Shown: in pieces, positions 1 to 64,000 of the stretch
How the letters are laid out: every line of letters begins with the position of its first letter
Numbering within the stretch: the first letter of the stretch is position 1
Assembly: GCF_000513295.1 (NCBI RefSeq)
Contig: NC_023065.1
Span: 4,031,001 to 4,095,000 of the forward strand
DNA: 64,000 bases
Reading direction: 5' to 3'
DNA from: Magnetospirillum gryphiswaldense MSR-1 v2
GTDB lineage: Bacteria; Pseudomonadota; Alphaproteobacteria; Rhodospirillales; Magnetospirillaceae
Translations under genes and position numbers: made by a program
The notes under the pieces: model-generated
The model's database searches: none
What the model saw: the letters and a program-made list of their open reading frames with translations, nothing else
What the model was told of the DNA's origin: nothing

Positions 1-513
1 CTCGAAGCCGTACAGCCCCTGCTCGAACCAATAGCGCGGGCGCATTCGGCCCAGGCTGGTCTTGATGGCGTTGCTGATCAGGCCCGAGGTGGCCATGGAC
101 AGGAACAGGAAGCCCGGCGCCACCGCCCATTGCCGCCAGCGGGCGCGGGCTTGTGGCGAAGGCGCCCGCCACGCCGCCAGCATCAGCAGCAAAAACAGGA
201 TGCCGGCGGGGATCAGGTAAAGCTGTGCCTCGCCCAGGCGGGTGACGATCTTGAAAAAACCCTCGATCTCGCCGGTGATGGTGGCCTTCAGCCACGCCGC
301 CACCGGGCGGTCAAAGGCCAGCATGGACAGGGCGCAATAAAGCGAGACATAGAAGGTGCCCCAACTCAACGGATGGCAGCGGATCCGCTCGCCATGGGCC
401 GCCAGCCGGGCACGCAGGCCGGCGCTGCGTGTCCAGCTTTGCTCGGCCCACAATTCCACCCCTTCCCAGGCGATGGCGACGCGTTCCAGCAGGGTCAGCA
501 CGCCACGCTTCAT
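1..513 (-). CDS. PAP2-family membrane phosphatase (partial, runs off left edge)
   Basis: Only the first 171 codons lie in the window; the 3' end is cut by the left edge. The visible part has membrane segments near residues 50-70, 100-115 and 130-150. It ends just after the first PAP2 phosphatase motif, K-x6-RP, seen as KTSLGRMRPRY. The SGH and R-x5-H-x3-D motifs would lie outside the window. PAP2 enzymes remove phosphate from lipid phosphates such as undecaprenyl pyrophosphate or lipid A. The start ATG (513-511) overlaps the stop of the GT39 gene at 510 as ATGA, so the two are probably translationally coupled. The substrate is not known; action on a lipid handled by the upstream glycosyltransferase is an inference. 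Confidence 0.8.
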   Translation of the reverse strand, partial: MKRGVLTLLERVAIAWEGVELWAEQSWTRSAGLRARLAAHGERIRCHPLSWGTFYVSLYCALSMLAFDRPVAAWLKATITGEIEGFFKIVTRLGEAQLYLIPAGILFLLLMLAAWRAPSPQARARWRQWAVAPGFLFLSMATSGLISNAIKTSLGRMRPRYWFEQGLYGFE

Positions 514-2240
514 GGCGCCATCGCCCCCAGCACCGCCAGGCTGGCCCGTTTGCCGCGCGAATAGTTGAAGCCGTCGAGGATGGCGAAGGCCTCGACCTTG
601 ACGCCGTTTTCGCCGATGCGGGCATCGAAGGCGGCTTGCTGGCGCGATTCCACCAGCACCAGGGCGCCGGGATTGGCCTTCAGGTAATCGGCGGCGCCGG
701 CGCCATCGGTGAATTTGGTCTGGGTGCCCAGCCAGAACACCAGCGACGGCTCGGAATAGCCGGCGGCAGCCACCGGCACGTTGGAACCGATGCTGCCGAC
801 CACCTGGGCGGCGCTCCGCGACAGGAAGGCCTTGTCCAGGCTGGGCAGCACGCCGTTGAAGAGGGCCGGATAGGTGGCGGCGGCGGTCAGGGCCAGGGCC
901 AGACCGGCCTGGACCATGGCGCCGCGCCAGGCCAGGATGGCCGGGATCAGGGTGGCGGCGACGATGGCCAGGGCCGACACCACGTTGACGATGCCGAAAC
1001 CGTTGCCGAAATACATGGGCAGGGCGATGCAGGCGGCGGCCAGGATCAGGCCGATGGCGCACCAGACCACGTACCAGAGTTTCGCCGCCTTGTGGCGGAA
1101 GGCTTCCAGCCCTTCCACCGTCAGGGCGCCGGCCATCAGCGCCAGGGCCGGGAAGGCCGGCAGCACGTAATGGGGCAGCTTGGTCGGGATGATCTCGAAC
1201 ATCAGCCAGGTGGGCAAGGCCCAGGCCAGCAGCACGCGGAAGGCCAGACGCTGGCGTTGCGCCCACAGCCGGGTGACCACCGGGGCCAAAAGCAGCGAAC
1301 CGGGCCAGAACAGCACCACCGACAGGGCCAGATACAGGCCGGGGAAGCCGCCATGGCTCTCATGGGCGCCCAACAGCTTGGGCAACAGGTCGCCCTTGAC
1401 CGCCTCGCCGACGAAGGCGCCGCCGGTGGCCTGGGAAACGGCCACGAACCACGGTGCGGCGATAGCGGCGGCGACCACCGTGCCCAACACCGGCTTCATG
1501 GAATTGAGCCAGCGCAGATTGCGGTCGGCGATCCCTAAGGCAGCGATGGTCAGCAGGCTGATCACGGGGACCACCGGCCCCTTGATCAGGATGGCGACGC
1601 CCTGGACCAGCCAGAAGATCAGCGCTTCGGTCAGGCCGGGGCCTTTGACGTCGATGCGCGGGCCGGGGGTGGAGCAGCCACCGCCGCCAGACGAGCATGA
1701 GCCGCCGGAACTCGCCCCGCCGCTGGCCATGTCGCGGGCACGGCCCAGGATGTAGAAGCGGGCCAGGATGCCCTGGGCCGCCACCGTGCACAAAAGCAAC
1801 AGTGCGTCGGTCTTGGCCTGATGGGCCTCGCTGGTCAGCATCAGCGACGAGGCCAGCAAGATGGCGCCCAACAGGGCCGGGCGCTCGCCGATCAGGGATT
1901 TACCGAAAACGAAGGTCAGGATCACTGCCGCCCAGGCCGCCAGCAGCGACGGCAGGCGATAGGGCCAGGTCTGGGTCGAGGCCGGATGCGACAGGGTATC
2001 GACGCTGAGGGCTTGCAGCCAATAGGCCCCCGCCGGTTTCTTCGCCCGCATCTCATCCTGGAACTGGATGCGGATGTAATCATGACTTTCCAGCATCTGC
2101 CGGGTCGCCTGCATGAAGCGCGATTCGTCGCGGTCCATGGGCGGCAGGCTGGACAGGCCGGGCAGGAAGATCATCAGGCAGAACAGGGACAGCAGCAGAT
2201 AGGGGCGGAAGCCGCCGGTCAATCGATCCACGGGGTACAT
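510..2240 (-). CDS. GT39/ArnT-like membrane glycosyltransferase
   Basis: A 576-residue multi-pass membrane protein of the PMT/ArnT glycosyltransferase fold. The N-terminal membrane segment (about residues 14-33) is followed by a first external loop holding the acidic catalytic motif DRDESRF and then KKPAGAYWLQA, as in enzymes that move sugars from polyprenyl-phosphate donors to lipid A or other envelope acceptors. Further hydrophobic segments run through to about residue 500, followed by a soluble tail. Odd feature: a Ser/Gly/Cys-rich loop near residues 172-195, with two cysteines among glycine and serine runs, sits between membrane helices. It is followed by a PAP2 phosphatase with ATGA overlap. 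The donor and acceptor cannot be read from sequence. Confidence 0.85.
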   Translation of the reverse strand: MYPVDRLTGGFRPYLLLSLFCLMIFLPGLSSLPPMDRDESRFMQATRQMLESHDYIRIQFQDEMRAKKPAGAYWLQALSVDTLSHPASTQTWPYRLPSLLAAWAAVILTFVFGKSLIGERPALLGAILLASSLMLTSEAHQAKTDALLLLCTVAAQGILARFYILGRARDMASGGASSGGSCSSGGGGCSTPGPRIDVKGPGLTEALIFWLVQGVAILIKGPVVPVISLLTIAALGIADRNLRWLNSMKPVLGTVVAAAIAAPWFVAVSQATGGAFVGEAVKGDLLPKLLGAHESHGGFPGLYLALSVVLFWPGSLLLAPVVTRLWAQRQRLAFRVLLAWALPTWLMFEIIPTKLPHYVLPAFPALALMAGALTVEGLEAFRHKAAKLWYVVWCAIGLILAAACIALPMYFGNGFGIVNVVSALAIVAATLIPAILAWRGAMVQAGLALALTAAATYPALFNGVLPSLDKAFLSRSAAQVVGSIGSNVPVAAAGYSEPSLVFWLGTQTKFTDGAGAADYLKANPGALVLVESRQQAAFDARIGENGVKVEAFAILDGFNYSRGKRASLAVLGAMAP

Positions 2241-2298
2241 CCTTGGCGGGTCAGAACCTTGGCGCCTGTTCTACACCAGAAGCGGGCGGCGAAAAAAC

Positions 2299-2329
2299 AA
2301 AACCCCTCTCTGGACCAGAGAGGGGTTTT
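2299..2329 (-). terminator. Rho-independent terminator after hbd
   Basis: A perfect 15-bp inverted repeat (AAAACCCCTCTCTGG at 2299-2313 and its complement at 2315-2329) closes on itself with an A/T tract at each end. It sits 18 bases beyond the hbd stop on the minus strand. It separates hbd from the downstream GT39 gene. Confidence 0.85.
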
Positions 2330-2346
2330 GCCGGAACCGTGGGTGA

Positions 2347-3225
2347 TCAGCGGGTCGGCACCGGCTTTTCGCCGGTGTAATCATAGAAGCCGCGACCGGT
2401 CTTGCGGCCCAGCCAACCGGCTTCCACATACTTCACCAACAGCGGGCAGGGGCGATACTTGGTATCGGCCAAACCGTCGTGCAGCACGTGCATGATGGCC
2501 AGACAGGTATCCAGGCCGATGAAATCGGCCAGTTCCAGCGGGCCCATGGGGTGGTTGGCGCCCAATTTCAGGGCGGTGTCGATGCTCTCGACGCTGCCGA
2601 CGCCTTCATACAGGGTGTAGACCGCTTCGTTGATCATCGGCAGCAGGATACGGTTGACGATGAAGGCGGGGAAGTCTTCGGCGGAAACCGGCTTCTTGCC
2701 CAGCTTCAACACCATTTCACGCACCAGCGAGAAGGTTTCCTCGTCGGTGGCGATACCGCGGATCAGTTCGACCAACTGCATCACCGGCACCGGGTTCATG
2801 AAGTGCATGCCCATGAACTTGCCGGGACGGTCGGTGCTGGCCCCCAGGCGGGTGATGGAAATGGACGAGGTGTTCGACGCGATATAGGCCTCGGGCTTCA
2901 GCACCGGGCACAGCATGTTGAAGATCTTGCGCTTGATCGCTTCGTCTTCGGTGGCGGCTTCGATCACCAGATCGCTGTCGCCGAAATCGGCGTAATTGGT
3001 GGTGGTCTTGATGCGCGACAAGGTGGCGGCTTTATCTTCTTCCGACAGCTTGCCCTTTTGCACCTGGCGGGCCATGTTCTTTTCGATGGTGCCCAGGCCC
3101 TTCTTCAGGGCTTCGTCCGAGACGTCGAGCAGAATGACGTCGAAGCCCGAAGCGGCGGCGACGTGGGCGATACCGTTACCCATCTGGCCGGCGCCGATGA
3201 CACCGATTTTCTGAATGGCACTCAT
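2347..3225 (-). CDS. hbd: 3-hydroxybutyryl-CoA dehydrogenase
   Basis: The 292-residue protein interconverts acetoacetyl-CoA and 3-hydroxybutyryl-CoA with NAD(P). The N-terminus has the Rossmann nucleotide site GVIGAGQMGNGIA. Family signatures follow: the catalytic stretch GMHFMNPVPVM and the C-terminal dimerisation domain beginning near residue 185 (AFIVNRILLPMINEA). Length matches the family (about 280-295). I start it at 3225 (MSAIQKIGV), where GGAG lies about seven bases upstream, rather than at the ATG 12 bases earlier, which would overlap that ribosome site. It is the last gene of the ATR-etfB-etfA-hbd group. This suggests a role in short-chain acyl-CoA or polyhydroxybutyrate metabolism feeding electrons to ETF. 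Confidence 0.95.
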   Translation of the reverse strand: MSAIQKIGVIGAGQMGNGIAHVAAASGFDVILLDVSDEALKKGLGTIEKNMARQVQKGKLSEEDKAATLSRIKTTTNYADFGDSDLVIEAATEDEAIKRKIFNMLCPVLKPEAYIASNTSSISITRLGASTDRPGKFMGMHFMNPVPVMQLVELIRGIATDEETFSLVREMVLKLGKKPVSAEDFPAFIVNRILLPMINEAVYTLYEGVGSVESIDTALKLGANHPMGPLELADFIGLDTCLAIMHVLHDGLADTKYRPCPLLVKYVEAGWLGRKTGRGFYDYTGEKPVPTR

Positions 3226-3284
3226 GGGATGCTCCATTACGCGTTAGGTGTGGGCTACTCGAACGTCTTCGTCCTCATATGCGA

Positions 3285-3310
3285 ACGGGGCGGGATTTTC
3301 CCCGCCCCGT
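3285..3310 (-). terminator. Hairpin between etfA and hbd
   Basis: ACGGGGCGGG (3285-3294) and CCCGCCCCGT (3301-3310) form a 10-bp stem with a six-base loop just past the etfA stop. No clear T-run follows in the minus direction. It may be a weak terminator or a 3'-end stabiliser before hbd. Confidence 0.5.
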
Positions 3311-3326
3311 CGATATGTTGTCCGGC

Positions 3327-4262
3327 TTACTTCTTGTCCAGTTCGGCGGTAAGCTCGGGGATGGCTTTGAACAGGTCGGCGACCAGTCCGTAATCGGCGA
3401 CCTGGAAGATGGGGGCCTCTTCGTCCTTGTTGATGGCGACGATGACCTTGCTGTCCTTCATGCCGGCCAGATGCTGGATGGCACCCGAGATGCCGACGGC
3501 GATGTAAAGGTCCGGCGCCACGATCTTGCCGGTCTGGCCGACCTGCAGATCGTTGGGGACGAAACCGGCATCGACGGCGGCGCGGGATGCGCCGACGGCG
3601 GCGCCCAAGCGGTCGGCGACGGCTTCCAGCAGCGGGAAATTGTCGCCCGATTGCATGCCGCGACCGCCCGAGATGATCACCCGGGCGCTGGTCAGTTCCG
3701 GGCGTTCCGACTTGGACAATTCCTGGCTGACGAAGCTGGACAGGCCAGGATCGGCCGCCGGATTGATCGCCTCGATGGCCGCCGCACCGTCGGTGCCGGC
3801 GGCTTCGAAGCCGGTGGCGCGCACGGTGATGACCTTGACCGCGTCCTTGCTTTGCACGGTGGCCAGGGCGTTGCCGGCATAGATGGGACGGACGAAGGTG
3901 TCGGCGCCAACCACCGCGCTGATTTCCGAAATCTGGGCCACGTCCAACAGCGCGGCGACGCGCGGGCAGACGTTTTTGCCCGAGGAGGTGGCCGGGGCCA
4001 GGATGTGGCTGTAGCTTCCAGCGATGCCGACGATCAGCGCCGCCAGCGGTTCGGCCAGATGGTGGCCGTACTGGGCCGCATCGGCGCTCAGCACCTTGGC
4101 CACGCCGCTGATCTTGGCGGCTTCGGCGGCAACAGCGGCGATATTTTCACCCGCCACCAGCACATGGATGTCGCCACCGATCTTTTGGCCGGCGGTGACG
4201 GTGTTCAAGGTGGCGGCCTTCAGCGCGCCGCCTTCATGTTCGGCGAGAACCAGAATAGCCAT
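3327..4262 (-). CDS. etfA: Electron transfer flavoprotein alpha subunit
   Basis: The 311-residue alpha subunit of ETF forms a heterodimer with EtfB and carries FAD, passing electrons from acyl-CoA dehydrogenases to ETF:quinone oxidoreductase. The N-terminal alpha domain starts [12 protein letters not shown]. The C-terminal FAD domain contains [27 protein letters not shown] and [29 protein letters not shown], all hallmark EtfA segments. The start lies only two bases after the etfB stop, so the pair is cotranscribed and probably cotranslated. Confidence 0.97.
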
Positions 4263-4264
4263 GG

Positions 4265-5011
4265 TCAGATCACCTTCGCTTCGTTCTTCAGCTTGTCGAC
4301 CAAGGTGGCGACGTCAGGCACCTTGATGCCGGCGGCACGCTTGGGCGGCTCTTCCACCTTCAAGGTCACCAGACGCGGCGCCACATCGACGCCCAGATCG
4401 CCCGGATTGGTGATGTCGATGGGCTTCTTCTTCGCCTTCATGATGTTGGGAAGCGACGCATAGCGCGGCTCGTTCAGGCGCAGATCGCTGGTCACCACCG
4501 CCGGCAAAGCCAGAGACACGGTTTCCAGACCGCCATCCACTTCACGCGTCACGATCAGCTTGTCGCCGATCTCCAGCTTGGAGGCAAACGTGCCCTGGCT
4601 CCAGCCCAGCAGCGCCGACACCATCTGACCGGTCTGGTTGCTGTCGTCGTCGATGGCCTGCTTGCCCAGGATCACCAGACCTGGGGCCTCCTTGTCGACC
4701 ACCGCCTTCAACAGCTTGGCCACCGCCAGGGGCTGAATCTCGTCGTCGGTCTGCACCAGGATGCCGCGATCGGCACCCATGGCCAGGGCGGTGCGCAGGG
4801 TTTCCTGCGCTGTCGCCGGGCCGATGCTGACCACCACGATCTCGCTCGCCTTGCCGGCTTCCTTGAGGCGAACCGCCTCTTCCACCGCGATTTCGTCGAA
4901 CGGGTTCATGCTGAACTTCACGTTCGCCGTCTCGACGCCCGTATTGTCAGCCTTCACCCGGATTTTCACGTTGTAATCAATGACGCGCTTCGCCGCGACA
5001 AGTACCTTCAT
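4265..5011 (-). CDS. etfB: Electron transfer flavoprotein beta subunit
   Basis: The 248-residue EtfB begins [20 protein letters not shown], typical for alphaproteobacteria. It contains the AMP-binding region and the family signature around [17 protein letters not shown]. It also carries the recognition-loop region [28 protein letters not shown] used for docking to dehydrogenases. A minus-strand promoter with TTGACA and TATGGT boxes lies about 75-105 bases upstream, so etfBA has its own promoter as well as possible read-through from the adenosyltransferase gene. Confidence 0.97.
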
Positions 5012-5085
5012 GGTCTTCCCGATCCCTCGATTGACCGCCCGCGCCTTAAATGGGTATCGCGTAGCGTATTTAGGTATTGCATTGC

Positions 5086-5114
5086 ACCATATGACGTGTG
5101 GTTATGGATGTCAA
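5086..5114 (-). promoter_or_regulatory. Predicted sigma-70-type promoter of etfBA
   Basis: On the minus strand TTGACA (5114-5109) is separated by 17 bases from TATGGT (5091-5086). The -35 box is a perfect match and the -10 box matches at 4 of 6. The etfB start lies about 75 bases downstream. Confidence 0.6.
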
Positions 5115-5137
5115 CGTCACCCGGCTTACGGTTATTG

Positions 5138-5704
5138 TTACCGATTGGCGCCGGGACGCCACAAGACATCGCTGGCGCCTTTTTCATTGAGCCAGCGGGC
5201 CATGACGAACAGATGGTCCGACAGTCGGTTGATATAGGCAATGGTTTGTTCGCCAACGTTTTCTTCCCGCGCCAGGGCGCAGATGTGTCGCTCGGCCCGC
5301 CGGGCGATGGTGCGGGCCAGATGCAGATGGGCGGCGGCGGGCGAGCCGCCGGGCAGGATGAAGGAATTGAGCGGGGCCAGTTCGGCGTTCATGGCGTCGA
5401 TTTCCGCTTCCAGCCGTTCGACCTGGGCGGCGACCATGCGCAGCGCACTGCCCGGAGCTTCGGTCGCGGCGGCGGGGGTGCACAAATCGGCACCCAGATC
5501 GAACAGGTCGTTCTGGATGCGGGCGAGCATGGCATCGTCGGCGCCTTGGGTGTGCAATCGGGCCAGGCTGATGACGGCGTTGGCCTCGTCCACCGTGCCA
5601 TAGGCCTCGACGCGCAGGGATTGCTTGGGCACGCGGGCGCCGTTGCCCAAGGATGTCTCGCCCTTGTCGCCACCTTTGGTGTATATGCGGGTCAGCCGGA
5701 CCAT
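5138..5704 (-). CDS. PduO-type cob(I)alamin adenosyltransferase
   Basis: The 188-residue protein transfers the adenosyl group of ATP to cob(I)alamin to make coenzyme B12. It begins MVRLTRIYTKGGDKGETSLG, the N-terminal ATP-binding motif TKGGDKGET. The C-terminal helices carry ARTIARRAERHICAL and YINRLSDHLFVMARW, both diagnostic for PduO-type enzymes. Length matches the family (about 190). It precedes etfB on the same strand, an arrangement I recall as common in Rhodospirillales, where B12-dependent methylmalonyl-CoA mutase is used. No B12 riboswitch is evident in the 119 bases before it. Confidence 0.93.
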   Translation of the reverse strand: MVRLTRIYTKGGDKGETSLGNGARVPKQSLRVEAYGTVDEANAVISLARLHTQGADDAMLARIQNDLFDLGADLCTPAAATEAPGSALRMVAAQVERLEAEIDAMNAELAPLNSFILPGGSPAAAHLHLARTIARRAERHICALAREENVGEQTIAYINRLSDHLFVMARWLNEKGASDVLWRPGANR

Positions 5705-5741
5705 GGGGTTCCTTCCTGTCTGAACGGACGGGGATTTATGC

Positions 5742-5760
5742 CATGATCACGCCGATCATG
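5742..5760. repeat. 19-bp palindrome in the ATR/lptG divergent region
   Basis: CATGATC (5742-5748) and GATCATG (5754-5760) form a perfect 7-bp inverted repeat with the spacer ACGCC. It lies between two divergently transcribed genes and just upstream of the lptG -10 box, so it could be an operator. No regulator can be named. Confidence 0.45.
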
Positions 5761-5766
5761 CGAGCC

Positions 5767-5794
5767 TTCCCCTGGCGCGGATTCGCACTATAAT
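5767..5794 (+). promoter_or_regulatory. Predicted promoter of lptG
   Basis: A perfect TATAAT box lies at 5789-5794, 29 bases before the lptG ATG. The -35 region (TTCCCC, 5767-5772, spacer 16) is weak. A palindrome ends seven bases upstream of it. Confidence 0.45.
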
Positions 5795-5823
5795 CCGCCG
5801 CGACGTCATTTTGGATCGAAGCC

Positions 5824-6927
5824 ATGCGCCTGTCCCACACCCTCAGCGCCTATATCGGCCGCCAGTTCCTGCTGGCCTTCGCCTCGGTGCTGGCGGTCAT
5901 CTTGGGCGTGGTCTTCCTGTTCGACATCATCGAGCTGATCCGTCGTGCCGCCGGGCGCGGCGATCTGGGCGTCTTCAATCTGGTTGCCATGGCGTTGCTG
6001 AAATTGCCGCAGATGATGCACACCGTGCTGCCCTTCGCCGTGATGATCGGTGCCATGGTGGCGTTCTGGCGGCTGACGCGGACGCATGAGTTGGTGGTGG
6101 CGCGCTCGGCCGGGATTTCCGCCTGGCAGTTCCTGACCCCGGTGCTGGTGCTGGTGGCGGGCTTGGGCGTGATCGAGCTGACCGCCTTCAATCCCATGGC
6201 GGCGACCATGTACGGGCGTTTCCAGAAGATGGAGGATGAGATCCTGCTGGGTAAGACCAGCGCGCTCGACGTCTCCGAGATGGGGTTGTGGCTGCGCGAG
6301 GGCGACGCCCAGCGGCAGATCGTCCTGCATGCCGATCAGGTTCAGCAGGAATTGTTGACCCTGAACCTGCGCGGCGTCCATGTCTTCGTGCTCAATGCCG
6401 AGGAGCATTTCACCCGCCGCCTGTCGGCGGCATCGGGGCGGCTGGCCGACGGCGTGCTGGAACTGACCGATGTGTGGGAAATGGAGGGCGGCAAGTCGTC
6501 GGTGCACCATCCGGCGCTCAAGCTGGCCACCGAGCTGACCCTGGAGCGGGTGCACGACAATTTCGCCTCGCCCGAGACCATGAGCTTCTGGCAATTGCCG
6601 GCCTTCATCACCTTTTTCGAGAAGGCCGGTTTCGCCGCCACCAAGCATCGCATGCATTTCCAGTCGCTGCTGTCGTCGCCGTTACTCTATTGCGCCATGG
6701 TGCTGGTGGCGGCGGTGTTCTCGCTGCGCCCCAATATGCGTGCCGGCGGGCTGCTGATGCGGGTGGGCGGCGGTGTCGCCGCCGGTTTCGGCATTTATTT
6801 CTTCAACAAGATCATCTATGCCTTCGGCCTGTCAGCGACCTTGCCGCAAGGGCTGGCGGCCTGGAGCCCGGCCCTGGTGGCCGGCCTGATCGGCGTATCC
6901 GGTCTGCTGCATCTGGAAGACGGTTGA
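5824..6927 (+). CDS. lptG: LPS export ABC transporter permease LptG
   Basis: The 367-residue YjgP/YjgQ-family protein pairs with LptF and the LptB ATPase to pull lipopolysaccharide out of the inner membrane. It begins MRLSHTLSAYIGRQFLLAF, followed by a first membrane helix and, near residues 60-110, two more with the family stretch RTHELVVARSAGISAWQFL. A periplasmic beta-jellyroll domain spans about residues 130-260. Three C-terminal helices follow (about 275-360, including NMRAGGLLMRVGGGVAAGFGIYF). LptF is encoded 40 kb away (46388-47509), so the permease pair is split here. The next gene (GT39) begins four bases after the stop. Confidence 0.92.
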   Translation: MRLSHTLSAYIGRQFLLAFASVLAVILGVVFLFDIIELIRRAAGRGDLGVFNLVAMALLKLPQMMHTVLPFAVMIGAMVAFWRLTRTHELVVARSAGISAWQFLTPVLVLVAGLGVIELTAFNPMAATMYGRFQKMEDEILLGKTSALDVSEMGLWLREGDAQRQIVLHADQVQQELLTLNLRGVHVFVLNAEEHFTRRLSAASGRLADGVLELTDVWEMEGGKSSVHHPALKLATELTLERVHDNFASPETMSFWQLPAFITFFEKAGFAATKHRMHFQSLLSSPLLYCAMVLVAAVFSLRPNMRAGGLLMRVGGGVAAGFGIYFFNKIIYAFGLSATLPQGLAAWSPALVAGLIGVSGLLHLEDG

Positions 6928-6931
6928 GTTA

Positions 6932-8398
6932 ATGACTTCCTCCAATCGCTGGCCGCTGGCCGCTCTGGTTCTGGTGGCCGTGGTCACCTTGTGGCGTTTG
7001 GCCGTGCTGGCTTTCGCCCCGCCCAATCTGTCGTTTGACGAGGCCCAGTACTGGGCCTGGGCGCAAAGCTTCCAGCTCGGGTATTATTCCAAGCCGCCCA
7101 TGGTCGCCTGGGCCATCGCCGCCACCACCGCCCTGTTCGGCGAGGGCGAGGGCGCCATCAAGCTGTCCTCGACTCTGACCCACACGCTGACCGCCTGGTT
7201 CCTGTATCTGCTGGGACGCGATATGTTCGGGCGCCGCGAAGGCGCCCTGGCCGCCATGGGCTGGATCACCCTGCCGGCAGTGTCGCTGTCGGCGATGATG
7301 ATCACCACCGACCCCTTCCTGCTGACCGCCTGGGCGGCGGCCCTGTGGTTCCTGGTCCGGGCCGAGCGCCACGGCCCCGGCATCAATGGCTGGTGGTTGG
7401 CCCTGGGCGTGGCCTTCGGCCTGGGGTTGTTGTCCAAATACGCCATGGCCTTCTTTCTGTTGAGTCTGGCCCTGTGGATGGTGCTGGTGCCCGAGGCGCG
7501 ACGATTGCTGAAAGGCGGCGGTTTGTGGCTGGCCTTGGGGCTGGGGTTGCTGATTTATACCCCCAACGGCATCTGGAATGCCTTGAACGGCTTCGTCTCC
7601 TACGCCCATACCCGCGACAACGCCAATTTGCGCGGCGACATGTTCAATTTCGGCAAGCTGGCGGAATTCGTCGGCGGCCAGTTTGGTGTCGCCGGCCCCA
7701 TCCTGATGGTGCTGTTGTTGGTCGGGTTGGTGGCGGCGTTGCGTCGTGGCGGCGATGGCCGCTTGCGGCTGCTCGCCGCCTTCACCTTGCCGGTCCTGGC
7801 GATCATGACGGCGGAAAGCTTTCTGTCGCGGGCCAACGCCAATTGGACGGCACCGGCCTATGTGGCCGGAGTGGTGCTGGCCAGCGCCTGGGCGGCGCCC
7901 CGGTGGCCGCGCCTGTTGCTGGCGTCGTTGGCCTTGCACCTGCTGGCCATGGGGGTGCTCTACAACATGGACGCGGTGCGCCATGGCCTGGGGCTGGCGG
8001 AAAACAGCCGGCTCGATCCGATGAAGCGCATTCGCGGCTGGGACAAGGTGGGGGACAGGATTTCGCTGTTGCTGGCCGAACATCCCGGTGCCCGCCTGCT
8101 GGCCGACGAACGCAAGGTGCTGGCGACCTTGACGTATTACGTCAATCCGCATCCGTTCGACGCCATCAAATGGAACCCGGATGGGCGGGTGCGTGACCAT
8201 TTCGACCAGACCACCACTTTGCCGGTGGGGGCGGGGCAATACATCTATGTCACCGAAAATCCCAACGTGCCCGAGGGGGTGATCGCCCGTTTCGCCCAGG
8301 CCCAGGCGTTGGGACGTATCGACGACCATTTGAGCGGCTCCCATGGCCGCGCCTTGTCGGTGTGGTGGTTGAGCGAGTTCAAGGGGTACGGGGAATGA
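6932..8398 (+). CDS. GT39-family membrane glycosyltransferase (second copy)
   Basis: A 488-residue multi-pass membrane protein with a PMT_2-type domain. After the first helix, the external loop carries the acidic motif LSFDEAQYWAW and then YYSKPPMVAW, matching the catalytic DE and substrate loop of ArnT/PMT-like enzymes. About ten further hydrophobic segments follow, then a short soluble tail from about residue 350. It lies in lptG-GT39-PAP2 order, and its stop overlaps the PAP2 start as ATGA. The proximity to lptG suggests a lipid A or LPS modifying role, but that is inference. Confidence 0.85.
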   Translation: MTSSNRWPLAALVLVAVVTLWRLAVLAFAPPNLSFDEAQYWAWAQSFQLGYYSKPPMVAWAIAATTALFGEGEGAIKLSSTLTHTLTAWFLYLLGRDMFGRREGALAAMGWITLPAVSLSAMMITTDPFLLTAWAAALWFLVRAERHGPGINGWWLALGVAFGLGLLSKYAMAFFLLSLALWMVLVPEARRLLKGGGLWLALGLGLLIYTPNGIWNALNGFVSYAHTRDNANLRGDMFNFGKLAEFVGGQFGVAGPILMVLLLVGLVAALRRGGDGRLRLLAAFTLPVLAIMTAESFLSRANANWTAPAYVAGVVLASAWAAPRWPRLLLASLALHLLAMGVLYNMDAVRHGLGLAENSRLDPMKRIRGWDKVGDRISLLLAEHPGARLLADERKVLATLTYYVNPHPFDAIKWNPDGRVRDHFDQTTTLPVGAGQYIYVTENPNVPEGVIARFAQAQALGRIDDHLSGSHGRALSVWWLSEFKGYGE

Positions 8399-9099
8399 CC
8401 ATGGTGAACGCCCTGTGGGCCTCCATGCGGCGCAATCCGTGGCGGTGGACCGCCGCCATGCTGGTGCCGCTGATTCTGTTCCCGGCCATCGACCTTGGCA
8501 TTACCGCTCAGTTCTATGATCCGGTGCAGAAGATTTTCCCCGCCCGCATGTCGCCCATGTACGAATGGGTGCGCCGGGTTATGCCCTATTTCATGTTCGC
8601 CGGCGCCGGCTATGTGCTGGTGCTGTGGCTGGCCGGCGAGGTGATGGGGCAGGTTTTCCTGGGTATCGGTCGCCGTGTCGCCCTGTTTTTGCTGTCGTCG
8701 CTGGCGCTGGGGCCGGGGCTGATCGTCAACGTGCTGCTGAAGGACAGTTGGGGGCGGCCGCGCCCTTCGACCATCCGCGAATTCGATGGTCCCAATTACT
8801 TTGTTCCGCCCTTGGTGTTCAGCGATCAGTGCGACAACAATTGCTCGTTTTCGTCCGGTCATGGCGCCTTGGGATTCTGGCCGGTGGCCATCGCTTTGCT
8901 GGTGCCGGCGCCGTGGCGCGGCTGGGCCGTGGCCGCTTCTCTGGTGTTCGGCGGGTTGGTCGGTTTCGTCCGCATCGCCCAGGGCGGGCACTTTTTTTCC
9001 GACGTGGTGTTTTCCGCCGTCATCGTCATCGGCACCACGCTGTGGCTGCATCGCCGGCTTCTGGACGGCAAGGACGTAGCGTCACGGAAAAATAATTGA
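8395..9099 (+). CDS. PAP2-family membrane phosphatase
   Basis: A 234-residue PAP2 enzyme with all three active-site motifs: KDSWGRPRP (K-x6-RP), SSGHGALG (SGH) and RIAQGGHFFSDV (R-x5-H-x3-D). Six hydrophobic segments are visible. I start it at 8395 (MTMVNALW), where AAGGGG and GGGG lie upstream and the ATG overlaps the GT39 stop, rather than at an ATG 33 bases earlier. LpxE/LpxF-like lipid A phosphatases and undecaprenyl-pyrophosphate phosphatases share this fold, so the substrate is open. The insertion around FDGPNYFVPPLVFSDQCDNNCS, between motifs 1 and 2, adds two cysteines. Confidence 0.9.
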   Translation: MTMVNALWASMRRNPWRWTAAMLVPLILFPAIDLGITAQFYDPVQKIFPARMSPMYEWVRRVMPYFMFAGAGYVLVLWLAGEVMGQVFLGIGRRVALFLLSSLALGPGLIVNVLLKDSWGRPRPSTIREFDGPNYFVPPLVFSDQCDNNCSFSSGHGALGFWPVAIALLVPAPWRGWAVAASLVFGGLVGFVRIAQGGHFFSDVVFSAVIVIGTTLWLHRRLLDGKDVASRKNN

Positions 9100-9253
9100 T
9101 CGAATCGCTCTGACTCATCGCAAGACCCTATGCGCGGGATCGATTCTCGGGTAATGATATGAGTTCAGACTGTGCTTGATACCATAATGGTGAAAGCTGG
9201 TACGGCCTGCGCTTTGGCGTGGGGGTGTTTTTTTCTAAGACGAGTAATGACAC

Positions 9254-9883
9254 ATGGCATGGAACCGAGACAATCATGGTAGCCGCTCCCGCGATCGTGG
9301 CCGGCGGGACGACTTTGGCGGTGATATGGGTGGGTACGAACCCCGCACCCCGCGGATGAGCAGCCCGACCAGCAGCTTCGATCGCCAGCAGGTCACCCAA
9401 ACCAACGTGACCGCCACCGTGAAGTGGTTCAATGCCTCGAAGGGCTTCGGCTTCGTCGCTCCGTCCGACGGCACCCCCGATGCTTTCCTGCACATCTCCG
9501 CTCTGGAGCGTGCCGGTTTGACCCAGGTTGCCGAAGGCACCACTTTGGTGGTGGATCTGGGCCAGGGCAATCGCGGCCCGCAGGTCGTGATCGTGCATGA
9601 AGTGGACGCCAGCACCGCGACCGCCGCTCCGCGCGCTTCCGCCTCCTCCGCTCCGCGCATGGATCGCGGTCCCAGCGAGACCGTCGAAGGCGTGGTCAAG
9701 TTCTTCTCGGCCGAGAAGGGCTTCGGCTTCGTCCAGACCGACCAGGGCGGCAAGGATGTGTTCGTGCACATCAAGGCTCTGGAACGCTCGGGCATCAAGG
9801 CTCTGGAGACCGGTCAGCGCGTGCGCTGCACCACCACCCAGGGTCAGAAGGGTCCGCAGGCCGACACCGTCGCCCTGATCTGA
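9254..9883 (+). CDS. Cold-shock protein with two CSD domains
   Basis: A 209-residue nucleic-acid-binding protein with two cold-shock domains. The first (about residues 54-118) has VKWFNASKGFGFVAPSDG and DAFLHISALE. The second (about 142-206) has VKFFSAEKGFGFVQTDQGG and DVFVHIKALE. These include the aromatic RNP1 and RNP2 motifs. The first 50 residues are Arg/Gly/Asp-rich and disordered, and an Ala/Ser linker separates the domains. Single-domain CspA is about 70 residues; the double form is common in alphaproteobacteria. About 150 bases of non-coding leader precede it, which fits an RNA-thermosensor-type leader, but no structure was modelled. Confidence 0.92.
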   Translation: MAWNRDNHGSRSRDRGRRDDFGGDMGGYEPRTPRMSSPTSSFDRQQVTQTNVTATVKWFNASKGFGFVAPSDGTPDAFLHISALERAGLTQVAEGTTLVVDLGQGNRGPQVVIVHEVDASTATAAPRASASSAPRMDRGPSETVEGVVKFFSAEKGFGFVQTDQGGKDVFVHIKALERSGIKALETGQRVRCTTTQGQKGPQADTVALI

Positions 9884-9905
9884 CGCTTCCGCGCCAAGGT
9901 TCAAG

Positions 9906-9951
9906 CCGTCCGCTGGCCGATCCGCATGGGTTGGCCGGTTGGACGGTTTTT
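9906..9951 (+). terminator. Terminator of the cold-shock gene
   Basis: CCGTCC (9906-9911) pairs with GGACGG (9941-9946), with inner GGCC pairing, and is followed by five T's. It lies 22 bases after the stop. Confidence 0.7.
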
Positions 9952-9953
9952 CC

Positions 9954-10051
9954 TTGACTCAAAATAGGCATAAGCGTACCTATTTGCCGGTAACACTTTG
10001 TCTCTCACTAAATTCAGCGAGGCCAGGGAAACTTGGCCTCGCTATTTTTTT
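9954..10051 (+). ncRNA. Possible small RNA ending in a strong terminator
   Basis: TTGACT at 9954-9959 could be a -35 box; the -10 partner near 9977-9986 is poor. From 10016 a perfect 10-bp stem (AGCGAGGCCA/TGGCCTCGCT) with an eight-base loop is followed by A and seven T's, an excellent plus-strand terminator. The cold-shock gene already has its own terminator upstream and the next gene is on the opposite strand. A short independent plus-strand transcript of roughly 60 bases is therefore possible. Alternatively the hairpin is a second terminator for the cold-shock gene. Confidence 0.35.
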
Positions 10052-10107
10052 GCGGGCGATTGCGTCGCAAGGGGCCGCTGATCGTGTCCGTTCGGCGGGA
10101 TGTGGTG

Positions 10108-10614
10108 TCAGCGTTTGACGCCGCAGGCCTTGTCGATGGCGGCCAGGGCGTCGCCAAAGCCGGAAAGCGGCACGCTGTCGGTGACGGCGCCGCCCTTGTT
10201 CGGTACCGCACGCACGGTGACCTCGCGCCCTTTGGTCATGGCGGTGACGATGGCGCCATCGGCCTTGCTATCTTTGGCCCAGGCCGATTTGCCATTAGTG
10301 AAGAAGGTGTGCTTCATGCCGCCGATCTGGATTTCCGCTTCGGATTCCTTTTTGAAGCCATAGCCGGCGATCAAGCTGACCTCACCTGGGCTTTTGGGCC
10401 GATGCGTGATGGCGATGGCGCTACCGACCCGGCCTTTGTCGCCACCTTGCAGGCGATCGGCCTGGGCGGCCATGTAGCACACCTTGCCGCCGCCTTCAGG
10501 GTAGACATAGGCCTCCCAGGCGCCGCTCTTGCCCAGGCGCTTGGGAGCGTCTTGGGCATGGGCGGGCAACGCGACGACAAGCACGGCCAAAACGGCAAGC
10601 GGGCGACGGAACAT
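10108..10614 (-). CDS. IalB-like secreted protein
   Basis: A 168-residue protein with an N-terminal signal peptide (MFRRPLAVLAVLVVALPAHA, cleavage after AHA). The mature part resembles the invasion-associated locus B family: a W-x-A-Y segment (SGAWEAYVYPEGGGKVCYMAA), a central ALA/KSPGEVSLIAGYGFK stretch and a terminal KACGVKR. The two cysteines (KVCYM and KACGV) could form a disulfide. I start it at 10614, where a purine-rich AAAAGG lies upstream and the signal peptide begins. In free-living alphaproteobacteria IalB-like proteins are periplasmic and of unknown function, so no invasion role is implied. Confidence 0.65.
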   Translation of the reverse strand: MFRRPLAVLAVLVVALPAHAQDAPKRLGKSGAWEAYVYPEGGGKVCYMAAQADRLQGGDKGRVGSAIAITHRPKSPGEVSLIAGYGFKKESEAEIQIGGMKHTFFTNGKSAWAKDSKADGAIVTAMTKGREVTVRAVPNKGGAVTDSVPLSGFGDALAAIDKACGVKR

Positions 10615-10673
10615 GATGCGGCCTTTTCTGTTTCGCATGTGCGAAGGGTTTAAGCCTAGTGGTGGGGCTGCTG

Positions 10674-10898
10674 TCAACCATTCGGGAGGGGGAGCTTCCC
10701 AGAGGGCTGTGGACTTGCCTGGAATCGCCAGAGGATGCCGTTCAGAACCCGGCGGTCATCAACACGGGGCGCACCGCGAGGCTCGTTCGGAAGCAAGGGC
10801 TGGATGATCGACCATTCGCAATCCGTCAACTCGTACCGCCGCCGCGCCAGCAACGCCCTCCATGCCTGAGGAAATCGTTGAATCACGACGCTGGACAA
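10674..10898 (-). pseudogene. Remnant of an IS5-type transposase (5' end only)
   Basis: The minus-strand reading contains RRRYELTDCEWSIIQPLLP, then RGAPRVDDRRVLNGILWRF, the N-terminal domain (DUF4096) of IS5-family transposases. Normal proteins continue with a TGSPWRDIPERYG-type segment; here the similarity stops right after LWRF and the usual initiator ATG has been lost. Only about 60 codons survive and no DDE domain or inverted repeats were found. It marks old insertion activity at the left edge of the accessory island. Confidence 0.75.
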
Positions 10899-10947
10899 AG
10901 GGGAAGTCTGTTTATGAGTTTATGGCCTGGTGATTGGGGCAAAAATA

Positions 10948-10971
10948 GGGGGCGGACCACGGTCCGCCCCC
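10948..10971 (-). terminator. Terminator of the beta-barrel gene
   Basis: GGGGGCGGACC (10948-10958) and GGTCCGCCCCC (10961-10971) form an 11-bp stem. In the minus direction it is followed by TATTTTTGCC, giving a rho-independent terminator just after the beta-barrel gene stop. Confidence 0.8.
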
Positions 10972-10992
10972 TTCTTCTTTATTGAGGCTGGG

Positions 10993-11628
10993 TTACTTGC
11001 CGAACTTGTACGTGAGCCCAGCCAGGATCGCGTGGTTGTGATAGCCGAAGGTGCCCGTGCCACCATCGGTGTCGGTAAGTTTGACGTCGCTAGTCGCAAA
11101 GTAGCGATATTGGGCGTTGACCGCCCATTTTTTGTCAATGTCATAGGCGACGCCGGCAAAACCCTGATAGGCGAAGGTCCATTCGGAATCGTTCAGAACA
11201 CGCTCGCCGTTAACCTTCCACTCGGCGTTCACCCGCGCCACGCCGATGCCGGCGCCGATGAAAGGGTGCCAGTTGGAATTGGGCATGAACTGATAGACAC
11301 CGTTGGTCATGAATGACAGCGCGGAGGTGTCGCCCGAGACCTTCTGGGTGACTTTGGCCAGCGAGTCCAAGGAACTGCCGCGATAGGCCACTTCCGCTTC
11401 CAGCCTGGGGCCGCCGAAATCATAACCGCCATGAGCCTGGAGGCCATAGCCGGCCTTGTTTCCCGAGGTGTCGGTCCATGTCGATCCGGTGTTGTCGCGC
11501 CCTGAAATATCCGCGTCTTCCAAGAAGGTGACGCCGGCGTCGGCCCCCATGTACCATTGCGCTTGCGCCGATCCCGTGCCCAGCACCAGGGCGGTCGTGG
11601 CGACAAGAAGCGAAGAAACCTTATTCAT
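10993..11628 (-). CDS. Outer-membrane beta-barrel protein (OMP_b-brl type)
   Basis: A 211-residue protein with a signal peptide cleaved near SAQAQ (residues 18-24) and alternating amphipathic beta strands typical of small eight-stranded barrels such as Omp25/Opacity proteins: WYMGADAGVTF, YGLQAHGGYDFGGPRLEAEVAYR, HPFIGAGIGVARV, WAVNAQYRYFAT and a final ILAGLTYKFGK. The role of this family in alphaproteobacteria is usually structural or unknown. The start overlaps the end of the upstream LuxR-type gene by eight bases, so the two are cotranslated. This suggests the small regulator and the barrel form one unit. Confidence 0.85.
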   Translation of the reverse strand: MNKVSSLLVATTALVLGTGSAQAQWYMGADAGVTFLEDADISGRDNTGSTWTDTSGNKAGYGLQAHGGYDFGGPRLEAEVAYRGSSLDSLAKVTQKVSGDTSALSFMTNGVYQFMPNSNWHPFIGAGIGVARVNAEWKVNGERVLNDSEWTFAYQGFAGVAYDIDKKWAVNAQYRYFATSDVKLTDTDGGTGTFGYHNHAILAGLTYKFGK

Positions 11629-11857
11629 CTTGGCTGTCCTTGAGTGAGAATTGGAGGAGTTGGTGACGAATCGCCAAAGCGACGGCCTGTTCCCGTGTGG
11701 ACGCCCCTAGCTTGTGGCGGGCTGAAGCGATCTGCTTCTCAACGGTTTTGGGGGTGGTCCCCAATGTGGCGGCGACGCCGTCGACCCTGTGTCCCATTGC
11801 GAGAAGCTCAAGACATTGAATTTCTCGTATTGAGAGTGTTTTATGGCTTGCGTTCAT
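11621..11857 (-). CDS. Single-domain LuxR/GerE-type DNA-binding protein
   Basis: A 78-residue protein that is almost only a LuxR-type helix-turn-helix: LSIREIQCLELLAMGHRVDGVAATLGTTPKTVEKQIASARHKLGA. The TPKTVEKQI recognition helix and the REIQCLELLA start of the domain are clear. No receiver or ligand-binding domain is present. Its stop overlaps the start of the beta-barrel gene. Small stand-alone GerE proteins usually regulate transcription. Control of the divergent genes starting at 12110 or of its own operon is possible, and a palindrome lies about 85 bases upstream. Confidence 0.8.
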   Translation of the reverse strand: MNASHKTLSIREIQCLELLAMGHRVDGVAATLGTTPKTVEKQIASARHKLGASTREQAVALAIRHQLLQFSLKDSQDE

Positions 11858-11940
11858 GCCTTACCAACATTCGCTGAGCAAGTGCCCCCAAACCTAAGTA
11901 TTAAGTTAGAGTTTGGTTCGTTGAGTTTTGCGCTAACATT

Positions 11941-11955
11941 TTCCAGACCCTGGAA
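11941..11955. repeat. Dyad in the divergent control region
   Basis: TTCCAG-ACC-CTGGAA is a perfect 6-bp dyad with a three-base centre. It lies in the 250-base non-coding stretch between the LuxR-type gene and the plus-strand cluster. It is a candidate operator for the small LuxR protein or for the cluster. No other feature was recognised in the 11858-12109 gap. Confidence 0.35.
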
Positions 11956-12109
11956 TGTCCATGCGATTACTATGGGGACTCTATGTTTTGGCGACAGAAC
12001 AATCGATTGGAGCACCTCCCAAAGAATAGGACTATCTTGTCGGGGGGCGGTCGATGCCCTAAACCTAGTCCCGTGAAGCGAGGTGGTGCTGCAACTCGAG
12101 AGGGCGGCG

Positions 12110-12718
12110 ATGGATCGGGGGAAGGTCAACTGTCAGGAATTCGCGTGCCTGGATGCCATGCGCACCGCACGGGCCGTTTTTTTCGACGAGATCGTCAGTC
12201 ATGCCCAACGGTATGCAGCGAAGGGTGGCGGTTCAGGTCGCGGGGCTGACGGCGTTGCCGTTGCTATTCTCCGCAGTGAAAATGCCTATCAGATCGCCGA
12301 ATTCTATTTTCTGGCCGAGGAGTTCGGTCTTGGTAGTCCACACATGATCGGGGATTACATCGACCGGCATAACGAAGATATGCGGCAATTGCTTCTGAGC
12401 CCGGAACGCTTGGCGCATTATGGCGTTCGCAAGGAGCGCATCGAGGACGCGATCTTTTCGGAAGAAGAGAAAGCCAAAGTGGTTGAGAATTCCCAAGGTG
12501 GACGGCTACGCCTGGATCAATCTGACGTTGCTCGATGCTTGGCGACGATGATTTCTCCGGAAACTTGTCGTAAAACTCTGGTTGCCATGGGGAATGGTGG
12601 ATTGCTGGAGCGGCGAAGCGCTGTTTCGGTGATCATCACCTCGACGGGCATTCTGGAAGGGTACTTTCGGTGCCACTTGCGGCTTATGTCCGACATGGTG
12701 ATCGCCGGAGTCAAATGA
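12110..12718 (+). CDS. Unknown protein, possible winged-helix regulator
   Basis: A 202-residue soluble protein that I do not recognise. Its middle (residues 60-120) is charged and helical. Residues 130-190 (RLDQSDVARCLATMISPETCRKTLVAMGNGGLLERR, split here as two helices) look like a helix-turn-helix followed by a beta wing (SVSVIITSTGILEGYFR), as in Crp/MarR-like regulators. That reading is an inference. I start it at MDRGKVNCQEF (12110). It is the first gene of the plus-strand cluster. Its stop overlaps the next start as ATGA, so it is cotranslated with the small secreted protein. Confidence 0.6.
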   Translation: MDRGKVNCQEFACLDAMRTARAVFFDEIVSHAQRYAAKGGGSGRGADGVAVAILRSENAYQIAEFYFLAEEFGLGSPHMIGDYIDRHNEDMRQLLLSPERLAHYGVRKERIEDAIFSEEEKAKVVENSQGGRLRLDQSDVARCLATMISPETCRKTLVAMGNGGLLERRSAVSVIITSTGILEGYFRCHLRLMSDMVIAGVK

Positions 12719-13014
12719 CCACGGGAAGGCGGTTGATGGGCGGGAAAATCAAGGTCGGTCTGTTTCTTTTGATGTGTCTTGCTGTGCCGTTGGGAGCGGG
12801 ATCTCTTCGGGCCGAGATCGGGACGCGACCGGCAGAACCGGTTAAGGCGGAAGTCGTGCCGCCTGAAACAGCAGAAGGCGGTCGGAAAAAGCAAGACAAC
12901 ATGGAAAAGCCAACTCTAAAGGAGGGGGCGGTCGGGCGCCGGGCGATCGACGCCCACGCGCAAAAGAGTCTGGTGGACCGGATCAAGAATTGCTGCAAGG
13001 ACGGCCAGAAATAG
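12715..13014 (+). CDS. Small secreted protein of unknown function
   Basis: A 99-residue protein with a basic N-terminus and a hydrophobic segment (KVGLFLLMCLAVPLGAGSLRA) that looks like a signal peptide. The remainder is charged and Pro/Glu/Lys-rich, ending in a CC pair (IKNCCKDGQK). The ATG at 12715 overlaps the stop of the previous gene. No domain is recognised. It lies 40 bases upstream of the WD40-caspase gene, and both products appear exported. Confidence 0.6.
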   Translation: MTTGRRLMGGKIKVGLFLLMCLAVPLGAGSLRAEIGTRPAEPVKAEVVPPETAEGGRKKQDNMEKPTLKEGAVGRRAIDAHAQKSLVDRIKNCCKDGQK

Positions 13015-13053
13015 CCATCCCAGACGTCACTGGACGTCGCGGGCAAGGGGGGG

Positions 13054-15342
13054 ATGATGCGAAGCATTGTAGTGGTCGCGGTGACTTTCTGGGTGTCGTT
13101 GGCGAGCGCCTTGCCGGCTTTCGCACAATTCGGCAGCCGTACGCAGAACAGCCGTTTCAAAGAGTCGGTGTTTCGCAATCTCGATCGGGTCTTCAAGCCC
13201 AAATTGGTTGTCAGCCGCGGCGCAAGCGGCCCGGTCAACGCCATGGGGGTCAGCGCCGACGAGCATTATCTGGTGACCGCCGTCGGCGACAAGACCATCC
13301 GCATTTGGGACTTGTGGTTGGGCCGTGAAATCGCCCGCCTGTCCGGGGGCGCCGCTGCCGTGTCGCATGTCGCCATGGTTCCCGGCCAAAACCGTTTTCT
13401 GACGATCGGCGGTGATTCCAGCTTGGTCGTTTGGGATGTCGCAAACTTGGCGAATCCCTTGAAGCTTGGCGCTGCGCTGGTGCCAGCCAGCGACGTTGTC
13501 TTCTTGAATGACGGGGCGACGGTGGCTGTGGGCGGCGTGGATGGCAGCGTCACTCTGTGGTCGATCCCAGAGCGTCGGATCCTTGCCAACTGGACGGCCC
13601 ATGGTGTCGGCAATGTCCGTCTGGCGATTTCTTCGGCAGGCGGGCAACTGACCAGCGCTGGTGCTGACGGCGCGGTGCGGACATGGGATGCGGTCGGCGG
13701 AAAACTGATCGTCGAGAAGCAGTTCGAGACAGCGGTGACCGCGCTGGCTGTTCATGAAAGCGGCTCTGTCGCCGTCGGGGGGGCGGATGGAAGCGTTACT
13801 GTCCTAGACCGAAATCAGGCGAATCCTCGACGTGTCGAGATGCATGAAGGTGCCGTGACCGCTTTATCCTTTGCTCCGTCAGGTGAGCATCTGATCTCGG
13901 GGGGGCAAGACGGTGGCATTTTCATGCTGCGTGACGGCAAGGCGACACGCATGGGGAAGCATGACAAGGCGGTCACCGGGGTTCAGTCCGGGCAGGGGGA
14001 GGCGTTTTCCCTGTCGGTGTCCGCGGACGGCACCACCCGATTGTGGAACCTGAAGACGGGAGCCGAAATGCTGCTGATGATTTCCACGACCCAAGGCTGG
14101 GCGGTCGTCGACGCCAAGGGACGCTATGACGGCAACGAAGCGGCGCTGTCGGGCATCGATTGGCAGGCAGAGGACGCTGTCGCCAATATCGAGGACTTTG
14201 CCGAAACCCATTATCAAGCGGCTTTGTTGCCCCGAACCTTGAAGGGGGAGGGAGACCTCGCCGAGGCCCGCACCATCGTGGACGGCGTCGCCTATCCGCC
14301 CACGGTGAGCTTGGTCCCCAATGTCACGGCTCCAGTCGATGGTAAGGTGACTGTCGAGGTGACCGCCGAGGACAACAGCGGCGGTGGGGTGTCTGAAATT
14401 CGGCTTTACCGCAACGGGAAGCTGGTTTCGGCGGGGAAGGCGCAAAGTCGCGACGGTGGCCAACAGCGCCGGGTCGAACGCTATGAACTGGATGTGGGCA
14501 ACGGCAAGACGGTGATCACCGCCACGGCGTTGAACAAAGACCGTCTGGAAAGCCGGCCACAAACCGTGACCGTCTCCGGCGGCTCTCCCGACAAGCCGGG
14601 GCGCATCCACTTGCTGACCGTGGGGGTTAACGCCTATCAGGATAAAAGTCTGAACCTGTTCTACGCAAAACCCGATGCGGTGGCGATTGACGGTTTTTTC
14701 GATCAATCCCGGCAGGTTGTCGCCCCCATGGCGCGACGCTTGGCCTTGCTTGACGAACAGGCCACTCAGCACGGCATAGTGCAGGCGATTCGTTCGTTAC
14801 GGGATGCCCCGCACGAGGACTTGATTGTCATCTACTTGGCCGGACACGGCGTCAGCGTCGAGGATCGCTGGTTCTTCATCAGTCATGACGCCAATTTGTC
14901 CGACACTCCTCCGCAAGGCTTGTTGTCGTCAGATGAGATGAAGGCGGAAATCGAGGCGTTGAATGCTGATCGGGTCTTGCTGCTGATCGATACCTGCCAC
15001 TCAGGAACCTTGGTCGATCCCATCAAGGATTACCGAGGGATGAAGTCGCTTCGGCTTTTGGCTCGGACGGTAGGCACCCACGTGATCGCGGCGACCGACC
15101 GCACCCAGTCGGCCATCGAGTTGCAGCGGCTGGGGCACGGAATTTTCACCTATGCTCTGTTGGCCGGTTTGGCGGGCAAAGCCGATCACCTGCTGGATGG
15201 GGCGGTTTCTGCCACCGAGTTGGTGCGTTATGTCGAGGAAAGTGTTCCGGCATTGGCGCGGGAATATGCCGATGACGAACAATATCCCACCGGTTTCTCA
15301 CGGGGCATGGATTTTGCTATTTCGAATAGTTCTAAAAATTAA
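13054..15342 (+). CDS. Exported WD40-repeat protein with a C-terminal caspase-like (C14) domain
   Basis: A 762-residue protein. Residues 1-25 form a signal peptide (SALPAFAQF cleavage region). Residues about 50-345 form seven WD40-like blades, marked by IWDL, VWDV, LWSI, TWDA, VLDR, MLRD and LWNL. A linker with DAKGRYDGNEAAL follows, then an Ig-like segment (about 410-510). A caspase-like peptidase domain runs from about 520 to 755: the catalytic His is H598 in YLAGHGVS and the catalytic Cys is C648 in LLIDTCHSG. C14 peptidases cleave after basic or acidic residues and several act in bacterial defence or regulated death. Here the signal peptide places the enzyme in the periplasm. GGGGGG precedes the start. 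The substrate is unknown; cluster partners are candidates. Confidence 0.88.
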   Translation: MMRSIVVVAVTFWVSLASALPAFAQFGSRTQNSRFKESVFRNLDRVFKPKLVVSRGASGPVNAMGVSADEHYLVTAVGDKTIRIWDLWLGREIARLSGGAAAVSHVAMVPGQNRFLTIGGDSSLVVWDVANLANPLKLGAALVPASDVVFLNDGATVAVGGVDGSVTLWSIPERRILANWTAHGVGNVRLAISSAGGQLTSAGADGAVRTWDAVGGKLIVEKQFETAVTALAVHESGSVAVGGADGSVTVLDRNQANPRRVEMHEGAVTALSFAPSGEHLISGGQDGGIFMLRDGKATRMGKHDKAVTGVQSGQGEAFSLSVSADGTTRLWNLKTGAEMLLMISTTQGWAVVDAKGRYDGNEAALSGIDWQAEDAVANIEDFAETHYQAALLPRTLKGEGDLAEARTIVDGVAYPPTVSLVPNVTAPVDGKVTVEVTAEDNSGGGVSEIRLYRNGKLVSAGKAQSRDGGQQRRVERYELDVGNGKTVITATALNKDRLESRPQTVTVSGGSPDKPGRIHLLTVGVNAYQDKSLNLFYAKPDAVAIDGFFDQSRQVVAPMARRLALLDEQATQHGIVQAIRSLRDAPHEDLIVIYLAGHGVSVEDRWFFISHDANLSDTPPQGLLSSDEMKAEIEALNADRVLLLIDTCHSGTLVDPIKDYRGMKSLRLLARTVGTHVIAATDRTQSAIELQRLGHGIFTYALLAGLAGKADHLLDGAVSATELVRYVEESVPALAREYADDEQYPTGFSRGMDFAISNSSKN

Positions 15343-15499
15343 AATTCTCTTTATAGAAGTGGTTGATGCGTGGCGGTGCGCGGTTTATTCTCTGGACGTT
15401 GTGCATACAACATAAGAATTATTCGTAAGTGGGCGGGCTTTTGATCTTTAAGGGTGCTCGCCAATCGTGTGCCTATCGAACGGTTAAAAGGGGTGGATC

Positions 15500-16543
15500 A
15501 TGCGGGCAGTGCGTTATCTGGTGGCAGGTGTTTTCTCTTGTGCTCTTTCTGGTGGCAGTGCGTTTGCGTCTTCCAGCAGCAACACGGCTGCGGCGCCGAT
15601 TGCGACCGCCACGACGGTCTCTCAAAGCTCGACCCAGAATATCGTGCGGACGATTTCGAGCACGGTCAGCGACGGTCTCGCGCGGGCCTTTTCATCGGGC
15701 AATCTGTTCCGCCATTCTCCTGCCAACAACAAGCGGGTCGGCCTGGGGCAGGGTGAAACCGGTGTTTCGACCGGCAATTCCCCTGCTGGATTCGGAGTAT
15801 GGGGCAGCGCGGACTACACCTACCTGCGCATTGTCCCCGATGGTGACCGTTCGCAGCGCCGGCTTACCGACATCTATAGCGGTGTCGCGGGCTTGGATTA
15901 CGCCATCAACGACAAGGCCGTGACGGGTGTCGCTGTCGGGTATGGCCATGCTGAAACCGATGGGCGGACGGCTCGTGCCTTCAAGCTGGATCAGACGTCC
16001 GATTCCTTCACCGTGGCTCCTTATCTTGGCTTGTCGCCCATGGAAAACATGACCGTGGACGTGGTGGTCGGCTACACCTACGCGTCCATCGACACCACCG
16101 ATTATTCTTTCAACACCGTCGCCAAGGGCAGCAACAATTCCAACACCGTGTTTTCGGCTGTCAACCTGGGATATGTGATGCCGGTGACCAACAATGTGGC
16201 GATCAAAGGGTTCACGGGTTTCAGCTTCCAGCATGGGAGCACTGACAGCTACAGAGACAGTCAGAACAACGAGATTCGCGGCGACAGCGAGGACCATTGG
16301 GTGGCCCGCCTTGGCGCCAAGGCTTTGTGGGCGGTGACGGATTCGACGGAAGCCTACGTGTCGGCGGCTTATGAACGGGATCGTCAGACCCCGGCGTTGT
16401 CAGAAAATTCGGCTCGCATGACTTTGGGGACGTCTTCGAAGTTGTTGGACGGCCTGGATCTAGTCGCGGAAGGCATGGCCAATTTTGGACGTGAAACCCA
16501 ACAGGAATATGGCGCGGCCGTGAACCTGCGTCTGCTCTTCTGA
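15500..16543 (+). CDS. Autotransporter-type outer-membrane barrel protein
   Basis: A 347-residue protein with a signal peptide (about residues 1-24, ending SAFASS), a short Ser/Thr/Ala-rich passenger-like stretch to about residue 70 and then a C-terminal autotransporter beta-domain. The alternating strands include GFGVWGSADYTYLRI, GVAVGYGHAE, SDSFTVAPYLGLS, MTVDVVVGYTYAS and a last strand YGAAVNLRLLF ending in Phe, the BAM recognition residue. Full autotransporters have long passengers; here there is almost none, so it is a pore or anchor rather than a classical type V secretion protein. It lies 157 bases after the caspase gene, with a GTTGT-GCAT-ACAAC dyad at 15398-15411 in the gap. Confidence 0.82.
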   Translation: MRAVRYLVAGVFSCALSGGSAFASSSSNTAAAPIATATTVSQSSTQNIVRTISSTVSDGLARAFSSGNLFRHSPANNKRVGLGQGETGVSTGNSPAGFGVWGSADYTYLRIVPDGDRSQRRLTDIYSGVAGLDYAINDKAVTGVAVGYGHAETDGRTARAFKLDQTSDSFTVAPYLGLSPMENMTVDVVVGYTYASIDTTDYSFNTVAKGSNNSNTVFSAVNLGYVMPVTNNVAIKGFTGFSFQHGSTDSYRDSQNNEIRGDSEDHWVARLGAKALWAVTDSTEAYVSAAYERDRQTPALSENSARMTLGTSSKLLDGLDLVAEGMANFGRETQQEYGAAVNLRLLF

Positions 16544-16551
16544 CCCTTGGG

Positions 16552-16579
16552 CGGCCTTCTGGATTACCCCAGAAGGCCG
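16552..16579 (+). terminator. Hairpin after the autotransporter gene
   Basis: CGGCCTTCTGG (16552-16562) and CCAGAAGGCCG (16569-16579) give a perfect 11-bp stem with a six-base loop. There is no T-run, so it may be a partial terminator that lowers expression of the downstream cyclase relative to the barrel protein. Confidence 0.5.
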
Positions 16580-16621
16580 TCTGACCGGGGCGAGCTTCGC
16601 TTCCACTTGGACTGAACGGCG

Positions 16622-18610
16622 ATGGCAGTGACCTCACGGTCCATTTCGCGGCAACGGTGGCGAGCTGTCTCTATCGAAGGGATTGCTGTGGTCGTTGTGG
16701 TCTGTGTGTGTCTGTTGGCCCTGCAGATCACCCCGGTTGTTAGGATGATAGAGAACTGGCTGTGGGATCTGCGCGTGATGTCGATCACCGCGCCACGGAG
16801 TTCTGAGTCCGGCAATCCTGAAATCGTTGTGGTTGCCATCACCGAAGAAAGCTTGTCGCGCTTTCCTTACCGGTCACCCGTTGACCGGGCCTGGCTTGCC
16901 CGGCTTTTGCACTCCATCGCGGTTGCCCAACCGGCGGCCATCGGCGTTGACATCCTTTTCGACCAACCGACGGAACCCGAAAAGGACAACGAGCTTCAAC
17001 GGACCCTGAGTGGGATGACGGTGCCGGTGGTGGTGGCAACGGCCGATGGCGACGGACAGCTGACGGCGGCGCAAACAACCTTCCTGGACCGTTTTCTGCC
17101 AGCCAGCTCTAGGGTTCGCCCTGCCTGGGCCAATATGATGACCGACCGTGATGACGGGACGGTGCGGCAAATCTTCGCCGGCAAGAACAGCTTGGCGGGC
17201 TGGCGGTCGGGGATGGTCCCGGCTTTGGCAGAGGCGGTCGGCAGGGTGACGGTCAACGTCCCGCTCCCCTTTGCGTTGAATCCTTTTACCGATAGCCAGC
17301 CTCTGGGGGTCCCGGTCTATCCCGCCGACGCAGTGTCGGTCTTGCCGCCCTCGTGGTTGGCAGGAAAGGTGGTCTTGGTCGGTTTCGACTTGCCGATGTC
17401 GGACCGTCACCGCTCTTCGGCGGCTTCCTTGTACGGGGTCCGGGGCGGCACCTTGCCCGGTGTGGTTTTGCATGCGCATGCGCTGAATCATCTGTTGTCA
17501 GGAGGCGTCCTGGTCGCGCCGACCATGGGATGGCAGATCCTTGCCCTGGCGTTGATGGCTTTGGCGGGGGCGGGAGCGGCCCGTCTGGATTTTCCGCTGG
17601 GCGGCCGCATGGTCGGTATCGTGATCATTTTGGCCTTGTATTGGGCTATCGCCATCCAGCTGTTTGCCGGCCAAGGGCTGATCCTGCCCATGTTCATGCC
17701 TTCGATCGCTTTCATCCTGTCGGCAGGGGCCGTCAGCACCCATCTGTGGCAGCAGGCAAAGCAACAGCGGGCTTTTATTGAAAACGCCTTTGAACGTTAT
17801 GTTTCCCCTTCGATCGTACGCGAGTTGACGCAAGCCCCGGACCGCTTGGTCTTGGGCGGAGAAATGCGGGAAATCACCTATGTCTTCACCGATGTAGCCG
17901 GGTTCACGTCGTTGGCGGAAGGCTTGGAGCCCCAGCAATTGTGCCAGGTTCTGAACGAATACTTGGACGGTATGTGTCGGTTGTTTTTTCATTACGAAGC
18001 GACCATCGACAAGATCGTTGGCGATGCGGTGGTCGGGTTCTTCAACGCTCCGGTGGACCAGCCTGACCACGCCGAGCGGGCGGTCAAACTGGCTTTAGCC
18101 GTCGATCAATACGCCGAGTCGTTTCGTGTCCGTATGGAAGCCGTGGGCTACGCCATGGGGGAGACTCGGGTCGGGGTCCATTCCGGCTCGGCTGTGGTGG
18201 GTAATTTCGGTGGGGACCACTTCTTCAATTACACTGGTCATGGGGACACGGTGAACACGGCGGCGCGCCTGGAGGGAGCCAACAAATATTTCGGTACTCG
18301 GCTTTGTGTGTCGCAGGCGACGGCCAGTTTGTGTCCCGATCAGGTCTTTCGGCCGATTGGGGAAATTCGGCTGAAAGGCAAGCGCAAGTCTTTGTTGGCG
18401 CTGGAACCGGCCTCGGTGGAATTTGCGCGGAGCGATCATTTCGGACGTTACCTCGAGGCCTATGAAGCGTTGTCGGCAGACCGGGAGAAAGCTGGCATGC
18501 TGTTCGCGCGGATTTGCGCGGATTTCCCAGAGGACGGTCTGGCCCGTTTCCACAATCAAAGAATTTCTGGTGGTAGTCACGGTAACCTTATTGAATTGGC
18601 GGAGAAATAA
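16622..18610 (+). CDS. CHASE2-domain class III nucleotide cyclase
   Basis: A 662-residue membrane cyclase. A first membrane helix (about residues 18-38) leads to an extracytoplasmic CHASE2 sensor domain (about 40-310: ITEESLSRFPYRSPVDRAWLA, IGVDILFDQP, LAGKVVLVGFDL). Three more helices (about 310-385) follow, then a catalytic domain (about 410-590). The metal-binding aspartates are D424 in FTDVAGFTS and D468 in KIVGDAVVGFF; the nucleotide site continues with TGHGDTVNTAARLEG. Such enzymes make cAMP or cGMP from NTP inside the cell in response to an external cue. Cyclic pyrimidine production, as in Pycsar, cannot be excluded from sequence. The next gene starts two bases after the stop. A PycTM-like protein lies downstream in the same cluster. 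Confidence 0.93.
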   Translation: MAVTSRSISRQRWRAVSIEGIAVVVVVCVCLLALQITPVVRMIENWLWDLRVMSITAPRSSESGNPEIVVVAITEESLSRFPYRSPVDRAWLARLLHSIAVAQPAAIGVDILFDQPTEPEKDNELQRTLSGMTVPVVVATADGDGQLTAAQTTFLDRFLPASSRVRPAWANMMTDRDDGTVRQIFAGKNSLAGWRSGMVPALAEAVGRVTVNVPLPFALNPFTDSQPLGVPVYPADAVSVLPPSWLAGKVVLVGFDLPMSDRHRSSAASLYGVRGGTLPGVVLHAHALNHLLSGGVLVAPTMGWQILALALMALAGAGAARLDFPLGGRMVGIVIILALYWAIAIQLFAGQGLILPMFMPSIAFILSAGAVSTHLWQQAKQQRAFIENAFERYVSPSIVRELTQAPDRLVLGGEMREITYVFTDVAGFTSLAEGLEPQQLCQVLNEYLDGMCRLFFHYEATIDKIVGDAVVGFFNAPVDQPDHAERAVKLALAVDQYAESFRVRMEAVGYAMGETRVGVHSGSAVVGNFGGDHFFNYTGHGDTVNTAARLEGANKYFGTRLCVSQATASLCPDQVFRPIGEIRLKGKRKSLLALEPASVEFARSDHFGRYLEAYEALSADREKAGMLFARICADFPEDGLARFHNQRISGGSHGNLIELAEK

Positions 18611-18612
18611 GG

Positions 18613-19344
18613 ATGCGACGGCTTGTCTTGGCGTGTTTTGCGATGTTTTCTTCTCCGGTTCTGGCCGAGGATTTGGTGGTGCTGCGCAGTTCGCTCGCTT
18701 CCATCCGGGTCGGTCAGATCGTGGATGGCGGCGCGGTTTTGGCACTGCCTGCCGGCGGGCAGGTGACGCTGATGACGGCGCAAGGCAAGGCCGTGTCGCT
18801 GAATGGGCCTTATCAAGGGATCCCGTCGCCGCAGGTGGCAGGCAACGGCGATCGCAATCTGTTGTCGGCCTTGTCTGGTCTAGCCTCCCGCGGAGGAGTC
18901 GAGACTTCGGCGCTGGGGGCATATCGAAATCCGCCTTTGGGGGGGGGCGCCAACCAGGCACGTTTATCCAAGGCGGGGGACATCAATCCGTTCGACAATG
19001 ACACCCAATGTGCCGTATCTGGCAAAACCAACATTCTTAGAATCAAGTTCATGCCCAAGGGCGGCGCCGCGACCCTTGCTGTCGATAGCGGACAAGCCGT
19101 GACGTTGGACGTCAAGGACGGGCGGGCCCTGTGGCCGCAAGCGGTGCCTATGACAGATACCGCCGATTACGTCGTGGTTTCCGATTCCGCCCAGGCTCCG
19201 GGGCGTTTTAAGCTGCGGGTCCTGGCGTCGGACGACTTCAGCGAAGGAAACCTGGGGGCACAATTGGCCGCCATGGGATGCGACGGACAGGCCCGGGTCT
19301 TGCTTTCGGGGGTGATTCGTGCCGCGAAGCCGGTGGGCGAATAA
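18613..19344 (+). CDS. Secreted protein of unknown function (FecR-like start)
   Basis: A 243-residue protein with a signal peptide (MRRLVLACFAMFSSPVLAED). Residues 22-75 contain LALPAGGQVTLMTAQGKAVSLNGPYQG, which resembles the beta-rich 'V-L-G-x-V-x-L-x-GPY' pattern seen in FecR-like periplasmic domains. The rest is beta-rich with two cysteines (TQCAVSG and MGCDGQ). It follows the cyclase with a two-base gap and so is cotranslated. A periplasmic partner of the CHASE2 sensor domain is a reasonable inference. Confidence 0.65.
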   Translation: MRRLVLACFAMFSSPVLAEDLVVLRSSLASIRVGQIVDGGAVLALPAGGQVTLMTAQGKAVSLNGPYQGIPSPQVAGNGDRNLLSALSGLASRGGVETSALGAYRNPPLGGGANQARLSKAGDINPFDNDTQCAVSGKTNILRIKFMPKGGAATLAVDSGQAVTLDVKDGRALWPQAVPMTDTADYVVVSDSAQAPGRFKLRVLASDDFSEGNLGAQLAAMGCDGQARVLLSGVIRAAKPVGE

Positions 19345-19368
19345 GGCCGCTTGAGGTAAGGGAGGGGG

Positions 19369-19626
19369 ATGGACGGGATCTCGGTGGTGACTTTGGGAAT
19401 TGTCGGCATGTTGGGACTGGCGAGCCTGCTGGCCCCTTGCGTCGGGGCAGTGGTGAGTTCTTTGGGGAAATGGCGTTGTTGTCCAATACTCCCCGCAACG
19501 CCGGTGTGGTTTTGCTCTTTGTTGGTCTTGGGCAAGCATGACTTTCACTCGCTGCTGGACAGTCACGACGAGTTGCGGAAAATTATCTCCGAAATCGCGC
19601 AGAAACGTTTGGTCAAGGGAAACTGA
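19369..19626 (+). CDS. Small single-pass membrane protein
   Basis: An 85-residue protein beginning MDGISVVTLGIVGMLGLASLLAP. A hydrophobic N-terminal helix is followed by a cysteine-bearing stretch (KWRCCPILP), a second weak hydrophobic segment (PVWFCSLLVLG) and a charged C-terminal helix ending AQKRLVKGN. A very strong ribosome site (GGAGGGGG) directly precedes the ATG, which supports it as a real gene. No family is recognised. It sits between the secreted protein and the PycTM-like gene. Confidence 0.6.
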   Translation: MDGISVVTLGIVGMLGLASLLAPCVGAVVSSLGKWRCCPILPATPVWFCSLLVLGKHDFHSLLDSHDELRKIISEIAQKRLVKGN

Positions 19627-19681
19627 AAGCCTTTCCCTCGACCGGCGTGACTGGGTGCCCCCTGTCCAAAGATGCCCCTTC

Positions 19682-20197
19682 ATGACCGTTCAATCGGACG
19701 AATCCCTGTATTTCCAGATCGACAAGGCAGAACGAAGCCTGCAACGAACCATCGACTGGGTGTCGCGGCACGATGTGCGCAGCAATGGCCTGTTCGGCAT
19801 CAGCATCGCCATGATGGGCATGCTGTCGACGGTGGTTCCGCCCTTTTCTCAGTGGAACGTGGAAATCGCCATCAGCATTAGCCTGACGGTCGTCAGCTTC
19901 ATCGTGACTATCACGTCCTTGCTGCTGGGCGTCCTCCCCAGAACCACCACCCAGACCCAATCCATTTTATTTTTTGGTTCGGCGGCCAGAATGGATTGCG
20001 ACGATCTGTTGGCAAAGTTCACTGCGGCGACACCGGCTTCATATCTTGATGACCTCGTCGCGCAATATCACGTCAACGCTGTGATTGTGGATTTGAAATT
20101 CCGCTTGTTGAAAGTTTCCATGCTGGGGCTGTCTTCGATGCTGTTGCCGTGGATGCTGTCGATCTATTTCTGCAAGGTCATCGGCAACATTCCCTAG
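19682..20197 (+). CDS. PycTM-like (DUF5706, Pycsar effector type) membrane protein
   Basis: A 171-residue protein with an N-terminal amphipathic helix (DKAERSLQRTIDWVSRHDVRS), two close membrane helices (about residues 36-55 and 62-87), a cytoplasmic segment and a last helix (about 146-166). The cytoplasmic part, SILFFGSAARMDCDDLL, then YLDDLVAQYHVNAVIVDLKFRLLK, matches the pattern I know for DUF5706/Pycsar effector proteins: 'S-x-I-F-F-G', then 'dDL-x-Q-x-H-x-N-A-x-I' and 'KFRLL'. In Pycsar systems such proteins damage the membrane when a cyclic nucleotide rises. Here the nearby cyclase is a CHASE2 membrane enzyme rather than a typical soluble PycC. I start it at 19682; upstream in-frame sequence overlaps the previous gene. 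Confidence 0.7.
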   Translation: MTVQSDESLYFQIDKAERSLQRTIDWVSRHDVRSNGLFGISIAMMGMLSTVVPPFSQWNVEIAISISLTVVSFIVTITSLLLGVLPRTTTQTQSILFFGSAARMDCDDLLAKFTAATPASYLDDLVAQYHVNAVIVDLKFRLLKVSMLGLSSMLLPWMLSIYFCKVIGNIP

Positions 20198-20217
20198 GGT
20201 CTGTGGACATTCATTTA

Positions 20218-21283
20218 GAGCATTTTCACATCGAGCGTCCATATCCGTCGTGGGCGAAGAAATTGGCGCATTCCTCGGGCGGAAACAGGTCGATGAGTTT
20301 TCCGATCACGTCCCATAAGGTGTTGATGGTGCGGGCTTGCGCCTTTCGCAGCAGGCTCTTGAGCTTGGCGAAGGCGAGCTCGATGGGATTGAGGTCTGGG
20401 GAGTAGGGCGGCAGATACCGCAGGGTGGCCCCTCGGGCTTCGATGAGTTGCTTGACCCCTGCCACCTTGTGGGCGGGCAGATTGTCCATTACGACGATGT
20501 CGCCGGGCCGCAAGGTCGGAGCCAGGACCTGCTCGACATAGGCCAGGAAGATCGCGCCATTCATCGCCTTGTCGATGACGAAGGGGGCGGAGATTCCGTC
20601 ATGCCGGAGCGCCCCGACGAAGGTGGTCATTTTCCAATGACCGTGCGGCACCGCAGCCAGCAGCCGCTGACCGCGCGGCGCCCGTCCGTAGCGCCGGGTC
20701 ATGTTGGTCGATGCCCCGGTTTCATCAAGGAAGACCAAGCGGGTTGGGTCCAGCGCCGGCTGCTCGGCTCGCCAGGCGATGCGTCCTTCGGCTACGTCGG
20801 GACGTTCCTGCTCGGCAGCATGCGCACTCTTTTTTTCAGACTGAGGTCGAGCCGCTCAAGCGTGTTCCACAGGCCGCCGACGCTGATCGACACGCCCAAT
20901 TCGGCCAGAACCCAGGCGCGCAACTCAGCCAGCGTGGCATCGGGCTCGACCTTGATCTGCGCCTGCAACGCCTCAAGGTGAGCCGCCAGCTTCTGTCCTG
21001 GCCGCCCAGGCCGTGGCTTCACCGTCGTCTCGCCGGTGGCCCGGCGGCGGCCTTGGGCCTTGTAGATGTACGAAACGCTCACCCGGAACAGCGGCGCCAC
21101 CTCGTAGGCGCTCATGCCGCTGTCCACAGCCGCCAAAACTCTATCGCGCAAGTCCTGAGAATAGGACTGCCCTGAGCGCCACGTCATCGCATCATCCTCG
21201 GGAGCGTTGTTACCGAAGATGTTGAATCACAAAATGACCTCAGGGGGAATCCTCTACCGATTCCGCTCGGCGTGAAACCGCTC
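20218..21283 (-). mobile_element. IS630-family insertion sequence, copy 1
   Basis: A 1,066-bp element bounded by TA dinucleotides (20216-20217 and 21284-21285), the IS630/Tc1-mariner target duplication. Terminal inverted repeats begin GAGC and match at 16 of 20 positions. The whole sequence recurs at 32849-33914 with no difference noticed. It inserted 18 bases after the PycTM-like gene and 25 bases before the end of ctaB, so neither gene is broken. It forms the right boundary of the accessory island. Confidence 0.93.
20226..21187 (-). CDS. IS630 transposase, made by -1 frameshifting (copy 1)
   Basis: Two frames encode one transposase. The upstream frame (20792-21187) holds the helix-turn-helix domain ([29 protein letters not shown]). 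The downstream frame holds the DDE domain: D in [12 protein letters not shown] in [11 protein letters not shown] in [14 protein letters not shown]. They join at a run of seven A's on the coding strand (20836-20830), where a -1 slip turns LSLKKRV into [16 protein letters not shown] and continues into the catalytic frame. That is the standard IS630 programmed frameshift. Confidence 0.9.
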
Positions 21284-21308
21284 TAGCGGTGACTTTGGCC
21301 TTGCCCCA

Positions 21309-22163
21309 TCAGTTCCAATGCCTGTCCAAGGCGATGGCGATCAGCAATCCCAGCAGATAGGGGATCGACCAGGCGAAGTTCCAGCCGGCCCAGCGCCGGC
21401 TGGGCGTGGCCACCAATTTGAGATTGAGGCCGATCAGCACCAATCCCAAACCCGTCGCCGTCCAGCCATAGAGAGTGCCCAGCAGGCCCAAGCCCCAGGG
21501 CAGCAGCGACGAGCCGGCCAGCAGAACCGAATTGAGCAGGATCAGTCGTGCCGTCAGCCTCTCCCCCACCACCACCGGCAGCATGGGGATGCGGGCAGCG
21601 CGGTAATCGTCGGCCAACAAAATGGCCAAGGCCCAGAAATGGCTGGGCGTCCACAGGAACAAGGTGACGGCCAGAAGCGTGGGCAGCAGCCATTGTGACG
21701 GTTCGACCACCGCCGCCCCGGCCAGCAGGGCGAAACTGCCGGCGGCACCGCCGAAGACGATGTTCCACCACGTCCGTCGCTTCAGCCACACGGTGTAGAT
21801 CACCGCATAGACGAAAATCCCCAAGAACAGGTGCAGCGCCACCACCCAGTTCAGCGTCATCACCGCTGTCGACAAGGCGGCGATGGTCAGCCCCGCCGAC
21901 AGCATCAGGGCATCGGTGGGGCTGACATCGCCCTTGACCATGGGACGGTTACGGGTGCGCTTCATCATGCCGTCGATGTCGCGGTCATAGAGGTGGTTGA
22001 ACACCGCCGAACCGCCCGACCCCAGCAGCATGGACAGGATCAGGGCCAGCATGGGCAGGGGCTCAACCTTGTCGGCGACGGCGGCATAGCCGGCGGCGGC
22101 CGTGGCGGCGATGGTGATGCCGATGCGCGGTTTCATCAGTTCCAGACCGTGACGCAGGCGCAT
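21309..22163 (-). CDS. ctaB: Protoheme IX farnesyltransferase (heme O synthase)
   Basis: The 284-residue UbiA-family membrane enzyme attaches a farnesyl group to protoheme IX to make heme O for terminal oxidases. The polyprenyl-diphosphate binding motif is NHLYDRDIDGMMKRTRNRP (two Asp-rich stretches with D-x-x-x-D), with the second region LWTPSHFWALAILLADDYRAARIPMLPVVVGE. About eight to nine membrane helices are visible. I start it at MRLRHGLEL (22163), preceded by AAGGGG; upstream in-frame residues overlap the previous gene's end. The DUF420 gene lies 10 bases upstream on the same strand. Confidence 0.95.
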   Translation of the reverse strand: MRLRHGLELMKPRIGITIAATAAAGYAAVADKVEPLPMLALILSMLLGSGGSAVFNHLYDRDIDGMMKRTRNRPMVKGDVSPTDALMLSAGLTIAALSTAVMTLNWVVALHLFLGIFVYAVIYTVWLKRRTWWNIVFGGAAGSFALLAGAAVVEPSQWLLPTLLAVTLFLWTPSHFWALAILLADDYRAARIPMLPVVVGERLTARLILLNSVLLAGSSLLPWGLGLLGTLYGWTATGLGLVLIGLNLKLVATPSRRWAGWNFAWSIPYLLGLLIAIALDRHWN

Positions 22164-22173
22164 GGCGTTCCCC

Positions 22174-22596
22174 TTAAGGATAAAGGTGATAAAGCATCCC
22201 ATAGACCAGCAGGCCCGAGGCGCTGACATAGACCCAGATCGGCCAGGTCCAGCGGGCCAACCGGCCATGGGCGTCGTAGCGCCCGGCCAAGGCGCGCGCC
22301 AGGGTCAGCAGGACCATCGGGGTGACGGCGATGGCCAACACCACATGGCTGACCAGCATGGTGTAGTAGAACGGGCGGACCCAGCCCTGGCCGCGAAAGA
22401 CGAAGATGGGGGCGGTGAAGTGATAGGCCACATAGGCCAGCAGAAACAAGGCGCTGGCGGCTACCGCCACCAGCATGGCGGTGCGGTGCAGGTCACGCCG
22501 TCCGGCATGGATCAGGCCGAAACCGGCCAGTGCCGCCGTCAGCGCCGTGCCGTTCAACCCGGCGGTCACATGGGGCAGGATGGCGGCGGGCTCCAT
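22174..22596 (-). CDS. DUF420 membrane protein (oxidase assembly type)
   Basis: A 140-residue four-helix membrane protein with conserved histidines: HVTAGLN, YVAYHFTAP, MLVSHVVLA and YGMLYHLYP. This pattern matches the DUF420 family, including CtaM-like proteins needed for heme-copper oxidase maturation in some bacteria. Its location directly before ctaB supports a role in heme or cytochrome oxidase assembly. The function in this organism is inferred. Confidence 0.8.
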   Translation of the reverse strand: MEPAAILPHVTAGLNGTALTAALAGFGLIHAGRRDLHRTAMLVAVAASALFLLAYVAYHFTAPIFVFRGQGWVRPFYYTMLVSHVVLAIAVTPMVLLTLARALAGRYDAHGRLARWTWPIWVYVSASGLLVYGMLYHLYP

Positions 22597-22597
22597 G

Positions 22598-22711
22598 CTA
22601 ACGCCCCATCATGACGCCGAACCGCAGCAAGGTGGCGGCATAAAGCCCCAGGGCGATCAGCCCCAGCAGCAGCATTGTCAGTCGCCGGGTGCGGCGCGGC
22701 GTGATGTCCAT
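22598..22711 (-). CDS. Small membrane protein upstream of the DUF420 gene
   Basis: A 37-residue protein: a basic start MDITPRRTRR, then one hydrophobic helix (LTMLLLGLIALGLYAATLL) and a short tail RFGVMMGR. GGGGGAA precedes the ATG, and the stop lies just before the DUF420 start, so it probably belongs to the ctaB operon. Very short single-helix proteins are common in oxidase assembly operons. No family is assigned. Confidence 0.6.
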   Translation of the reverse strand: MDITPRRTRRLTMLLLGLIALGLYAATLLRFGVMMGR

Positions 22712-22779
22712 GGCACGTTCCCCCTTTTTGATATCAACAAAGACGTGGGGACGACCAGGGATGGTTAAAAGGGGGGAGA

Positions 22780-22807
22780 CGCGCGGAGGATGATCCCTCC
22801 GCGCGTG
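22780..22807 (-). terminator. Terminator of the chemoreceptor gene
   Basis: ACGCGCGGAGG (22780-22790) and CCTCCGCGCGT (22797-22807) form an 11-bp stem with a six-base loop, nine bases after the chemoreceptor stop. A TTTT follows a few bases later in the minus direction. No gene is seen in 22712-22816. Confidence 0.7.
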
Positions 22808-22816
22808 CTGATGACG

Positions 22817-24817
22817 TCAATGGCCATTCTCGGTGACGATTCCGCCGACAAAATCCGTCACCGCCGCCGACAGATCACGGGACGATCCCTGCAAACCGTC
22901 GGACAGGTCGAACAGGTTGCTGGCCGCCACCCCGGCCTGACCGGCATTGGCCGACAATTCCCCCATGCGGGCCGAGGCGTCCAAGGCGTTGCGGGCGGCA
23001 TCCTGGATGCTGGTGGCGATATGGCGGGTGGCACCGTCCTGGGCCTCCATGGAAGAGGCGACGGAGCGGGCCATGCCGTCGAGATCGCTGATCACCTCCA
23101 CCATGGCCTGAATTTCGGCCACGGTGCTGCCGGTTTCGTTCTGGATCGACCGGATCTGGGTGGTGATTTCCTCGGTGGCGCGCGTGGTCTGGTTGGCCAA
23201 AGCCTTGACCTCGCCGGCGACCACGGCAAAGCCCTTGCCGGCCTCGCCGGCGCGGGCCGCTTCGATGGTGGCGTTCAGCGCCAGCAGGTTGGTCTGGCTG
23301 GCGATGTCGTTGATCAACTGCACCACGTCGCCGATGCGGGTGGCTGTCTGGGCCAGGGTGCCGATACGGGCGGCGGTGGCGGCGGCACTGTGCCGCGAGC
23401 GTTCCGTCGCCTCGACCGAAGCGGTGGCCTGACGCGACACCAGGGCGATGGATTGCGATAAATCCTCGGCGGCGCCGGCGGCGCGATCGACCCCGGCGCT
23501 GGCCTGGCGGGCCAACTCAGCGGCGCTGTCGGCCAGCACTTGGGTATCGCGGGTAATTCCGGCCAGGGTGCCGGCTCCGGCATGGACCTGGATCGCCATG
23601 TCAGACAACCCGCCGACCACCCGGGCGACGCGGCTTTCAAAACCGCCGGCCAGACGTTGCAGGTCACGTTGACGCGCCTGTGCATTGTCGCGATCCATCT
23701 GCTCGCGGTCCTGACGGCTTTGGGCCAGGGCGACACCGTTATCGCGGAACACCACCAGGGCCCGGGCCATGACCGGCACCTCGCCGCGCCCGTCGGTAAA
23801 GGGAATGGGGCGGTCCAACTGCCCCTGGGCCAGGGCCAGCATGCAATCGGACAGCTGATTGACCCGCCCGCTCAAGGATCGGGCGATGCCCAAGGCCAGA
23901 AACATCACCCCCAGCACGGTCAGCACGGAAACCCCGACCATGGCCCTGAGGCCGAAATCGTGGGCGGCATCGTATTGTTCCTGAGCCTGGGTCTGTTCTT
24001 CGGCGTTGACGGCGATGATGGCATCGATGCCTTGCTTGGCCGGGGCGTAGAAGGTCTTGAACTGACCGGCGGCCTCGGCGGTCCGCAGCATCATGGCCCC
24101 GGTTTCTTGCATCTGCTGAAGGAATTGTGCCGACAAATGGCGCAAGGTTTCGCGCTCGGGGGCGGTCAGATGGGACGAGGTTTGAATGGCTTTGTCCACA
24201 TTGGCGGCCGCGTCGACGGCCTGTTTCAGGGCTTCCGGGCTGGGCTGGCCACGTAATTCCGCCTCGAAACGGCGGGCATCGGCGATGGCCCGTTCCACCG
24301 CTTCGTCCTCGGCCTGGGGCCGGGCGTCGACCATGGCGATGAACCGATCCGACAGCATCTGGGCTGACCGCATCAATTGCCCGCGCAAGCCTTGATCCGG
24401 CGCCAGACCCAATTGGTGCCAGACTGCGGTGAAGCTGTCCCAGTGGCGGAAATACCCATCCACCGCGGTGACGATGGTGCGTGCCGCCGCCGCTTGCCTA
24501 TCGCTCCCTTTGGCAATCCGGCCATCGGCCAAGGTTTGATCGATCTGTCCGCGTACCTGGGCCATGTCGGCCAGATATTTTTTATCGGGACGGATCAGGA
24601 ATTCTTTTTCGTAATAGCGGGCCTTCAACAGGGCGAAATCCAGGCCGACGGCATCGCGCAGGTCGGCCAACTCCCCCATATGGGCATCGAAGGCGCGGTC
24701 CTGGGCGGCGCGGGTCTGTGCCCACAGCCCCACCACCAGGGCAAACCCTAGAAAGACGATACCCGCCAAAGCATAGAGCTGCTCTGAAATGGTGCGATTG
24801 CGCAAGACGTTCAGCAT
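22817..24817 (-). CDS. Methyl-accepting chemotaxis protein, large helical sensor
   Basis: A 666-residue chemoreceptor. A membrane helix (about residues 15-34) and a second (about 292-313) enclose a helical periplasmic domain of about 255 residues, long enough for a helical bimodular (HBM) sensor. A HAMP domain (about 315-370) and a signalling domain follow, with the conserved hairpin [37 protein letters not shown]. It senses an unidentified ligand and controls the CheA kinase. It is transcribed alone on the minus strand. Confidence 0.93.
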
Positions 24818-24945
24818 GAGGGTCCCCCTTTTCCGGCTCTGGTGAAAGAGCGTGAGGAACCCTAGTGCTGGCCGAGTGAACCGATTGTGAATGGTCCGTT
24901 CATCCGCCGTTCAGAAAGCGGGGACACGACCGTGCCGGGGGAGGG

Positions 24946-25602
24946 TCAGGCCATCATCCGCCACCAGCGGCGGGCTTCATCGGCGCCCCAATCGGGACCG
25001 TGACCGGAATACAGGCGCGGGCTTTCCCCCACCTTGCCGAGCAGGCGGGTGATGGAATCCCACAGCTTGGCCTCGGAGCCGCCGGGCAGGTCGGTACGGC
25101 CGACGCCGTGGCGGAACAAGGTGTCGCCGGTGACGACGAAGTCGCCGAAATCGAAGCACACCCCGCCCGGCGTGTGGCCGGGGGTGAAGATCACCTTGAC
25201 CGTTGCCCCGCCCAGGCTGAAATCCGGCTCGCCCTCGAACCAATGCAGGTCGGCCGGGCCGTCCTGACCCTGACCGGTGAAGGTCTTGTTAAGATCGCTG
25301 GCCCGTTCGATCACCGGCTTTTCCTCGGTGTGGGCGATGGTTGGGATGTTCAGCCCCTGCTCAATGGCACGGGCGGCGCCCAGATGATCGGGGTGGCCGT
25401 GGGTCAGCCAGATGGCCACCGGCGTACCGCCCATCTTGCTTGCCGCATTGATGATTTGCGGGGCGTCGCCACCAGGATCGATGATGGCGATTTCACCACT
25501 GGGGCGGTGCTGAACGATATAGCAGTTCTGGTACCATGGTGGCGGCGACACCGCGATGGTCAGGGAAAAATCGCCGAAATCACCAGCTGCATGAATCGTC
25601 AT
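24946..25602 (-). CDS. MBL-fold metallohydrolase (glyoxalase II-like)
   Basis: A 218-residue metallo-beta-lactamase-fold hydrolase. Metal ligands are seen in THGHPDHLG (HxHxDH), HTPGGVCFDFGD, GDTLFRHGVGRTD and YSGHGPDWG. The order and length match small cytoplasmic glyoxalase II-like or persulfide-dioxygenase-like proteins, which hydrolyse thioesters. The exact substrate cannot be read. It is divergent from the LOG-family gene, with 146 bases between them. Confidence 0.85.
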   Translation of the reverse strand: MTIHAAGDFGDFSLTIAVSPPPWYQNCYIVQHRPSGEIAIIDPGGDAPQIINAASKMGGTPVAIWLTHGHPDHLGAARAIEQGLNIPTIAHTEEKPVIERASDLNKTFTGQGQDGPADLHWFEGEPDFSLGGATVKVIFTPGHTPGGVCFDFGDFVVTGDTLFRHGVGRTDLPGGSEAKLWDSITRLLGKVGESPRLYSGHGPDWGADEARRWWRMMA

Positions 25603-25748
25603 TGTTTCGCGCCCGCCGCACTGAAAGCGAAAGATGATTTCCTATACGGGATAAATGCGACGATTTCCAGGTGCCGCTCTTTACCGGGCGGTAATGAAGC
25701 CCCATGACAATGGTATGACGTTTGTCGTTTACCTGAATCGAGACCGCC

Positions 25749-26642
25749 ATGACCGATATCGTCGTCTCCGACGCCCCCTTTCCCTCGGCCCGTGATGAAG
25801 TGATCGCCGCGCCGGACGAGGTGGTGACGGCGCAGACCGCCTCGCCCGCCTATAAGCTGGCCTTCGCGGATGACGACTTCCTGCTGCGCCCCGACATGCG
25901 GGCGGTGCGTCTGCAACTGGAATTGCTGAAGCCGGAATTGCTGCAACAGGAACAGGGTATCCGGTCCACCGTCGCCATGTTCGGTTCGGCCCGCATTCCC
26001 GATCCCGATGTGGCGAAGGAACGTCTGGAAAAGGCGGAAGCCGCCGCGCGGGCCCATCCGCGCGATAAAAAAGTGGCGCATGAACTGACCGTGGCCCGGC
26101 GCATGTTGGCCAACAGCCGCTATTACGAGGAGTCCCGCCGTCTGGCCGGCATCGTCACCAATACCTGCATCGGTGAACATATCTGTGATTTCGTCGTCAA
26201 GACCGGCGGTGGCCCCGGCATCATGGAGGCGGCCAATCGCGGCGCCCACGAGGTCGGCGGCAAGTCCATCGGCCTCAACATCGTCTTGCCCATGGAGCAG
26301 GCGCCCAATCCCTATGTGACGCCGGATCTGTGCTTCCGCTTCCATTACTTCGCCATCCGCAAGATGCATTTCATGATCCGGGTCAAGGCGTTGGTGGTGT
26401 TTCCCGGTGGCTTCGGCACCTTGGACGAATTGTTCGAGGCGCTCACCCTGATCCAGACCGGCAAGATCGAGCCGATCCCGGTGGTCATGTTCGGGCGCGA
26501 ATATTGGGAGCGCGTCATCAATTTCGACGCCATGGCCATGGAAGGCATGATCGGTCCGCACGACAAGGACTTGCTGACCTTCGTCGAAACCGCCGAGGAA
26601 GCCTGGCACATCATCGCCGATTTTTATCGCCTGCCGCACTGA
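25749..26642 (+). CDS. LOG-family (Rossmann nucleotide-binding) protein
   Basis: A 297-residue protein with an N-terminal extension of about 75 residues, then the LOG/TIGR00730-type fold. Signature motifs are STVAMFGSARI, VVKTGGGPGIMEAANRGAHEVGG and VVFPGGFGTLDELFEALTLIQTG. The PGGFGTLDE motif binds the phosphate of a nucleotide; characterised members release cytokinin bases from their ribotides. In bacteria the true substrate is often unknown, so only a nucleotide monophosphate hydrolase function is suggested. Transcribed alone. Confidence 0.85.
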   Translation: MTDIVVSDAPFPSARDEVIAAPDEVVTAQTASPAYKLAFADDDFLLRPDMRAVRLQLELLKPELLQQEQGIRSTVAMFGSARIPDPDVAKERLEKAEAAARAHPRDKKVAHELTVARRMLANSRYYEESRRLAGIVTNTCIGEHICDFVVKTGGGPGIMEAANRGAHEVGGKSIGLNIVLPMEQAPNPYVTPDLCFRFHYFAIRKMHFMIRVKALVVFPGGFGTLDELFEALTLIQTGKIEPIPVVMFGREYWERVINFDAMAMEGMIGPHDKDLLTFVETAEEAWHIIADFYRLPH

Positions 26643-26850
26643 TCTCGGGTCAATGCCCGATCCCACCCGCAGCGGGTTAGGTTAGGATACCCGCATCTCC
26701 ACCCCGGGGGGGGAGGGGGACGACGCCTCCGATGGGTTGCATCTTCTGCCGTGCAGCCATGTCGCGAGGCGTCCTTGCTTTGGGCCTCACCGCTTTGCCC
26801 GGCGCCCCATCAGGCGTATGATGATGGGGAATACGGTGAGGGAGGCGACC

Positions 26851-27540
26851 ATGTCTCACAACATCCTTTCGGTCATTGCGGCCATGGCCGAGGTGGCGAC
26901 CGTCACCCACGACGAGCCTTCCACCCGGCACCCCAAGAAACCGGTCATCACCATCTCGCGCGATTACGGTTCCGGCGGTGACGTCATCGCCCAGCGTCTG
27001 GCGCAGCGCCTGACCATTCCCCTTTATGACGAAGTGGTGCTGAAGGAGATCGCTACCCGTCTGCAAGACGATCCGGCCATCGTCAAGATGCTGGACGAGG
27101 GTTTTGGCCGGGCCAAGGATATGTGGCTGTACCGTTTGTTTTCCGGCAACGATGTCGGCCCCGACGCCTATCGCGACACCTTGGTCAAGGTGGTGATGAG
27201 TCTGGGCCGCATGGGCGGCGTCCTGTTGGGACGCGGTGCCCATGTCATCTTGCAGGAAGCCTGCGCCCTTCGGGTCCGCATCATCGGCACACCGGAAGTG
27301 TGCGCCAAGCGCATGGCCCAGTCGGGCCACGGCACCTATGACCAGGAATTGGCCAAGACCCGCGAGGTGGACCACATGCGCGGCAAGTTCGTGTGGGACG
27401 TGTTCAATTCCCGTCTGTCCGACGCCAGCCAGTTCGACATCATCATCAATACCGACCGCATGGCCGATTTCGAGGATGTGGTCGAGATGCTGGAGGGCAT
27501 GGCCAAGGCCATCCATGCCGGTCGGGTGCTGGCCCTGTAG
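26851..27540 (+). CDS. Cytidylate-kinase-like protein
   Basis: A 229-residue protein. Residues 30-55 carry PVITISRDYGSGGDVIAQRLAQRL, a P-loop-like nucleotide-binding stretch typical of the cytidylate-kinase-like family (PF13189). GVLLGRGAHVIL and a late DIIINTD segment follow the kinase fold. GAGGGAGG precedes the ATG at 26851; an in-frame ATG group lies 33 bases upstream. The family's natural substrate is not known. The convergent terminator at 27549-27574 closes this transcript. Confidence 0.8.
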   Translation: MSHNILSVIAAMAEVATVTHDEPSTRHPKKPVITISRDYGSGGDVIAQRLAQRLTIPLYDEVVLKEIATRLQDDPAIVKMLDEGFGRAKDMWLYRLFSGNDVGPDAYRDTLVKVVMSLGRMGGVLLGRGAHVILQEACALRVRIIGTPEVCAKRMAQSGHGTYDQELAKTREVDHMRGKFVWDVFNSRLSDASQFDIIINTDRMADFEDVVEMLEGMAKAIHAGRVLAL

Positions 27541-27548
27541 GGGGACCA

Positions 27549-27574
27549 AAGGGTCGGGAGATTTCCCGACCCTT
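27549..27574. terminator. Bidirectional terminator between convergent genes
   Basis: AAGGGTCGGG (27549-27558) and CCCGACCCTT (27565-27574) form a perfect 10-bp stem with a six-base loop, nine bases after the cytidylate-kinase-like stop and 14 bases after the end of the cyd transcript from the other side. Confidence 0.7.
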
Positions 27575-27588
27575 CCGCCCGCTCTGTC

Positions 27589-27864
27589 TTATCCCAGCGT
27601 CAGTCCTTCGATGTGGGTCAGGAACATGCCGCCGCGGATGCAGGCCAGGAAAGAATCCCGGCACCCCAGGTCGTCGGCCTGGGACAGGGTTTCCCGGTGT
27701 TGCCGGGGCGGGCAGGGAACGACCTGGGTCTGACGGCTTTGCTGCGGCAGGTCGTGGTGTTCGGCCAGGGCGCTGACGATTTCCCAGGCGGACTCCATGG
27801 CCTCGGCGGCGACCACCGCCACCGGCTGCTGATCGGACAGAACCGTCCATAATTTCCGCTTCAT
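27589..27864 (-). CDS. Small protein at the end of the cyd operon
   Basis: A 91-residue soluble protein starting MKRKLWTVLSDQQPVAVVAAEAMESAWEIVSALA. It has three cysteines (VPCPPR, LGCRDS, LACIRG) and no membrane helix. AAAGGA lies before the ATG, and it begins 30 bases after the cydX stop on the same strand, followed by a terminator. This supports a real last gene of the cytochrome bd operon. No family is recognised. Confidence 0.6.
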   Translation of the reverse strand: MKRKLWTVLSDQQPVAVVAAEAMESAWEIVSALAEHHDLPQQSRQTQVVPCPPRQHRETLSQADDLGCRDSFLACIRGGMFLTHIEGLTLG

Positions 27865-27893
27865 GTCGGATATCCTTTTCCGTGCGGGCTTGT

Positions 27894-28004
27894 TTATTCG
27901 TCCGCCCCACCGGGGTCGGGCAGGTGCATTTCATGCCACAGGGCGTTCAGGATGCCGGCACCGCAGGCCAGGCCAATTCCAAGAATCCAGGCGAAGTACC
28001 ACAT
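27894..28004 (-). CDS. cydX: Cytochrome bd oxidase small subunit CydX
   Basis: A 36-residue protein, MWYFAWILGIGLACGAG at its start, with one membrane helix and the family pattern 'MWYF-W-LG-x-LA-x-x-x-G-x-L-N-A-x-W' followed by a short acidic tail. CydX stabilises the heme-bearing CydAB complex. GGGAGAA precedes the ATG. It begins 13 bases after the cydB stop. It is easily missed because of its length. Confidence 0.92.
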   Translation of the reverse strand: MWYFAWILGIGLACGAGILNALWHEMHLPDPGGADE

Positions 28005-28016
28005 GGTTGTTTCTCC

Positions 28017-29165
28017 CTAGTAGTGGCCGGTGGGGTTGTGTTCGATCTGGGCGGCGGTGACCCGGCCCCTGAGGACACGAAACGCATAGGCGGTATAAGC
28101 CAGCACGATGGGCAGGAAGATCAGCGTGCAGATCAGCATGACGAACAAGGTGCGCTCGCTGGACGAGGCATCCCACACCGTCAGGCTGACCTGGGGGGCG
28201 AGGCTGGACGGCATCAGAAACGGGAACATGCTGAGCCCGGCGGTGGAGATGATGCCGAAAATGCCGCTGCCGCTGGCAATGAAGCCCAGGCCGGGGCGGT
28301 CCAGGCGCACCAGCGCCAAGGCCAGCAACGGTCCGAGCACCCCCAGGGCCGGGGCGGCCCACATCCATGGATGGGCGGCGTAATTGGCCATCCAGGCGCC
28401 GTCTTGCACCAAGACCTGCTTTAACAGCGGGTTGGACGGGCCATTGGTGATCACCTCCCCGACGATGACATAGCCGGGGATGCCCGCGGCCAGCCACAGA
28501 CCGGCCAAGATGAACAGCACCACCGCCAGCGGTGCGGTGACGGTTTGCACCAGGACGGCGCGGTCGCGCACCGGACCATCGGCCTTGACCGCCAGATAGA
28601 CCGAACCGTGCGACACCAGCATGAACAACGACACCAGACCGGCCAGCAGGCCGAAGGGGTTCAGCAATTCGAACAGGCCGCTGCCATCATAGAAGATGCG
28701 CATATCGCCATCGATGGTGAAGGGCACCCCTTGCAGCAAATTGCCGAAGGCGACGCCGAACACCAAGGACGGCACCAGACCACCGATGGTCAGTGCCCAA
28801 TCCCAGAACGACCGCCATCTCGTGTCGGCGATCTTATTGCGGAATTCGAACCCCACCGGGCGGATGATCAAGGCCGTCAGGACCAGGAACAAGGCGATGT
28901 AAAAGCCCGAGAAGGCGGCGGCATAGATGGTGGGCCAGGCCGCAAAGATGGCGCCGCCGCCCAGGATGAACCACACCTGATTGCCGTCCCACACCGGGCC
29001 GATGGTGTTGATGGCCACCCTTCGTTCGGTGTCGGTGCGGGCGACGAAAGGCAGTTGCGCGGCGACGCCCAGATCGAATCCGTCCATGATGGCGAAGCCG
29101 ATCAGCAACACGCCGAGGAACAGCCACCAGATCAGACGCAGGATTTCGTAATCGACGATTCCCAT
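28017..29165 (-). CDS. cydB: Cytochrome bd ubiquinol oxidase subunit II
   Basis: The 382-residue CydB is a membrane partner of CydA in the oxygen-reducing quinol oxidase. It starts MGIVDYEILRLIWWLFLGVLLIGFAIMDGFDLG and carries the family region NTIGPVWDGNQVWFILGGGAIFAAWP. Eight to nine membrane helices are visible, ending YAFRVLRGRV. I start it at 29165, where AAGGAAAA lies upstream. Upstream in-frame residues belong to the end of cydA in another frame. Distance to cydA is 11 bases. Confidence 0.96.
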   Translation of the reverse strand: MGIVDYEILRLIWWLFLGVLLIGFAIMDGFDLGVAAQLPFVARTDTERRVAINTIGPVWDGNQVWFILGGGAIFAAWPTIYAAAFSGFYIALFLVLTALIIRPVGFEFRNKIADTRWRSFWDWALTIGGLVPSLVFGVAFGNLLQGVPFTIDGDMRIFYDGSGLFELLNPFGLLAGLVSLFMLVSHGSVYLAVKADGPVRDRAVLVQTVTAPLAVVLFILAGLWLAAGIPGYVIVGEVITNGPSNPLLKQVLVQDGAWMANYAAHPWMWAAPALGVLGPLLALALVRLDRPGLGFIASGSGIFGIISTAGLSMFPFLMPSSLAPQVSLTVWDASSSERTLFVMLICTLIFLPIVLAYTAYAFRVLRGRVTAAQIEHNPTGHY

Positions 29166-29176
29166 GATGCTTTTCC

Positions 29177-30733
29177 TTATTCGGCGGGTTGCGCGGCGGC
29201 GGAGCGTTTCAGCCCCAGGGCTTGAACCGGACCCAGGCGGATGGTCTTGCGCATCAGCACGATGTCGACCACCAACAGCGACGAGTAAAAGACGATGAAG
29301 CCGGTCAGGGTGAACAGCACCTTGGGCAGCGACAGCGATGACGAACCCAAGAAGGTGGGCAGCATGCCGTCCACCGCCCAGGGCTGGCGGCCGAACTCGG
29401 CGACGAACCAGCCGAACTCGGCGGCGATCCAGGGCAGGGGCAACGAAAACAGGCACAGTTTCAGGAAGAGCGGGCCGCCGAAATCGCGCTTGCACGCCTT
29501 CCAGAAGGCCAGCGTGAAGAAGGCGATGAAGAAGAAGCCCAAGGCGACCATGAGGCGAAAGCCCCAGAACAACGGGCCGATTCCGGGTACGGTGTCGCGT
29601 GCCGCTTTGGCGATCTGTTCGTCGGTGGCTTGGCGCGGATCGGCGAGGTAACGCTTCAGCAGCAGGGCGTGGCCCAGATCCTTGTCATTGGCGGCCAGGA
29701 TGGCGCGGGCTTGGTGGTTGGTGCGGTCGGCACGCAGTTTTTCCAGTGCGTCATAAGCGATCAGGCCGTTGCGCACCCGGGCCTCGGCGGTCTTCACCAG
29801 ATCGTTGATGCCGGGCACCTCGATGTCGGTGGACCGGGTGGCGATCAGCCCCAGCACCCAGGGGATCTTGACCTCGTAATGGTTGATGCCGGTCTTGCTG
29901 TCGGGGATGGCGAACAGGGTGAAGCCGGCGGGGGCCGGTTCGGTCTCCCACATGGCTTCCATGGCGGCCATCTTCATCTTCTGGCTTTCGCTGACGGTGT
30001 AGCCGCTTTCGTCCCCCAGCACCACCACCGACAGGCTGGACAACAGGCCGAAGGTCGAGGCCACGATCATGGACCGTTGGGCGAATTGCACATGGCGGTT
30101 TTTCAGCAGGTACCAGGCACTGATCGCCATGACGAAGATGGAACCGGTGACATAGCCGGCGCTGATGGTGTGGACGAACTTGGACTGGGCCGCTGGGTTG
30201 AACAGCAAGTCCCAGAACGAGGTCATTTCCATGCGCATGGTGTCGGGATTGAAATGGGCGCCGACCGGATTTTGCATCCAGCCGTTGGCGATCAGAATCC
30301 ACAGGGCCGACATATTGGACCCGATGGCGACCAGCCAGGTGGCGGTCAGATGGCCGACCTTGCTCATACGGTCCCAGCCGAAGAAGAACAGGCCGACGAA
30401 GGTGGATTCCAGGAAAAAGGCCATCAATCCCTCGATGGCCAGGGGGGCGCCGAAGATGTCGCCGACGTAATGGGAGTAATAGGCCCAGTTGGTACCGAAC
30501 TGGAATTCCATGGTGATGCCGGTGGCCACCCCCATGGCGAAGTTGATGCCGAACAGCTTGCCCCAGAACTTGGTCATGTCGCGCCAGATGGTGCGCCCGG
30601 TCATCACATAGACGCTTTCCATGATGGCCAGCAGAAAGGACAGCCCCAGGGTCAGGGGCACGAACAGGAAGTGATAAAGCGCGGTGACGGCGAATTGCAG
30701 CCGTCCCACCTGGGTCGGATCGAAATCGAACAT
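29177..30733 (-). CDS. cydA: Cytochrome bd ubiquinol oxidase subunit I
   Basis: The 518-residue CydA binds hemes b558, b595 and d and oxidises quinol. It begins MFDFDPTQVGRLQFAVTALYHFLFVPLTLGLS, with the heme-ligand His in ALYHFLFVPLT. It includes the quinol-loop region after VVVLGDESGYTVSESQKMKMAAMEAMWETEP, and the Q-loop GINHYEVKIPWVLGLIATRS. Nine membrane helices fit. Bd oxidases work at low oxygen, which fits a microaerophile. The upstream small gene cydP ends four bases before. Confidence 0.97.
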   Translation of the reverse strand: MFDFDPTQVGRLQFAVTALYHFLFVPLTLGLSFLLAIMESVYVMTGRTIWRDMTKFWGKLFGINFAMGVATGITMEFQFGTNWAYYSHYVGDIFGAPLAIEGLMAFFLESTFVGLFFFGWDRMSKVGHLTATWLVAIGSNMSALWILIANGWMQNPVGAHFNPDTMRMEMTSFWDLLFNPAAQSKFVHTISAGYVTGSIFVMAISAWYLLKNRHVQFAQRSMIVASTFGLLSSLSVVVLGDESGYTVSESQKMKMAAMEAMWETEPAPAGFTLFAIPDSKTGINHYEVKIPWVLGLIATRSTDIEVPGINDLVKTAEARVRNGLIAYDALEKLRADRTNHQARAILAANDKDLGHALLLKRYLADPRQATDEQIAKAARDTVPGIGPLFWGFRLMVALGFFFIAFFTLAFWKACKRDFGGPLFLKLCLFSLPLPWIAAEFGWFVAEFGRQPWAVDGMLPTFLGSSSLSLPKVLFTLTGFIVFYSSLLVVDIVLMRKTIRLGPVQALGLKRSAAAQPAE

Positions 30734-30737
30734 GGGA

Positions 30738-30956
30738 TCAATTCCCCTGATCTTGGGCGGCGACGGGCGTCAGGCGGTCATCCATGACGGAATGGTCCAC
30801 CGCGACGCGCGCGTCGCCGCCGAACAGAAACAGACGCATGGCCACGACCACGCAAACCTTTACGCACAGGGCGAGGACGATACCGCGCGCCAACGGGGTT
30901 TTGGGCCGCAATCCGGCGGCAACGAAGGCGCGAAGGGTGGTGAGGACGGCACGCAT
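30738..30956 (-). CDS. cydP: CydP-type small oxidase subunit
   Basis: A 72-residue protein with one membrane helix: LRPKTPLARGIVLALCVKVCVVVAMRLFLF, followed by a polar tail with DHSVMDDRLTP. 'PLxREIxxVLxxKLxxxxxLwxxFF' is the CydP pattern I know, and its position directly before cydA agrees. The ATG at 30956 follows AAGGAGCATGCC. It is the first gene of the operon. The 226 bases upstream (30957-31182) hold no recognisable gene or clear regulator box. Confidence 0.75.
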   Translation of the reverse strand: MRAVLTTLRAFVAAGLRPKTPLARGIVLALCVKVCVVVAMRLFLFGGDARVAVDHSVMDDRLTPVAAQDQGN

Positions 30957-31182
30957 GGCATGCTCCTTAGGCAAGGTCGTGGTCTGCCGGGTGCGCTGGC
31001 GGCGCGGCGGCTTGCGTCGATGAAGGCAAAGGTCCGGTGCGGTGCGGGGCAGTCGCCAGGGGGCATGGTCCAGGCCAGCCCCAGGCAATCCCCCCGTCAT
31101 CACCGCCGCAACGGGCGGGGACGGCGTGACCCAAGCAAAATCGGGTTATCCCTGCGGAAAACGCGATACCGGACGGAAGGAA

Positions 31183-31638
31183 TCAGGCCAGGGGCGGGGC
31201 GCGAGGCGCGGCGGCGCCGACAAGACGGGCCGGTTTGACGGCGGGCGGAGCTTGCGGCGAAAACGCGCCGGTGAAGATCGGCTCCAGCGGAAGAATCGCC
31301 GCCAGGGCGCTTGGCGCCTTGGCGCCGCCATGCATCAAGGGCAGGCAGAAGACGCAGAAATTGTCGTGAGCCCCGGCGCTGCCGGTGTCGATGATGTTGC
31401 CATCCCGATCCATCACCACGATGCCGACGGCGGTACAGATGACGATACGGTCATCCAGCAGGGCCTGGGCGAAGGGGGCGTTGCCCGCGTCATTGGCCCG
31501 TGCCGACACGGCGCCGGCGCCAACGACGTTGAAGGTCAGGATGAACAGGCCCAACAACGACACGACCAACCGGCGCAAATCCCCGCAACGGGATCGCGTC
31601 GACAGGTCATAAGGGCGCTGCCGGATAGTCTTGCTCAT
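31183..31638 (-). CDS. DUF2946-type secreted protein
   Basis: A 151-residue protein with an N-terminal hydrophobic segment (about residues 22-45) acting as signal or anchor. Later comes a cysteine/histidine cluster, HDNFCVFCLPLMHGG, and a Pro/Ala-rich end, AAAPRAPPLA. The CxxC-x-x-x-x-H group and the RAPP end are typical of the DUF2946 family, small proteins often near copper or other metal genes. It may bind metal in the periplasm; that is inferred. It is divergent from arsR; the 95-base gap holds the arsR operator. Confidence 0.7.
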   Translation of the reverse strand: MSKTIRQRPYDLSTRSRCGDLRRLVVSLLGLFILTFNVVGAGAVSARANDAGNAPFAQALLDDRIVICTAVGIVVMDRDGNIIDTGSAGAHDNFCVFCLPLMHGGAKAPSALAAILPLEPIFTGAFSPQAPPAVKPARLVGAAAPRAPPLA

Positions 31639-31711
31639 GGTGGAAAAATGTGCGCCCAGGCTTGGCCAAAGTCAACACGAGCGGCAGCATCAGGGCATTG
31701 ACGGCGACACA

Positions 31712-31735
31712 ATATTTCCATATATCTGGAAATAT
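31712..31735 (+). promoter_or_regulatory. ArsR-type operator over the arsR start
   Basis: ATATTTCC (31712-31719) and GGAAATAT (31728-31735) are a perfect 8-bp inverted repeat separated by eight AT-rich bases. The right arm overlaps the arsR ATG at 31734. Binding would block arsR-arsM initiation and could affect the divergent DUF2946 gene. Confidence 0.6.
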
Positions 31736-32033
31736 GGATGAAAAAGCAATCATCGCGGCGCTGTCGGCGCTGGCCCAGGAAAGTCGGCTGCGGGTGTTTC
31801 GTCTGCTGGTGATCGCCGGTCCCGCCGGCCTGCCGGCCGGGCAGATCGCCGAGGAATTGGCGGTCACTCCCAACACCCTGTCGTTCCACCTTTCGCATTT
31901 GAAGAATGCGGGGCTGGTGGCGGTCCGGCGCGACGGTCGGTCGTTGATCTATTCGGCCCGTTACGATCAGGCGCGTGGTCTGGTCGATTATCTCACCGAG
32001 AAGTGCTGCAGCCGTACTCCGTGCTGCGACTGA
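31734..32033 (+). CDS. arsR: ArsR-family metalloregulator
   Basis: A 99-residue winged-helix repressor: MDEKAIIAALSALAQESRLRVFRLLV, then the recognition helix region AVTPNTLSFHLSHLKNAGLVAVRRDGRSLIYSA. Two cysteine pairs lie at the extreme C-terminus (C91-C92 and C97-C98 in EKCCSRTPCC), a layout suited to As(III) sensing. Start 31734 is inside a palindrome that looks like its own operator. arsM follows 13 bases downstream, so the pair is a small arsenic operon. Confidence 0.9.
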   Translation: MDEKAIIAALSALAQESRLRVFRLLVIAGPAGLPAGQIAEELAVTPNTLSFHLSHLKNAGLVAVRRDGRSLIYSARYDQARGLVDYLTEKCCSRTPCCD

Positions 32034-32046
32034 ACAGGAGGATGCC

Positions 32047-32844
32047 ATGAATCCCGATCAGATCCGCGCAATGGTGCGCAATCGGTATGGCGCCATCGCC
32101 GACGGTGCTGCCTCCTCGTGTTGCGCCCCATCATCCGCCGGCGTGTCGTGCTGCGGCGGCGGGGAATCCCCCAGTTCCGATGATCTGGCCCGGCGCATGG
32201 GCTATGGCGACGACGACCTGGAGGCGGCGGGGGCCGGAAATCTGGGTTTGGGTTGCGGCAATCCCCAGGCCATCGCCGCTATGCGCCCCGGTGAGGTGGT
32301 GGTGGATTTGGGCTCGGGCGCCGGTTTCGACTGCTTCCTCGCCGCCGCTCAGGTGGGCGAAAGCGGGCATGTGATCGGTATCGACATGACGCACGAGATG
32401 CTGGCAAAGGCCCGCGACAACGCCACCAAGCTGGGTCTGACCCAGGTGGAATTCCGCCTGGGCGAGATCGAGCATCTGCCCATCGCCGACAATGTCGCCG
32501 ACGTGGTCATCTCCAATTGCGTCATCAACCTGTCGCCGGACAAGCCCGGTGTGCTGCGTGAAGCGTTCCGCGTGCTGAAACCCGGTGGACGGGTCGCCGT
32601 CTCGGATGTGGTGATGCTGAAAACATTGCCGCCCGAACTGGCGACCCGTACCGAATTGTTCGCCGGTTGCGTCGGCGGTGCGGCCAGTGCCGACGATCTG
32701 CGCCGCTGGCTGGGAGAGGCCGGGTTCGTCGATATCAAGATCGAGCCCAAGTCAGAAAGTCGCGACCTGATCCGCGAATGGGCGCCCGGCTTGGGCGTCG
32801 AGGATTATGTCGCTTCCGCCGTCATTCAGGCGCGCAAGCCCTGA
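32047..32844 (+). CDS. arsM: Arsenite S-adenosylmethionine methyltransferase
   Basis: A 265-residue SAM-dependent enzyme that methylates As(III). The SAM motif VVDLGSGAGFDCFLAA is clear. Conserved As-binding cysteines of the family fit C70 (GLGCGNP), C148 (ISNCVINL) and C198 (LFAGCVGG). The N-terminus has extra cysteine pairs (SSCCAPSS, VSCCGGG). AGGAGG precedes the ATG at 32047. The stop codon lies four bases before the second IS630 copy. Confidence 0.92.
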   Translation: MNPDQIRAMVRNRYGAIADGAASSCCAPSSAGVSCCGGGESPSSDDLARRMGYGDDDLEAAGAGNLGLGCGNPQAIAAMRPGEVVVDLGSGAGFDCFLAAAQVGESGHVIGIDMTHEMLAKARDNATKLGLTQVEFRLGEIEHLPIADNVADVVISNCVINLSPDKPGVLREAFRVLKPGGRVAVSDVVMLKTLPPELATRTELFAGCVGGAASADDLRRWLGEAGFVDIKIEPKSESRDLIREWAPGLGVEDYVASAVIQARKP

Positions 32845-32848
32845 TTTA

Positions 32849-33914
32849 GAGCATTTTCACATCGAGCGTCCATATCCGTCGTGGGCGAAGAAATTGGCGC
32901 ATTCCTCGGGCGGAAACAGGTCGATGAGTTTTCCGATCACGTCCCATAAGGTGTTGATGGTGCGGGCTTGCGCCTTTCGCAGCAGGCTCTTGAGCTTGGC
33001 GAAGGCGAGCTCGATGGGATTGAGGTCTGGGGAGTAGGGCGGCAGATACCGCAGGGTGGCCCCTCGGGCTTCGATGAGTTGCTTGACCCCTGCCACCTTG
33101 TGGGCGGGCAGATTGTCCATTACGACGATGTCGCCGGGCCGCAAGGTCGGAGCCAGGACCTGCTCGACATAGGCCAGGAAGATCGCGCCATTCATCGCCT
33201 TGTCGATGACGAAGGGGGCGGAGATTCCGTCATGCCGGAGCGCCCCGACGAAGGTGGTCATTTTCCAATGACCGTGCGGCACCGCAGCCAGCAGCCGCTG
33301 ACCGCGCGGCGCCCGTCCGTAGCGCCGGGTCATGTTGGTCGATGCCCCGGTTTCATCAAGGAAGACCAAGCGGGTTGGGTCCAGCGCCGGCTGCTCGGCT
33401 CGCCAGGCGATGCGTCCTTCGGCTACGTCGGGACGTTCCTGCTCGGCAGCATGCGCACTCTTTTTTTCAGACTGAGGTCGAGCCGCTCAAGCGTGTTCCA
33501 CAGGCCGCCGACGCTGATCGACACGCCCAATTCGGCCAGAACCCAGGCGCGCAACTCAGCCAGCGTGGCATCGGGCTCGACCTTGATCTGCGCCTGCAAC
33601 GCCTCAAGGTGAGCCGCCAGCTTCTGTCCTGGCCGCCCAGGCCGTGGCTTCACCGTCGTCTCGCCGGTGGCCCGGCGGCGGCCTTGGGCCTTGTAGATGT
33701 ACGAAACGCTCACCCGGAACAGCGGCGCCACCTCGTAGGCGCTCATGCCGCTGTCCACAGCCGCCAAAACTCTATCGCGCAAGTCCTGAGAATAGGACTG
33801 CCCTGAGCGCCACGTCATCGCATCATCCTCGGGAGCGTTGTTACCGAAGATGTTGAATCACAAAATGACCTCAGGGGGAATCCTCTACCGATTCCGCTCG
33901 GCGTGAAACCGCTC
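32849..33914 (-). mobile_element. IS630-family insertion sequence, copy 2
   Basis: Same 1,066-bp element as at 20218-21283, in the same orientation. It is flanked by TA at 32847-32848 and 33915-33916. Removing it joins arsM's TGA to a TAA stop of the convergent ATPase with one base between, so it inserted exactly in the ATPase stop codon and converted TAA to TAG. The three bases before TA and four after TA (ATT, GCGG) are the same as at copy 1. Confidence 0.93.
32857..33818 (-). CDS. IS630 transposase, made by -1 frameshifting (copy 2)
   Basis: Identical in both frames to the transposase of copy 1: the helix-turn-helix frame is 33423-33818, and the DDE frame continues to 32857 after the slip at the run of seven A's (33467-33461 on the coding strand). 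All DDE motifs are intact, so the element may be active. Confidence 0.9.
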
Positions 33915-35999
33915 TAGCGGGCGGTCGGCATCAGTCGGCGCAAGGCGTTGAGCAGGATGCCGATGGTGGTGCCGTTGTGCAAAAGCGCGGTGGCGATGGG
34001 CGACAGCAGGCCCAGCGCCGCCAAGCCCAGGATGCCGGTGTTCAGCCCCACGGTCAGACGGTAATTGCCGGCGATGCGGTCCATGGCGGCATTGGCCAGT
34101 TCCTTGGCGTCGGCGACGCGGTCGATGTTGTCCTCCAACAGGGCGATGTCGGCGGTCAGGCGGGCGATGTCGGCGCCCTTGCATGGCGATGCCCACATGG
34201 GCGCCGGCCAGGGCCGGGGCGTCGTTGATACCGTCGCCGATAAAGGCGATGCGGGCGCCGTCCCGGCTCAGCCGGGCGATGATGTCGGCCTTGTCCTCGG
34301 GCATCAGCTCGGCGTGGAAAACGTCCAGGCCCAACGCGGCGGCCAGATCGGCGGCGCGGTCGCGGTGGTCGCCGGTCAACAGCAGGATGCGCTTGGCCCC
34401 GGCCCGGCGCAGGCGGGCGATGGTTTCGGCGCTGGTGGCGCGGATGGAATCCTTCAACGCCAGGATACCCAGTAATTTACCGCCATAACCGATGAACAGC
34501 AGGGTCTTGCCCTGCTGGTACAGGCGGTCGATCACCGGCTGATGCAAGCTGATGTCGATGCCTTCGTCCTCCTGGACGAAATGACGCGAGCCGACCACCA
34601 CGCGCTTGCCGTCGATGACGCTGGCGACGCCATGGGCGACGATGAACTGCACTTCGGCATGGTCGAAATGGTGGTTGTGAGTGGCCTTGGCGGCATTGAC
34701 CACGGCCAGGGCCAGGGGGTGGAAGTAATGTTCTTCCACCGATGCGGCCAGACAGATCAGGTCGTCGGCACTGAACGAGGCGTCGAAGGTGATGGAATCG
34801 GTGACGTCCAGCATGCCGGTGGTCAAGGTGCCGGTCTTGTCGAAGATGAAGGTGTCGGCGCTGGCCAGCCGTTCCAGCGCGGTGGCGCCCTTGACCAGGA
34901 TGCCGGCGCGACCGGCGTCGAACATGGCCGATTTGAAGGCCACCGGCGTGGCCAGTTTGAGGGCGCAGGAATAATCGGCCTGCAACACCGAGGCGGCGTT
35001 GCGCCAGTTGCCGGTAACCAGGGCCGAGGCACCGGCCAGCTTGAGCACGGTGGGGACCAATTGGTCGGCCAGCTTGGCCGCCTCGATCTGGGCCTCGCTT
35101 TTGGCGGTCAGCGATTGTTCCACATAATCGGCGATGCGGGCGGCGGCGGTGCGGCTGCCCACCTGCTCGGCATAGATGCCGAGGCGGCCTTCCTCCATCA
35201 GCGTGCCCGACAACACCGCGTCACCACGGCCCTTGACCACGGCGACGCTTTCACCGGTCATGGCCGCCTCGTTGACGGTGGCCTCGCCGACCAGCACGGT
35301 GCCGTCGACGGGGATAACGGTGCCGGCGCCGACGATGACGGTATCGCCCACCGCCACTTCGGTGGCCGGGATCTGCACCTCGACCCCGTCCTTCAACACC
35401 CAGACCTGATCGCTGGTCGGGCGCAGCAGGTGTTTCAGCAAATCGTCGGAGCGGCGGGCGATGGAATTTTCCATGTATTCGCCCAAGGCCAGCATGAAGG
35501 TGGTGGTGTTGGCGGCGGTGAAATCGGACCGCGCCAGCGAGATGGACACCGCCATGGCTTCAAGCACATGGCTGGTGATGCCGTTCTTGCCATAATCGGC
35601 GGCGGTGTGATGCAGCAACGGCAGGGCCGCGTGCAAGCTGACCGGCAGACGCAGCCCCATGGGCAAGGCGTTGGTGCCCAACAGTACGGCCAAGGCGGCG
35701 GCCACCGCCGCCCTACCGTCATCGGTCCTGGCCGTCTTGGCGGCGATGTCGTCCAGGGTCAGCCCGGCCAGGGCGGCGGCAAGACGGTCGCCATCGGTCA
35801 GGGCTGGGTCGAAGTGGAGCACCAGCGAGCGGGCGCGGTCGTTGGCACGGGCGGTCTCGACTCCATCCAGCAGACACGCCGCCGCCTCCAGCGCCGCGCC
35901 ATGGGCGGGGGCGTCTGGATGGCGGCGATAGCGCAGGCGGATACGACCGGGCAGGCGGTGGACCACCGCCACCGAGCCCAGCCACGGGGTGTTGCTCAT
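33914..35999 (-). pseudogene. P1B-type metal ATPase (FezB-like), frameshifted near its 3' end
   Basis: About 695 residues if read through. The N-terminus carries a short HMA-like domain with HRLPGRIRLRYRRH. Later come AAMTGES (actuator), the metal-site helix YSCALKLATPVA in place of CPC, the phosphorylation site FDKTGTLTTG, LLTGDH and GDGINDAPALAGAHVGIAM. Directly after GIAM, at 34181, two bases seem to be missing; the frame then resumes as KGADIARLTADIALLEDNID and continues to LMPTAR. Read literally, translation enters a wrong frame and ends inside the IS at 33885. The stop of the true frame is shared with the IS end. Such SCA-type ATPases with PGRIR motifs are typical of iron-storage ferrosome clusters. 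It starts with an ATGA overlap. A sequencing error is possible. Confidence 0.8.
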
Positions 36000-36331
36000 A
36001 GGGCGCCGTTCTGCTCGGCCAGGACTTCCGCCTGCAGGTCGGCCAGTTGTTCCTTCATCTCGGCGACGTTGCCCATCATGCCGGCATAGGCCTTGAGGGC
36101 GCCCTTGAACAGCTTGCCACGCAAGTCCTCGTCCGCCAGCACATAGGCGGTGGCGCCGCCCAGCAGCAGGCCCAGCAGGAACTGTTCGGTGCGGCCCTGG
36201 GGCAGCAGGCGCCCCAGCCCGGCCAGCACGCCCTGGTTTTGCCCCTGGCCCATATGCAGGGCCATCATCTGTTCCAGGTCGCGGCGCTTCAGGCCTTTCT
36301 TCGCCTTCTTCTGTTGATTCTTCTTAGCCAA
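35996..36331 (-). CDS. Small basic/hydrophobic protein of the ATPase operon
   Basis: A 111-residue protein. The N-terminus is very basic (MAKKNQQKKAKKGLKRR), followed by a Gly-rich hydrophobic segment (about 52-66, FLLGLLLGGATAYVLAD) and an amphipathic C-terminal helix rich in Glu/Leu. It overlaps the ATPase start as ATGA, and its own start lies inside the previous gene (eight-base overlap). I do not recognise a family. The Gly-rich single helix resembles the small membrane proteins in ferrosome-type clusters. Confidence 0.7.
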   Translation of the reverse strand: MAKKNQQKKAKKGLKRRDLEQMMALHMGQGQNQGVLAGLGRLLPQGRTEQFLLGLLLGGATAYVLADEDLRGKLFKGALKAYAGMMGNVAEMKEQLADLQAEVLAEQNGAL

Positions 36332-36653
36332 TTTCGGCCTCCTGGGGTGGGGAAGGGGGATTAAGCAACATCTCGGTGGCGGCGACGCCCAAGGCGCCGC
36401 CGGCCACGGCGATCAAGGCGCGGGCATAATCGCCCCGGCGCAGGGATTCGGCGGTGGCGATGCCGGCGGCGAGGGCGGTACCGCCTTGCAGGGCCAGACG
36501 CAGCACCTTGCGATTGGAGGGCTGGCCCCGGCTCCAGCGATCCTGGATCGCCGCCAGCAGGCCGGTGGCGACCAGTCCACGGGTGAAGTTGCCGGCCAGT
36601 TCCATTGGCGCCAGGGCGGCGGCGGCTTTGGCTTTACCCTTGCCCTTCTTCAC
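36324..36653 (-). CDS. Small membrane-associated protein of the ATPase operon
   Basis: A 109-residue protein beginning MKKGKGKAKAAAALAPMEL. It has two Ala/Gly-rich hydrophobic stretches (about 57-68, GGTALAAGIATA, and 80-95, LIAVAGGALGVAATEML) and a short acidic tail. The start overlaps the stop of the upstream gene as ATGA. No known family. Its Gly/Ala-rich helices and lysine-rich start resemble its operon neighbours, so they may have a common structural role. Confidence 0.7.
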   Translation of the reverse strand: MKKGKGKAKAAAALAPMELAGNFTRGLVATGLLAAIQDRWSRGQPSNRKVLRLALQGGTALAAGIATAESLRRGDYARALIAVAGGALGVAATEMLLNPPSPPQEAEIG

Positions 36654-36997
36654 GAATCGGACTCGGGCTTGGCATCGACCGGGGCGGTCGCGGCGGCGGC
36701 CTTCTTCTTGGCCGCCACCTTGCGCCGTGGCGTTGCCTTGGCCACCGGCACGGCGGCGGGTTCGGGCGCCGCCGGCTCTTCCGGGGTCAATTTGGTGCGC
36801 AAGCTGGCCGAGGATTTCTCGATGGCCGACAAGCCGGAGACGGTGACGTCGCGCAGGCCGGCCTGGGCCTTGTCCAGGCCACCGCGGGCCTTGTCGCCGA
36901 TGCTGCCCAGGGATTGGGTGGCTTTGACGTTTTTCAGCAGTTTGACGCCGACGATGCCGGCGATGATGCCGGAGGCGAAGGTAAGAAAAGGCAACAT
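36650..36997 (-). CDS. Single-helix protein with Ala/Lys-rich tail
   Basis: A 115-residue protein. MLPFLTFASGIIAGIVGVKLLKNV is a membrane helix, followed by an amphipathic region (residues 25-75). A low-complexity Ala/Pro/Lys tail with PRRKVAAKKKAAAA follows, like histone-H1-type or bacterial linker tails. AAGGAG precedes the ATG at 36997. Function unknown. The layout (helix plus basic tail) would suit a protein that coats or organises a membrane compartment, which is inference. Confidence 0.7.
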   Translation of the reverse strand: MLPFLTFASGIIAGIVGVKLLKNVKATQSLGSIGDKARGGLDKAQAGLRDVTVSGLSAIEKSSASLRTKLTPEEPAAPEPAAVPVAKATPRRKVAAKKKAAAATAPVDAKPESDS

Positions 36998-37016
36998 GAT
37001 GGACTCCTTTTCTGGC

Positions 37017-37346
37017 TCAGGCCTTGGCGGCATTCACCAAGGTTTGCAGAAGAATTTCGCTGCCCGGGGCATCTTGCCCGGACAGCAGGCCATCCCAGGC
37101 GGAAGCCGGGATCATGCGGGCGTCGTATTCGATGGTGCAGGATTTCGCCAACGGGTTCAGGCTGACGCTACGGATGCCCGGCATGGCCCCGAGGGACTGG
37201 CCGAACCGTTTGGCCTCGGCTGCTTGGGCCATCAGGTCGGCGCCCAGCGGCGCGGTCAACTTCAGGCGGATGCGCCCAGGGATGTGATGGGCGATGGTGA
37301 GAGCGCGAATGAAGCGCAGTAGCGGGAAATCCAAATCCACGGACAC
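37017..37346 (-). CDS. HMA-like domain protein with PGRIRL motif
   Basis: A 109-residue protein that probably starts at GTG 37346 (VSVDLDFPLLRF), preceded by AAAGGGA. It holds AHHIPGRIRLKLTAPLG and then a ferredoxin-like betaalphabeta pattern (MPGIRSVSLNPLAKSCTIEYD), like HMA_2-type metal-binding or metal-chaperone folds, with one cysteine. The same PGRIRL motif starts the ATPase and the next upstream protein, tying the three together. FezC-type ferrosome proteins have this domain; assignment is by analogy. Confidence 0.7.
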   Translation of the reverse strand: MSVDLDFPLLRFIRALTIAHHIPGRIRLKLTAPLGADLMAQAAEAKRFGQSLGAMPGIRSVSLNPLAKSCTIEYDARMIPASAWDGLLSGQDAPGSEILLQTLVNAAKA

Positions 37347-37360
37347 GGGCGACGGTCCCT

Positions 37361-37828
37361 TTACTTGAAAGTGCGGCGCCAATGGGTCGCCATGTGGGTC
37401 AGCATCATCATCACGAACAGGGCGCCGGCCTGGGCATGCAATTTTCGGCTGGTGCCGAGGGCGGCCAACGATACCGCCATGCTGGCCACCGCGCCGATCT
37501 TGGCGGCACGGTTGATCTGCCATTTGGCCTTGTGCGGTTGCGGCAGGGCGATGCGCGTGCCCCTGTGCGGCGACGCCCGGGGAGAGGCCGGGGCGGATGG
37601 ATCGATGGGCAGCACCGCCGCCACCTCGGCACGGATGCGGGTTTCCATACCGGTGTCGGCGGGATCAAAGCGCAGCAGCAGCGAGCCGATGACCGGGTTG
37701 CCCTCGACCTGGGCCAGCGGCAGCAGCCGCGCGGTCAAGTCCCGATGGCGGCCCGTATCGCGCAACAGCGGGTGGCGCAGGCGAATCCTCCCCGGCAGGA
37801 CCGAGACGAAGGCGGTCTTGTCGGTCAT
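37361..37828 (-). CDS. HMA-like/PGRIRL protein with membrane tail
   Basis: A 155-residue protein. The N-terminus has FVSVLPGRIRLRHPLLRD, then PVIGSLLLRFDP, a short HMA-like half. The C-terminal part has two hydrophobic segments (about residues 108-123, IGAVASMAVSLAALG, and 130-145, ALFVMMMLTHMA). I start it at MTDKTAF (37828); a GTG three codons upstream is possible. It is the first gene of the operon and lies 50 bases from a Fur-like box. Likely membrane-bound and metal-related. Confidence 0.7.
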   Translation of the reverse strand: MTDKTAFVSVLPGRIRLRHPLLRDTGRHRDLTARLLPLAQVEGNPVIGSLLLRFDPADTGMETRIRAEVAAVLPIDPSAPASPRASPHRGTRIALPQPHKAKWQINRAAKIGAVASMAVSLAALGTSRKLHAQAGALFVMMMLTHMATHWRRTFK

Positions 37829-37875
37829 CGGCGCCACCGTTTGTGTCTTGCCCGCATCCGTCCTGCCTTGGTGTG

Positions 37876-37890
37876 TGATAATGAGTTTGA
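37876..37890 (-). promoter_or_regulatory. Fur-like box before the ATPase operon
   Basis: TGATAAT-G-AGTTTGA fits the 7-1-7 Fur pattern (TGAnAATnATTnTCA): perfect in the left half, 4 of 7 in the right half. It is about 50 bases before the first operon gene. The 188-base divergent gap 37838-38025 otherwise shows no clear feature. Confidence 0.4.
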
Positions 37891-38025
37891 TAGTGACTTG
37901 CGTTGAGAACCTTATTCCACAACAAAGGTGCGATCAAATTTTTCGCGACGATTAATTGCGGATGGCAGGGTTGTCGTGATCGTGATAGCCATTGGTTGTG
38001 GGGATGGTGATGCCTGGGGGCGAAG

Positions 38026-38550
38026 ATGGTGGGACGGCGCATTTGTGGTCTGTCGATTGTTTTCGTGGCCGCCGCGGCGATTGCGCAAGAGGTGCCGCGC
38101 CCGGTGTTGCATCCGCCATCGACCGAAGCCGAGCGGGCGCTTGCCGCCGTGCTTGGACAGGGCGACAACGAAGCCGGCAGCTATGACTTCCTGACCGATC
38201 GCGACGGCGGCAGAAAGACTCACGGGGCAAAGTTCGACGGTTATTTCAGCCCGTCGCTCCTTGCGGCCATCGCGGCTCATGAACGCAAGCTGGTCAAGCA
38301 GAATTGCGGCGGCGTCTATGTGGATGGCGACGTTTGCGGCTTTGACGTCAGTCCCTTGACCTGCGTCCAGGACATGCCCGCCGATGGCTATCGATTCGCC
38401 ACCGAGCGGACACAGGTGAACAGTGTGCAGGTCGCGGTCGGCTGGGAAACGTACGGCGCGGTCATCGCCCGCTATCGGCTGATCAAAAATCCGGGGCGAT
38501 GGGTCATCGACGCCATTTCCTGCCCGGATGGTCCCCGCTTTAATTGGTAG
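38026..38550 (+). CDS. Secreted protein of unknown function
   Basis: A 174-residue protein with a signal peptide (MVGRRICGLSIVFVAAAAIAQ). The mature part has a DFLTDRDGGRKTHGAKFDGYFSPSL stretch, and four cysteines (QNCGG, DVCGF, LTCVQ, ISCPDG) that may form two disulfides. It ends DAISCPDGPRFNW. GGGGGCGAAG precedes the ATG. No family is assigned. It is divergent from the ATPase operon and may share its control region. Confidence 0.65.
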   Translation: MVGRRICGLSIVFVAAAAIAQEVPRPVLHPPSTEAERALAAVLGQGDNEAGSYDFLTDRDGGRKTHGAKFDGYFSPSLLAAIAAHERKLVKQNCGGVYVDGDVCGFDVSPLTCVQDMPADGYRFATERTQVNSVQVAVGWETYGAVIARYRLIKNPGRWVIDAISCPDGPRFNW

Positions 38551-38557
38551 GCGGGGT

Positions 38558-40510
38558 TCAGCCGATGCGGCCCAAGGCCTGACCGCCGCCCGGCGGCCCG
38601 CCCGGCTGCGATGCGCCGGCACCGGCGGTCTGCTTCATCAGCTTTTCCATTTCCTCGATCATCTTGCCGGCCACCTCGACGATGGGGGCGAAGCCACGCG
38701 GATCAGCGATGCGCTCCAACAAGGCCTTGTAATGGGCCTGGATGAGCAGGGCTTCTTCCTTGCGCTCGGGCGGCAGGCCTTGGGTCTGCCGCCGCGCCCG
38801 GGCGGGAATACGGCGCAGCAAGCCCATGCGCCGGTTGGACAGCACCTTGTAGTTCATCACCTCGGCCAATTGACTGGAATAATCGGCGGGGGACAGAGCC
38901 TCGAACAGGTGTTCGATCAGTTCGATCTCGCTGTATTCCAGGATCAGGAAGACTCGTTGGGTCTTCTGCCAATCGGCGATGAACTGTCCGACATCGGCCA
39001 GTCTTTGCGCCAGTTCGGGGGCGAAGGTGGCACAATCCAGCATCTTCCACGCCTTGCACGAGGCCATGGGCAATTTACCGGGCAGGCCGAAATTGCGGCT
39101 GAGCTGATGGGCGACCGCCAGCAAGGCGCGGCTGGAACTGGATTGGGTCGCCTTGCTCCAGCACTTGTAGAGCAGATCGAGGGCAGTGAAATCGGAATCG
39201 GGCCCCTGATCGTCCAGCAGGGCGGCCAGGGCCTCGCGCTCGGTGGGCAAATCCGTTTCGTCGCAGAGCTTGACCGGCATGAGGGCTGTGGTCGGGCGGT
39301 GGGTCGCGATAACCGCCTCGACCTGGAGGGCCAGGGGGGAAAGTGGCGCTGTTTCGGCGGTCGGCTCGTTCTGCGGTTCCGGCAGGGGTGGCGCGACGGG
39401 GGTCGGCTGCGGTTGCGGTTCCGGCAGGGGTGGCGCGACGGGGGTCGGCTGCGGTTGCGGTTCCGGCTGGGGCGGCGCGATGGGGATGGGTTGCGGCTGC
39501 GGTTCCGGCTGGGGCGGCGCGATGGGAATGGGTTGCGGCTGCGGTTCCGGCTGGGGCGGTGCGACGGGGGCGGGTTGCGGCTGCGGTTCCGGCTGGGGCG
39601 GCGCGACGGGGACGGGTTGCGGCTGCGGTTCCGACTGGGGTGGCGCGACGGGAATGGGTTGCGGCTGCGGTTCCGGCTGGGGCGGCGCGACGGGGATGGG
39701 CTGCGGCTGCGGTTCCGGCTGGGGCGGCGCGACGACCTGTGATGGTGCGGGCGGACGTTTGCGCTTGGGCTTGAGCTTGATCTTCAAGCTTTCGACGTCG
39801 CTCGGCGGCGGCGGCGGCGGCGGTGTCGCGGTGATCACGGCGGGCCGGTCCTGATCGACCGGCGGGGGCGGCGCCATCGTCCGTTTGCGTCTTTTCGGCT
39901 GATGCACCTTGAGGGTCGGTGGCGGTGGCTCGGGGGGGACGAAGGACTCCATCACCGCGTCGGCCAGCGGCAATGCGGGCAGAAGGGGGGTATCCTGCGG
40001 TGGCGGCGGTTCGGGCTTTGATGGCGGCGGCTCGGCAGTCCAGCCCCCGCCCGGGGTGGCAACCGGGGCGCCGATTTCTTCCAGCAAAAGACGGTCGTTC
40101 TCGGCCTGAGCCGATGGCGGCGGCAGACGGTCTGCCAGATGTTGGCGCTGGCTGCATTTCTTGCGGCGTTGTCGGCGGCGCCGTTCGACCGTGTCGATGT
40201 CGTGAAACGGTGCCGGCAAGGGGGCGCTCTGGTGGTCGGCGCCACCTTCCAGCATGGCGCTGACCACCCGCAATTGCGGCAAGATGTCTTCGTGGCCGGT
40301 GTCATCGCCGTGGCCGTCCTGGCTGTGGCCATGGTCGTGCGACATGGCGTCACCAAGAGTGCGGGCAATGCCCAGCAGGCCGGTGGAGGACGGTGTTTGC
40401 GGGGTATCCGCCGCCAGTACGTGCTCCAGCATCCCGGTCAATTGCTCGGCCGGGATGCCGACGATATCCGCCGGGCTTGGCCGGCTGCGGTGGGCGAAGA
40501 AGTCGCTCAT
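38558..40510 (-). CDS. Long proline-rich repeat protein
   Basis: A 650-residue soluble protein. It has an N-terminal region with a His/Asp-rich stretch (SHDHGHSQDGHGDDTGHED, about residues 56-74), a basic RRRRQRRKK patch and a Pro-rich low-complexity centre. Residues about 260-386 are nine tandem copies of a 14-residue unit (APPQPEPQPQPIPV and variants). A C-terminal globular alpha-helical domain (about 420-640) contains ALDLLYKCWSKA, YSEIELIEHLFEAL and IEEMEKLMKQ. The C-terminal domain is well formed but not recognised. It lies 12 bases after rsmA and may be the end of that operon. A cell-pole or scaffold role is conceivable. No signal peptide. Confidence 0.65.
   Translation of the reverse strand: MSDFFAHRSRPSPADIVGIPAEQLTGMLEHVLAADTPQTPSSTGLLGIARTLGDAMSHDHGHSQDGHGDDTGHEDILPQLRVVSAMLEGGADHQSAPLPAPFHDIDTVERRRRQRRKKCSQRQHLADRLPPPSAQAENDRLLLEEIGAPVATPGGGWTAEPPPSKPEPPPPQDTPLLPALPLADAVMESFVPPEPPPPTLKVHQPKRRKRTMAPPPPVDQDRPAVITATPPPPPPPSDVESLKIKLKPKRKRPPAPSQVVAPPQPEPQPQPIPVAPPQPEPQPQPIPVAPPQSEPQPQPVPVAPPQPEPQPQPAPVAPPQPEPQPQPIPIAPPQPEPQPQPIPIAPPQPEPQPQPTPVAPPLPEPQPQPTPVAPPLPEPQNEPTAETAPLSPLALQVEAVIATHRPTTALMPVKLCDETDLPTEREALAALLDDQGPDSDFTALDLLYKCWSKATQSSSSRALLAVAHQLSRNFGLPGKLPMASCKAWKMLDCATFAPELAQRLADVGQFIADWQKTQRVFLILEYSEIELIEHLFEALSPADYSSQLAEVMNYKVLSNRRMGLLRRIPARARRQTQGLPPERKEEALLIQAHYKALLERIADPRGFAPIVEVAGKMIEEMEKLMKQTAGAGASQPGGPPGGGQALGRIG
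39353..39730 (-). repeat. Nine tandem 42-bp coding repeats
   Basis: In-frame 42-base repeats encode the 14-residue unit APPQPEPQPQP[IVAT]P[VI]. The last copy is degenerate (APPLPEPQNEP). Small changes (I/V/A/T at position 12, Q to S or L) mark diverged copies. Length variation between strains is likely. Confidence 0.85.
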
Positions 40511-40522
40511 GCCCTGACCTTA

Positions 40523-41362
40523 TCACGCCTGCTGGGGTTGCTGACGATCCAAATACTCGGCCAAGGTGCAGAATTGACTGACGGTCAATTCCTCGGCCCG
40601 GGCGGTGCCGGCGATGCCGGTGGCGGCCAGCATGTCCTCGACCGGGCCGAGGGATTTCAGGCTGGAGCGCAGCATCTTGCGGCGCTGACCAAAGGCGGCG
40701 GCGGTGACTTTTTCCAGGGTTTCCATGCGGGCCGGGGCCAGCGGTTGCGACCGAGGGATCAACTGCACCACCGTCGACATGACGTTGGGCGGCGGGGTGA
40801 AGGCGCGCTTGTCGACGTTGAACAGCGGGCGCACATCGCACAGCCACTGGGTGATCACCGACAATCGTCCGTAATCAGGACTACGCGGGGCGGCGGCCAA
40901 GCGGTCCACCACTTCCTTCTGAAACATCAGGGTCAGGCTTTCGAAGGCGTCGATGCGGCGCAGCCAGGCCAACAGCAGAACGGTCGAGATGTTATAGGGC
41001 AGGTTGGCGACGATACGGCGCGGTGCTTCGCCTAAGGTGGCGGCCTCCACCGCCAGGGCATCGGCGGCGATGATTTCCAGCCGGCCCGGATAGGCGGCCA
41101 TGATCTCGTTCTGGATGGCGATGGCACGGTCGTCGCGTTCGATGGCGATGACGTGACGGGCGTCATTGTCCAGCAAGGCGCGGGTCAGGCCGCCAGGGCC
41201 GGGACCGATCTCGATGGTGGTGCCCACCGACAGATTGCCGGCGGCGCGGGCGATGCGTCCGGTCAGGTTGAGGTCCAGCAGGAAGTGTTGACCCAGGGAT
41301 TTGCGCGCGGTCAGGCCGTGGGCGTTGAGCACGTCGCGCAAGGGGGGGAGCAGGTCAGCCAT
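40523..41362 (-). CDS. rsmA: 16S rRNA dimethyladenosine transferase
   Basis: A 279-residue enzyme that dimethylates two adjacent adenosines near the 3' end of 16S rRNA (KsgA). SAM motif region GQHFLLDLNLTGRIARAAG, IEIGPGPGGLTRALL and the catalytic NLPYNIST are present. The C-terminal domain includes FGQRRKMLRSSLKSL. The start overlaps the pdxA stop by eight bases, consistent with the classical surA-pdxA-rsmA operon. Confidence 0.97.
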   Translation of the reverse strand: MADLLPPLRDVLNAHGLTARKSLGQHFLLDLNLTGRIARAAGNLSVGTTIEIGPGPGGLTRALLDNDARHVIAIERDDRAIAIQNEIMAAYPGRLEIIAADALAVEAATLGEAPRRIVANLPYNISTVLLLAWLRRIDAFESLTLMFQKEVVDRLAAAPRSPDYGRLSVITQWLCDVRPLFNVDKRAFTPPPNVMSTVVQLIPRSQPLAPARMETLEKVTAAAFGQRRKMLRSSLKSLGPVEDMLAATGIAGTARAEELTVSQFCTLAEYLDRQQPQQA

Positions 41363-42365
41363 GAGGACGGCTCCGGTTGGCGGCCATTGCGGCGGCCATG
41401 TTCAGGGCGGCCATCAGGCTGGTCTCCACCGCCAGACCGGTGCCGGCCAGGGCGAAGGCGGTGCCGTGGTCGGGTGAGGTGCGGATGATCGGCAGGCCCA
41501 AGGTGATGTTGACGCCGCCATCGAAATCGATGGTCTTGATCGGGATCAGTGCCTGGTCATGGTACATGCAAAGTGCTGCGTCATAACCGGCGCGGGCGCG
41601 GGCATGAAACAAGGTGTCGGCAGGCAACGGCCCGTTGGCATCGATGCCTTGGGCCCTGAGCGCGGCCACCGCCGGGGCGACGATAGCGGCATCCTCGTTT
41701 CCCATGGCGCCGTTTTCGCCGGCATGGGGGTTGAGGCCGGCCACCGCCAGACGGGGGGCGGCAATGCCGAAATCGCGGCGTAGCGCCTGGGCGGTGACCT
41801 GACCGGCATGGATGATGGCCTGGGTGGTCAAGCCTGCCGCCGCCTGGGCCAGGGACACATGGATGGTCACCGGCACCACCCGCAAGTGCGGGCAAGCCAA
41901 CATCATCACCTCGGCGCCGTCGACGCCCAGCAGATGGGCCAGATATTCGGTGTGGCCGGGAAAGGCGAAGCCGGCCTGATACAGCACTGCCTTGTGGATG
42001 GGGTTGGTGACCATTGCCGCGGTATCGCCGGCCTGGGTCAACAGCACCGCGCGCTGGATCGAGGCCATGACGGCACTGCCATTGGCCGGATCGGGGCTGC
42101 CGGGTTTGACCGCCCGGACCAGGGGTTGCGGCAGCACCGGTAAGGCATCGGCAAAGACGTCCTTCGCCTGTTCGGCGGCGGCGATGACGGCGATGGGAAC
42201 ATCCCAGCCCAGGGACTGGGCAATGGATCGCAGGCGATCCGGATCATCGACGGCCAGGAACGGATTTGTCAGATCATGGCGCCTCAGCCATGCCTTCAAG
42301 GTCAGTTCACCGCCGATTCCAGCCGGCTCGCCCATGGTCAGGGCCAGGGGCAAAGGCTTGGTCAT
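41355..42365 (-). CDS. pdxA: 4-hydroxythreonine-4-phosphate dehydrogenase
   Basis: A 336-residue NAD-dependent enzyme of pyridoxal phosphate synthesis. MGEPAGIGGEL near the start, GHTEYLAHLLGVDGAEVMML and MYHDQALIPIKTIDFDGGVNITLGLP carry the metal-ligand His residues. RTSPDHGTAFALAGTG is the C-terminal signature. I start it at 42365 (MTKPLPLAL), not at upstream in-frame codons that lie inside surA. Confidence 0.96.
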   Translation of the reverse strand: MTKPLPLALTMGEPAGIGGELTLKAWLRRHDLTNPFLAVDDPDRLRSIAQSLGWDVPIAVIAAAEQAKDVFADALPVLPQPLVRAVKPGSPDPANGSAVMASIQRAVLLTQAGDTAAMVTNPIHKAVLYQAGFAFPGHTEYLAHLLGVDGAEVMMLACPHLRVVPVTIHVSLAQAAAGLTTQAIIHAGQVTAQALRRDFGIAAPRLAVAGLNPHAGENGAMGNEDAAIVAPAVAALRAQGIDANGPLPADTLFHARARAGYDAALCMYHDQALIPIKTIDFDGGVNITLGLPIIRTSPDHGTAFALAGTGLAVETSLMAALNMAAAMAANRSRPHG

Positions 42366-42375
42366 GGCCGTTTTC

Positions 42376-43641
42376 TCACATGCGCACATCGATGAAGGCG
42401 GCACGGCGCAGATTGCGCAGATACCGGCGCGACAGCATGTCGCGGCGCTCATCCTCGATCTGGCGGCGAACCTGTTCGGCGGTGGGTGGCGACACCACCA
42501 TGGCGTCCTGGCGTGAACAAACCATCGGTACGACGATGCCTTGCGGCGTATCCATGGGCACACCGACCTGATTGGCGGCCATGCCGGCGACCATGCCCTT
42601 GAGTTCGGGGGGCAGTTCGCCGATGCGCACCGGCCCTTGACGGGGCGGAAGCGGTGCTCCGGCCTTGGTGGCCAGGGCATCGAACTCGGCACAGCTTTTG
42701 GCGTTGCGGGTCAGGGCAAAGGCCCGCTCCATCAAATCCGCCTTGGGCGGTGCCCCGGCGGGAACCGGCAAGGTCATGCGGGCGACGGTGACCGTGCTGT
42801 CCTCGGCGTTGACGCTTTGGCCGATGATCCGGGTTTCCAGCACCTGGAGCAGATAGAAGCCGGAGGAGGTTCGCACCAGTTGCGAGGTCTGGCCGCGATC
42901 CAGGGTCTCCAGCACCGCCGCAACTTCATCATCGACCATGCCCTGGGATACCCAGCCCAGCAGGCCGCCGTTGGACGAGGTGGGCGAGCGCGAGAATTGG
43001 CGTGCCAGCGACTGGAACGATGTGCCCTGGCGCAGGCCTTCCTGCAGGCGTTCGCCCATGGCGCGGGCTTCCGCTTCCTGGTCCGGGCTTTCCACCGGCA
43101 GGAAGATTTCGGCGGCGCGCACCTCGCGCAGGCCCTGGCGGTCCGCCAGGCTTTGCAGGCGGTCGTTGACCTCTTCCTCACCGATGCGGATCTGCGGGCC
43201 GATCACGCGGGTGACCAGGCGCATCCAGGTGAGGTCGGCCCGGATCTGTTCGCGCACCCGGGCCGGGTCGACACCTTGCCGCGCCAGATTGGACAGTAAT
43301 GCCCCCCTGGGCATGCGGCTTTGCTGTTCGACGGTGGCGATGGCGCCATCGACATCGGCGTTGGACAGCACGATGCCCAGGCGTTGCGCTTCCTGCACTT
43401 GCAGGCGCTCGTCGATCATCTTGCGCAGCACCTGCGGCACGACGCGTTGCCGGGCTTCCTGCGAATCCGGAATATTCGACGATACCAGGGCCAAACGCAC
43501 CCGGGCCTCGACATCGCGATAGGAAATGGCTTCGTCGTTGATCACCGCCACCACCCGATCCAGCATTTGGGCCTGGGCCCCCGACCACAAGGTCAGGGCC
43601 AGGGCGGCGGTGGCACAGGTCAGGACAATTCGAGAAAACAT
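42376..43641 (-). CDS. surA: Periplasmic chaperone/peptidyl-prolyl isomerase SurA
   Basis: A 421-residue periplasmic protein. Signal peptide MFSRIVLTCATAALALTLWSGAQAQ. The SurA N-terminal domain (residues 25-170) includes LDRVVAVINDEAISYRDVE. One clear parvulin domain (about 185-290) has SPTSSNGGLLGWVSQGMVDDEV. A C-terminal segment returns to the N-domain. It guides barrel proteins such as LptD to the BAM complex. GGAAGG precedes the ATG at 43641. It follows lptD by 49 bases. Confidence 0.93.
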   Translation of the reverse strand: MFSRIVLTCATAALALTLWSGAQAQMLDRVVAVINDEAISYRDVEARVRLALVSSNIPDSQEARQRVVPQVLRKMIDERLQVQEAQRLGIVLSNADVDGAIATVEQQSRMPRGALLSNLARQGVDPARVREQIRADLTWMRLVTRVIGPQIRIGEEEVNDRLQSLADRQGLREVRAAEIFLPVESPDQEAEARAMGERLQEGLRQGTSFQSLARQFSRSPTSSNGGLLGWVSQGMVDDEVAAVLETLDRGQTSQLVRTSSGFYLLQVLETRIIGQSVNAEDSTVTVARMTLPVPAGAPPKADLMERAFALTRNAKSCAEFDALATKAGAPLPPRQGPVRIGELPPELKGMVAGMAANQVGVPMDTPQGIVVPMVCSRQDAMVVSPPTAEQVRRQIEDERRDMLSRRYLRNLRRAAFIDVRM

Positions 43642-43690
43642 GCCATGTCCTTCCGGTCGGGTGGGGCAATCAAGCATCTGGAGAGGACCA

Positions 43691-46372
43691 TCAGAATACG
43701 TTAAGCGGCAAATCGGCCAGCGTCTTGAAGACGATGTTGAAGGTCAATTGATAGCCGGAATAATCGTCACGGTCACTGGTCGTGGTTCGTCTAAAATCGG
43801 AAACAAAGGCGAAGCACTCATCGGCATAAGTGGCCTTGGCGCCCCAGCTTTGGATGTCGCCGCCGTCCAACAGGCTGGAACTGACCGTGGCCGAAGCCAT
43901 CCAGTTGCGCGATATCCGGCTGGTGAGGGTGTTGACCAGGGCATGGCGACGATCGAAAGTCTGCGAGCCGTCCCCCGATTTTTCCAGCATCAGATAGGTG
44001 GTGCTTAGGCGCAGCAGAGGCGAGCCGATGGAGAGTGTGTTTTCGTTGCGGCGCAAGGCCAGCGTCTCCTTGTCTAACCGCACGCGGTTGAGCAGGGAAA
44101 CGTTGCCGGTGGGGGTAATGTCAAAGCGACCGACGTAATCGGACAAATAATCGTCGAAGCCCTGGCCAGGGGCAAAGGTGCTGTCCTTGCGTGCCCGCCA
44201 ACCTTGGGCCACCTGGGCGTTGATGAAGCCGCCGCGCCAGGGATAGGCGGCCCAACGCAGGCCATAACCGCCACGGATGCCGCCTTCGACCCGATCTAGC
44301 CCGGTCATGCGATTAGGCATGAGGGCGTTGATTTCGTCCAGTTCGAAGGTCTGCGAATCCTCGTTGGGCAACTTGCGCGGATTGCCGCCGTTGGGGCTGG
44401 CGGCAACCATCAGCATGGGTTCCAGCACCTGCGGCATCGTGGCGTTGCGTCGGATGAACGGCTGACGCCAGGTCGCCGCCACCTGGGGGATGATACGACC
44501 GCTATTGGCCGACCCGTCGTTGTTGTCCAGGTGGTCGGCATGATAGGCATCACCCCTGAGCGATGCGGTCAGGTTGGTCATGTCGCCCATGCGACCCATG
44601 AACGGGCGGTTCCAAGCCACTTGGGTGGATAGGCGGTTGGCCGACAGCCCTTCGCTGCGGGCATAGCTCAGGGTGTCGGCATCGACGCTCCAATAGCCGC
44701 CGCGTGACGACGGCATGCCCACATGGCTGAAGGTGGCGTGCGGCAGGACCAGCGGCGAAGCCCCCAGATCATCCTGTTGACGCAAACCCTGATAGAAAAA
44801 GCCTTCCAACAGTGCGTAGTTGCGGCGGCCAAAGCCCTCGACATAAGGGCGGGAGGTCAGCCACGGCTGGTTACGCTGGAAGGAATAACCGTAGATGCCG
44901 GTATAGGTGTCGTCGCTGGATCGCTGTACTTGGTATCCGGCTCGCCATACGTTGCTGATATCGAAACGACCGACAGCGTCCACGTGGCCGCGCAGATCGG
45001 CGGTGTATTTGTCGGCGGTCAGACTGGCGTTGGTCTTGGTCTCGCCATTCATGCCGGTCCAGCGGTGTTCCCCCGACAGCACCACACGCTGGAGGACGGA
45101 GCGTCCCTTGTTGTCCAAATCAGGTACCGGGGTCGAGTTGGAATTGGGAAAGAGGAAACGCGGGGTGAAGGTCAGGTCCTGGTTGCTGTCGATGGCCCAG
45201 AAATAGGGGACGGAAACATTGGCGCCCAGGTTGGACGACATGCCGGGGCTGGGCATCAGGAAGCCGGTGCGGCGGCGCACGGTCGGATCCGGATGGGCCA
45301 TGTAGGGGGTGTACATCACCGGGATACCGGCGAATTCCAGCCAGGCGTCGCGGTATTCGATTTCCTGGTCGGCCTGGTTGTGAGTGATGCGCTCGGCCTT
45401 CAGTTCCCATAGCGGTCGGCGACCGGGGTCGCGGCGACAGGGCTGGCAGGCGGTATATACACCCTTGTCGAAATCGGTGCGGTTGCCGCCGATGCGGGTA
45501 CCGCTGACCGCCCCCAGACGGGAGGAATCAGCTAGGATGACCTTGATTTCACTGGCGACGCCATCCTTGAAGTCGCCGGTCAATTCGAAGTAATCGGCGA
45601 ATACCACCTCGCCCCCGGGCTCAGTGATGATGACGTTGCCCGACGCGGCAATGATGTCCTGTTTCAGGTTGTAGCTGACGGTGTCGGCCACCAAGGTGCG
45701 ATTGATCTGGGCGATTTCCACCCGGCCCTTGGCGGTGACGATGCCCAGCTCGCGGTCATGGGTGATTTGGTCGGCGGTCAGTTGCACCGGTTCTTCGGCC
45801 TTGCCGGGCCCGGTGGGCAATTGGGCGCCGACTGACAGACGTTGATCCTCGGTCACCGACACGCTTGGCAGGGAAGACGCCACCAGCGGTTGGGCGGCGG
45901 TGGTCGAGGACGGTGCCGGGCGCGGGGCGGAGATCGGCTGGCTGGCCGCCTGCTCGTTATTCCAGGCATTGCCCCAGCCGCCGATATCGCCGGGCCGGGG
46001 GCCGGCGGGCATGGCCCGGGTCGGAGCGGCCATACGCGGCGCATCCACCCGGATCGCAGAGGGAGCCTGACGTGGCGTTGCGGCGGCTGGGCTTTGCTGG
46101 GGGCCCCAGGCGTCGCCCCATCCGCCGACGTCGGACGGCGCCGGTCCGGTCGGCAAGGTCGTGGCGCGGGGTGATGGCGCCGTTGGCATGGGCGGGGGCG
46201 AGGTCGGTGCCGATGCCGGCATCGGCGCGCGCGGGCGCGCGGGCTGCGGTGCGGCGGCGCCATCTTCGCCCCAGGCGTCACCCCATGATCCCACGTCGGC
46301 AGGCGAGGCGGCCAGGGCTGACCCGGCGGCGGTCAGCGAAGCGGCGAGAAGGGCTGGACGCAGAATCCGCAT
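43691..46372 (-). CDS. lptD: LPS assembly protein LptD
   Basis: An 893-residue outer-membrane protein that inserts LPS. Signal peptide (MRILRPALLAASLTAAGSALA); OstA-like jellyroll domain (about 190-300: QLTADQITHDRELGIVTAKG); large beta-barrel to the final LPLNVF. One conserved cysteine pair is seen (YTACQPCRRDP). Unusual: residues 24-150 are a Pro/Ala-rich linker with three copies of a 'D-x-G-x-WG-x-AW' motif (DVGSWGDAWGE, DVGGWGDAWGP, DIGGWGNAWNN). The gene is 15 bases after lptF and is followed by surA. Confidence 0.95.
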   Translation of the reverse strand: MRILRPALLAASLTAAGSALAASPADVGSWGDAWGEDGAAAPQPARPRAPMPASAPTSPPPMPTAPSPRATTLPTGPAPSDVGGWGDAWGPQQSPAAATPRQAPSAIRVDAPRMAAPTRAMPAGPRPGDIGGWGNAWNNEQAASQPISAPRPAPSSTTAAQPLVASSLPSVSVTEDQRLSVGAQLPTGPGKAEEPVQLTADQITHDRELGIVTAKGRVEIAQINRTLVADTVSYNLKQDIIAASGNVIITEPGGEVVFADYFELTGDFKDGVASEIKVILADSSRLGAVSGTRIGGNRTDFDKGVYTACQPCRRDPGRRPLWELKAERITHNQADQEIEYRDAWLEFAGIPVMYTPYMAHPDPTVRRRTGFLMPSPGMSSNLGANVSVPYFWAIDSNQDLTFTPRFLFPNSNSTPVPDLDNKGRSVLQRVVLSGEHRWTGMNGETKTNASLTADKYTADLRGHVDAVGRFDISNVWRAGYQVQRSSDDTYTGIYGYSFQRNQPWLTSRPYVEGFGRRNYALLEGFFYQGLRQQDDLGASPLVLPHATFSHVGMPSSRGGYWSVDADTLSYARSEGLSANRLSTQVAWNRPFMGRMGDMTNLTASLRGDAYHADHLDNNDGSANSGRIIPQVAATWRQPFIRRNATMPQVLEPMLMVAASPNGGNPRKLPNEDSQTFELDEINALMPNRMTGLDRVEGGIRGGYGLRWAAYPWRGGFINAQVAQGWRARKDSTFAPGQGFDDYLSDYVGRFDITPTGNVSLLNRVRLDKETLALRRNENTLSIGSPLLRLSTTYLMLEKSGDGSQTFDRRHALVNTLTSRISRNWMASATVSSSLLDGGDIQSWGAKATYADECFAFVSDFRRTTTSDRDDYSGYQLTFNIVFKTLADLPLNVF

Positions 46373-46387
46373 CGGTGGTTGCTTTTC

Positions 46388-47509
46388 CTAGGCCGGTTGG
46401 GCCGCGAGGGCGCGGCGGAAGGGCGGACGACGCGACGACCGTAACAGCCACCAGGGCCCGAGGACCAGAGGCAGCACGGCGAGAACATAAAGAAACGGCA
46501 GGAAAATGGGCTTTGATGCCGATAGATTGGCTAGCCCCAGGACCGCCGCCTGAACGCCGACCATCAGGCCGATGGCGGTCAGGATGGTGACGGTCTGGCC
46601 ACGCCGATCGAAGCCGGCGGTCAGCAAGGTGGCCAGGGCGATCAGGGTGTATCCCAGGCTGTAGAGCGGCGACGTCAGGCGCTGATGCAGTTCGCCCTTG
46701 GCCCGGCGGTAATCGGTGACGCCCATTTGGGCCTCGTCGGCATTCAGCAATTCCGCCATCGACAATTCACGCGCGTCGCGGAAGCGGCTGCCGTTGTCGC
46801 CGCCACTCATGCTGAGGTCGACGGTATAGGAATCGAAGTTCAGCACCGACAATTGCCCGGTCCCGTCCGGCAATTGTTGGCGGTTGCCGTTGACCATCAG
46901 GATGCGCGGTCCGGTCTCGGTGAAGACCAGGGCACCTTTTTCCGCCATCAGCGTTACCGGCTTGGTCGGCGATCGCTTGTCGTGGACCAACAGGCCCAGC
47001 AACTCGCCCTCACTGGTGCGGGTGCGCACATAGATGGTCACGCCCTTGCCGAACTTGTTGAAGGTGCCTTCCTGCAGCAGCAGGTTGGAAATGTCGTTGC
47101 GGATGGACCATTGCACTTCGCGGAAGTTCTGCACGGTCTGCGGAATGATCCACACCGACAGGACATAACCCATGATGGTGGCGATGCCGGCCAGGATCAA
47201 GGCGGGCTTGGCCAGCGCCCAATTGGACAGGCCGGCGGCACGCAGCACCACCAATTCGCGGTCAGTGTTGAGCTTGTTGTAGGTGAACAAGATCACCGCG
47301 AACAAGGCGATAGGGATGATCACCACCAGGAAGGAGGGCATCAGCATGCCGGTCAGTTTCAGGAAGGTGGTCACCGAAATGCCCTGGTTGACGATCATCT
47401 CGATCAGGCGCAGCGACTGGGTCAGCCACAAGACGCAAGTCAGCGCGGCGGAGACGAACAGCATCCCCACCGCCAATTGTCGCAGAAAATAGCGCGTAAT
47501 TCCCGTCAT
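46388..47509 (-). CDS. lptF: LPS export ABC transporter permease LptF
   Basis: A 373-residue YjgP/YjgQ-family permease, partner of LptG. It begins MTGITRYFLRQLAVGMLFVSAAL. Family stretches are NTDRELVVLRAAGLSNWALAKPAL and LHQRLTSPLYSLGYTLIALATLL. The periplasmic beta domain spans about 120-260. The start ATG at 47509 is preferred; upstream in-frame sequence is non-coding. It begins the operon lptF-lptD-surA-pdxA-rsmA. Confidence 0.94.
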   Translation of the reverse strand: MTGITRYFLRQLAVGMLFVSAALTCVLWLTQSLRLIEMIVNQGISVTTFLKLTGMLMPSFLVVIIPIALFAVILFTYNKLNTDRELVVLRAAGLSNWALAKPALILAGIATIMGYVLSVWIIPQTVQNFREVQWSIRNDISNLLLQEGTFNKFGKGVTIYVRTRTSEGELLGLLVHDKRSPTKPVTLMAEKGALVFTETGPRILMVNGNRQQLPDGTGQLSVLNFDSYTVDLSMSGGDNGSRFRDARELSMAELLNADEAQMGVTDYRRAKGELHQRLTSPLYSLGYTLIALATLLTAGFDRRGQTVTILTAIGLMVGVQAAVLGLANLSASKPIFLPFLYVLAVLPLVLGPWWLLRSSRRPPFRRALAAQPA

Positions 47510-47576
47510 GGCGGGCGGATTATAGACAGCCGAGGCGCCCCGACCAAAGGGAATCTGGTCGGGGTTGAAAACCGGC

Positions 47577-49274
47577 TCAGCTGCGCATGCTGGAGAGGAA
47601 GCCGGAGACTTCGCCGCGCAGCTTTTCCGCTTCGCCCAGCAATTCGTTGGCGGCGCTGAACATGGATTTGGCCATGGTCCCGGTTTCTTCGGCTGCACGG
47701 GAAACATCGGCGATATTGCGGGTGACCTCGCCGTTGCCTTCCGCCGCCTGCTGGACCGAACGGACGATTTCCTGGGTAGCCGCCGATTGCTGCTCCACCG
47801 CCGAGGCGATGGAGGAAACGATGCCACTGACTTTGTCGATGGTGTCGCCGACGGTGCGAATGCGGGCTACGGCGTCGTGGGTGGCCGATTGGACCGAGGC
47901 GATCTGGCTGGTGATTTCCTCGGTGGCCTTGGCGGTCTGATTGGCCAGGCTTTTGACTTCGCCCGCGACCACGGCGAAGCCTTTTCCAGCGTCGCCGGCG
48001 CGCGCTGCCTCGATGGTGGCGTTCAGTGCCAACAAATTGGTCTGGCTGGCGATCTGTTGGATCAGTTGCACCACCTCGCCGATCCGTTTGGCGGATTCAT
48101 CCAGGCTGGCCATGGTGGAGTTGGCCGCCTGGGCGCCATGGACGGCGTCGGCGGTGATGTCCACGGTGCTGGCGATCTGGCGGGAAATCTCCTGCACCGA
48201 AGCGCCCAATTGTTCGGCGGCGGCGGCGACGGTGTCGACGTTGGCGGCGGCACCGCTCGCCGCCTGGGCCACCGCTGCCCCCTGTCGGCTAGTGCGGGCG
48301 GCATTTTCCTGCAGGCCGTCGGAACTGGAATGGACGTGCTGGACGGTGGTCATCACCGCATCCAGCATGTGTTCCATGGCGGCGTTAAAGGTCTCGGTCA
48401 GCGTTTCGCGGCGGGCGCTGCGTTCGGCGTTGGCCGCGGCTTGCGCTTGCTTTTCTTCTTCCAGCGTCCTGGCGTGGCGCATGCCTTGTTGGAACACCGC
48501 CACCGCCCGGGCCATGGCGCCGATTTCGTCTTGCCGTTCCTGGGAATGCACTTCCACCGCTATGTCGCCATTGGCCAAGCTGTTCATCACGTCGGTGATC
48601 TCGACCACCGGTCGCGAAATCATTCGGGTGGCGACCAAGGCCAGGCCACCGCCCACCAGCAGACAGGCGGCGAAGACGGCGAAATACTGAAAGCTGGCCT
48701 GCGACGCCACCCGCTGGGCCTGCTCATAGGATTGGTCGGTCTGAGCGGAATTGGCTTTCACCAATGTGGCGACCAGCTTTTGCAGTTTGTCGTATTCGAT
48801 CTCGGCCGAGGTCATCATGATCAGGCCGGTGACCGGGTCCAGCGCCGCCATGTCGGCCACGTCCACAACCGCCTTGTGGAAGGCTTCCAAGGCCGGGACG
48901 ATGGGGGCGATCAACGCCTTGTCCTCGGGGGCGTCAACGGTGGCGGCAAACGAGCGGACGCGGTCCAGCAGCTCCGCCGAATCGGCCCGCACGGTCTTTT
49001 CCAGGGCTTGCACCTTGCTCGCCTCGACGCCGGCCCCGGCCCAGCCCAGCAGCCGATAGGCGTTGGACTGGACACGGGTGCTGCCGGAATCGACGCTGGC
49101 GACGAAACGACCGTGAACGGCTGCGGATAGGTGCACGCCGTCGAGCGCCACCCCTTGCCTTGTCATGGAAACCTGGAAGATACCCGCCAGGATCAGCATG
49201 CAGCCGATCAGCAGCAGGGGGGCAATGGTCACCTTGACCACAAGCCGGGTGTCGGCAAGTCGTTGGGCAAGCAT
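47577..49274 (-). CDS. Methyl-accepting chemotaxis protein
   Basis: A 565-residue chemoreceptor with helices at about 16-36 and 195-215, a helical periplasmic domain of about 155 residues, a HAMP domain (about 217-270) and a signalling domain with [34 protein letters not shown]. The C-terminus ends in SMRS. It is preceded, 60 bases upstream on the same strand, by a gene for a separate periplasmic Cache protein, which may deliver the ligand. Confidence 0.93.
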
Positions 49275-49334
49275 GGTGGCGCCTTAGTCAGTGGAGCGGA
49301 CTGGACTGGACCGGACGAGGGCTTGGCTTGAGGC

Positions 49335-49796
49335 TTAGGGCTTGTAGATGCCGGCGCCGATGAAGGTCTCGCCGTCACCCTTTTCCACATAGCTGGATTT
49401 GGGCTCGATCTTCTTGGTGCCGGCGTTGACCCACTTGTAGTCAACCCAACCCGAACCCTTAGTCTTCACCAGATCGATGAACTGGGCGACGAAGGCGATG
49501 CCATCGCTATCCTTGAGGCCGCTCAGGTTCTTGCCATTCAGAGCCGGGTTCTTGCCGTGACAGATCATGTTGCCGTCCAATTGCTGGACGAACACATAAA
49601 GATCCTTGAACTGGTATTCGCCGGCGCCGGCGAAATCCGCACAAGCCTTGTCCTTGCCCGCCGCCTTGTAGTGGGCGATGGCCTTCTTGACCAGGGCCTG
49701 GGCTTCGGCGGCGGTGCCGACTTCCTGGGCGAAGGCGGTGGTCGACAGGGCCATGGCGGCAGCCAGGCCGATTATACGCAGAGCGATCTTGGACAT
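49335..49796 (-). CDS. Periplasmic Cache-domain (sCache_2) protein
   Basis: A 153-residue protein with signal peptide MSKIALRIIGLAAAMALSTTAFAQ. The mature part is nearly one Cache domain: helix EAQALVKKAIAHYKAAGKDKACADF, then GAGEYQFKDLYVFVQQLDGNMICHG, NLSGLKDSDG, GWVDYKWVNAGTKKIEPKSSYVEK and GAGIYKP. Cache domains bind small organic ligands. No membrane anchor is present, so it is a soluble sensor. I start it at 49796; AAAAAGGGG precedes the ATG. It lies upstream of a chemoreceptor. Confidence 0.88.
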   Translation of the reverse strand: MSKIALRIIGLAAAMALSTTAFAQEVGTAAEAQALVKKAIAHYKAAGKDKACADFAGAGEYQFKDLYVFVQQLDGNMICHGKNPALNGKNLSGLKDSDGIAFVAQFIDLVKTKGSGWVDYKWVNAGTKKIEPKSSYVEKGDGETFIGAGIYKP

Positions 49797-49940
49797 GGTT
49801 TCCCCTTTTTGTTTCCGCGACATCGGCCGCTAGGTATAGTCGGATAGTATTATTTTTGACGAATTTTGTCTATTCACGGTTTCCCGTGCGATCCGCTTCG
49901 CCCTTTCTGCATCCCGAGTGGCGGCATTGTTCCAGTCCGC

Positions 49941-49981
49941 TTGACGATGGTCAAGGATGCAAACAAACAATCGTTCGTTTG
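49941..49981. repeat. Two palindromes in the region before the Cache gene
   Basis: TTGAC-GATG-GTCAA (49941-49954) is a perfect 5-bp dyad. CAAAC-A-AAC...GTT-C-GTTTG (49960-49981) is a dyad matching at 18 of 22 positions, TetR-operator-like. They are the only features seen in the 249-base gap 49797-50045, between the Cache gene start and the end of the FAD oxidase gene. Confidence 0.35.
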
Positions 49982-50045
49982 AAGGCTGCGTTCATACTAA
50001 AGAGGCCTGATCACCCCCGAGTTGTGCGCAATAATGTCATGCGGC

Positions 50046-51449
50046 TCAGGCCGGCGGCAGCACTTTGCCGGGATTCATCAGACCCGTCGGGTCAAGCGCC
50101 GCTTTGACCGCGCGCATCAGGTCCAGTTCCACATCCTGCTTGTAGCGGGCCATTTCGGCGATCTTCAATTGGCCGATGCCGTGTTCCGCCGACACTGATC
50201 CGGCCATTTCAGCGACGATGTCATGGACAATGCGGTTCATTTCGGCCCAACGGTCAAGAAAGCCCGCCTTGTCGGCGCCCACCGGCTGGGTCAGGTTGAA
50301 GTGGATGTTGCCGTCGCCCATGTGGCCGAAGGCGACGACACGCACCCCCGGCATGGCGGCCTCCACCGCCCGGGTGCAGGTCTCGATCATTTCCGGCACC
50401 CGGCTGACCGGCACGGCGACGTCGTGCTTGATCGATCCACCTTCTTTCTTCTGCGCTTCCGGCACACCTTCGCGGATGCGCCACAGCGCCTTGCGCTGAT
50501 CACCCGACTGGGCCAGCACCGCGTCCAGGGCGTGGCCATCCTCCAGCGCCTGGGCCAGGATGGCTTCCAGGGCGGGCAGCAGGCCGGTCGGGCGCGACGA
50601 CGACACTTCCAGCAGCAGGTACCAGGGATAGGGCGCGTCCAGCGGATCGCGCAGACCGGCCACATGGGCTAGCCCCAGATCCAGGCCGATGCGCGGCACC
50701 AGTTCGCAGGCGGTGACCAGATCGCCGGACGCCCGCCGCGCCGCCCCCAGGATAGCCAGACCGGCGGCGGGATCGGGCAGGGCGATGAAGGCGGTGGCGA
50801 TTTCGCGCGGTTTGGGGAACAGCTTCAGGCTGGCGGCGGTGATGATCCCCAACGTGCCCTCGGCGCCGATGAACAGGTGTTTCAGGTCATAGCCGGTATT
50901 GTCCTTGCGCAAACTGCGCAGGCCGTTCCACACCCGGCCATCGGCCAGCACCACTTCCAGTCCCAAGGCGAGGTCGCGGGTGTTGCCATAGCGCAGCACG
51001 CCGACGCCGCCGGCATTGGTGGACAGATTGCCGCCGATGCGGCATGACCCTTCCGCCCCCAGGGACAGCGGGAACAGGCAGCCGGCCTGATCGGCGGCCT
51101 GCTGCACGGCGGCCAACACGCAGCCAGCCTCGGCCACCAGGGTGAAGTTGAGCGGGTCGACGGCGCGGATACGGTTCAGCCGTTCGGTGGAAACCACCAA
51201 TGCGCCTTGGTTCGGCACGCCGCCGCCGCACAGGCCGGTATTGCCGCCTTGCGGTACCATGGCGATACTGGCTTGGACGCAGGCGGCGACCACCGCCGCC
51301 ACTTGTGCGGTGTCGGCGGGACGCGCCACCGCCAGGGCCTGACCGCGATACAGGCCACGTTCCTCGGTGACATAGTGTTCCAGGTCGCTGTCCGCAGTCA
51401 GCAGGTTGGTGGGGCCGACGATGGCGGCCAAGCGGTTCAGCACATCCAT
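50046..51449 (-). CDS. FAD-linked oxidase (GlcD/D-2-hydroxyglutarate dehydrogenase type)
   Basis: A 467-residue flavoenzyme. The N-terminal FAD domain has VPQGGNTGLCGGGVP and SLGAEGSCRIGGNLSTNAGG, with LFIGAEGTLGIITAASLKLFP. The C-terminal domain has AFGHMGDGNIHFNLTQP and the metal/active-site AEHGIGQLK. This matches D-2-hydroxyacid dehydrogenases that pass electrons to quinone or cytochrome. Substrate (2-hydroxyglutarate, lactate or glycolate) is uncertain. GGAGC precedes the ATG. It is the last gene of cysQ-tsaC-FAD oxidase. Confidence 0.9.
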   Translation of the reverse strand: MDVLNRLAAIVGPTNLLTADSDLEHYVTEERGLYRGQALAVARPADTAQVAAVVAACVQASIAMVPQGGNTGLCGGGVPNQGALVVSTERLNRIRAVDPLNFTLVAEAGCVLAAVQQAADQAGCLFPLSLGAEGSCRIGGNLSTNAGGVGVLRYGNTRDLALGLEVVLADGRVWNGLRSLRKDNTGYDLKHLFIGAEGTLGIITAASLKLFPKPREIATAFIALPDPAAGLAILGAARRASGDLVTACELVPRIGLDLGLAHVAGLRDPLDAPYPWYLLLEVSSSRPTGLLPALEAILAQALEDGHALDAVLAQSGDQRKALWRIREGVPEAQKKEGGSIKHDVAVPVSRVPEMIETCTRAVEAAMPGVRVVAFGHMGDGNIHFNLTQPVGADKAGFLDRWAEMNRIVHDIVAEMAGSVSAEHGIGQLKIAEMARYKQDVELDLMRAVKAALDPTGLMNPGKVLPPA

Positions 51450-51452
51450 GGT

Positions 51453-52415
51453 TCAGCTCCGGGGGGCGGCGGCGCGGCGCAGGCGGTCGTTGATGGCGGC
51501 GCCCAGGCCGTGCTCGGGAATGGGGGCGACGGCCAGGGCGGTGAAGGGGGCGCGATCAAGGGCGCGCATCATGGCGAACAGATGGGCGGCGGCCTCTTCC
51601 AGGTCACCGGTGGGCGACAGGTTCAAGGTGCAGTCCATGGCGCCGAAGCCCAACAAGGCCTCGCCCGCATGGGCATGTTCAGCGTTCAGGCGCACGGCCA
51701 GGGCCGGGGCGTAATGGCTTTCCAGCATGCCGGGGCTTTTGGGGGCACTGGCATCGGCCTGGGCGGATTGCGCTTTTTGTCCCAGCACCGCCTCGATCTG
51801 ATCGGCGGTGATGCCGCCGGGGCGCAGCAAGGTGGGGATCGGCGTCGACAGGTCGAGGACGGTGGATTCCACCCCCACCCGGCAGGGACCGCCGTCGATG
51901 ATCAAGCCGGCCCGTTCCCCCAGGCTTTCCGCCACATGGGCGGCGGTGGTGGGGCTGACCGCGCCCGAGCGGTTGGCGCTGGGGGCGGCGATGGGGCGCC
52001 CGGCGGCGCGGATGATGGCGCGGGCGACGTCGTGGTCGGGCATACGGATGGCGATGGTGTCGAGCCCGGCGCTGGCTAGCAGCGAGATGGGCGAATGGGC
52101 GGCGCGCGGCAGTACCAGGGTCAGCGGGCCGGGCCAGAAGCGTTTCATCAGCGCGCGGGCGCGATCGTCCACCTGGACCAGGGTTTCGATGAGGTCGAAA
52201 TCGGCCACATGGGCGATCAGCGGGTTGAAGCTGGGCCGGCCCTTGGCGGCGAAGATGGCGGCGACCGCCCGGTCGTTGGTGGCATCGCCGCCAAGGCCAT
52301 AAACGGTTTCGGTGGCGAAAGCGACCAATTGGCCGGTGCGCAGGCGGGCACCGGCTGCGGCCACCGATCGGTCATTGGCCGGCTGAATCAGGGCGGGGGC
52401 GGAAACGTCGTTCAT
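51453..52415 (-). CDS. tsaC: Threonylcarbamoyl-AMP synthase (Sua5 type)
   Basis: A 320-residue enzyme for the first step of t6A37 tRNA modification. The YrdC-type domain (about 1-205) has LVAFATETVYGLGGDATN, AAKGRPSFNPLIAHV and TIAIRMPDHDVARAII. The C-terminal Sua5 domain follows, with GMLESHYAPALAVR. The longer Sua5 form, not the short TsaC form, is present. I start it at MNDVSAPAL (52415); an upstream in-frame codon is possible. It ends three bases before the FAD oxidase ATG. Confidence 0.93.
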   Translation of the reverse strand: MNDVSAPALIQPANDRSVAAAGARLRTGQLVAFATETVYGLGGDATNDRAVAAIFAAKGRPSFNPLIAHVADFDLIETLVQVDDRARALMKRFWPGPLTLVLPRAAHSPISLLASAGLDTIAIRMPDHDVARAIIRAAGRPIAAPSANRSGAVSPTTAAHVAESLGERAGLIIDGGPCRVGVESTVLDLSTPIPTLLRPGGITADQIEAVLGQKAQSAQADASAPKSPGMLESHYAPALAVRLNAEHAHAGEALLGFGAMDCTLNLSPTGDLEEAAAHLFAMMRALDRAPFTALAVAPIPEHGLGAAINDRLRRAAAPRS

Positions 52416-52448
52416 GCCGGCACCATAAAACAAATGGCGCCGGTGCCG

Positions 52449-53207
52449 CTATGGTTTGGCGCGGGCGAGGAAATCGGGATTGAGGAATTTCGGCTTGCCA
52501 TAGGCCAAGGGGCGGTCGTCCCAGGTCACCACCTCGCCGCCAGCGGCCAGCAGCACGGCGTGGGCGGCGGCGGTGTCCCATTCGCAGGTGGGGCCGAAGC
52601 GCGGGTAATAATCGCCCGACCCTTCGGCGATGCGGCAGAATTTCAGCGACGAGCCGGCATTCTCCACCACCGCGCCGGGCAGGCCGTCGAGGAAGGCCTG
52701 CAAGCGGTCGGCGGCGCGGTGCGAGCGCGAATCCAGCACGATGGCGCCATGGGCCGGGGCCTTGCGGCAGGTGATGGTCTGGCGACCTTGGGCGTCCTGA
52801 CGCCAGGCCTGACCGTCGGCACCCGCCCACAAGACGTCGAGCGCCGGGGCGTAGACCACGCCCAGGGCCGGTACACCATTGGCGATCAGGCCGATATTGA
52901 CGGTGAATTCACCGTTCTTCTTGACGAATTCCTTGGTCCCGTCCAGCGGATCGACCAGCCAGAAGGTGTCGCCCACGTCGGGGATGCGACCAGCGGCGGC
53001 CTCTTCCTCGGCGACGATGGGGATGGCGGGGGTGAGCGCCCGCAGCACCGGTAGGATCACCGCTTCGGCCAATGAATCGGCGGCGGTGACCGGATCGTTC
53101 TCGCCCTTGAAGTGGACGGCGAAGTCCTGAGCGTAGATGTCCATGATCACGCGACCGGCGTCACGGGCGGTTTTTTCCAGACGGGGGAGCAGAGGCAGAT
53201 GGGTCAT
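52449..53207 (-). CDS. cysQ: 3'(2'),5'-bisphosphate nucleotidase CysQ
   Basis: A 252-residue Li-sensitive phosphatase of the inositol-monophosphatase fold that hydrolyses PAP to AMP. NDPVTAADSLAE, IVAEEEAAAG, FWLVDPLDGTKEFVKKNGEFTVNIGLI and CEWDTAAAHAVLLAAGG provide the Mg ligands (E, D, D, D). I start it at MTHLPLLPRL (53207). 33 bases separate it from tsaC. Confidence 0.95.
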   Translation of the reverse strand: MTHLPLLPRLEKTARDAGRVIMDIYAQDFAVHFKGENDPVTAADSLAEAVILPVLRALTPAIPIVAEEEAAAGRIPDVGDTFWLVDPLDGTKEFVKKNGEFTVNIGLIANGVPALGVVYAPALDVLWAGADGQAWRQDAQGRQTITCRKAPAHGAIVLDSRSHRAADRLQAFLDGLPGAVVENAGSSLKFCRIAEGSGDYYPRFGPTCEWDTAAAHAVLLAAGGEVVTWDDRPLAYGKPKFLNPDFLARAKP

Positions 53208-53274
53208 GGCTCGACCATAGCCGCCCGACACCGGGGCGGCCAAGCCGGAATTTCCGAAGAGAGGTGGAAAAATA

Positions 53275-53304
53275 TTGAAAACAATATCTCATAGGTTGTA
53301 TTTT
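53275..53304 (+). promoter_or_regulatory. Predicted promoter of the patatin gene
   Basis: TTGAAA (53275-53280) and TATTTT (53299-53304) are spaced by 18 bases, 30 bases before the ATG at 53334, in an AT-rich stretch. Confidence 0.45.
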
Positions 53305-53333
53305 TGCTGTTTGTTTCGTCATGGGGGTGTCGA

Positions 53334-55414
53334 ATGGGCGGGGTAAGTCCAAGCGGGCAGGATGCGTTGGCCGAACTTGATGCGGTTATTGCCGCCGAAA
53401 TTCAGCATCTGCGCCAACGTCGCGATGGTCTGGGCGAGTGGTCCGAATTGCGGACGGGCCTGGACGGCATCGCCGGTGACGATAACCCGCTGGCCGAGCT
53501 GTTCTCCGACGCTGCCGCCAAGGCTTGGGCCGGCCATCCCAGTCTGTTCGGCATCGCTTTGTCGGGCGGCGGTTTCCGTTCCGCCACCTTTTCGCTGGGG
53601 TGTTGCAGTCCTTGGCGGCCAAGGGGTTGTTCCGGCAGGCCCATTACTTGTCGACGGTGTCGGGCGGCGGCTATATGGGCGGTTGCTTCAATGCCATGAA
53701 CGCCACCCCGCCCGAAGGCCAGCACGATGGTATGGAGGCGGTATTCGCCCACACCGCCTATCAGCAGGAATCGGCGGCCTTTCGCCATTTGCGCGCCTAT
53801 TCGCGCTTTCTGGCCCCCAGCGGTGCGGCGGATACCTTGCGCATGGTGGCTCAGCCCTTGGTGGGGATGGTGACTAATTTGCTGGTGCTGTTGTCGGTGC
53901 TGCTGTTCGCGGCGGCCATCGGCGGGGCGCTCAGCGTCGGGCGTTCGGCCTTGGATGTTTGGCCGTGGCTGGGCACCATTATCGGTTTGGGCTGGTGTGC
54001 GGTTTTGGGCGGCTGGATGCAGTTTCACCAGCGCGATCCGCTGGATCGGCGCGACAGGATCGGCGGCTGGCTGGGCTGGTCGTTGGTGATTTTGGCCGTG
54101 CTGGTGTTCTGGGATTTTCAGGCTGGGCTGATCCACTGGCTGTTTTCGGCCGAGACCGATTGGACCCATTGGACATTTTTTGGCATTACCCCCGCCGCCA
54201 TCGCCGGCTTTCTCGCCAAGCGCCTGCAAGGCCAAAGCGCCCGGCTGCGGTTGAAGCTGCTGCTGGTGGCGACGGGTGCGGCGGTGCCGCTGGCTTTGGT
54301 CTATGGCTATCTGTGGCTTGCCGGTCGGATGGTGCTGGGGCAACCGGCGCCGTTGACGGCTGTCGGCATTCCGGCCCTGGATTGGGCGATTTTCTATGCC
54401 CTCGGCGGTATTTTCCTGGGGTTGATCACCAAGGGGGTCAACCTCAACATCACCTCACCCCATCGTTTCTACCGTGATCGCATCAGCCGCGCCTATATTT
54501 TCCGCCAGATGGATGATGTCCACGACATCCAGTCGCTGGACGATCTGAAGTTGTCCAAGCTGCAAGACCCGGCCTTCCGCGCCCCTTACCCTATCATCAA
54601 CGCCACCTTGAACGTATCGGCGGCGGGCGGCGGCAAGCATCTGGCGGAAATGGTCCGTCATGCCGAGTTGTTCACCTTCAGCAAGCTTTATATCGGTGCC
54701 CAATCCACCGGCTTTCGCCCGACCACGGCGATGGAGGACTGTGACCCCTATGTCAATCTGGCCACCGCCGTGGCCATATCGGGGGCCGCCGCCTCACCCA
54801 ATATGGGGCAGATCAACCTGCCGGAATTGCGCCTGCTGATGACCCTGTTGAATGTGCGGCTGGGCTATTGGCTGTCCAATCCGGCCAAGCCCGACACGGG
54901 GCGAATGGATGCACTCAAGTTATTGCGCACCGAAATGGTCGGCGCGGTGTCGTCCAAGGGTGATTTCGTCAATGTCAGCGATGGCGGCCATGTGGAGAAT
55001 CTGGGGGTCTACGCCCTGATCCAGCGGCAATGCCGGTTGATCATCGCCGCCGACGCCGACGCCGATGGCGGATACGACTTGCCGGCCCTGACCAATCTGA
55101 TCCGCATGATCCGCATCGACATGGGGTTGTTCCTGACCTTCGATGCCGATGAAATCAAGGCGTTGAAGGAGGGTAAGCGGCACTGGCTGGTGGGCCGCAT
55201 CTATTATAGCGACGAGCGCCAGGGGCTGCTTTTGTACCTGAAGGCGTCGCTGACCGGGGACGAGGATCCCACGGTCCTCGCCTATCGGCAGGAGTATCCG
55301 GCCTTCCCGCATGAAAGCACCGCCGACCAATTTTTCAGCGAACAGCAGTTCGAGGCCTATCGCTGGCTCGGCTATCACGTCGCCAACAAGGCGGTGGCCG
55401 GCCTTACCTCTTGA
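53334..55414 (+). pseudogene. Patatin-like phospholipase with membrane insert, frameshifted
   Basis: Read through, about 693 residues. The N-part has LFGIALSGGGFRSATFSLG, the oxyanion-hole/GGGxR region. One G is missing in the run 53597-53600, so the frame breaks after residue 89; read literally it ends after about 122 codons. In the second frame it continues as VLQSLAAKGLFRQAHYLSTVSGGGYMGG (nucleophile Ser in VSGGG), then five to six membrane helices (about residues 180-370). A distal region follows with NVSDGGHVENLGVY, the Asp of the Ser-Asp dyad. The catalytic domain is thus split by a membrane block. If the frameshift is an assembly error, the gene is intact. Confidence 0.8.
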
Positions 55415-56765
55415 TTTCCACCGCCTGGAAGCGGCTGGCCTTGAAGCTCGGCGACCAATGGGCTGGCTGCATTCCGGCCTTGGCCTTGAGATGAGCCAGG
55501 AATTGCCCCTTGTCGGGCAGTTGTTCCCAGACGCTGGGCAGGAACAGGGCGCGCTTGCCCTGATCCTCGATGATCAGGCCGTCGATGCGCGGGCGCAGTT
55601 GTGCCAGCAGGTCGGCCTGATCGCTGAAACGCATGGGGGCGGGTGGCGTCAGCACCGATACCGACATCTCCACCAACGGCCATTCCTGAGCCGAGAGCGG
55701 GGCGAAGCGCGGGTCGTGGAAGGCGGCCTTTGCCGCGTTGTCGGCCACGTCCTCGGCCAGCGGGCGCCAGGCGGTGGGCGAGCCGATGCAGCCGCGCAAG
55801 GTGCCGTTGATCTTCAAGGTGACGAAGCAGGCGCCGGGCTGGGCCAACAGGGCCGGCATGTCGGGGCCGGCATGGGCATCCACCGGATGATCGGGGGCGA
55901 AGCGGCCATTGATGGCGGCGCGGGCAATTTCCAGCAGCAGCGGGCCGATGGCGGCGATGTCCTCGGCCCCCGCCTCGTACAAGGCCCAGGCGCCATAGCC
56001 GACCACCCGATCCTTGGGGCCGGCGGTGTCGCCGGAATTACGGCGGTCGATGGTCTTGATGGTCATGCCGCGCGCCTTGGCCGTCCGCAACAAGCCGCCG
56101 ACGGGAATGCGACCGCAGGCCTGATCGCGGCCCAGGGCGCCTTCGTCCAGTGCCTCGATGGCGGCGGCGGTACGGCTGTCCATGTCCTGGCAGGCGGCAT
56201 AATCCAGGTAATGGGACAGGTCGGTGGAAATGACGATCAGGGTTTCCGGCCCGCCCCATAGGGCGTCAAGCAGAGCTGCCACCTGTGCGGGCGTGGTATC
56301 GCCCACCACCACCGGCACCAGGGTGAAATCGCCCAGCATCCGTTGCAGGAAGGGCAGGTGCACTTCCAGGGAATGCTCCTGGGCGTGGGCGGTTTCCAAT
56401 TCTCCGGTCAGGGGCACTGTCCTGGCCCGCGCCACACCGTCGCGGTCCAGCCTTACCGCGCCCAAGGGCGAGGCCCAGGCATCGGCGGTGCTGACCGCCA
56501 TGCCGCGAAAGCCGACCCGGTGCGACGGCCCCAGCAACACCACCCGGCTGATGGTGCCGCGTGCGGTTTTCAGCAGATCATAGGCGCTGGCCGCCACCGC
56601 GCCGGAATAGACATAGCCGGCATGGGGGGCAATGATCGCCTTGGGCACACCCAATTCCGGGTGCGGGTGGGCCTGGGCCCAGCAGGCATCAAGCTGGCGC
56701 ATCAGTTCCGCCGGTTCGGCCGGATAAAACATGCCGGCGACGGCGCTCGGGCGTATGATGGTCAT
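55404..56765 (-). CDS. AmmeMemoRadiSam B-A fusion protein (Memo + AMMECR1)
   Basis: A 453-residue fusion. The N-terminal Memo-like half (about 1-265) has VAGMFYPAEPAELMRQL, IIAPHAGYVYSGAVAASAYDLL, VLLGPSHRVGF and STDLSHYLDYAACQDMD, with His residues of the Memo dioxygenase-like fold. The AMMECR1 half (about 275-453) includes PGACFVTLKINGTLRGCIGSPTAWRPL, the family core LRGCIG. Separate in many organisms, fused here. The radical-SAM gene is divergent, 49 bases away. I start it at 56765 (MTIIRPSAV), with GGGGG upstream; an ATG four codons earlier is possible. It overlaps the patatin end by 11 bases. Biochemical role unknown. Confidence 0.92.
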   Translation of the reverse strand: MTIIRPSAVAGMFYPAEPAELMRQLDACWAQAHPHPELGVPKAIIAPHAGYVYSGAVAASAYDLLKTARGTISRVVLLGPSHRVGFRGMAVSTADAWASPLGAVRLDRDGVARARTVPLTGELETAHAQEHSLEVHLPFLQRMLGDFTLVPVVVGDTTPAQVAALLDALWGGPETLIVISTDLSHYLDYAACQDMDSRTAAAIEALDEGALGRDQACGRIPVGGLLRTAKARGMTIKTIDRRNSGDTAGPKDRVVGYGAWALYEAGAEDIAAIGPLLLEIARAAINGRFAPDHPVDAHAGPDMPALLAQPGACFVTLKINGTLRGCIGSPTAWRPLAEDVADNAAKAAFHDPRFAPLSAQEWPLVEMSVSVLTPPAPMRFSDQADLLAQLRPRIDGLIIEDQGKRALFLPSVWEQLPDKGQFLAHLKAKAGMQPAHWSPSFKASRFQAVEIKR

Positions 56766-56814
56766 GACGGCCCCCATGCTCTGGTCATGGGGCCATCATA
56801 GCACGGGAACGGCC

Positions 56815-57903
56815 ATGAACGCAGAGCTGCAAGGGGCGCATTTTCCCGCTCGCCATTGGCACCTTGTCGAAGACGGACGCATTCAGTGCGACGTCTGTCC
56901 GCGCTATTGCAAGCTCAATGACGGCCAGCGCGGCCTGTGTTTCGTCCGCGCCCGTGACGGCGATCGCATGGTGCTGACCACCTATGGAAGGTCGTCGGGT
57001 TTTTGCGTCGATCCCATCGAGAAAAAGCCGCTCAATCACTTTTTGCCGGGCACTCCGGTTCTGTCCTTCGGCACGGCGGGGTGTAACCTGACCTGCAAGT
57101 TCTGCCAGAACTGGGACATCTCGAAAGCGCGCGAGATCGACCGTCTGAACGATGCCGCCAGCCCCTTGGAAATCGCCGCCATGGCGGAAAAGCTGAACTG
57201 TCGCTCGGTGGCTTATACCTACAACGATCCGGTGGTGTTCATGGAATACGCCATCGACACCGCCATCGAGTGCAAGAAGCGCGGCATCAGGAATGTGGCG
57301 GTGACGGCGGGCTACATGGCGCCCGAGGCCCGGCGCGAATTCTATGCCCACATGGATGCCGCCAATGTGGATTTGAAGGCGTTCACCGAGGATTTCTATC
57401 ACCAGCTTTGCGGCGGCCATCTGGCCGATGTGCTCGACACCTTGGTCTATCTCAAGCACGAAACCGATGTGTGGTTCGAGATCACCACCTTGCTGATTCC
57501 GGGCAAAAACGACGGCGACGCTGAGTTGGCTGCGTTGTCGGCCTGGGTGATGGAGCATCTGGGCCCCGACGTGCCGCTGCATTTCACCGCCTTTCATCCC
57601 GACTGGAAGATGCGCGACATCGGCAATACCCCGGCGGCAAGTCTGGCCCGGGCGCGGGCCATCGCCCAGGCCGCCGGGCTGCATTTCGTCTATACCGGTA
57701 ATGTCCATGACGAAGCCGGTGGCACCACCTTCTGCCCTCATTGCGGCGCGGTCCTGATCGGGCGCGACTGGCATCAGCTGACTCGCTGGGGACTGGACGA
57801 ACACGGAGGCTGCCGCGCCTGCGGTGCAGCTTTGCCCGGAATGTTCGAGGCCCGGCCCGGCACCTGGGGGCGCAAGCGTTTGCCCGTGCGCCTGCACCGG
57901 TGA
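56815..57903 (+). CDS. AmmeMemoRadiSam system radical-SAM enzyme
   Basis: A 362-residue radical-SAM protein. The [4Fe-4S] motif is CNLTCKFCQNW (CxxxCxxC), residues about 90-100. An N-terminal cysteine set (CDVCPRYCKL) and a C-terminal one (CPHCGAVL, CRACGAAL) resemble auxiliary-cluster or zinc sites, as in PflA-related enzymes. FGTAGCNLTCKFC and GNVHDEAGGTTFCPHCG place it in the AMMECR1-linked subfamily. I start it at MNAELQGAHF (56815). It is divergent from the Memo-AMMECR1 gene. Confidence 0.93.
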   Translation: MNAELQGAHFPARHWHLVEDGRIQCDVCPRYCKLNDGQRGLCFVRARDGDRMVLTTYGRSSGFCVDPIEKKPLNHFLPGTPVLSFGTAGCNLTCKFCQNWDISKAREIDRLNDAASPLEIAAMAEKLNCRSVAYTYNDPVVFMEYAIDTAIECKKRGIRNVAVTAGYMAPEARREFYAHMDAANVDLKAFTEDFYHQLCGGHLADVLDTLVYLKHETDVWFEITTLLIPGKNDGDAELAALSAWVMEHLGPDVPLHFTAFHPDWKMRDIGNTPAASLARARAIAQAAGLHFVYTGNVHDEAGGTTFCPHCGAVLIGRDWHQLTRWGLDEHGGCRACGAALPGMFEARPGTWGRKRLPVRLHR

Positions 57904-57948
57904 TGTGCTAAACCGGCTGCGGTTTTCCTTAGTCTGCGCACGGTTTTC

Positions 57949-58956
57949 ATGATCAAGCGTCTTTTGCCCTGGCTGCTCAAGGGCGGCATTTCCTTCGGTC
58001 TGATCGCCTGGGTGTTGTCCAAGGTTGATCTGGCCAGCGCCTGGGATAAGGCTCTGTCCATGGATGGCGCCATGGTGCTGTTGGCCCTGGTGCTGATGCA
58101 GGCGCAGATCGCCCTGGGGGCCTTGCGCTGGGGGCTGGTGCTGCGGGCCTTGGACGCGGTGTTCCGCTGGACCTCGACGGCGACGGTCTATTACATCGGC
58201 GTGTTCTTTTCCATCGTTCTGCCCGGCGCCGTCGGCGGCGATGCCGTGCGCATGTGGTTTTCCCGCCGGGCCGGACTGAGTTTGGCCACCGCCGTCAATT
58301 CGGTGGCGCTGGAGCGGGCCATGACCGTATTCGCCCTGGTGCTGCTGGTCTGCCTGACCCAGCCGATCCTGATCGCCCGCATCCCCGACATGCCGGGCAC
58401 CTGGGTGTTCCCCGTGCTGCTGGCGGTGTGCGTCATCGGCATCCTGGTGCTGGCGTCGCTGGACAAGCTGCCGGCAAGCTTGCATCGCTGGAAGCTGGTG
58501 CGCGGTCTGGTGCAACTGGCCGGGGACACCCGCAAGCTGTTCTTTCATCCGGCCTGGAGCCTGGGCACCCTGGTGGTCGCCCTGATCGGCCACATCAATC
58601 TGTCGCTGGCCGTCTACGTGCTGGCCCTCGGCCTGGATTTGGACGTGCACGTGCTCGATACCCTGGTGCTGGTACCGCCGGTGATCCTGATCATGACCCT
58701 GCCCATTTCCATCGCCGGCTGGGGCGTACGTGAAACCGCCATGGTCACCGCTTTCGGTTTTGTCGGTATCGCCGCCGACAGTGCCATCGTGCTGTCCATC
58801 ATCTTCGGCATCGTCACCATGGTGACGGCGCTGCCCGGCGGTCTGGTCTTCCTGCTGGCCGGCGGCAAAAAGATGGAACAAGAGGAACTGGCCGAGGAAA
58901 AGGCCGCCGGCGATCTGGCCGTGGGCGTGCATACGCCGCCTTCGCCCTTGCCGTAG
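57949..58956 (+). CDS. YbhN/LPG-synthase-type integral membrane protein
   Basis: A 335-residue multi-pass protein of the UPF0104/AglD-MprF flippase-like membrane fold. Features are ISFGLIAWVLSKVDLASAW, YYIGVFFSIVLPGAVGGDAVRMWF, NSVALERAMTVFALVLLV and PPVILIMTLPISIAGWGVRETAMV. The LPGxxGGDxxR and ISxxGxGxRE motifs are diagnostic. There is no lysyltransferase domain. Such proteins may flip or bind lipids. Acidic tail EQEELAEEKAAG. No operon partner is clear; pepA starts 56 bases on. Confidence 0.88.
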   Translation: MIKRLLPWLLKGGISFGLIAWVLSKVDLASAWDKALSMDGAMVLLALVLMQAQIALGALRWGLVLRALDAVFRWTSTATVYYIGVFFSIVLPGAVGGDAVRMWFSRRAGLSLATAVNSVALERAMTVFALVLLVCLTQPILIARIPDMPGTWVFPVLLAVCVIGILVLASLDKLPASLHRWKLVRGLVQLAGDTRKLFFHPAWSLGTLVVALIGHINLSLAVYVLALGLDLDVHVLDTLVLVPPVILIMTLPISIAGWGVRETAMVTAFGFVGIAADSAIVLSIIFGIVTMVTALPGGLVFLLAGGKKMEQEELAEEKAAGDLAVGVHTPPSPLP

Positions 58957-59011
58957 ACGGCAGGGGCGCTACATTGGGGGGAAAGGCTTTTCCCACAAAG
59001 GATTCCCCCGG

Positions 59012-60502
59012 ATGAAAATCAGCTTCGCCAAGCCCCATCTGCCGACCGAAGGCGCCGTCATCGTCGGCGTGCTGGACAACAAGGTGTTCACCCCCACCGC
59101 GACCGCGCTCGACGATCTGGCCGGCGGCGGTCTCAAGCGGGCTGTGGAGGCCAGCAAGTTCACCGGTAAGAAGGATCAGACCCTGACCGTGCTGGCTCCC
59201 GCCGGCTGTAAGGTCAACCGCGTGGTGCTGGTCGGCCTGGGCAAGGCCGATGCCATCGATGCGCTGGCGGCGCAATCCTTTGGCGGCACTGGTTTGGCCC
59301 AGGTATTGACCGCGGGCGATGCGTCGGTGGCCATCGCCGTCGATGCGGTGCCGGGACTGAAGATTTCCGAGGCCGATTTCGCCGCCAACGTCGCCTTCGG
59401 CGCCCGTTTGCGCTCGTATCGCTTCGATAAGTACTTCACCAAGGAAAAGAAGGAAGACAAGCCTTCGGTGAAGAAGCTGGCGATTCTTACCGCCGCACCC
59501 ACGGCCAAGAATGCCTTCGCCCCCCTGGATGCCATCGCCGACGGCGTGTTCCTGACCCGCGACGTGGTGTCGGAACCGGCCAACGTCATCTACCCCGAAT
59601 CGCTGGCGGCGGAGTGCAAGAAGCTCGCCGACCTGGGCGTCGAGGTGGAGATCCTGGGCGAAAAGCAGATGAAGAAGCTGGGCATGGGCTCGCTTCTGGG
59701 CGTCGGTCAGGGGTCTGACCGCGAAAGCCAGTTGGTGATCATGCGTTGGACCGGGGCCAAGGACAAGAATGCCGCCCCCATCGCCTTCATCGGCAAGGGC
59801 GTGTGCTTCGACACCGGCGGCATCTCCATCAAACCGGCGGCGGGCATGGAGGACATGAAGTGGGACATGGGCGGCGCCGGCGCCGTCATCGGCGCCATGA
59901 TGGCTTTGGCCGGGCGCAAGGCGCCGGCCAACGTGGTCGGTGTCGTCGGTCTGGTGGAAAACATGCCGTCGGGCAATGCCCAGCGTCCGGGCGACGTGGT
60001 CACCTCCATGTCGGGCCAGACCATCGAGGTGATCAACACCGACGCCGAGGGCCGGCTGGTCCTGGCCGACGCCCTTTGGTACACCAAGGAAACCTACAAG
60101 CCCAAGGCGATGGTCGATCTGGCCACCCTGACCGGGGCCATCATCATCTCGCTGGGCGGTGAATATGCCGGCCTGTTCGCCAACAACGACAAGCTGGCCG
60201 AGCGCCTGACCCAAGCCGGCAAGGCGGTGGGCGAGCCCCTGTGGCGCCTGCCCATGGGCGATGCCTACGACAAGCAATTGAAGTCGGATATCGCCGATAT
60301 GAAGAACGTCGGCGGGCGCGAGGGCGGTTCGATCACCGCCGCCCAGTTCCTCAAGCGCTTCGTCGGCGATGTCGCCTGGGCGCATCTGGATATCGCCGGC
60401 ACGGCGTGGTCGAAGAAGGACACCGCCACCTGCGCCAAGGGGGCGACCGCCTTCGGCGTCCGCCTGCTGGACCAGTTGGTGGCCGATCATTATCAGGATT
60501 GA
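59012..60502 (+). CDS. pepA: Leucyl aminopeptidase PepA (M17)
   Basis: A 496-residue cytosolic exopeptidase. N-domain about 1-165, catalytic C-domain. Metal and catalytic residues are in GKGVCFDTGGISIKPAAGMEDMKWDMGGAGAV (K, D, D), INTDAEGRLVLADAL (D, E, R) and LATLTGAIIISLG. Full-length M17 with all ligands. A holC homologue follows downstream with a second M17 gene between, a duplicated version of the usual pepA-holC arrangement. Confidence 0.97.
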   Translation: MKISFAKPHLPTEGAVIVGVLDNKVFTPTATALDDLAGGGLKRAVEASKFTGKKDQTLTVLAPAGCKVNRVVLVGLGKADAIDALAAQSFGGTGLAQVLTAGDASVAIAVDAVPGLKISEADFAANVAFGARLRSYRFDKYFTKEKKEDKPSVKKLAILTAAPTAKNAFAPLDAIADGVFLTRDVVSEPANVIYPESLAAECKKLADLGVEVEILGEKQMKKLGMGSLLGVGQGSDRESQLVIMRWTGAKDKNAAPIAFIGKGVCFDTGGISIKPAAGMEDMKWDMGGAGAVIGAMMALAGRKAPANVVGVVGLVENMPSGNAQRPGDVVTSMSGQTIEVINTDAEGRLVLADALWYTKETYKPKAMVDLATLTGAIIISLGGEYAGLFANNDKLAERLTQAGKAVGEPLWRLPMGDAYDKQLKSDIADMKNVGGREGGSITAAQFLKRFVGDVAWAHLDIAGTAWSKKDTATCAKGATAFGVRLLDQLVADHYQD

Positions 60503-60509
60503 GTTCGTC

Positions 60510-61808
60510 CTGACGGCGGAAGCGGCGGCGACCCGGGTGGTCGCCGCCGAAGCCGCATCAAGGGTGCTGATCGCCCATCAGCCGGTATTGGTGGAACTGA
60601 CCAAGGATGACCCGCGTCCGCGCGGTGCGGCCCTGGCCGCGCTGTTGCCCGGTTGTCCCGGCCCGGTATTGGTGGATTTGGCATTGTCCGCCGCCGATGC
60701 CGCCCAACTGGCCTATGGCTTGGCCTTGCGCGCCTATCGTCCGCTTGGCAAATACCGCGCCCCTGCCGATGACGACCCGCTGCCCTGGCCTGACCGGGTG
60801 CTGGTGCTGACCGATGCCCCGGAGGCGGCACAAAGCCTGTTCGACCGTCTGCTGCCGGTGGCGGCGGGGGTGCATCTGGCCCGCGATCTGGTGGCCGAGC
60901 CGGGCAATCATCTGGGGCCGGCGGAACTGGCCGCCCAGGCTCAGGCCTTGGAAAGCCTGGGGGTCAGTGTTGAACTGCTTGATCCCACAGTACACGGCCT
61001 GAACCTGCTGGCGGCGGTGGGGCAAGGCAGTACACGGGCGCCCATTTTGGCGGTGTTGCGCTGGCAGGGCAGCGCGGCGGACGACAAGCCGCTGGTGCTG
61101 GTGGGCAAGGGGCTGACCTTCGACAGCGGCGGCCTCTCGATCAAGCCGGCTGAACATATGGAAGAAATGAAGGGCGACATGGGCGGCGCTGCGGCGGTGC
61201 TGGGGGCCATGCGGGCCATTGCCGGCAGAAAGGCCAAAGCCAATGTCGTGGGCGTGCTGGCCATCGCCGAGAATATGCCCGGTGGCGGCGCCTTGCGCCC
61301 CGGCGACATCATCCGCTCCTACAAGGGATTGACGGTGGAGGTGGTGGATACCGACGCCGAAGGCCGGCTGGTGCTGGCCGATGCCCTGGCCTGGGCCTGT
61401 GACCATCTGCGCCCGGCCTTGCTGGTCGATGCCGCCACCCTGACCGGGGCGGTGGTGCGGGTGCTGGGGCGCCATCACGCCGGACTTTATGCCAACCGCG
61501 ACACCCTGGCGGCGCGGCTGCTGAAACTGGGCGTGGCCGAGGCGGAATTGCTGTGGCGGCTGCCGCTGTCGGCGCGCTGCGACGACGATTTCCGCTCCGA
61601 CGTGGCCGATTGGAAGAATTGCGGCTGGGGGGCCGTGCCCGACAACGACGATGCCGCCCGCTTTCTGCAACACTTCGTCGCTGCCAAGGTGCCGTGGGCG
61701 CATCTGGATATCGCCGGCACTGCGGAAGCCGACGAAGACCAGCTTTATGGCCCCAAGGGCGCCACCGGCTTCGGCGTGCGCTTGTTCGATGCCCTGGCCG
61801 GGGGCTAA
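60510..61808 (+). CDS. Second M17 leucyl aminopeptidase-family protein
   Basis: About 430 residues, a divergent second M17 peptidase. Catalytic region GKGLTFDSGGLSIKPAEHMEEMKGDMGGAAAV and VVDTDAEGRLVLADALAW retain metal ligands and the R. The N-domain is shorter and Ala-rich. Start problem: no ATG or TTG is found in frame near pepA's stop. The candidates are ATT 60498, CTG 60510 (with AGGATTGAG just upstream) and GTG 60537. I give CTG 60510 provisionally. It lies seven bases after pepA and ten before holC. Confidence 0.85.
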   Translation: MTAEAAATRVVAAEAASRVLIAHQPVLVELTKDDPRPRGAALAALLPGCPGPVLVDLALSAADAAQLAYGLALRAYRPLGKYRAPADDDPLPWPDRVLVLTDAPEAAQSLFDRLLPVAAGVHLARDLVAEPGNHLGPAELAAQAQALESLGVSVELLDPTVHGLNLLAAVGQGSTRAPILAVLRWQGSAADDKPLVLVGKGLTFDSGGLSIKPAEHMEEMKGDMGGAAAVLGAMRAIAGRKAKANVVGVLAIAENMPGGGALRPGDIIRSYKGLTVEVVDTDAEGRLVLADALAWACDHLRPALLVDAATLTGAVVRVLGRHHAGLYANRDTLAARLLKLGVAEAELLWRLPLSARCDDDFRSDVADWKNCGWGAVPDNDDAARFLQHFVAAKVPWAHLDIAGTAEADEDQLYGPKGATGFGVRLFDALAGG

Positions 61809-61817
61809 AGTGCGTCC

Positions 61818-62273
61818 ATGACCCAGATCGGTTTTTACCACCTCATGCGCCTGCCCTTGGACCAGGCCTTGCCCAAGCTGCTGGAAAAGGCGGCGCAGGC
61901 CGGCTTGCGGGTGGTGGTGATGGCCGGCTCGAGCGAGCGGGTCGAGCATCTGAACGCCATCTTGTGGACGTTTTCCGAGGAATCCTGGCTGCCCCACGGC
62001 TCGGCCCGCGACGGCGAGGCTGCCTTGCAACCCATCTGGTTGACCGATCGAGAGGAAAATCCCAACGCCGCCACCGTGCTGGTGTTGTGCGACGGCGCCC
62101 GCCCGACCAGCCTGGATGGCTGGGACCGCTGCCTGGACCTGTTCGACGGTAACGACGAAAATGCGGTGCTGGCCGCGCGCGAACGCTGGAAGACCTGGAA
62201 GGCCGAGGGGCATCAGCTGGTCTATTATCAACAGACCGAACGCGGCGGTTGGGACGAGAAAGCGCGGAGCTGA
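61818..62273 (+). CDS. holC: DNA polymerase III chi subunit
   Basis: A 151-residue protein of the clamp-loader complex that links to SSB. It starts MTQIGFYHLMRLPLDQALPKLLEKA and includes ERVEHLNAILWTFSEESWLPHG and PIWLTDREENPNAATVLVL. The family order HolC after PepA is common in proteobacteria. Length (about 145-150) agrees. Confidence 0.93.
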   Translation: MTQIGFYHLMRLPLDQALPKLLEKAAQAGLRVVVMAGSSERVEHLNAILWTFSEESWLPHGSARDGEAALQPIWLTDREENPNAATVLVLCDGARPTSLDGWDRCLDLFDGNDENAVLAARERWKTWKAEGHQLVYYQQTERGGWDEKARS

Positions 62274-62339
62274 TCGCCGCCATCAATTCGCCCAGATGAT
62301 CGGGCAAGGTTGGAACTTCATCCTCGGAGTCCCTCCGCC

Positions 62340-62945
62340 ATGCCCAGTTTTGTCATCGCCGTGGCCGTGCTGCTGTTGGTGTCGGCCTGCGCCACTCAAT
62401 CCCCGGTGATCCAGGTGGAAACCAGCCGCTATCACCGGCTGACCTCACCCGTGGCGGGGCGCGACGTGGTCATCCTGGCCAATGCCGATCAATCGCCCGG
62501 CGACGAGTTTGCCACTTATGCCGACCTGATCGGCCAAGCCTTGGAAAACTTGGGTTGGCGGGTGGTCGAGACGCCGGATCAGGCGGCGGCGGTGTTGCGC
62601 TTTCGCTGGGCGGTGGATGCCCCGGTGGTGGAAACCGTGCTGACCCCCAGCGCCATCCCGCCCATGGGCAATATGTGGGGCTATCGCCGTTCGGCGTGGG
62701 GCGCCGATCCGTTTCCCTATTGGCAGGCGCAGCGGATCACCCATTATCCCAAGTGGCTGAGCGTTACCATCGTCGAAGCCAATCAGCCGCCCAGTGCCGC
62801 GCCTTTGTTTGAGGGCCGGGTGACCAGCCGGCGCGGCGGCACGACCATGGCGCCGATCATGCCTTATCTGGTGCGTGGGATGTTCGATGGATTTCCCGGC
62901 CCCAACGGCGCCGTCGAGGCCAAGGCCTTGGAGGTTCAGCCCTGA
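62340..62945 (+). CDS. Lipoprotein of the DUF4136 type
   Basis: A 201-residue lipoprotein. Signal peptide with lipobox LLVSAC (Cys about 17), then a mature DUF4136-like beta/alpha domain: TYADLIGQALENLGWRVV, AAAVLRFRWAVDAP, WLSVTIVEAN. An outer-membrane anchor is likely. It overlaps the MarR gene tail to tail by 10 bases. Function unknown. I start it at MPSFVIAVAV (62340). Confidence 0.75.
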   Translation: MPSFVIAVAVLLLVSACATQSPVIQVETSRYHRLTSPVAGRDVVILANADQSPGDEFATYADLIGQALENLGWRVVETPDQAAAVLRFRWAVDAPVVETVLTPSAIPPMGNMWGYRRSAWGADPFPYWQAQRITHYPKWLSVTIVEANQPPSAAPLFEGRVTSRRGGTTMAPIMPYLVRGMFDGFPGPNGAVEAKALEVQP

Positions 62946-63307
62946 GTCTGGACCGCTTCGTCACCGGCGGTAGAGGCGGCCTGGACGATCATGTCGCCGA
63001 ATTCCCGCAAATAGACCGATCCCTTGACCGTGCGCTGCACCAAGACCGAGCGGCGGTCAGTATCGTCGGTCTTGCGCTTGATCAGCCCCAGTTCCGACAG
63101 GCGGTCAAGGGCGCGGGTGATGGCCGGCTTGGAGACGTTCAAGGTGATGGCCAAGCCACGCACCGTATGCGGCGGCGGCGTCAGATAGACGGTCAGCAGC
63201 AAGGCCATCTGCCGTGCCGACAGGTCCGGGCCATCACGCCGCACACTTTCGACGATCGCTCCTCTCCAGAGATCGAGCGCCTGCACAGCCTTCAGTTGGA
63301 AGCCCAT
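62936..63307 (-). CDS. MarR-family transcription regulator
   Basis: A 123-residue winged helix-turn-helix protein: HTVRGLAITLNVSKPAITRALDRLSELGLIKRKTDDTDRRSVLVQRTVKG. The recognition helix SKPAITRALDRL and the wing DDTDRRS are MarR hallmarks. It lacks the longer N- and C-terminal helices of full-length MarR (about 140), so it is a short member. The third M17 gene ends 94 bases upstream. Confidence 0.85.
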   Translation of the reverse strand: MGFQLKAVQALDLWRGAIVESVRRDGPDLSARQMALLLTVYLTPPPHTVRGLAITLNVSKPAITRALDRLSELGLIKRKTDDTDRRSVLVQRTVKGSVYLREFGDMIVQAASTAGDEAVQTQG

Positions 63308-63401
63308 GACCCTGCCTGTTCATTCCGCCGACGTAATCTTTTACCCGAGGCCGCTGCCCGCGGCAACTCCCCTTGTGCCCTATTGTATCGCTTGCGAAAG
63401 G

Positions 63402-64000
63402 TTAAGGATTGGTTCCAAAGCGTTTGACGATCACTGAATACAGTGCGCGCAGCGCCATGGCCTCGCCGCCATCGGGGCGACCGGGGCGGCTTGTGCTGTT
63501 CCAGGCCATGATGTCGAAATGGGCCCAGGGGATGGCGGGGCCGACGAATTCCGCCAGGAACAGGGCAGCGGTGATCGCTCCGGCATAGGGGCCGTCGGAA
63601 ATATTGTTGAGATCCGCCACCTTGCTGTCCAGCAGCCGGCGATAGGGCCGGTGCAGGGGCAGGCGCCACACTGGGTCGGCCAGCGCCTCGCCCGCCTGGG
63701 CGATATCGGCGGCCAAAGCGTCGTCGTTGCAGAACAGGGCGGCGATTTCGGTGCCCAGGGCGGTACGCGCCGCCCCGGTCAGGGTTGCCATGTCGATCAA
63801 CAAGGCAGGGTTCTCACGCGCCGCCTCGGCCAGGGCATCGCACAGGATCAGGCGACCTTCGGCGTCGGTGTTGCCGACCTCGACGCTCAGGCCCTTGCGG
63901 GTGGGCAGCACGTCGCCGGGGCGCATGGCCTCGGCCGAAACGGCGTTTTCCACCGCTGGGATCAGCACCCTGAGGCGCAGCGGCAGCTTGGCCGCCATCA
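63402..64000 (-). CDS. Third M17 leucyl aminopeptidase-family protein (partial, runs off right edge)
   Basis: Only the C-terminal about 199 residues are in the window. NTDAEGRLILCDALAEA, IDMATLTGAARTALG and WAHFDIMAWNS are M17 signatures. The start and the first metal-ligand region (GKGxxFDTGG) lie beyond 64000. It is the third M17 gene in 5 kb and is on the opposite strand from the other two. Downstream is a MarR regulator. Confidence 0.9.
   Translation of the reverse strand, partial: MAAKLPLRLRVLIPAVENAVSAEAMRPGDVLPTRKGLSVEVGNTDAEGRLILCDALAEAARENPALLIDMATLTGAARTALGTEIAALFCNDDALAADIAQAGEALADPVWRLPLHRPYRRLLDSKVADLNNISDGPYAGAITAALFLAEFVGPAIPWAHFDIMAWNSTSRPGRPDGGEAMALRALYSVIVKRFGTNP

Follow-up and report, generated by a model that had tools for sequence, protein, structure and literature searches.

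A six-gene fez-type operon with a frameshifted fezB gene in the genome assembly of Magnetospirillum gryphiswaldense MSR-1

Results

Organization of the Locus

The stretch of M. gryphiswaldense MSR-1 DNA analyzed here (64 kb, referred to as the window) carries six consecutive minus-strand genes at positions 33914–37828. The first encodes a FezC-like protein and the second an HMA_2 protein; three genes for small proteins and one for a P1B-type ATPase follow. The features of the locus are listed in Table 1.

Table 1. Coordinates of the operon and associated features in the window.
Feature	Position	Strand	Characteristics
fezC-like, 155 aa	37361–37828	-	HMA_2 (ferredoxin-like) domain at the N-terminus, carrying PGRIRLR; two helices at the C-terminus; His131 and His145
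HMA_2-type small protein (H), 109 aa	37017–37346	-	PGRIRLK; membrane segment absent by hydropathy
K protein, 127 aa	36650–37033	-	Single N-terminal membrane segment, then Ala/Lys-rich tail
M protein, 109 aa	36324–36653	-	Ala-rich, with membrane segment
D protein, 111 aa	35996–36331	-	Lys-rich, conserved glycine stretch
fezB, part in original frame	34180–35999	-	N-terminal HMA-like domain; membrane helices with SCALKL; DKTGTLT; GDGINDAPAL
fezB, C-terminal 88 codons, out of frame	33914–34180	-	End of P-domain, last two membrane helices, HNGTT
2-nt deletion site	34178–34184	-	AAAA to AA on the minus strand; frame shifted
fezC upstream region	37829–37970	-	Weak Fur-box-like site CACTATCAAACTCATTATC
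IS630-type insertion sequence, 1036 bp	32852–33887	-	HTH_Tnp_IS630 and DDE_3 matches; outside the fez system

An initial annotation had described this locus as a ferrosome-like operon and had assigned the motif PGRIRL to three of its products, namely the ATPase N-terminus, the H protein and FezC. Exactly these three sites, all within the operon, were recovered from the six-frame translation of the window, in which 0.04 exact occurrences were expected from residue composition.

The same annotation had listed three small membrane-associated ORFs. All three exist, and one hydrophobic segment was detected in each of the K and M proteins; the D protein is Lys-rich as described, with zero segments above the threshold used. 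Alternative starts were noted for two genes: an upstream GTG at 37837 for fezC, and an internal Met13 of the K protein, to which its homologues point.

Family Placement of the ATPase

Pfam matches in the ATPase comprised E1-E2_ATPase and HAD, with a weak HMA_2 match at the N-terminus (E 0.08). SCALKL stands before DKTGT in place of CPC, just as had been reported for this protein.

A maximum-likelihood tree placed 23 FezB-like proteins, among them that of the window, in one SCA/HNG(T/S/A)T (P1B-6) clade with 100/100 support. Apart from it stood three CPC pumps encoded by the genome of the window, one Rhodoblastus CPC pump and other P-type ATPases. All FezB rows except that of the window were chosen by their SCA-type motif from loci found by homology; for these rows, the motif cannot count as independent evidence. 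Orthology to the characterized FezB proteins of R. palustris, S. putrefaciens and D. magneticus is presumptive.

HNG(T/S/A)T was present near the C-terminus of the intact FezB proteins inspected, and the HN motif has been named as a P1B-6 feature (PMC9374683). With SCA replacing CPC, and with a clade separate from the Cu/Zn pumps, the ATPase was placed in the P1B-6 type; neither the motif (CPC or related) nor the tree position of a Cu/Zn/Cd exporter was found. Searches with Pfam and NCBIfam profiles returned no named Fez model, only HMA_2, DUF4405, DUF5132 and generic ATPase models.

FezC and the Small Proteins

The fezC product gave weak Pfam matches to HMA_2 (E 1e-4) and DUF4405. Among members of the FezC family, HMA_2 was matched in 24 of 25 and DUF4405 in 16 of 25, and residues P12, G13, R14, R16, K110, H131, G135 and H145 were invariant. 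In the structure model, a ferredoxin-like domain (E-E-H-H-E-E-H) is followed by helices 99–123 and 128–153, the second of which holds both histidines; a search of this model against PDB structures gave nothing below E 0.001.

The FezC of another species is DUF4405-like and binds haem b (PMC11334425). The window protein has in common with it the DUF4405 match, the invariant His pair and the two-helix membrane part, and by sequence it is likewise a putative DUF4405-like haem cytochrome with conserved histidines. It differs in that its DUF4405 match lies below Pfam's curated cut-off and its haem binding is a prediction.

The H protein matched HMA_2 with E 3.2e-8, as did all 22 members of its family. 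For the K and M proteins, no consistent Pfam family was found, while the D protein showed weak matches to DUF5132 (19 of 27 members) and YtxH (13 of 27 members), with its order in the operon conserved. DUF6110 and DUF1490 had zero matches among the three small proteins.

Two outcomes had been named in advance as speaking against a fez identity: an ATPase phylogeny within the Cu/Zn exporters, and HMA-like proteins unlike FezC. Neither was observed. The ATPase fell outside the exporters in the tree, and the HMA-like proteins matched HMA_2, one of them also having DUF4405-like helices as described for FezC (PMC11334425).

Conservation and Closest Relatives of the Operon

Relatives of the 37361–37837 protein were found in 20 of 99 related genomes, and all six genes occurred in identical order in 17 related loci. 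When genomes of named species were scanned with a FezB-specific region, 80 loci were recovered in Magnetospirillum, Azospirillum, Rhodoblastus, Rhodopseudomonas, Aromatoleum, Azoarcus, Thauera, Azotobacter, Azomonas, Aeromonas and others.

The order C-H-K-M-D-B was complete in about 40 of the roughly 80 named proteobacterial loci and near-complete in most others. In some beta- and gammaproteobacteria, fezC lay downstream or elsewhere, and at some loci a small gene was undetected. The window carries a single six-gene operon with an order common to other proteobacteria. In an even draw across the phylum, a FezB-like match was present in only 8 of 397 genomes, and the fez system is therefore patchy.

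Within Magnetospirillum, all six genes with an intact fezB were present in the nearest relative (G005, locus L036) and in M. sulfuroxidans J10 (L070), whose FezB proteins are 92% and 86% identical to that of the window, respectively. Among 16 Rhodopseudomonas species, four carried the window-type operon, with identical order in those read, and one carried a more distant type. A second, more divergent fez-like cluster type was observed in one Rhodopseudomonas species (G501, L161), with a layout resembling that of L068 and L064.

In Rhodopseudomonas palustris CGA009, a fez operon of six genes (RPA2333-2338) has been shown to make ferrosomes (PMC12016538, citing Grant et al. 2022). The window operon resembles it in having six genes, orthology being presumed from genus and layout, and differs from it in that fezB of the window is frameshifted. 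Taken together, it can be stated with high confidence that 33914–37828 is a fez (ferrosome) type cluster, whatever the state of fezB. With such gene sets, other bacteria form ferrosomes, compartments in which iron is stored.

Genomic Context and Possible Regulation

The genes immediately ahead of fezC in M. sulfuroxidans J10 are one of iscA type, one for homocitrate synthase, and feoA, feoB and feoC, whereas the window operon does not follow such genes and no feo gene adjoins it. Of 110 loci, among which there are a few duplicates, 23 had FeoB within the stretch that was fetched. Given one or two feoB per 4–5 Mb genome, the proportion expected by chance is estimated at well under 1%. A Fur-family gene adjoins the operon in one Rhodopseudomonas species that carries the window type.

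In five related genomes (G006, G008, G010, G011 and G031), nifH was located about 12–21 kb from fezC on the same contig. In the genome of the window, nifH maps to 0.38 Mb of the contig, and fezC to 4.07 Mb.

A link between fez and nitrogen fixation by presence and absence was also considered and was rejected: nifH was present in 18 of 20 fez-positive relatives, but also in most fez-negative family members. Since nifH is common without fez and is absent from the Aeromonas fez carriers, only the physical proximity of fez and nifH was retained.

Fur-box-like sites were found upstream of fezC in 10 of 29 loci, compared with 1.1 in mononucleotide shuffles, which are a weak control. The window site, CACTATCAAACTCATTATC, has 6 mismatches to the Fur-box consensus, which is that of E. 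coli. A TTGAT/C-N16-GAATAA pair upstream of fezC, spotted by eye, was common to the window and its closest relative; a consensus promoter search upstream of fezC found none.

Frameshift of fezB in the Assembly

The ATPase gene had been annotated as reaching 33914. A P1B ATPase gene is indeed located there, but the single open frame did not hold, a 2-nt deletion having been overlooked. The ORF at 33885–35999 is normal up to ...DAPALAGAHVGIAMQ (...GIAMQ) and then enters an Arg-rich stretch, and the expected end of fezB, KGADIARLTADIALLEDNIDRV...LLHNGTTIGILLNALRRLMPTAR, was found in another frame (33914–34198).

The frame is lost after codon 607 in this assembly, with the deletion at about 34181 on the plus strand. 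Relatives have ATG CAA/CAG AAG GG(C/G/T) or codons close to these; the window, with ATG CAA GGG C, is two A's short. On the plus strand of the window, GGCGCCCTTTTGCATGG corresponds to the intact form of fezB and GGCGCCCTTGCATGG to the frameshifted form. In all 17 relatives inspected, fezB is intact and reads through the deletion site.

When the intact FezB of M. sulfuroxidans was modeled, helices 627–662 and 668–690 came after the position of the break, the last one containing HNGTT. An intact FezB with the HN motif in its last membrane helix is thus lacking in this assembly, and no second copy of FezB or FezC was found in the whole genome. It was evident that purifying selection acts on both sides of the break: relative to G005, dN/dS was 0.178 before it and 0.143 after it. 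Values for the small genes were within the range of other pairs, and relaxed selection on these genes was looked for and not seen. As the out-of-frame part is still under purifying selection, the shift is either very recent or a sequencing error.

The second of these explanations was weighed in detail. The same fez operon would then have acquired its 2-nt deletion as an error of the older assembly, and the living strain would have an intact fezB and a ferrosome system silent under usual growth. The out-of-frame part evolves like coding DNA, and the deletion sits in a run of A's. At 47513 and 53601 of the window, too, one base is missing from a homopolymer in comparison with the closest relative; these deletions shift reading frames and bear on the accuracy of the assembly. 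Moreover, the deletion lies 294 bp from the IS630-type element at 32852–33887, a repeated sequence of the kind at which short-read contigs would tend to end.

The assembly used here, presumably the 2014 M. gryphiswaldense MSR-1 genome, is a single contig of 4,365,796 bp. The older MSR-1 assembly was built from Illumina and 454 reads, and resequencing with SMRT and MiSeq gave 4,155,740 bp (PMC5920173). The resequenced genomes have the accessions CP027526 and CP027527.

Against an error, 454 sequencing rarely drops two bases from a four-base run, and Illumina reads would be expected to correct such a loss. FezB copies with in-frame stops were also observed in G072:C46 (L069) and in Aeromonas sp. 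RU39B (L104, L152), which suggests repeated loss, so natural loss happens.

The Moessbauer spectra of MSR-1 likewise speak against a merely silent system: all ferritin-like ferric iron was assigned to bacterioferritin, and this component was missing from MSR-1 without bacterioferritin, in a report that makes no mention of iron starvation and resupply for cells (PMC6529640). An assembly error is considered a serious possibility, falling somewhat short of probable. The evidence leans slightly towards a six-gene fez-type operon in which the fezB frameshift is real; the system would then have been inactivated recently and would make no ferrosomes.

The IS630-type element was rejected as a cause of the fezB break, since it is located past the original stop codon, at a distance of 26 bp. 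The element has two transposase ORFs; it and the copy at about 20221–21256 are two of about 30 near-identical copies in the genome, which points to a recent burst. An apparent further frameshift near 26710, where it is uncertain whether the DNA is coding, was not used as evidence.

Comparison with Efflux Systems and Proposed Function

Instead of building an organelle, an operon of this kind might encode a pump for metal efflux together with proteins that scaffold the membrane, in the manner of the PacL1–CtpC platforms. Mycobacterial CtpC shows P1B-6-like features and has a small scaffold partner, and DUF6110 proteins accompany P1B-6 ATPases (PMC9374683). Like PacL1–CtpC, the window has a P1B ATPase bearing the HN motif, and a small Ala-rich protein that spans the membrane once; its small fez genes are without functional annotation.

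However, CtpC has CPC, a cytochrome and a six-gene operon are absent there, and neither DUF6110 nor DUF1490 is matched by the window proteins. The DUF4405-like cytochrome and the feoABC neighborhood of relatives fit iron storage better, and six-gene fez operons make ferrosomes in R. palustris (PMC12016538). A scaffolded efflux pump is accordingly regarded as improbable. An ordinary Cu/Zn/Cd exporter with chance neighbors can be practically dismissed, since CPC is absent, the clade stands apart from the pumps included with 100/100 support and gene order is kept across about 80 loci, even though generic P1B models score the ATPase (TIGR01525, 405 bits) and the nearest solved structures are Cu and Zn ATPases.

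By analogy with characterized fez systems, FezB would be specific for Fe(II) and would pump it into membrane vesicles. FezC, with its putative haem-binding His pairs, may pass electrons across the membrane and set the redox state of the iron, while the HMA-like domains may bind metal or transfer it. The small proteins, mostly membrane proteins, may shape or scaffold the membrane.

With the frame of fezB lost, no ferrosomes would be expected to form. The organelle proposed for MSR-1 by the initial annotation therefore finds no support in the present sequence, in which fezB is frameshifted, HNGTT and the last two helices are out of frame and no other copy exists; if this sequence is right, ferrosome formation in MSR-1 is unlikely. 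Such a loss fits the Moessbauer data on MSR-1.

Fez clusters as such are of a known kind; the point of interest is that a magnetosome model organism carries one, possibly just lost. Where magnetosomes obtain their iron, and what the phosphate-rich ferric phases of Magnetospirillum are, is a matter of debate (PMC6529640). With a ferrosome cluster, the most used magnetotactic strain would be a tractable host in which two membrane-bound iron organelles exist together. If the cluster is broken, this would account for the absence of ferrosome reports in the papers found, and would offer a ready-made negative background.

The feo and nif neighborhood in relatives suggests that ferrosomes may be an iron reserve for nitrogenase. 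Tentatively, as a reading less likely than not, the fez operon of the genus may belong to a feo/nitrogen-fixation iron-supply region, from which MSR-1 would have moved the operon out before losing fez very recently through the 2-nt deletion, becoming a natural ferrosome-minus magnetotactic bacterium.

Flanking Regions

Beside the IS630 element, genes for an ArsR-family regulator and an ArsM-type arsenite methyltransferase are located at 31650–32844, in a stretch (about 31676–33924) that showed no alignment to the closest relative.

On the other side of the operon, a divergent ORF of 174 aa (38026–38550) has a possible signal peptide and no Pfam match. The 718 bp stretch holding it (37832–38549) is mostly missing from the closest relative. 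It is followed at 38558–40510 by a gene for a 650 aa protein with a Pro/Glu/Gln-rich PQPEPQPQP repeat, the length of which differs from that in the closest relative.
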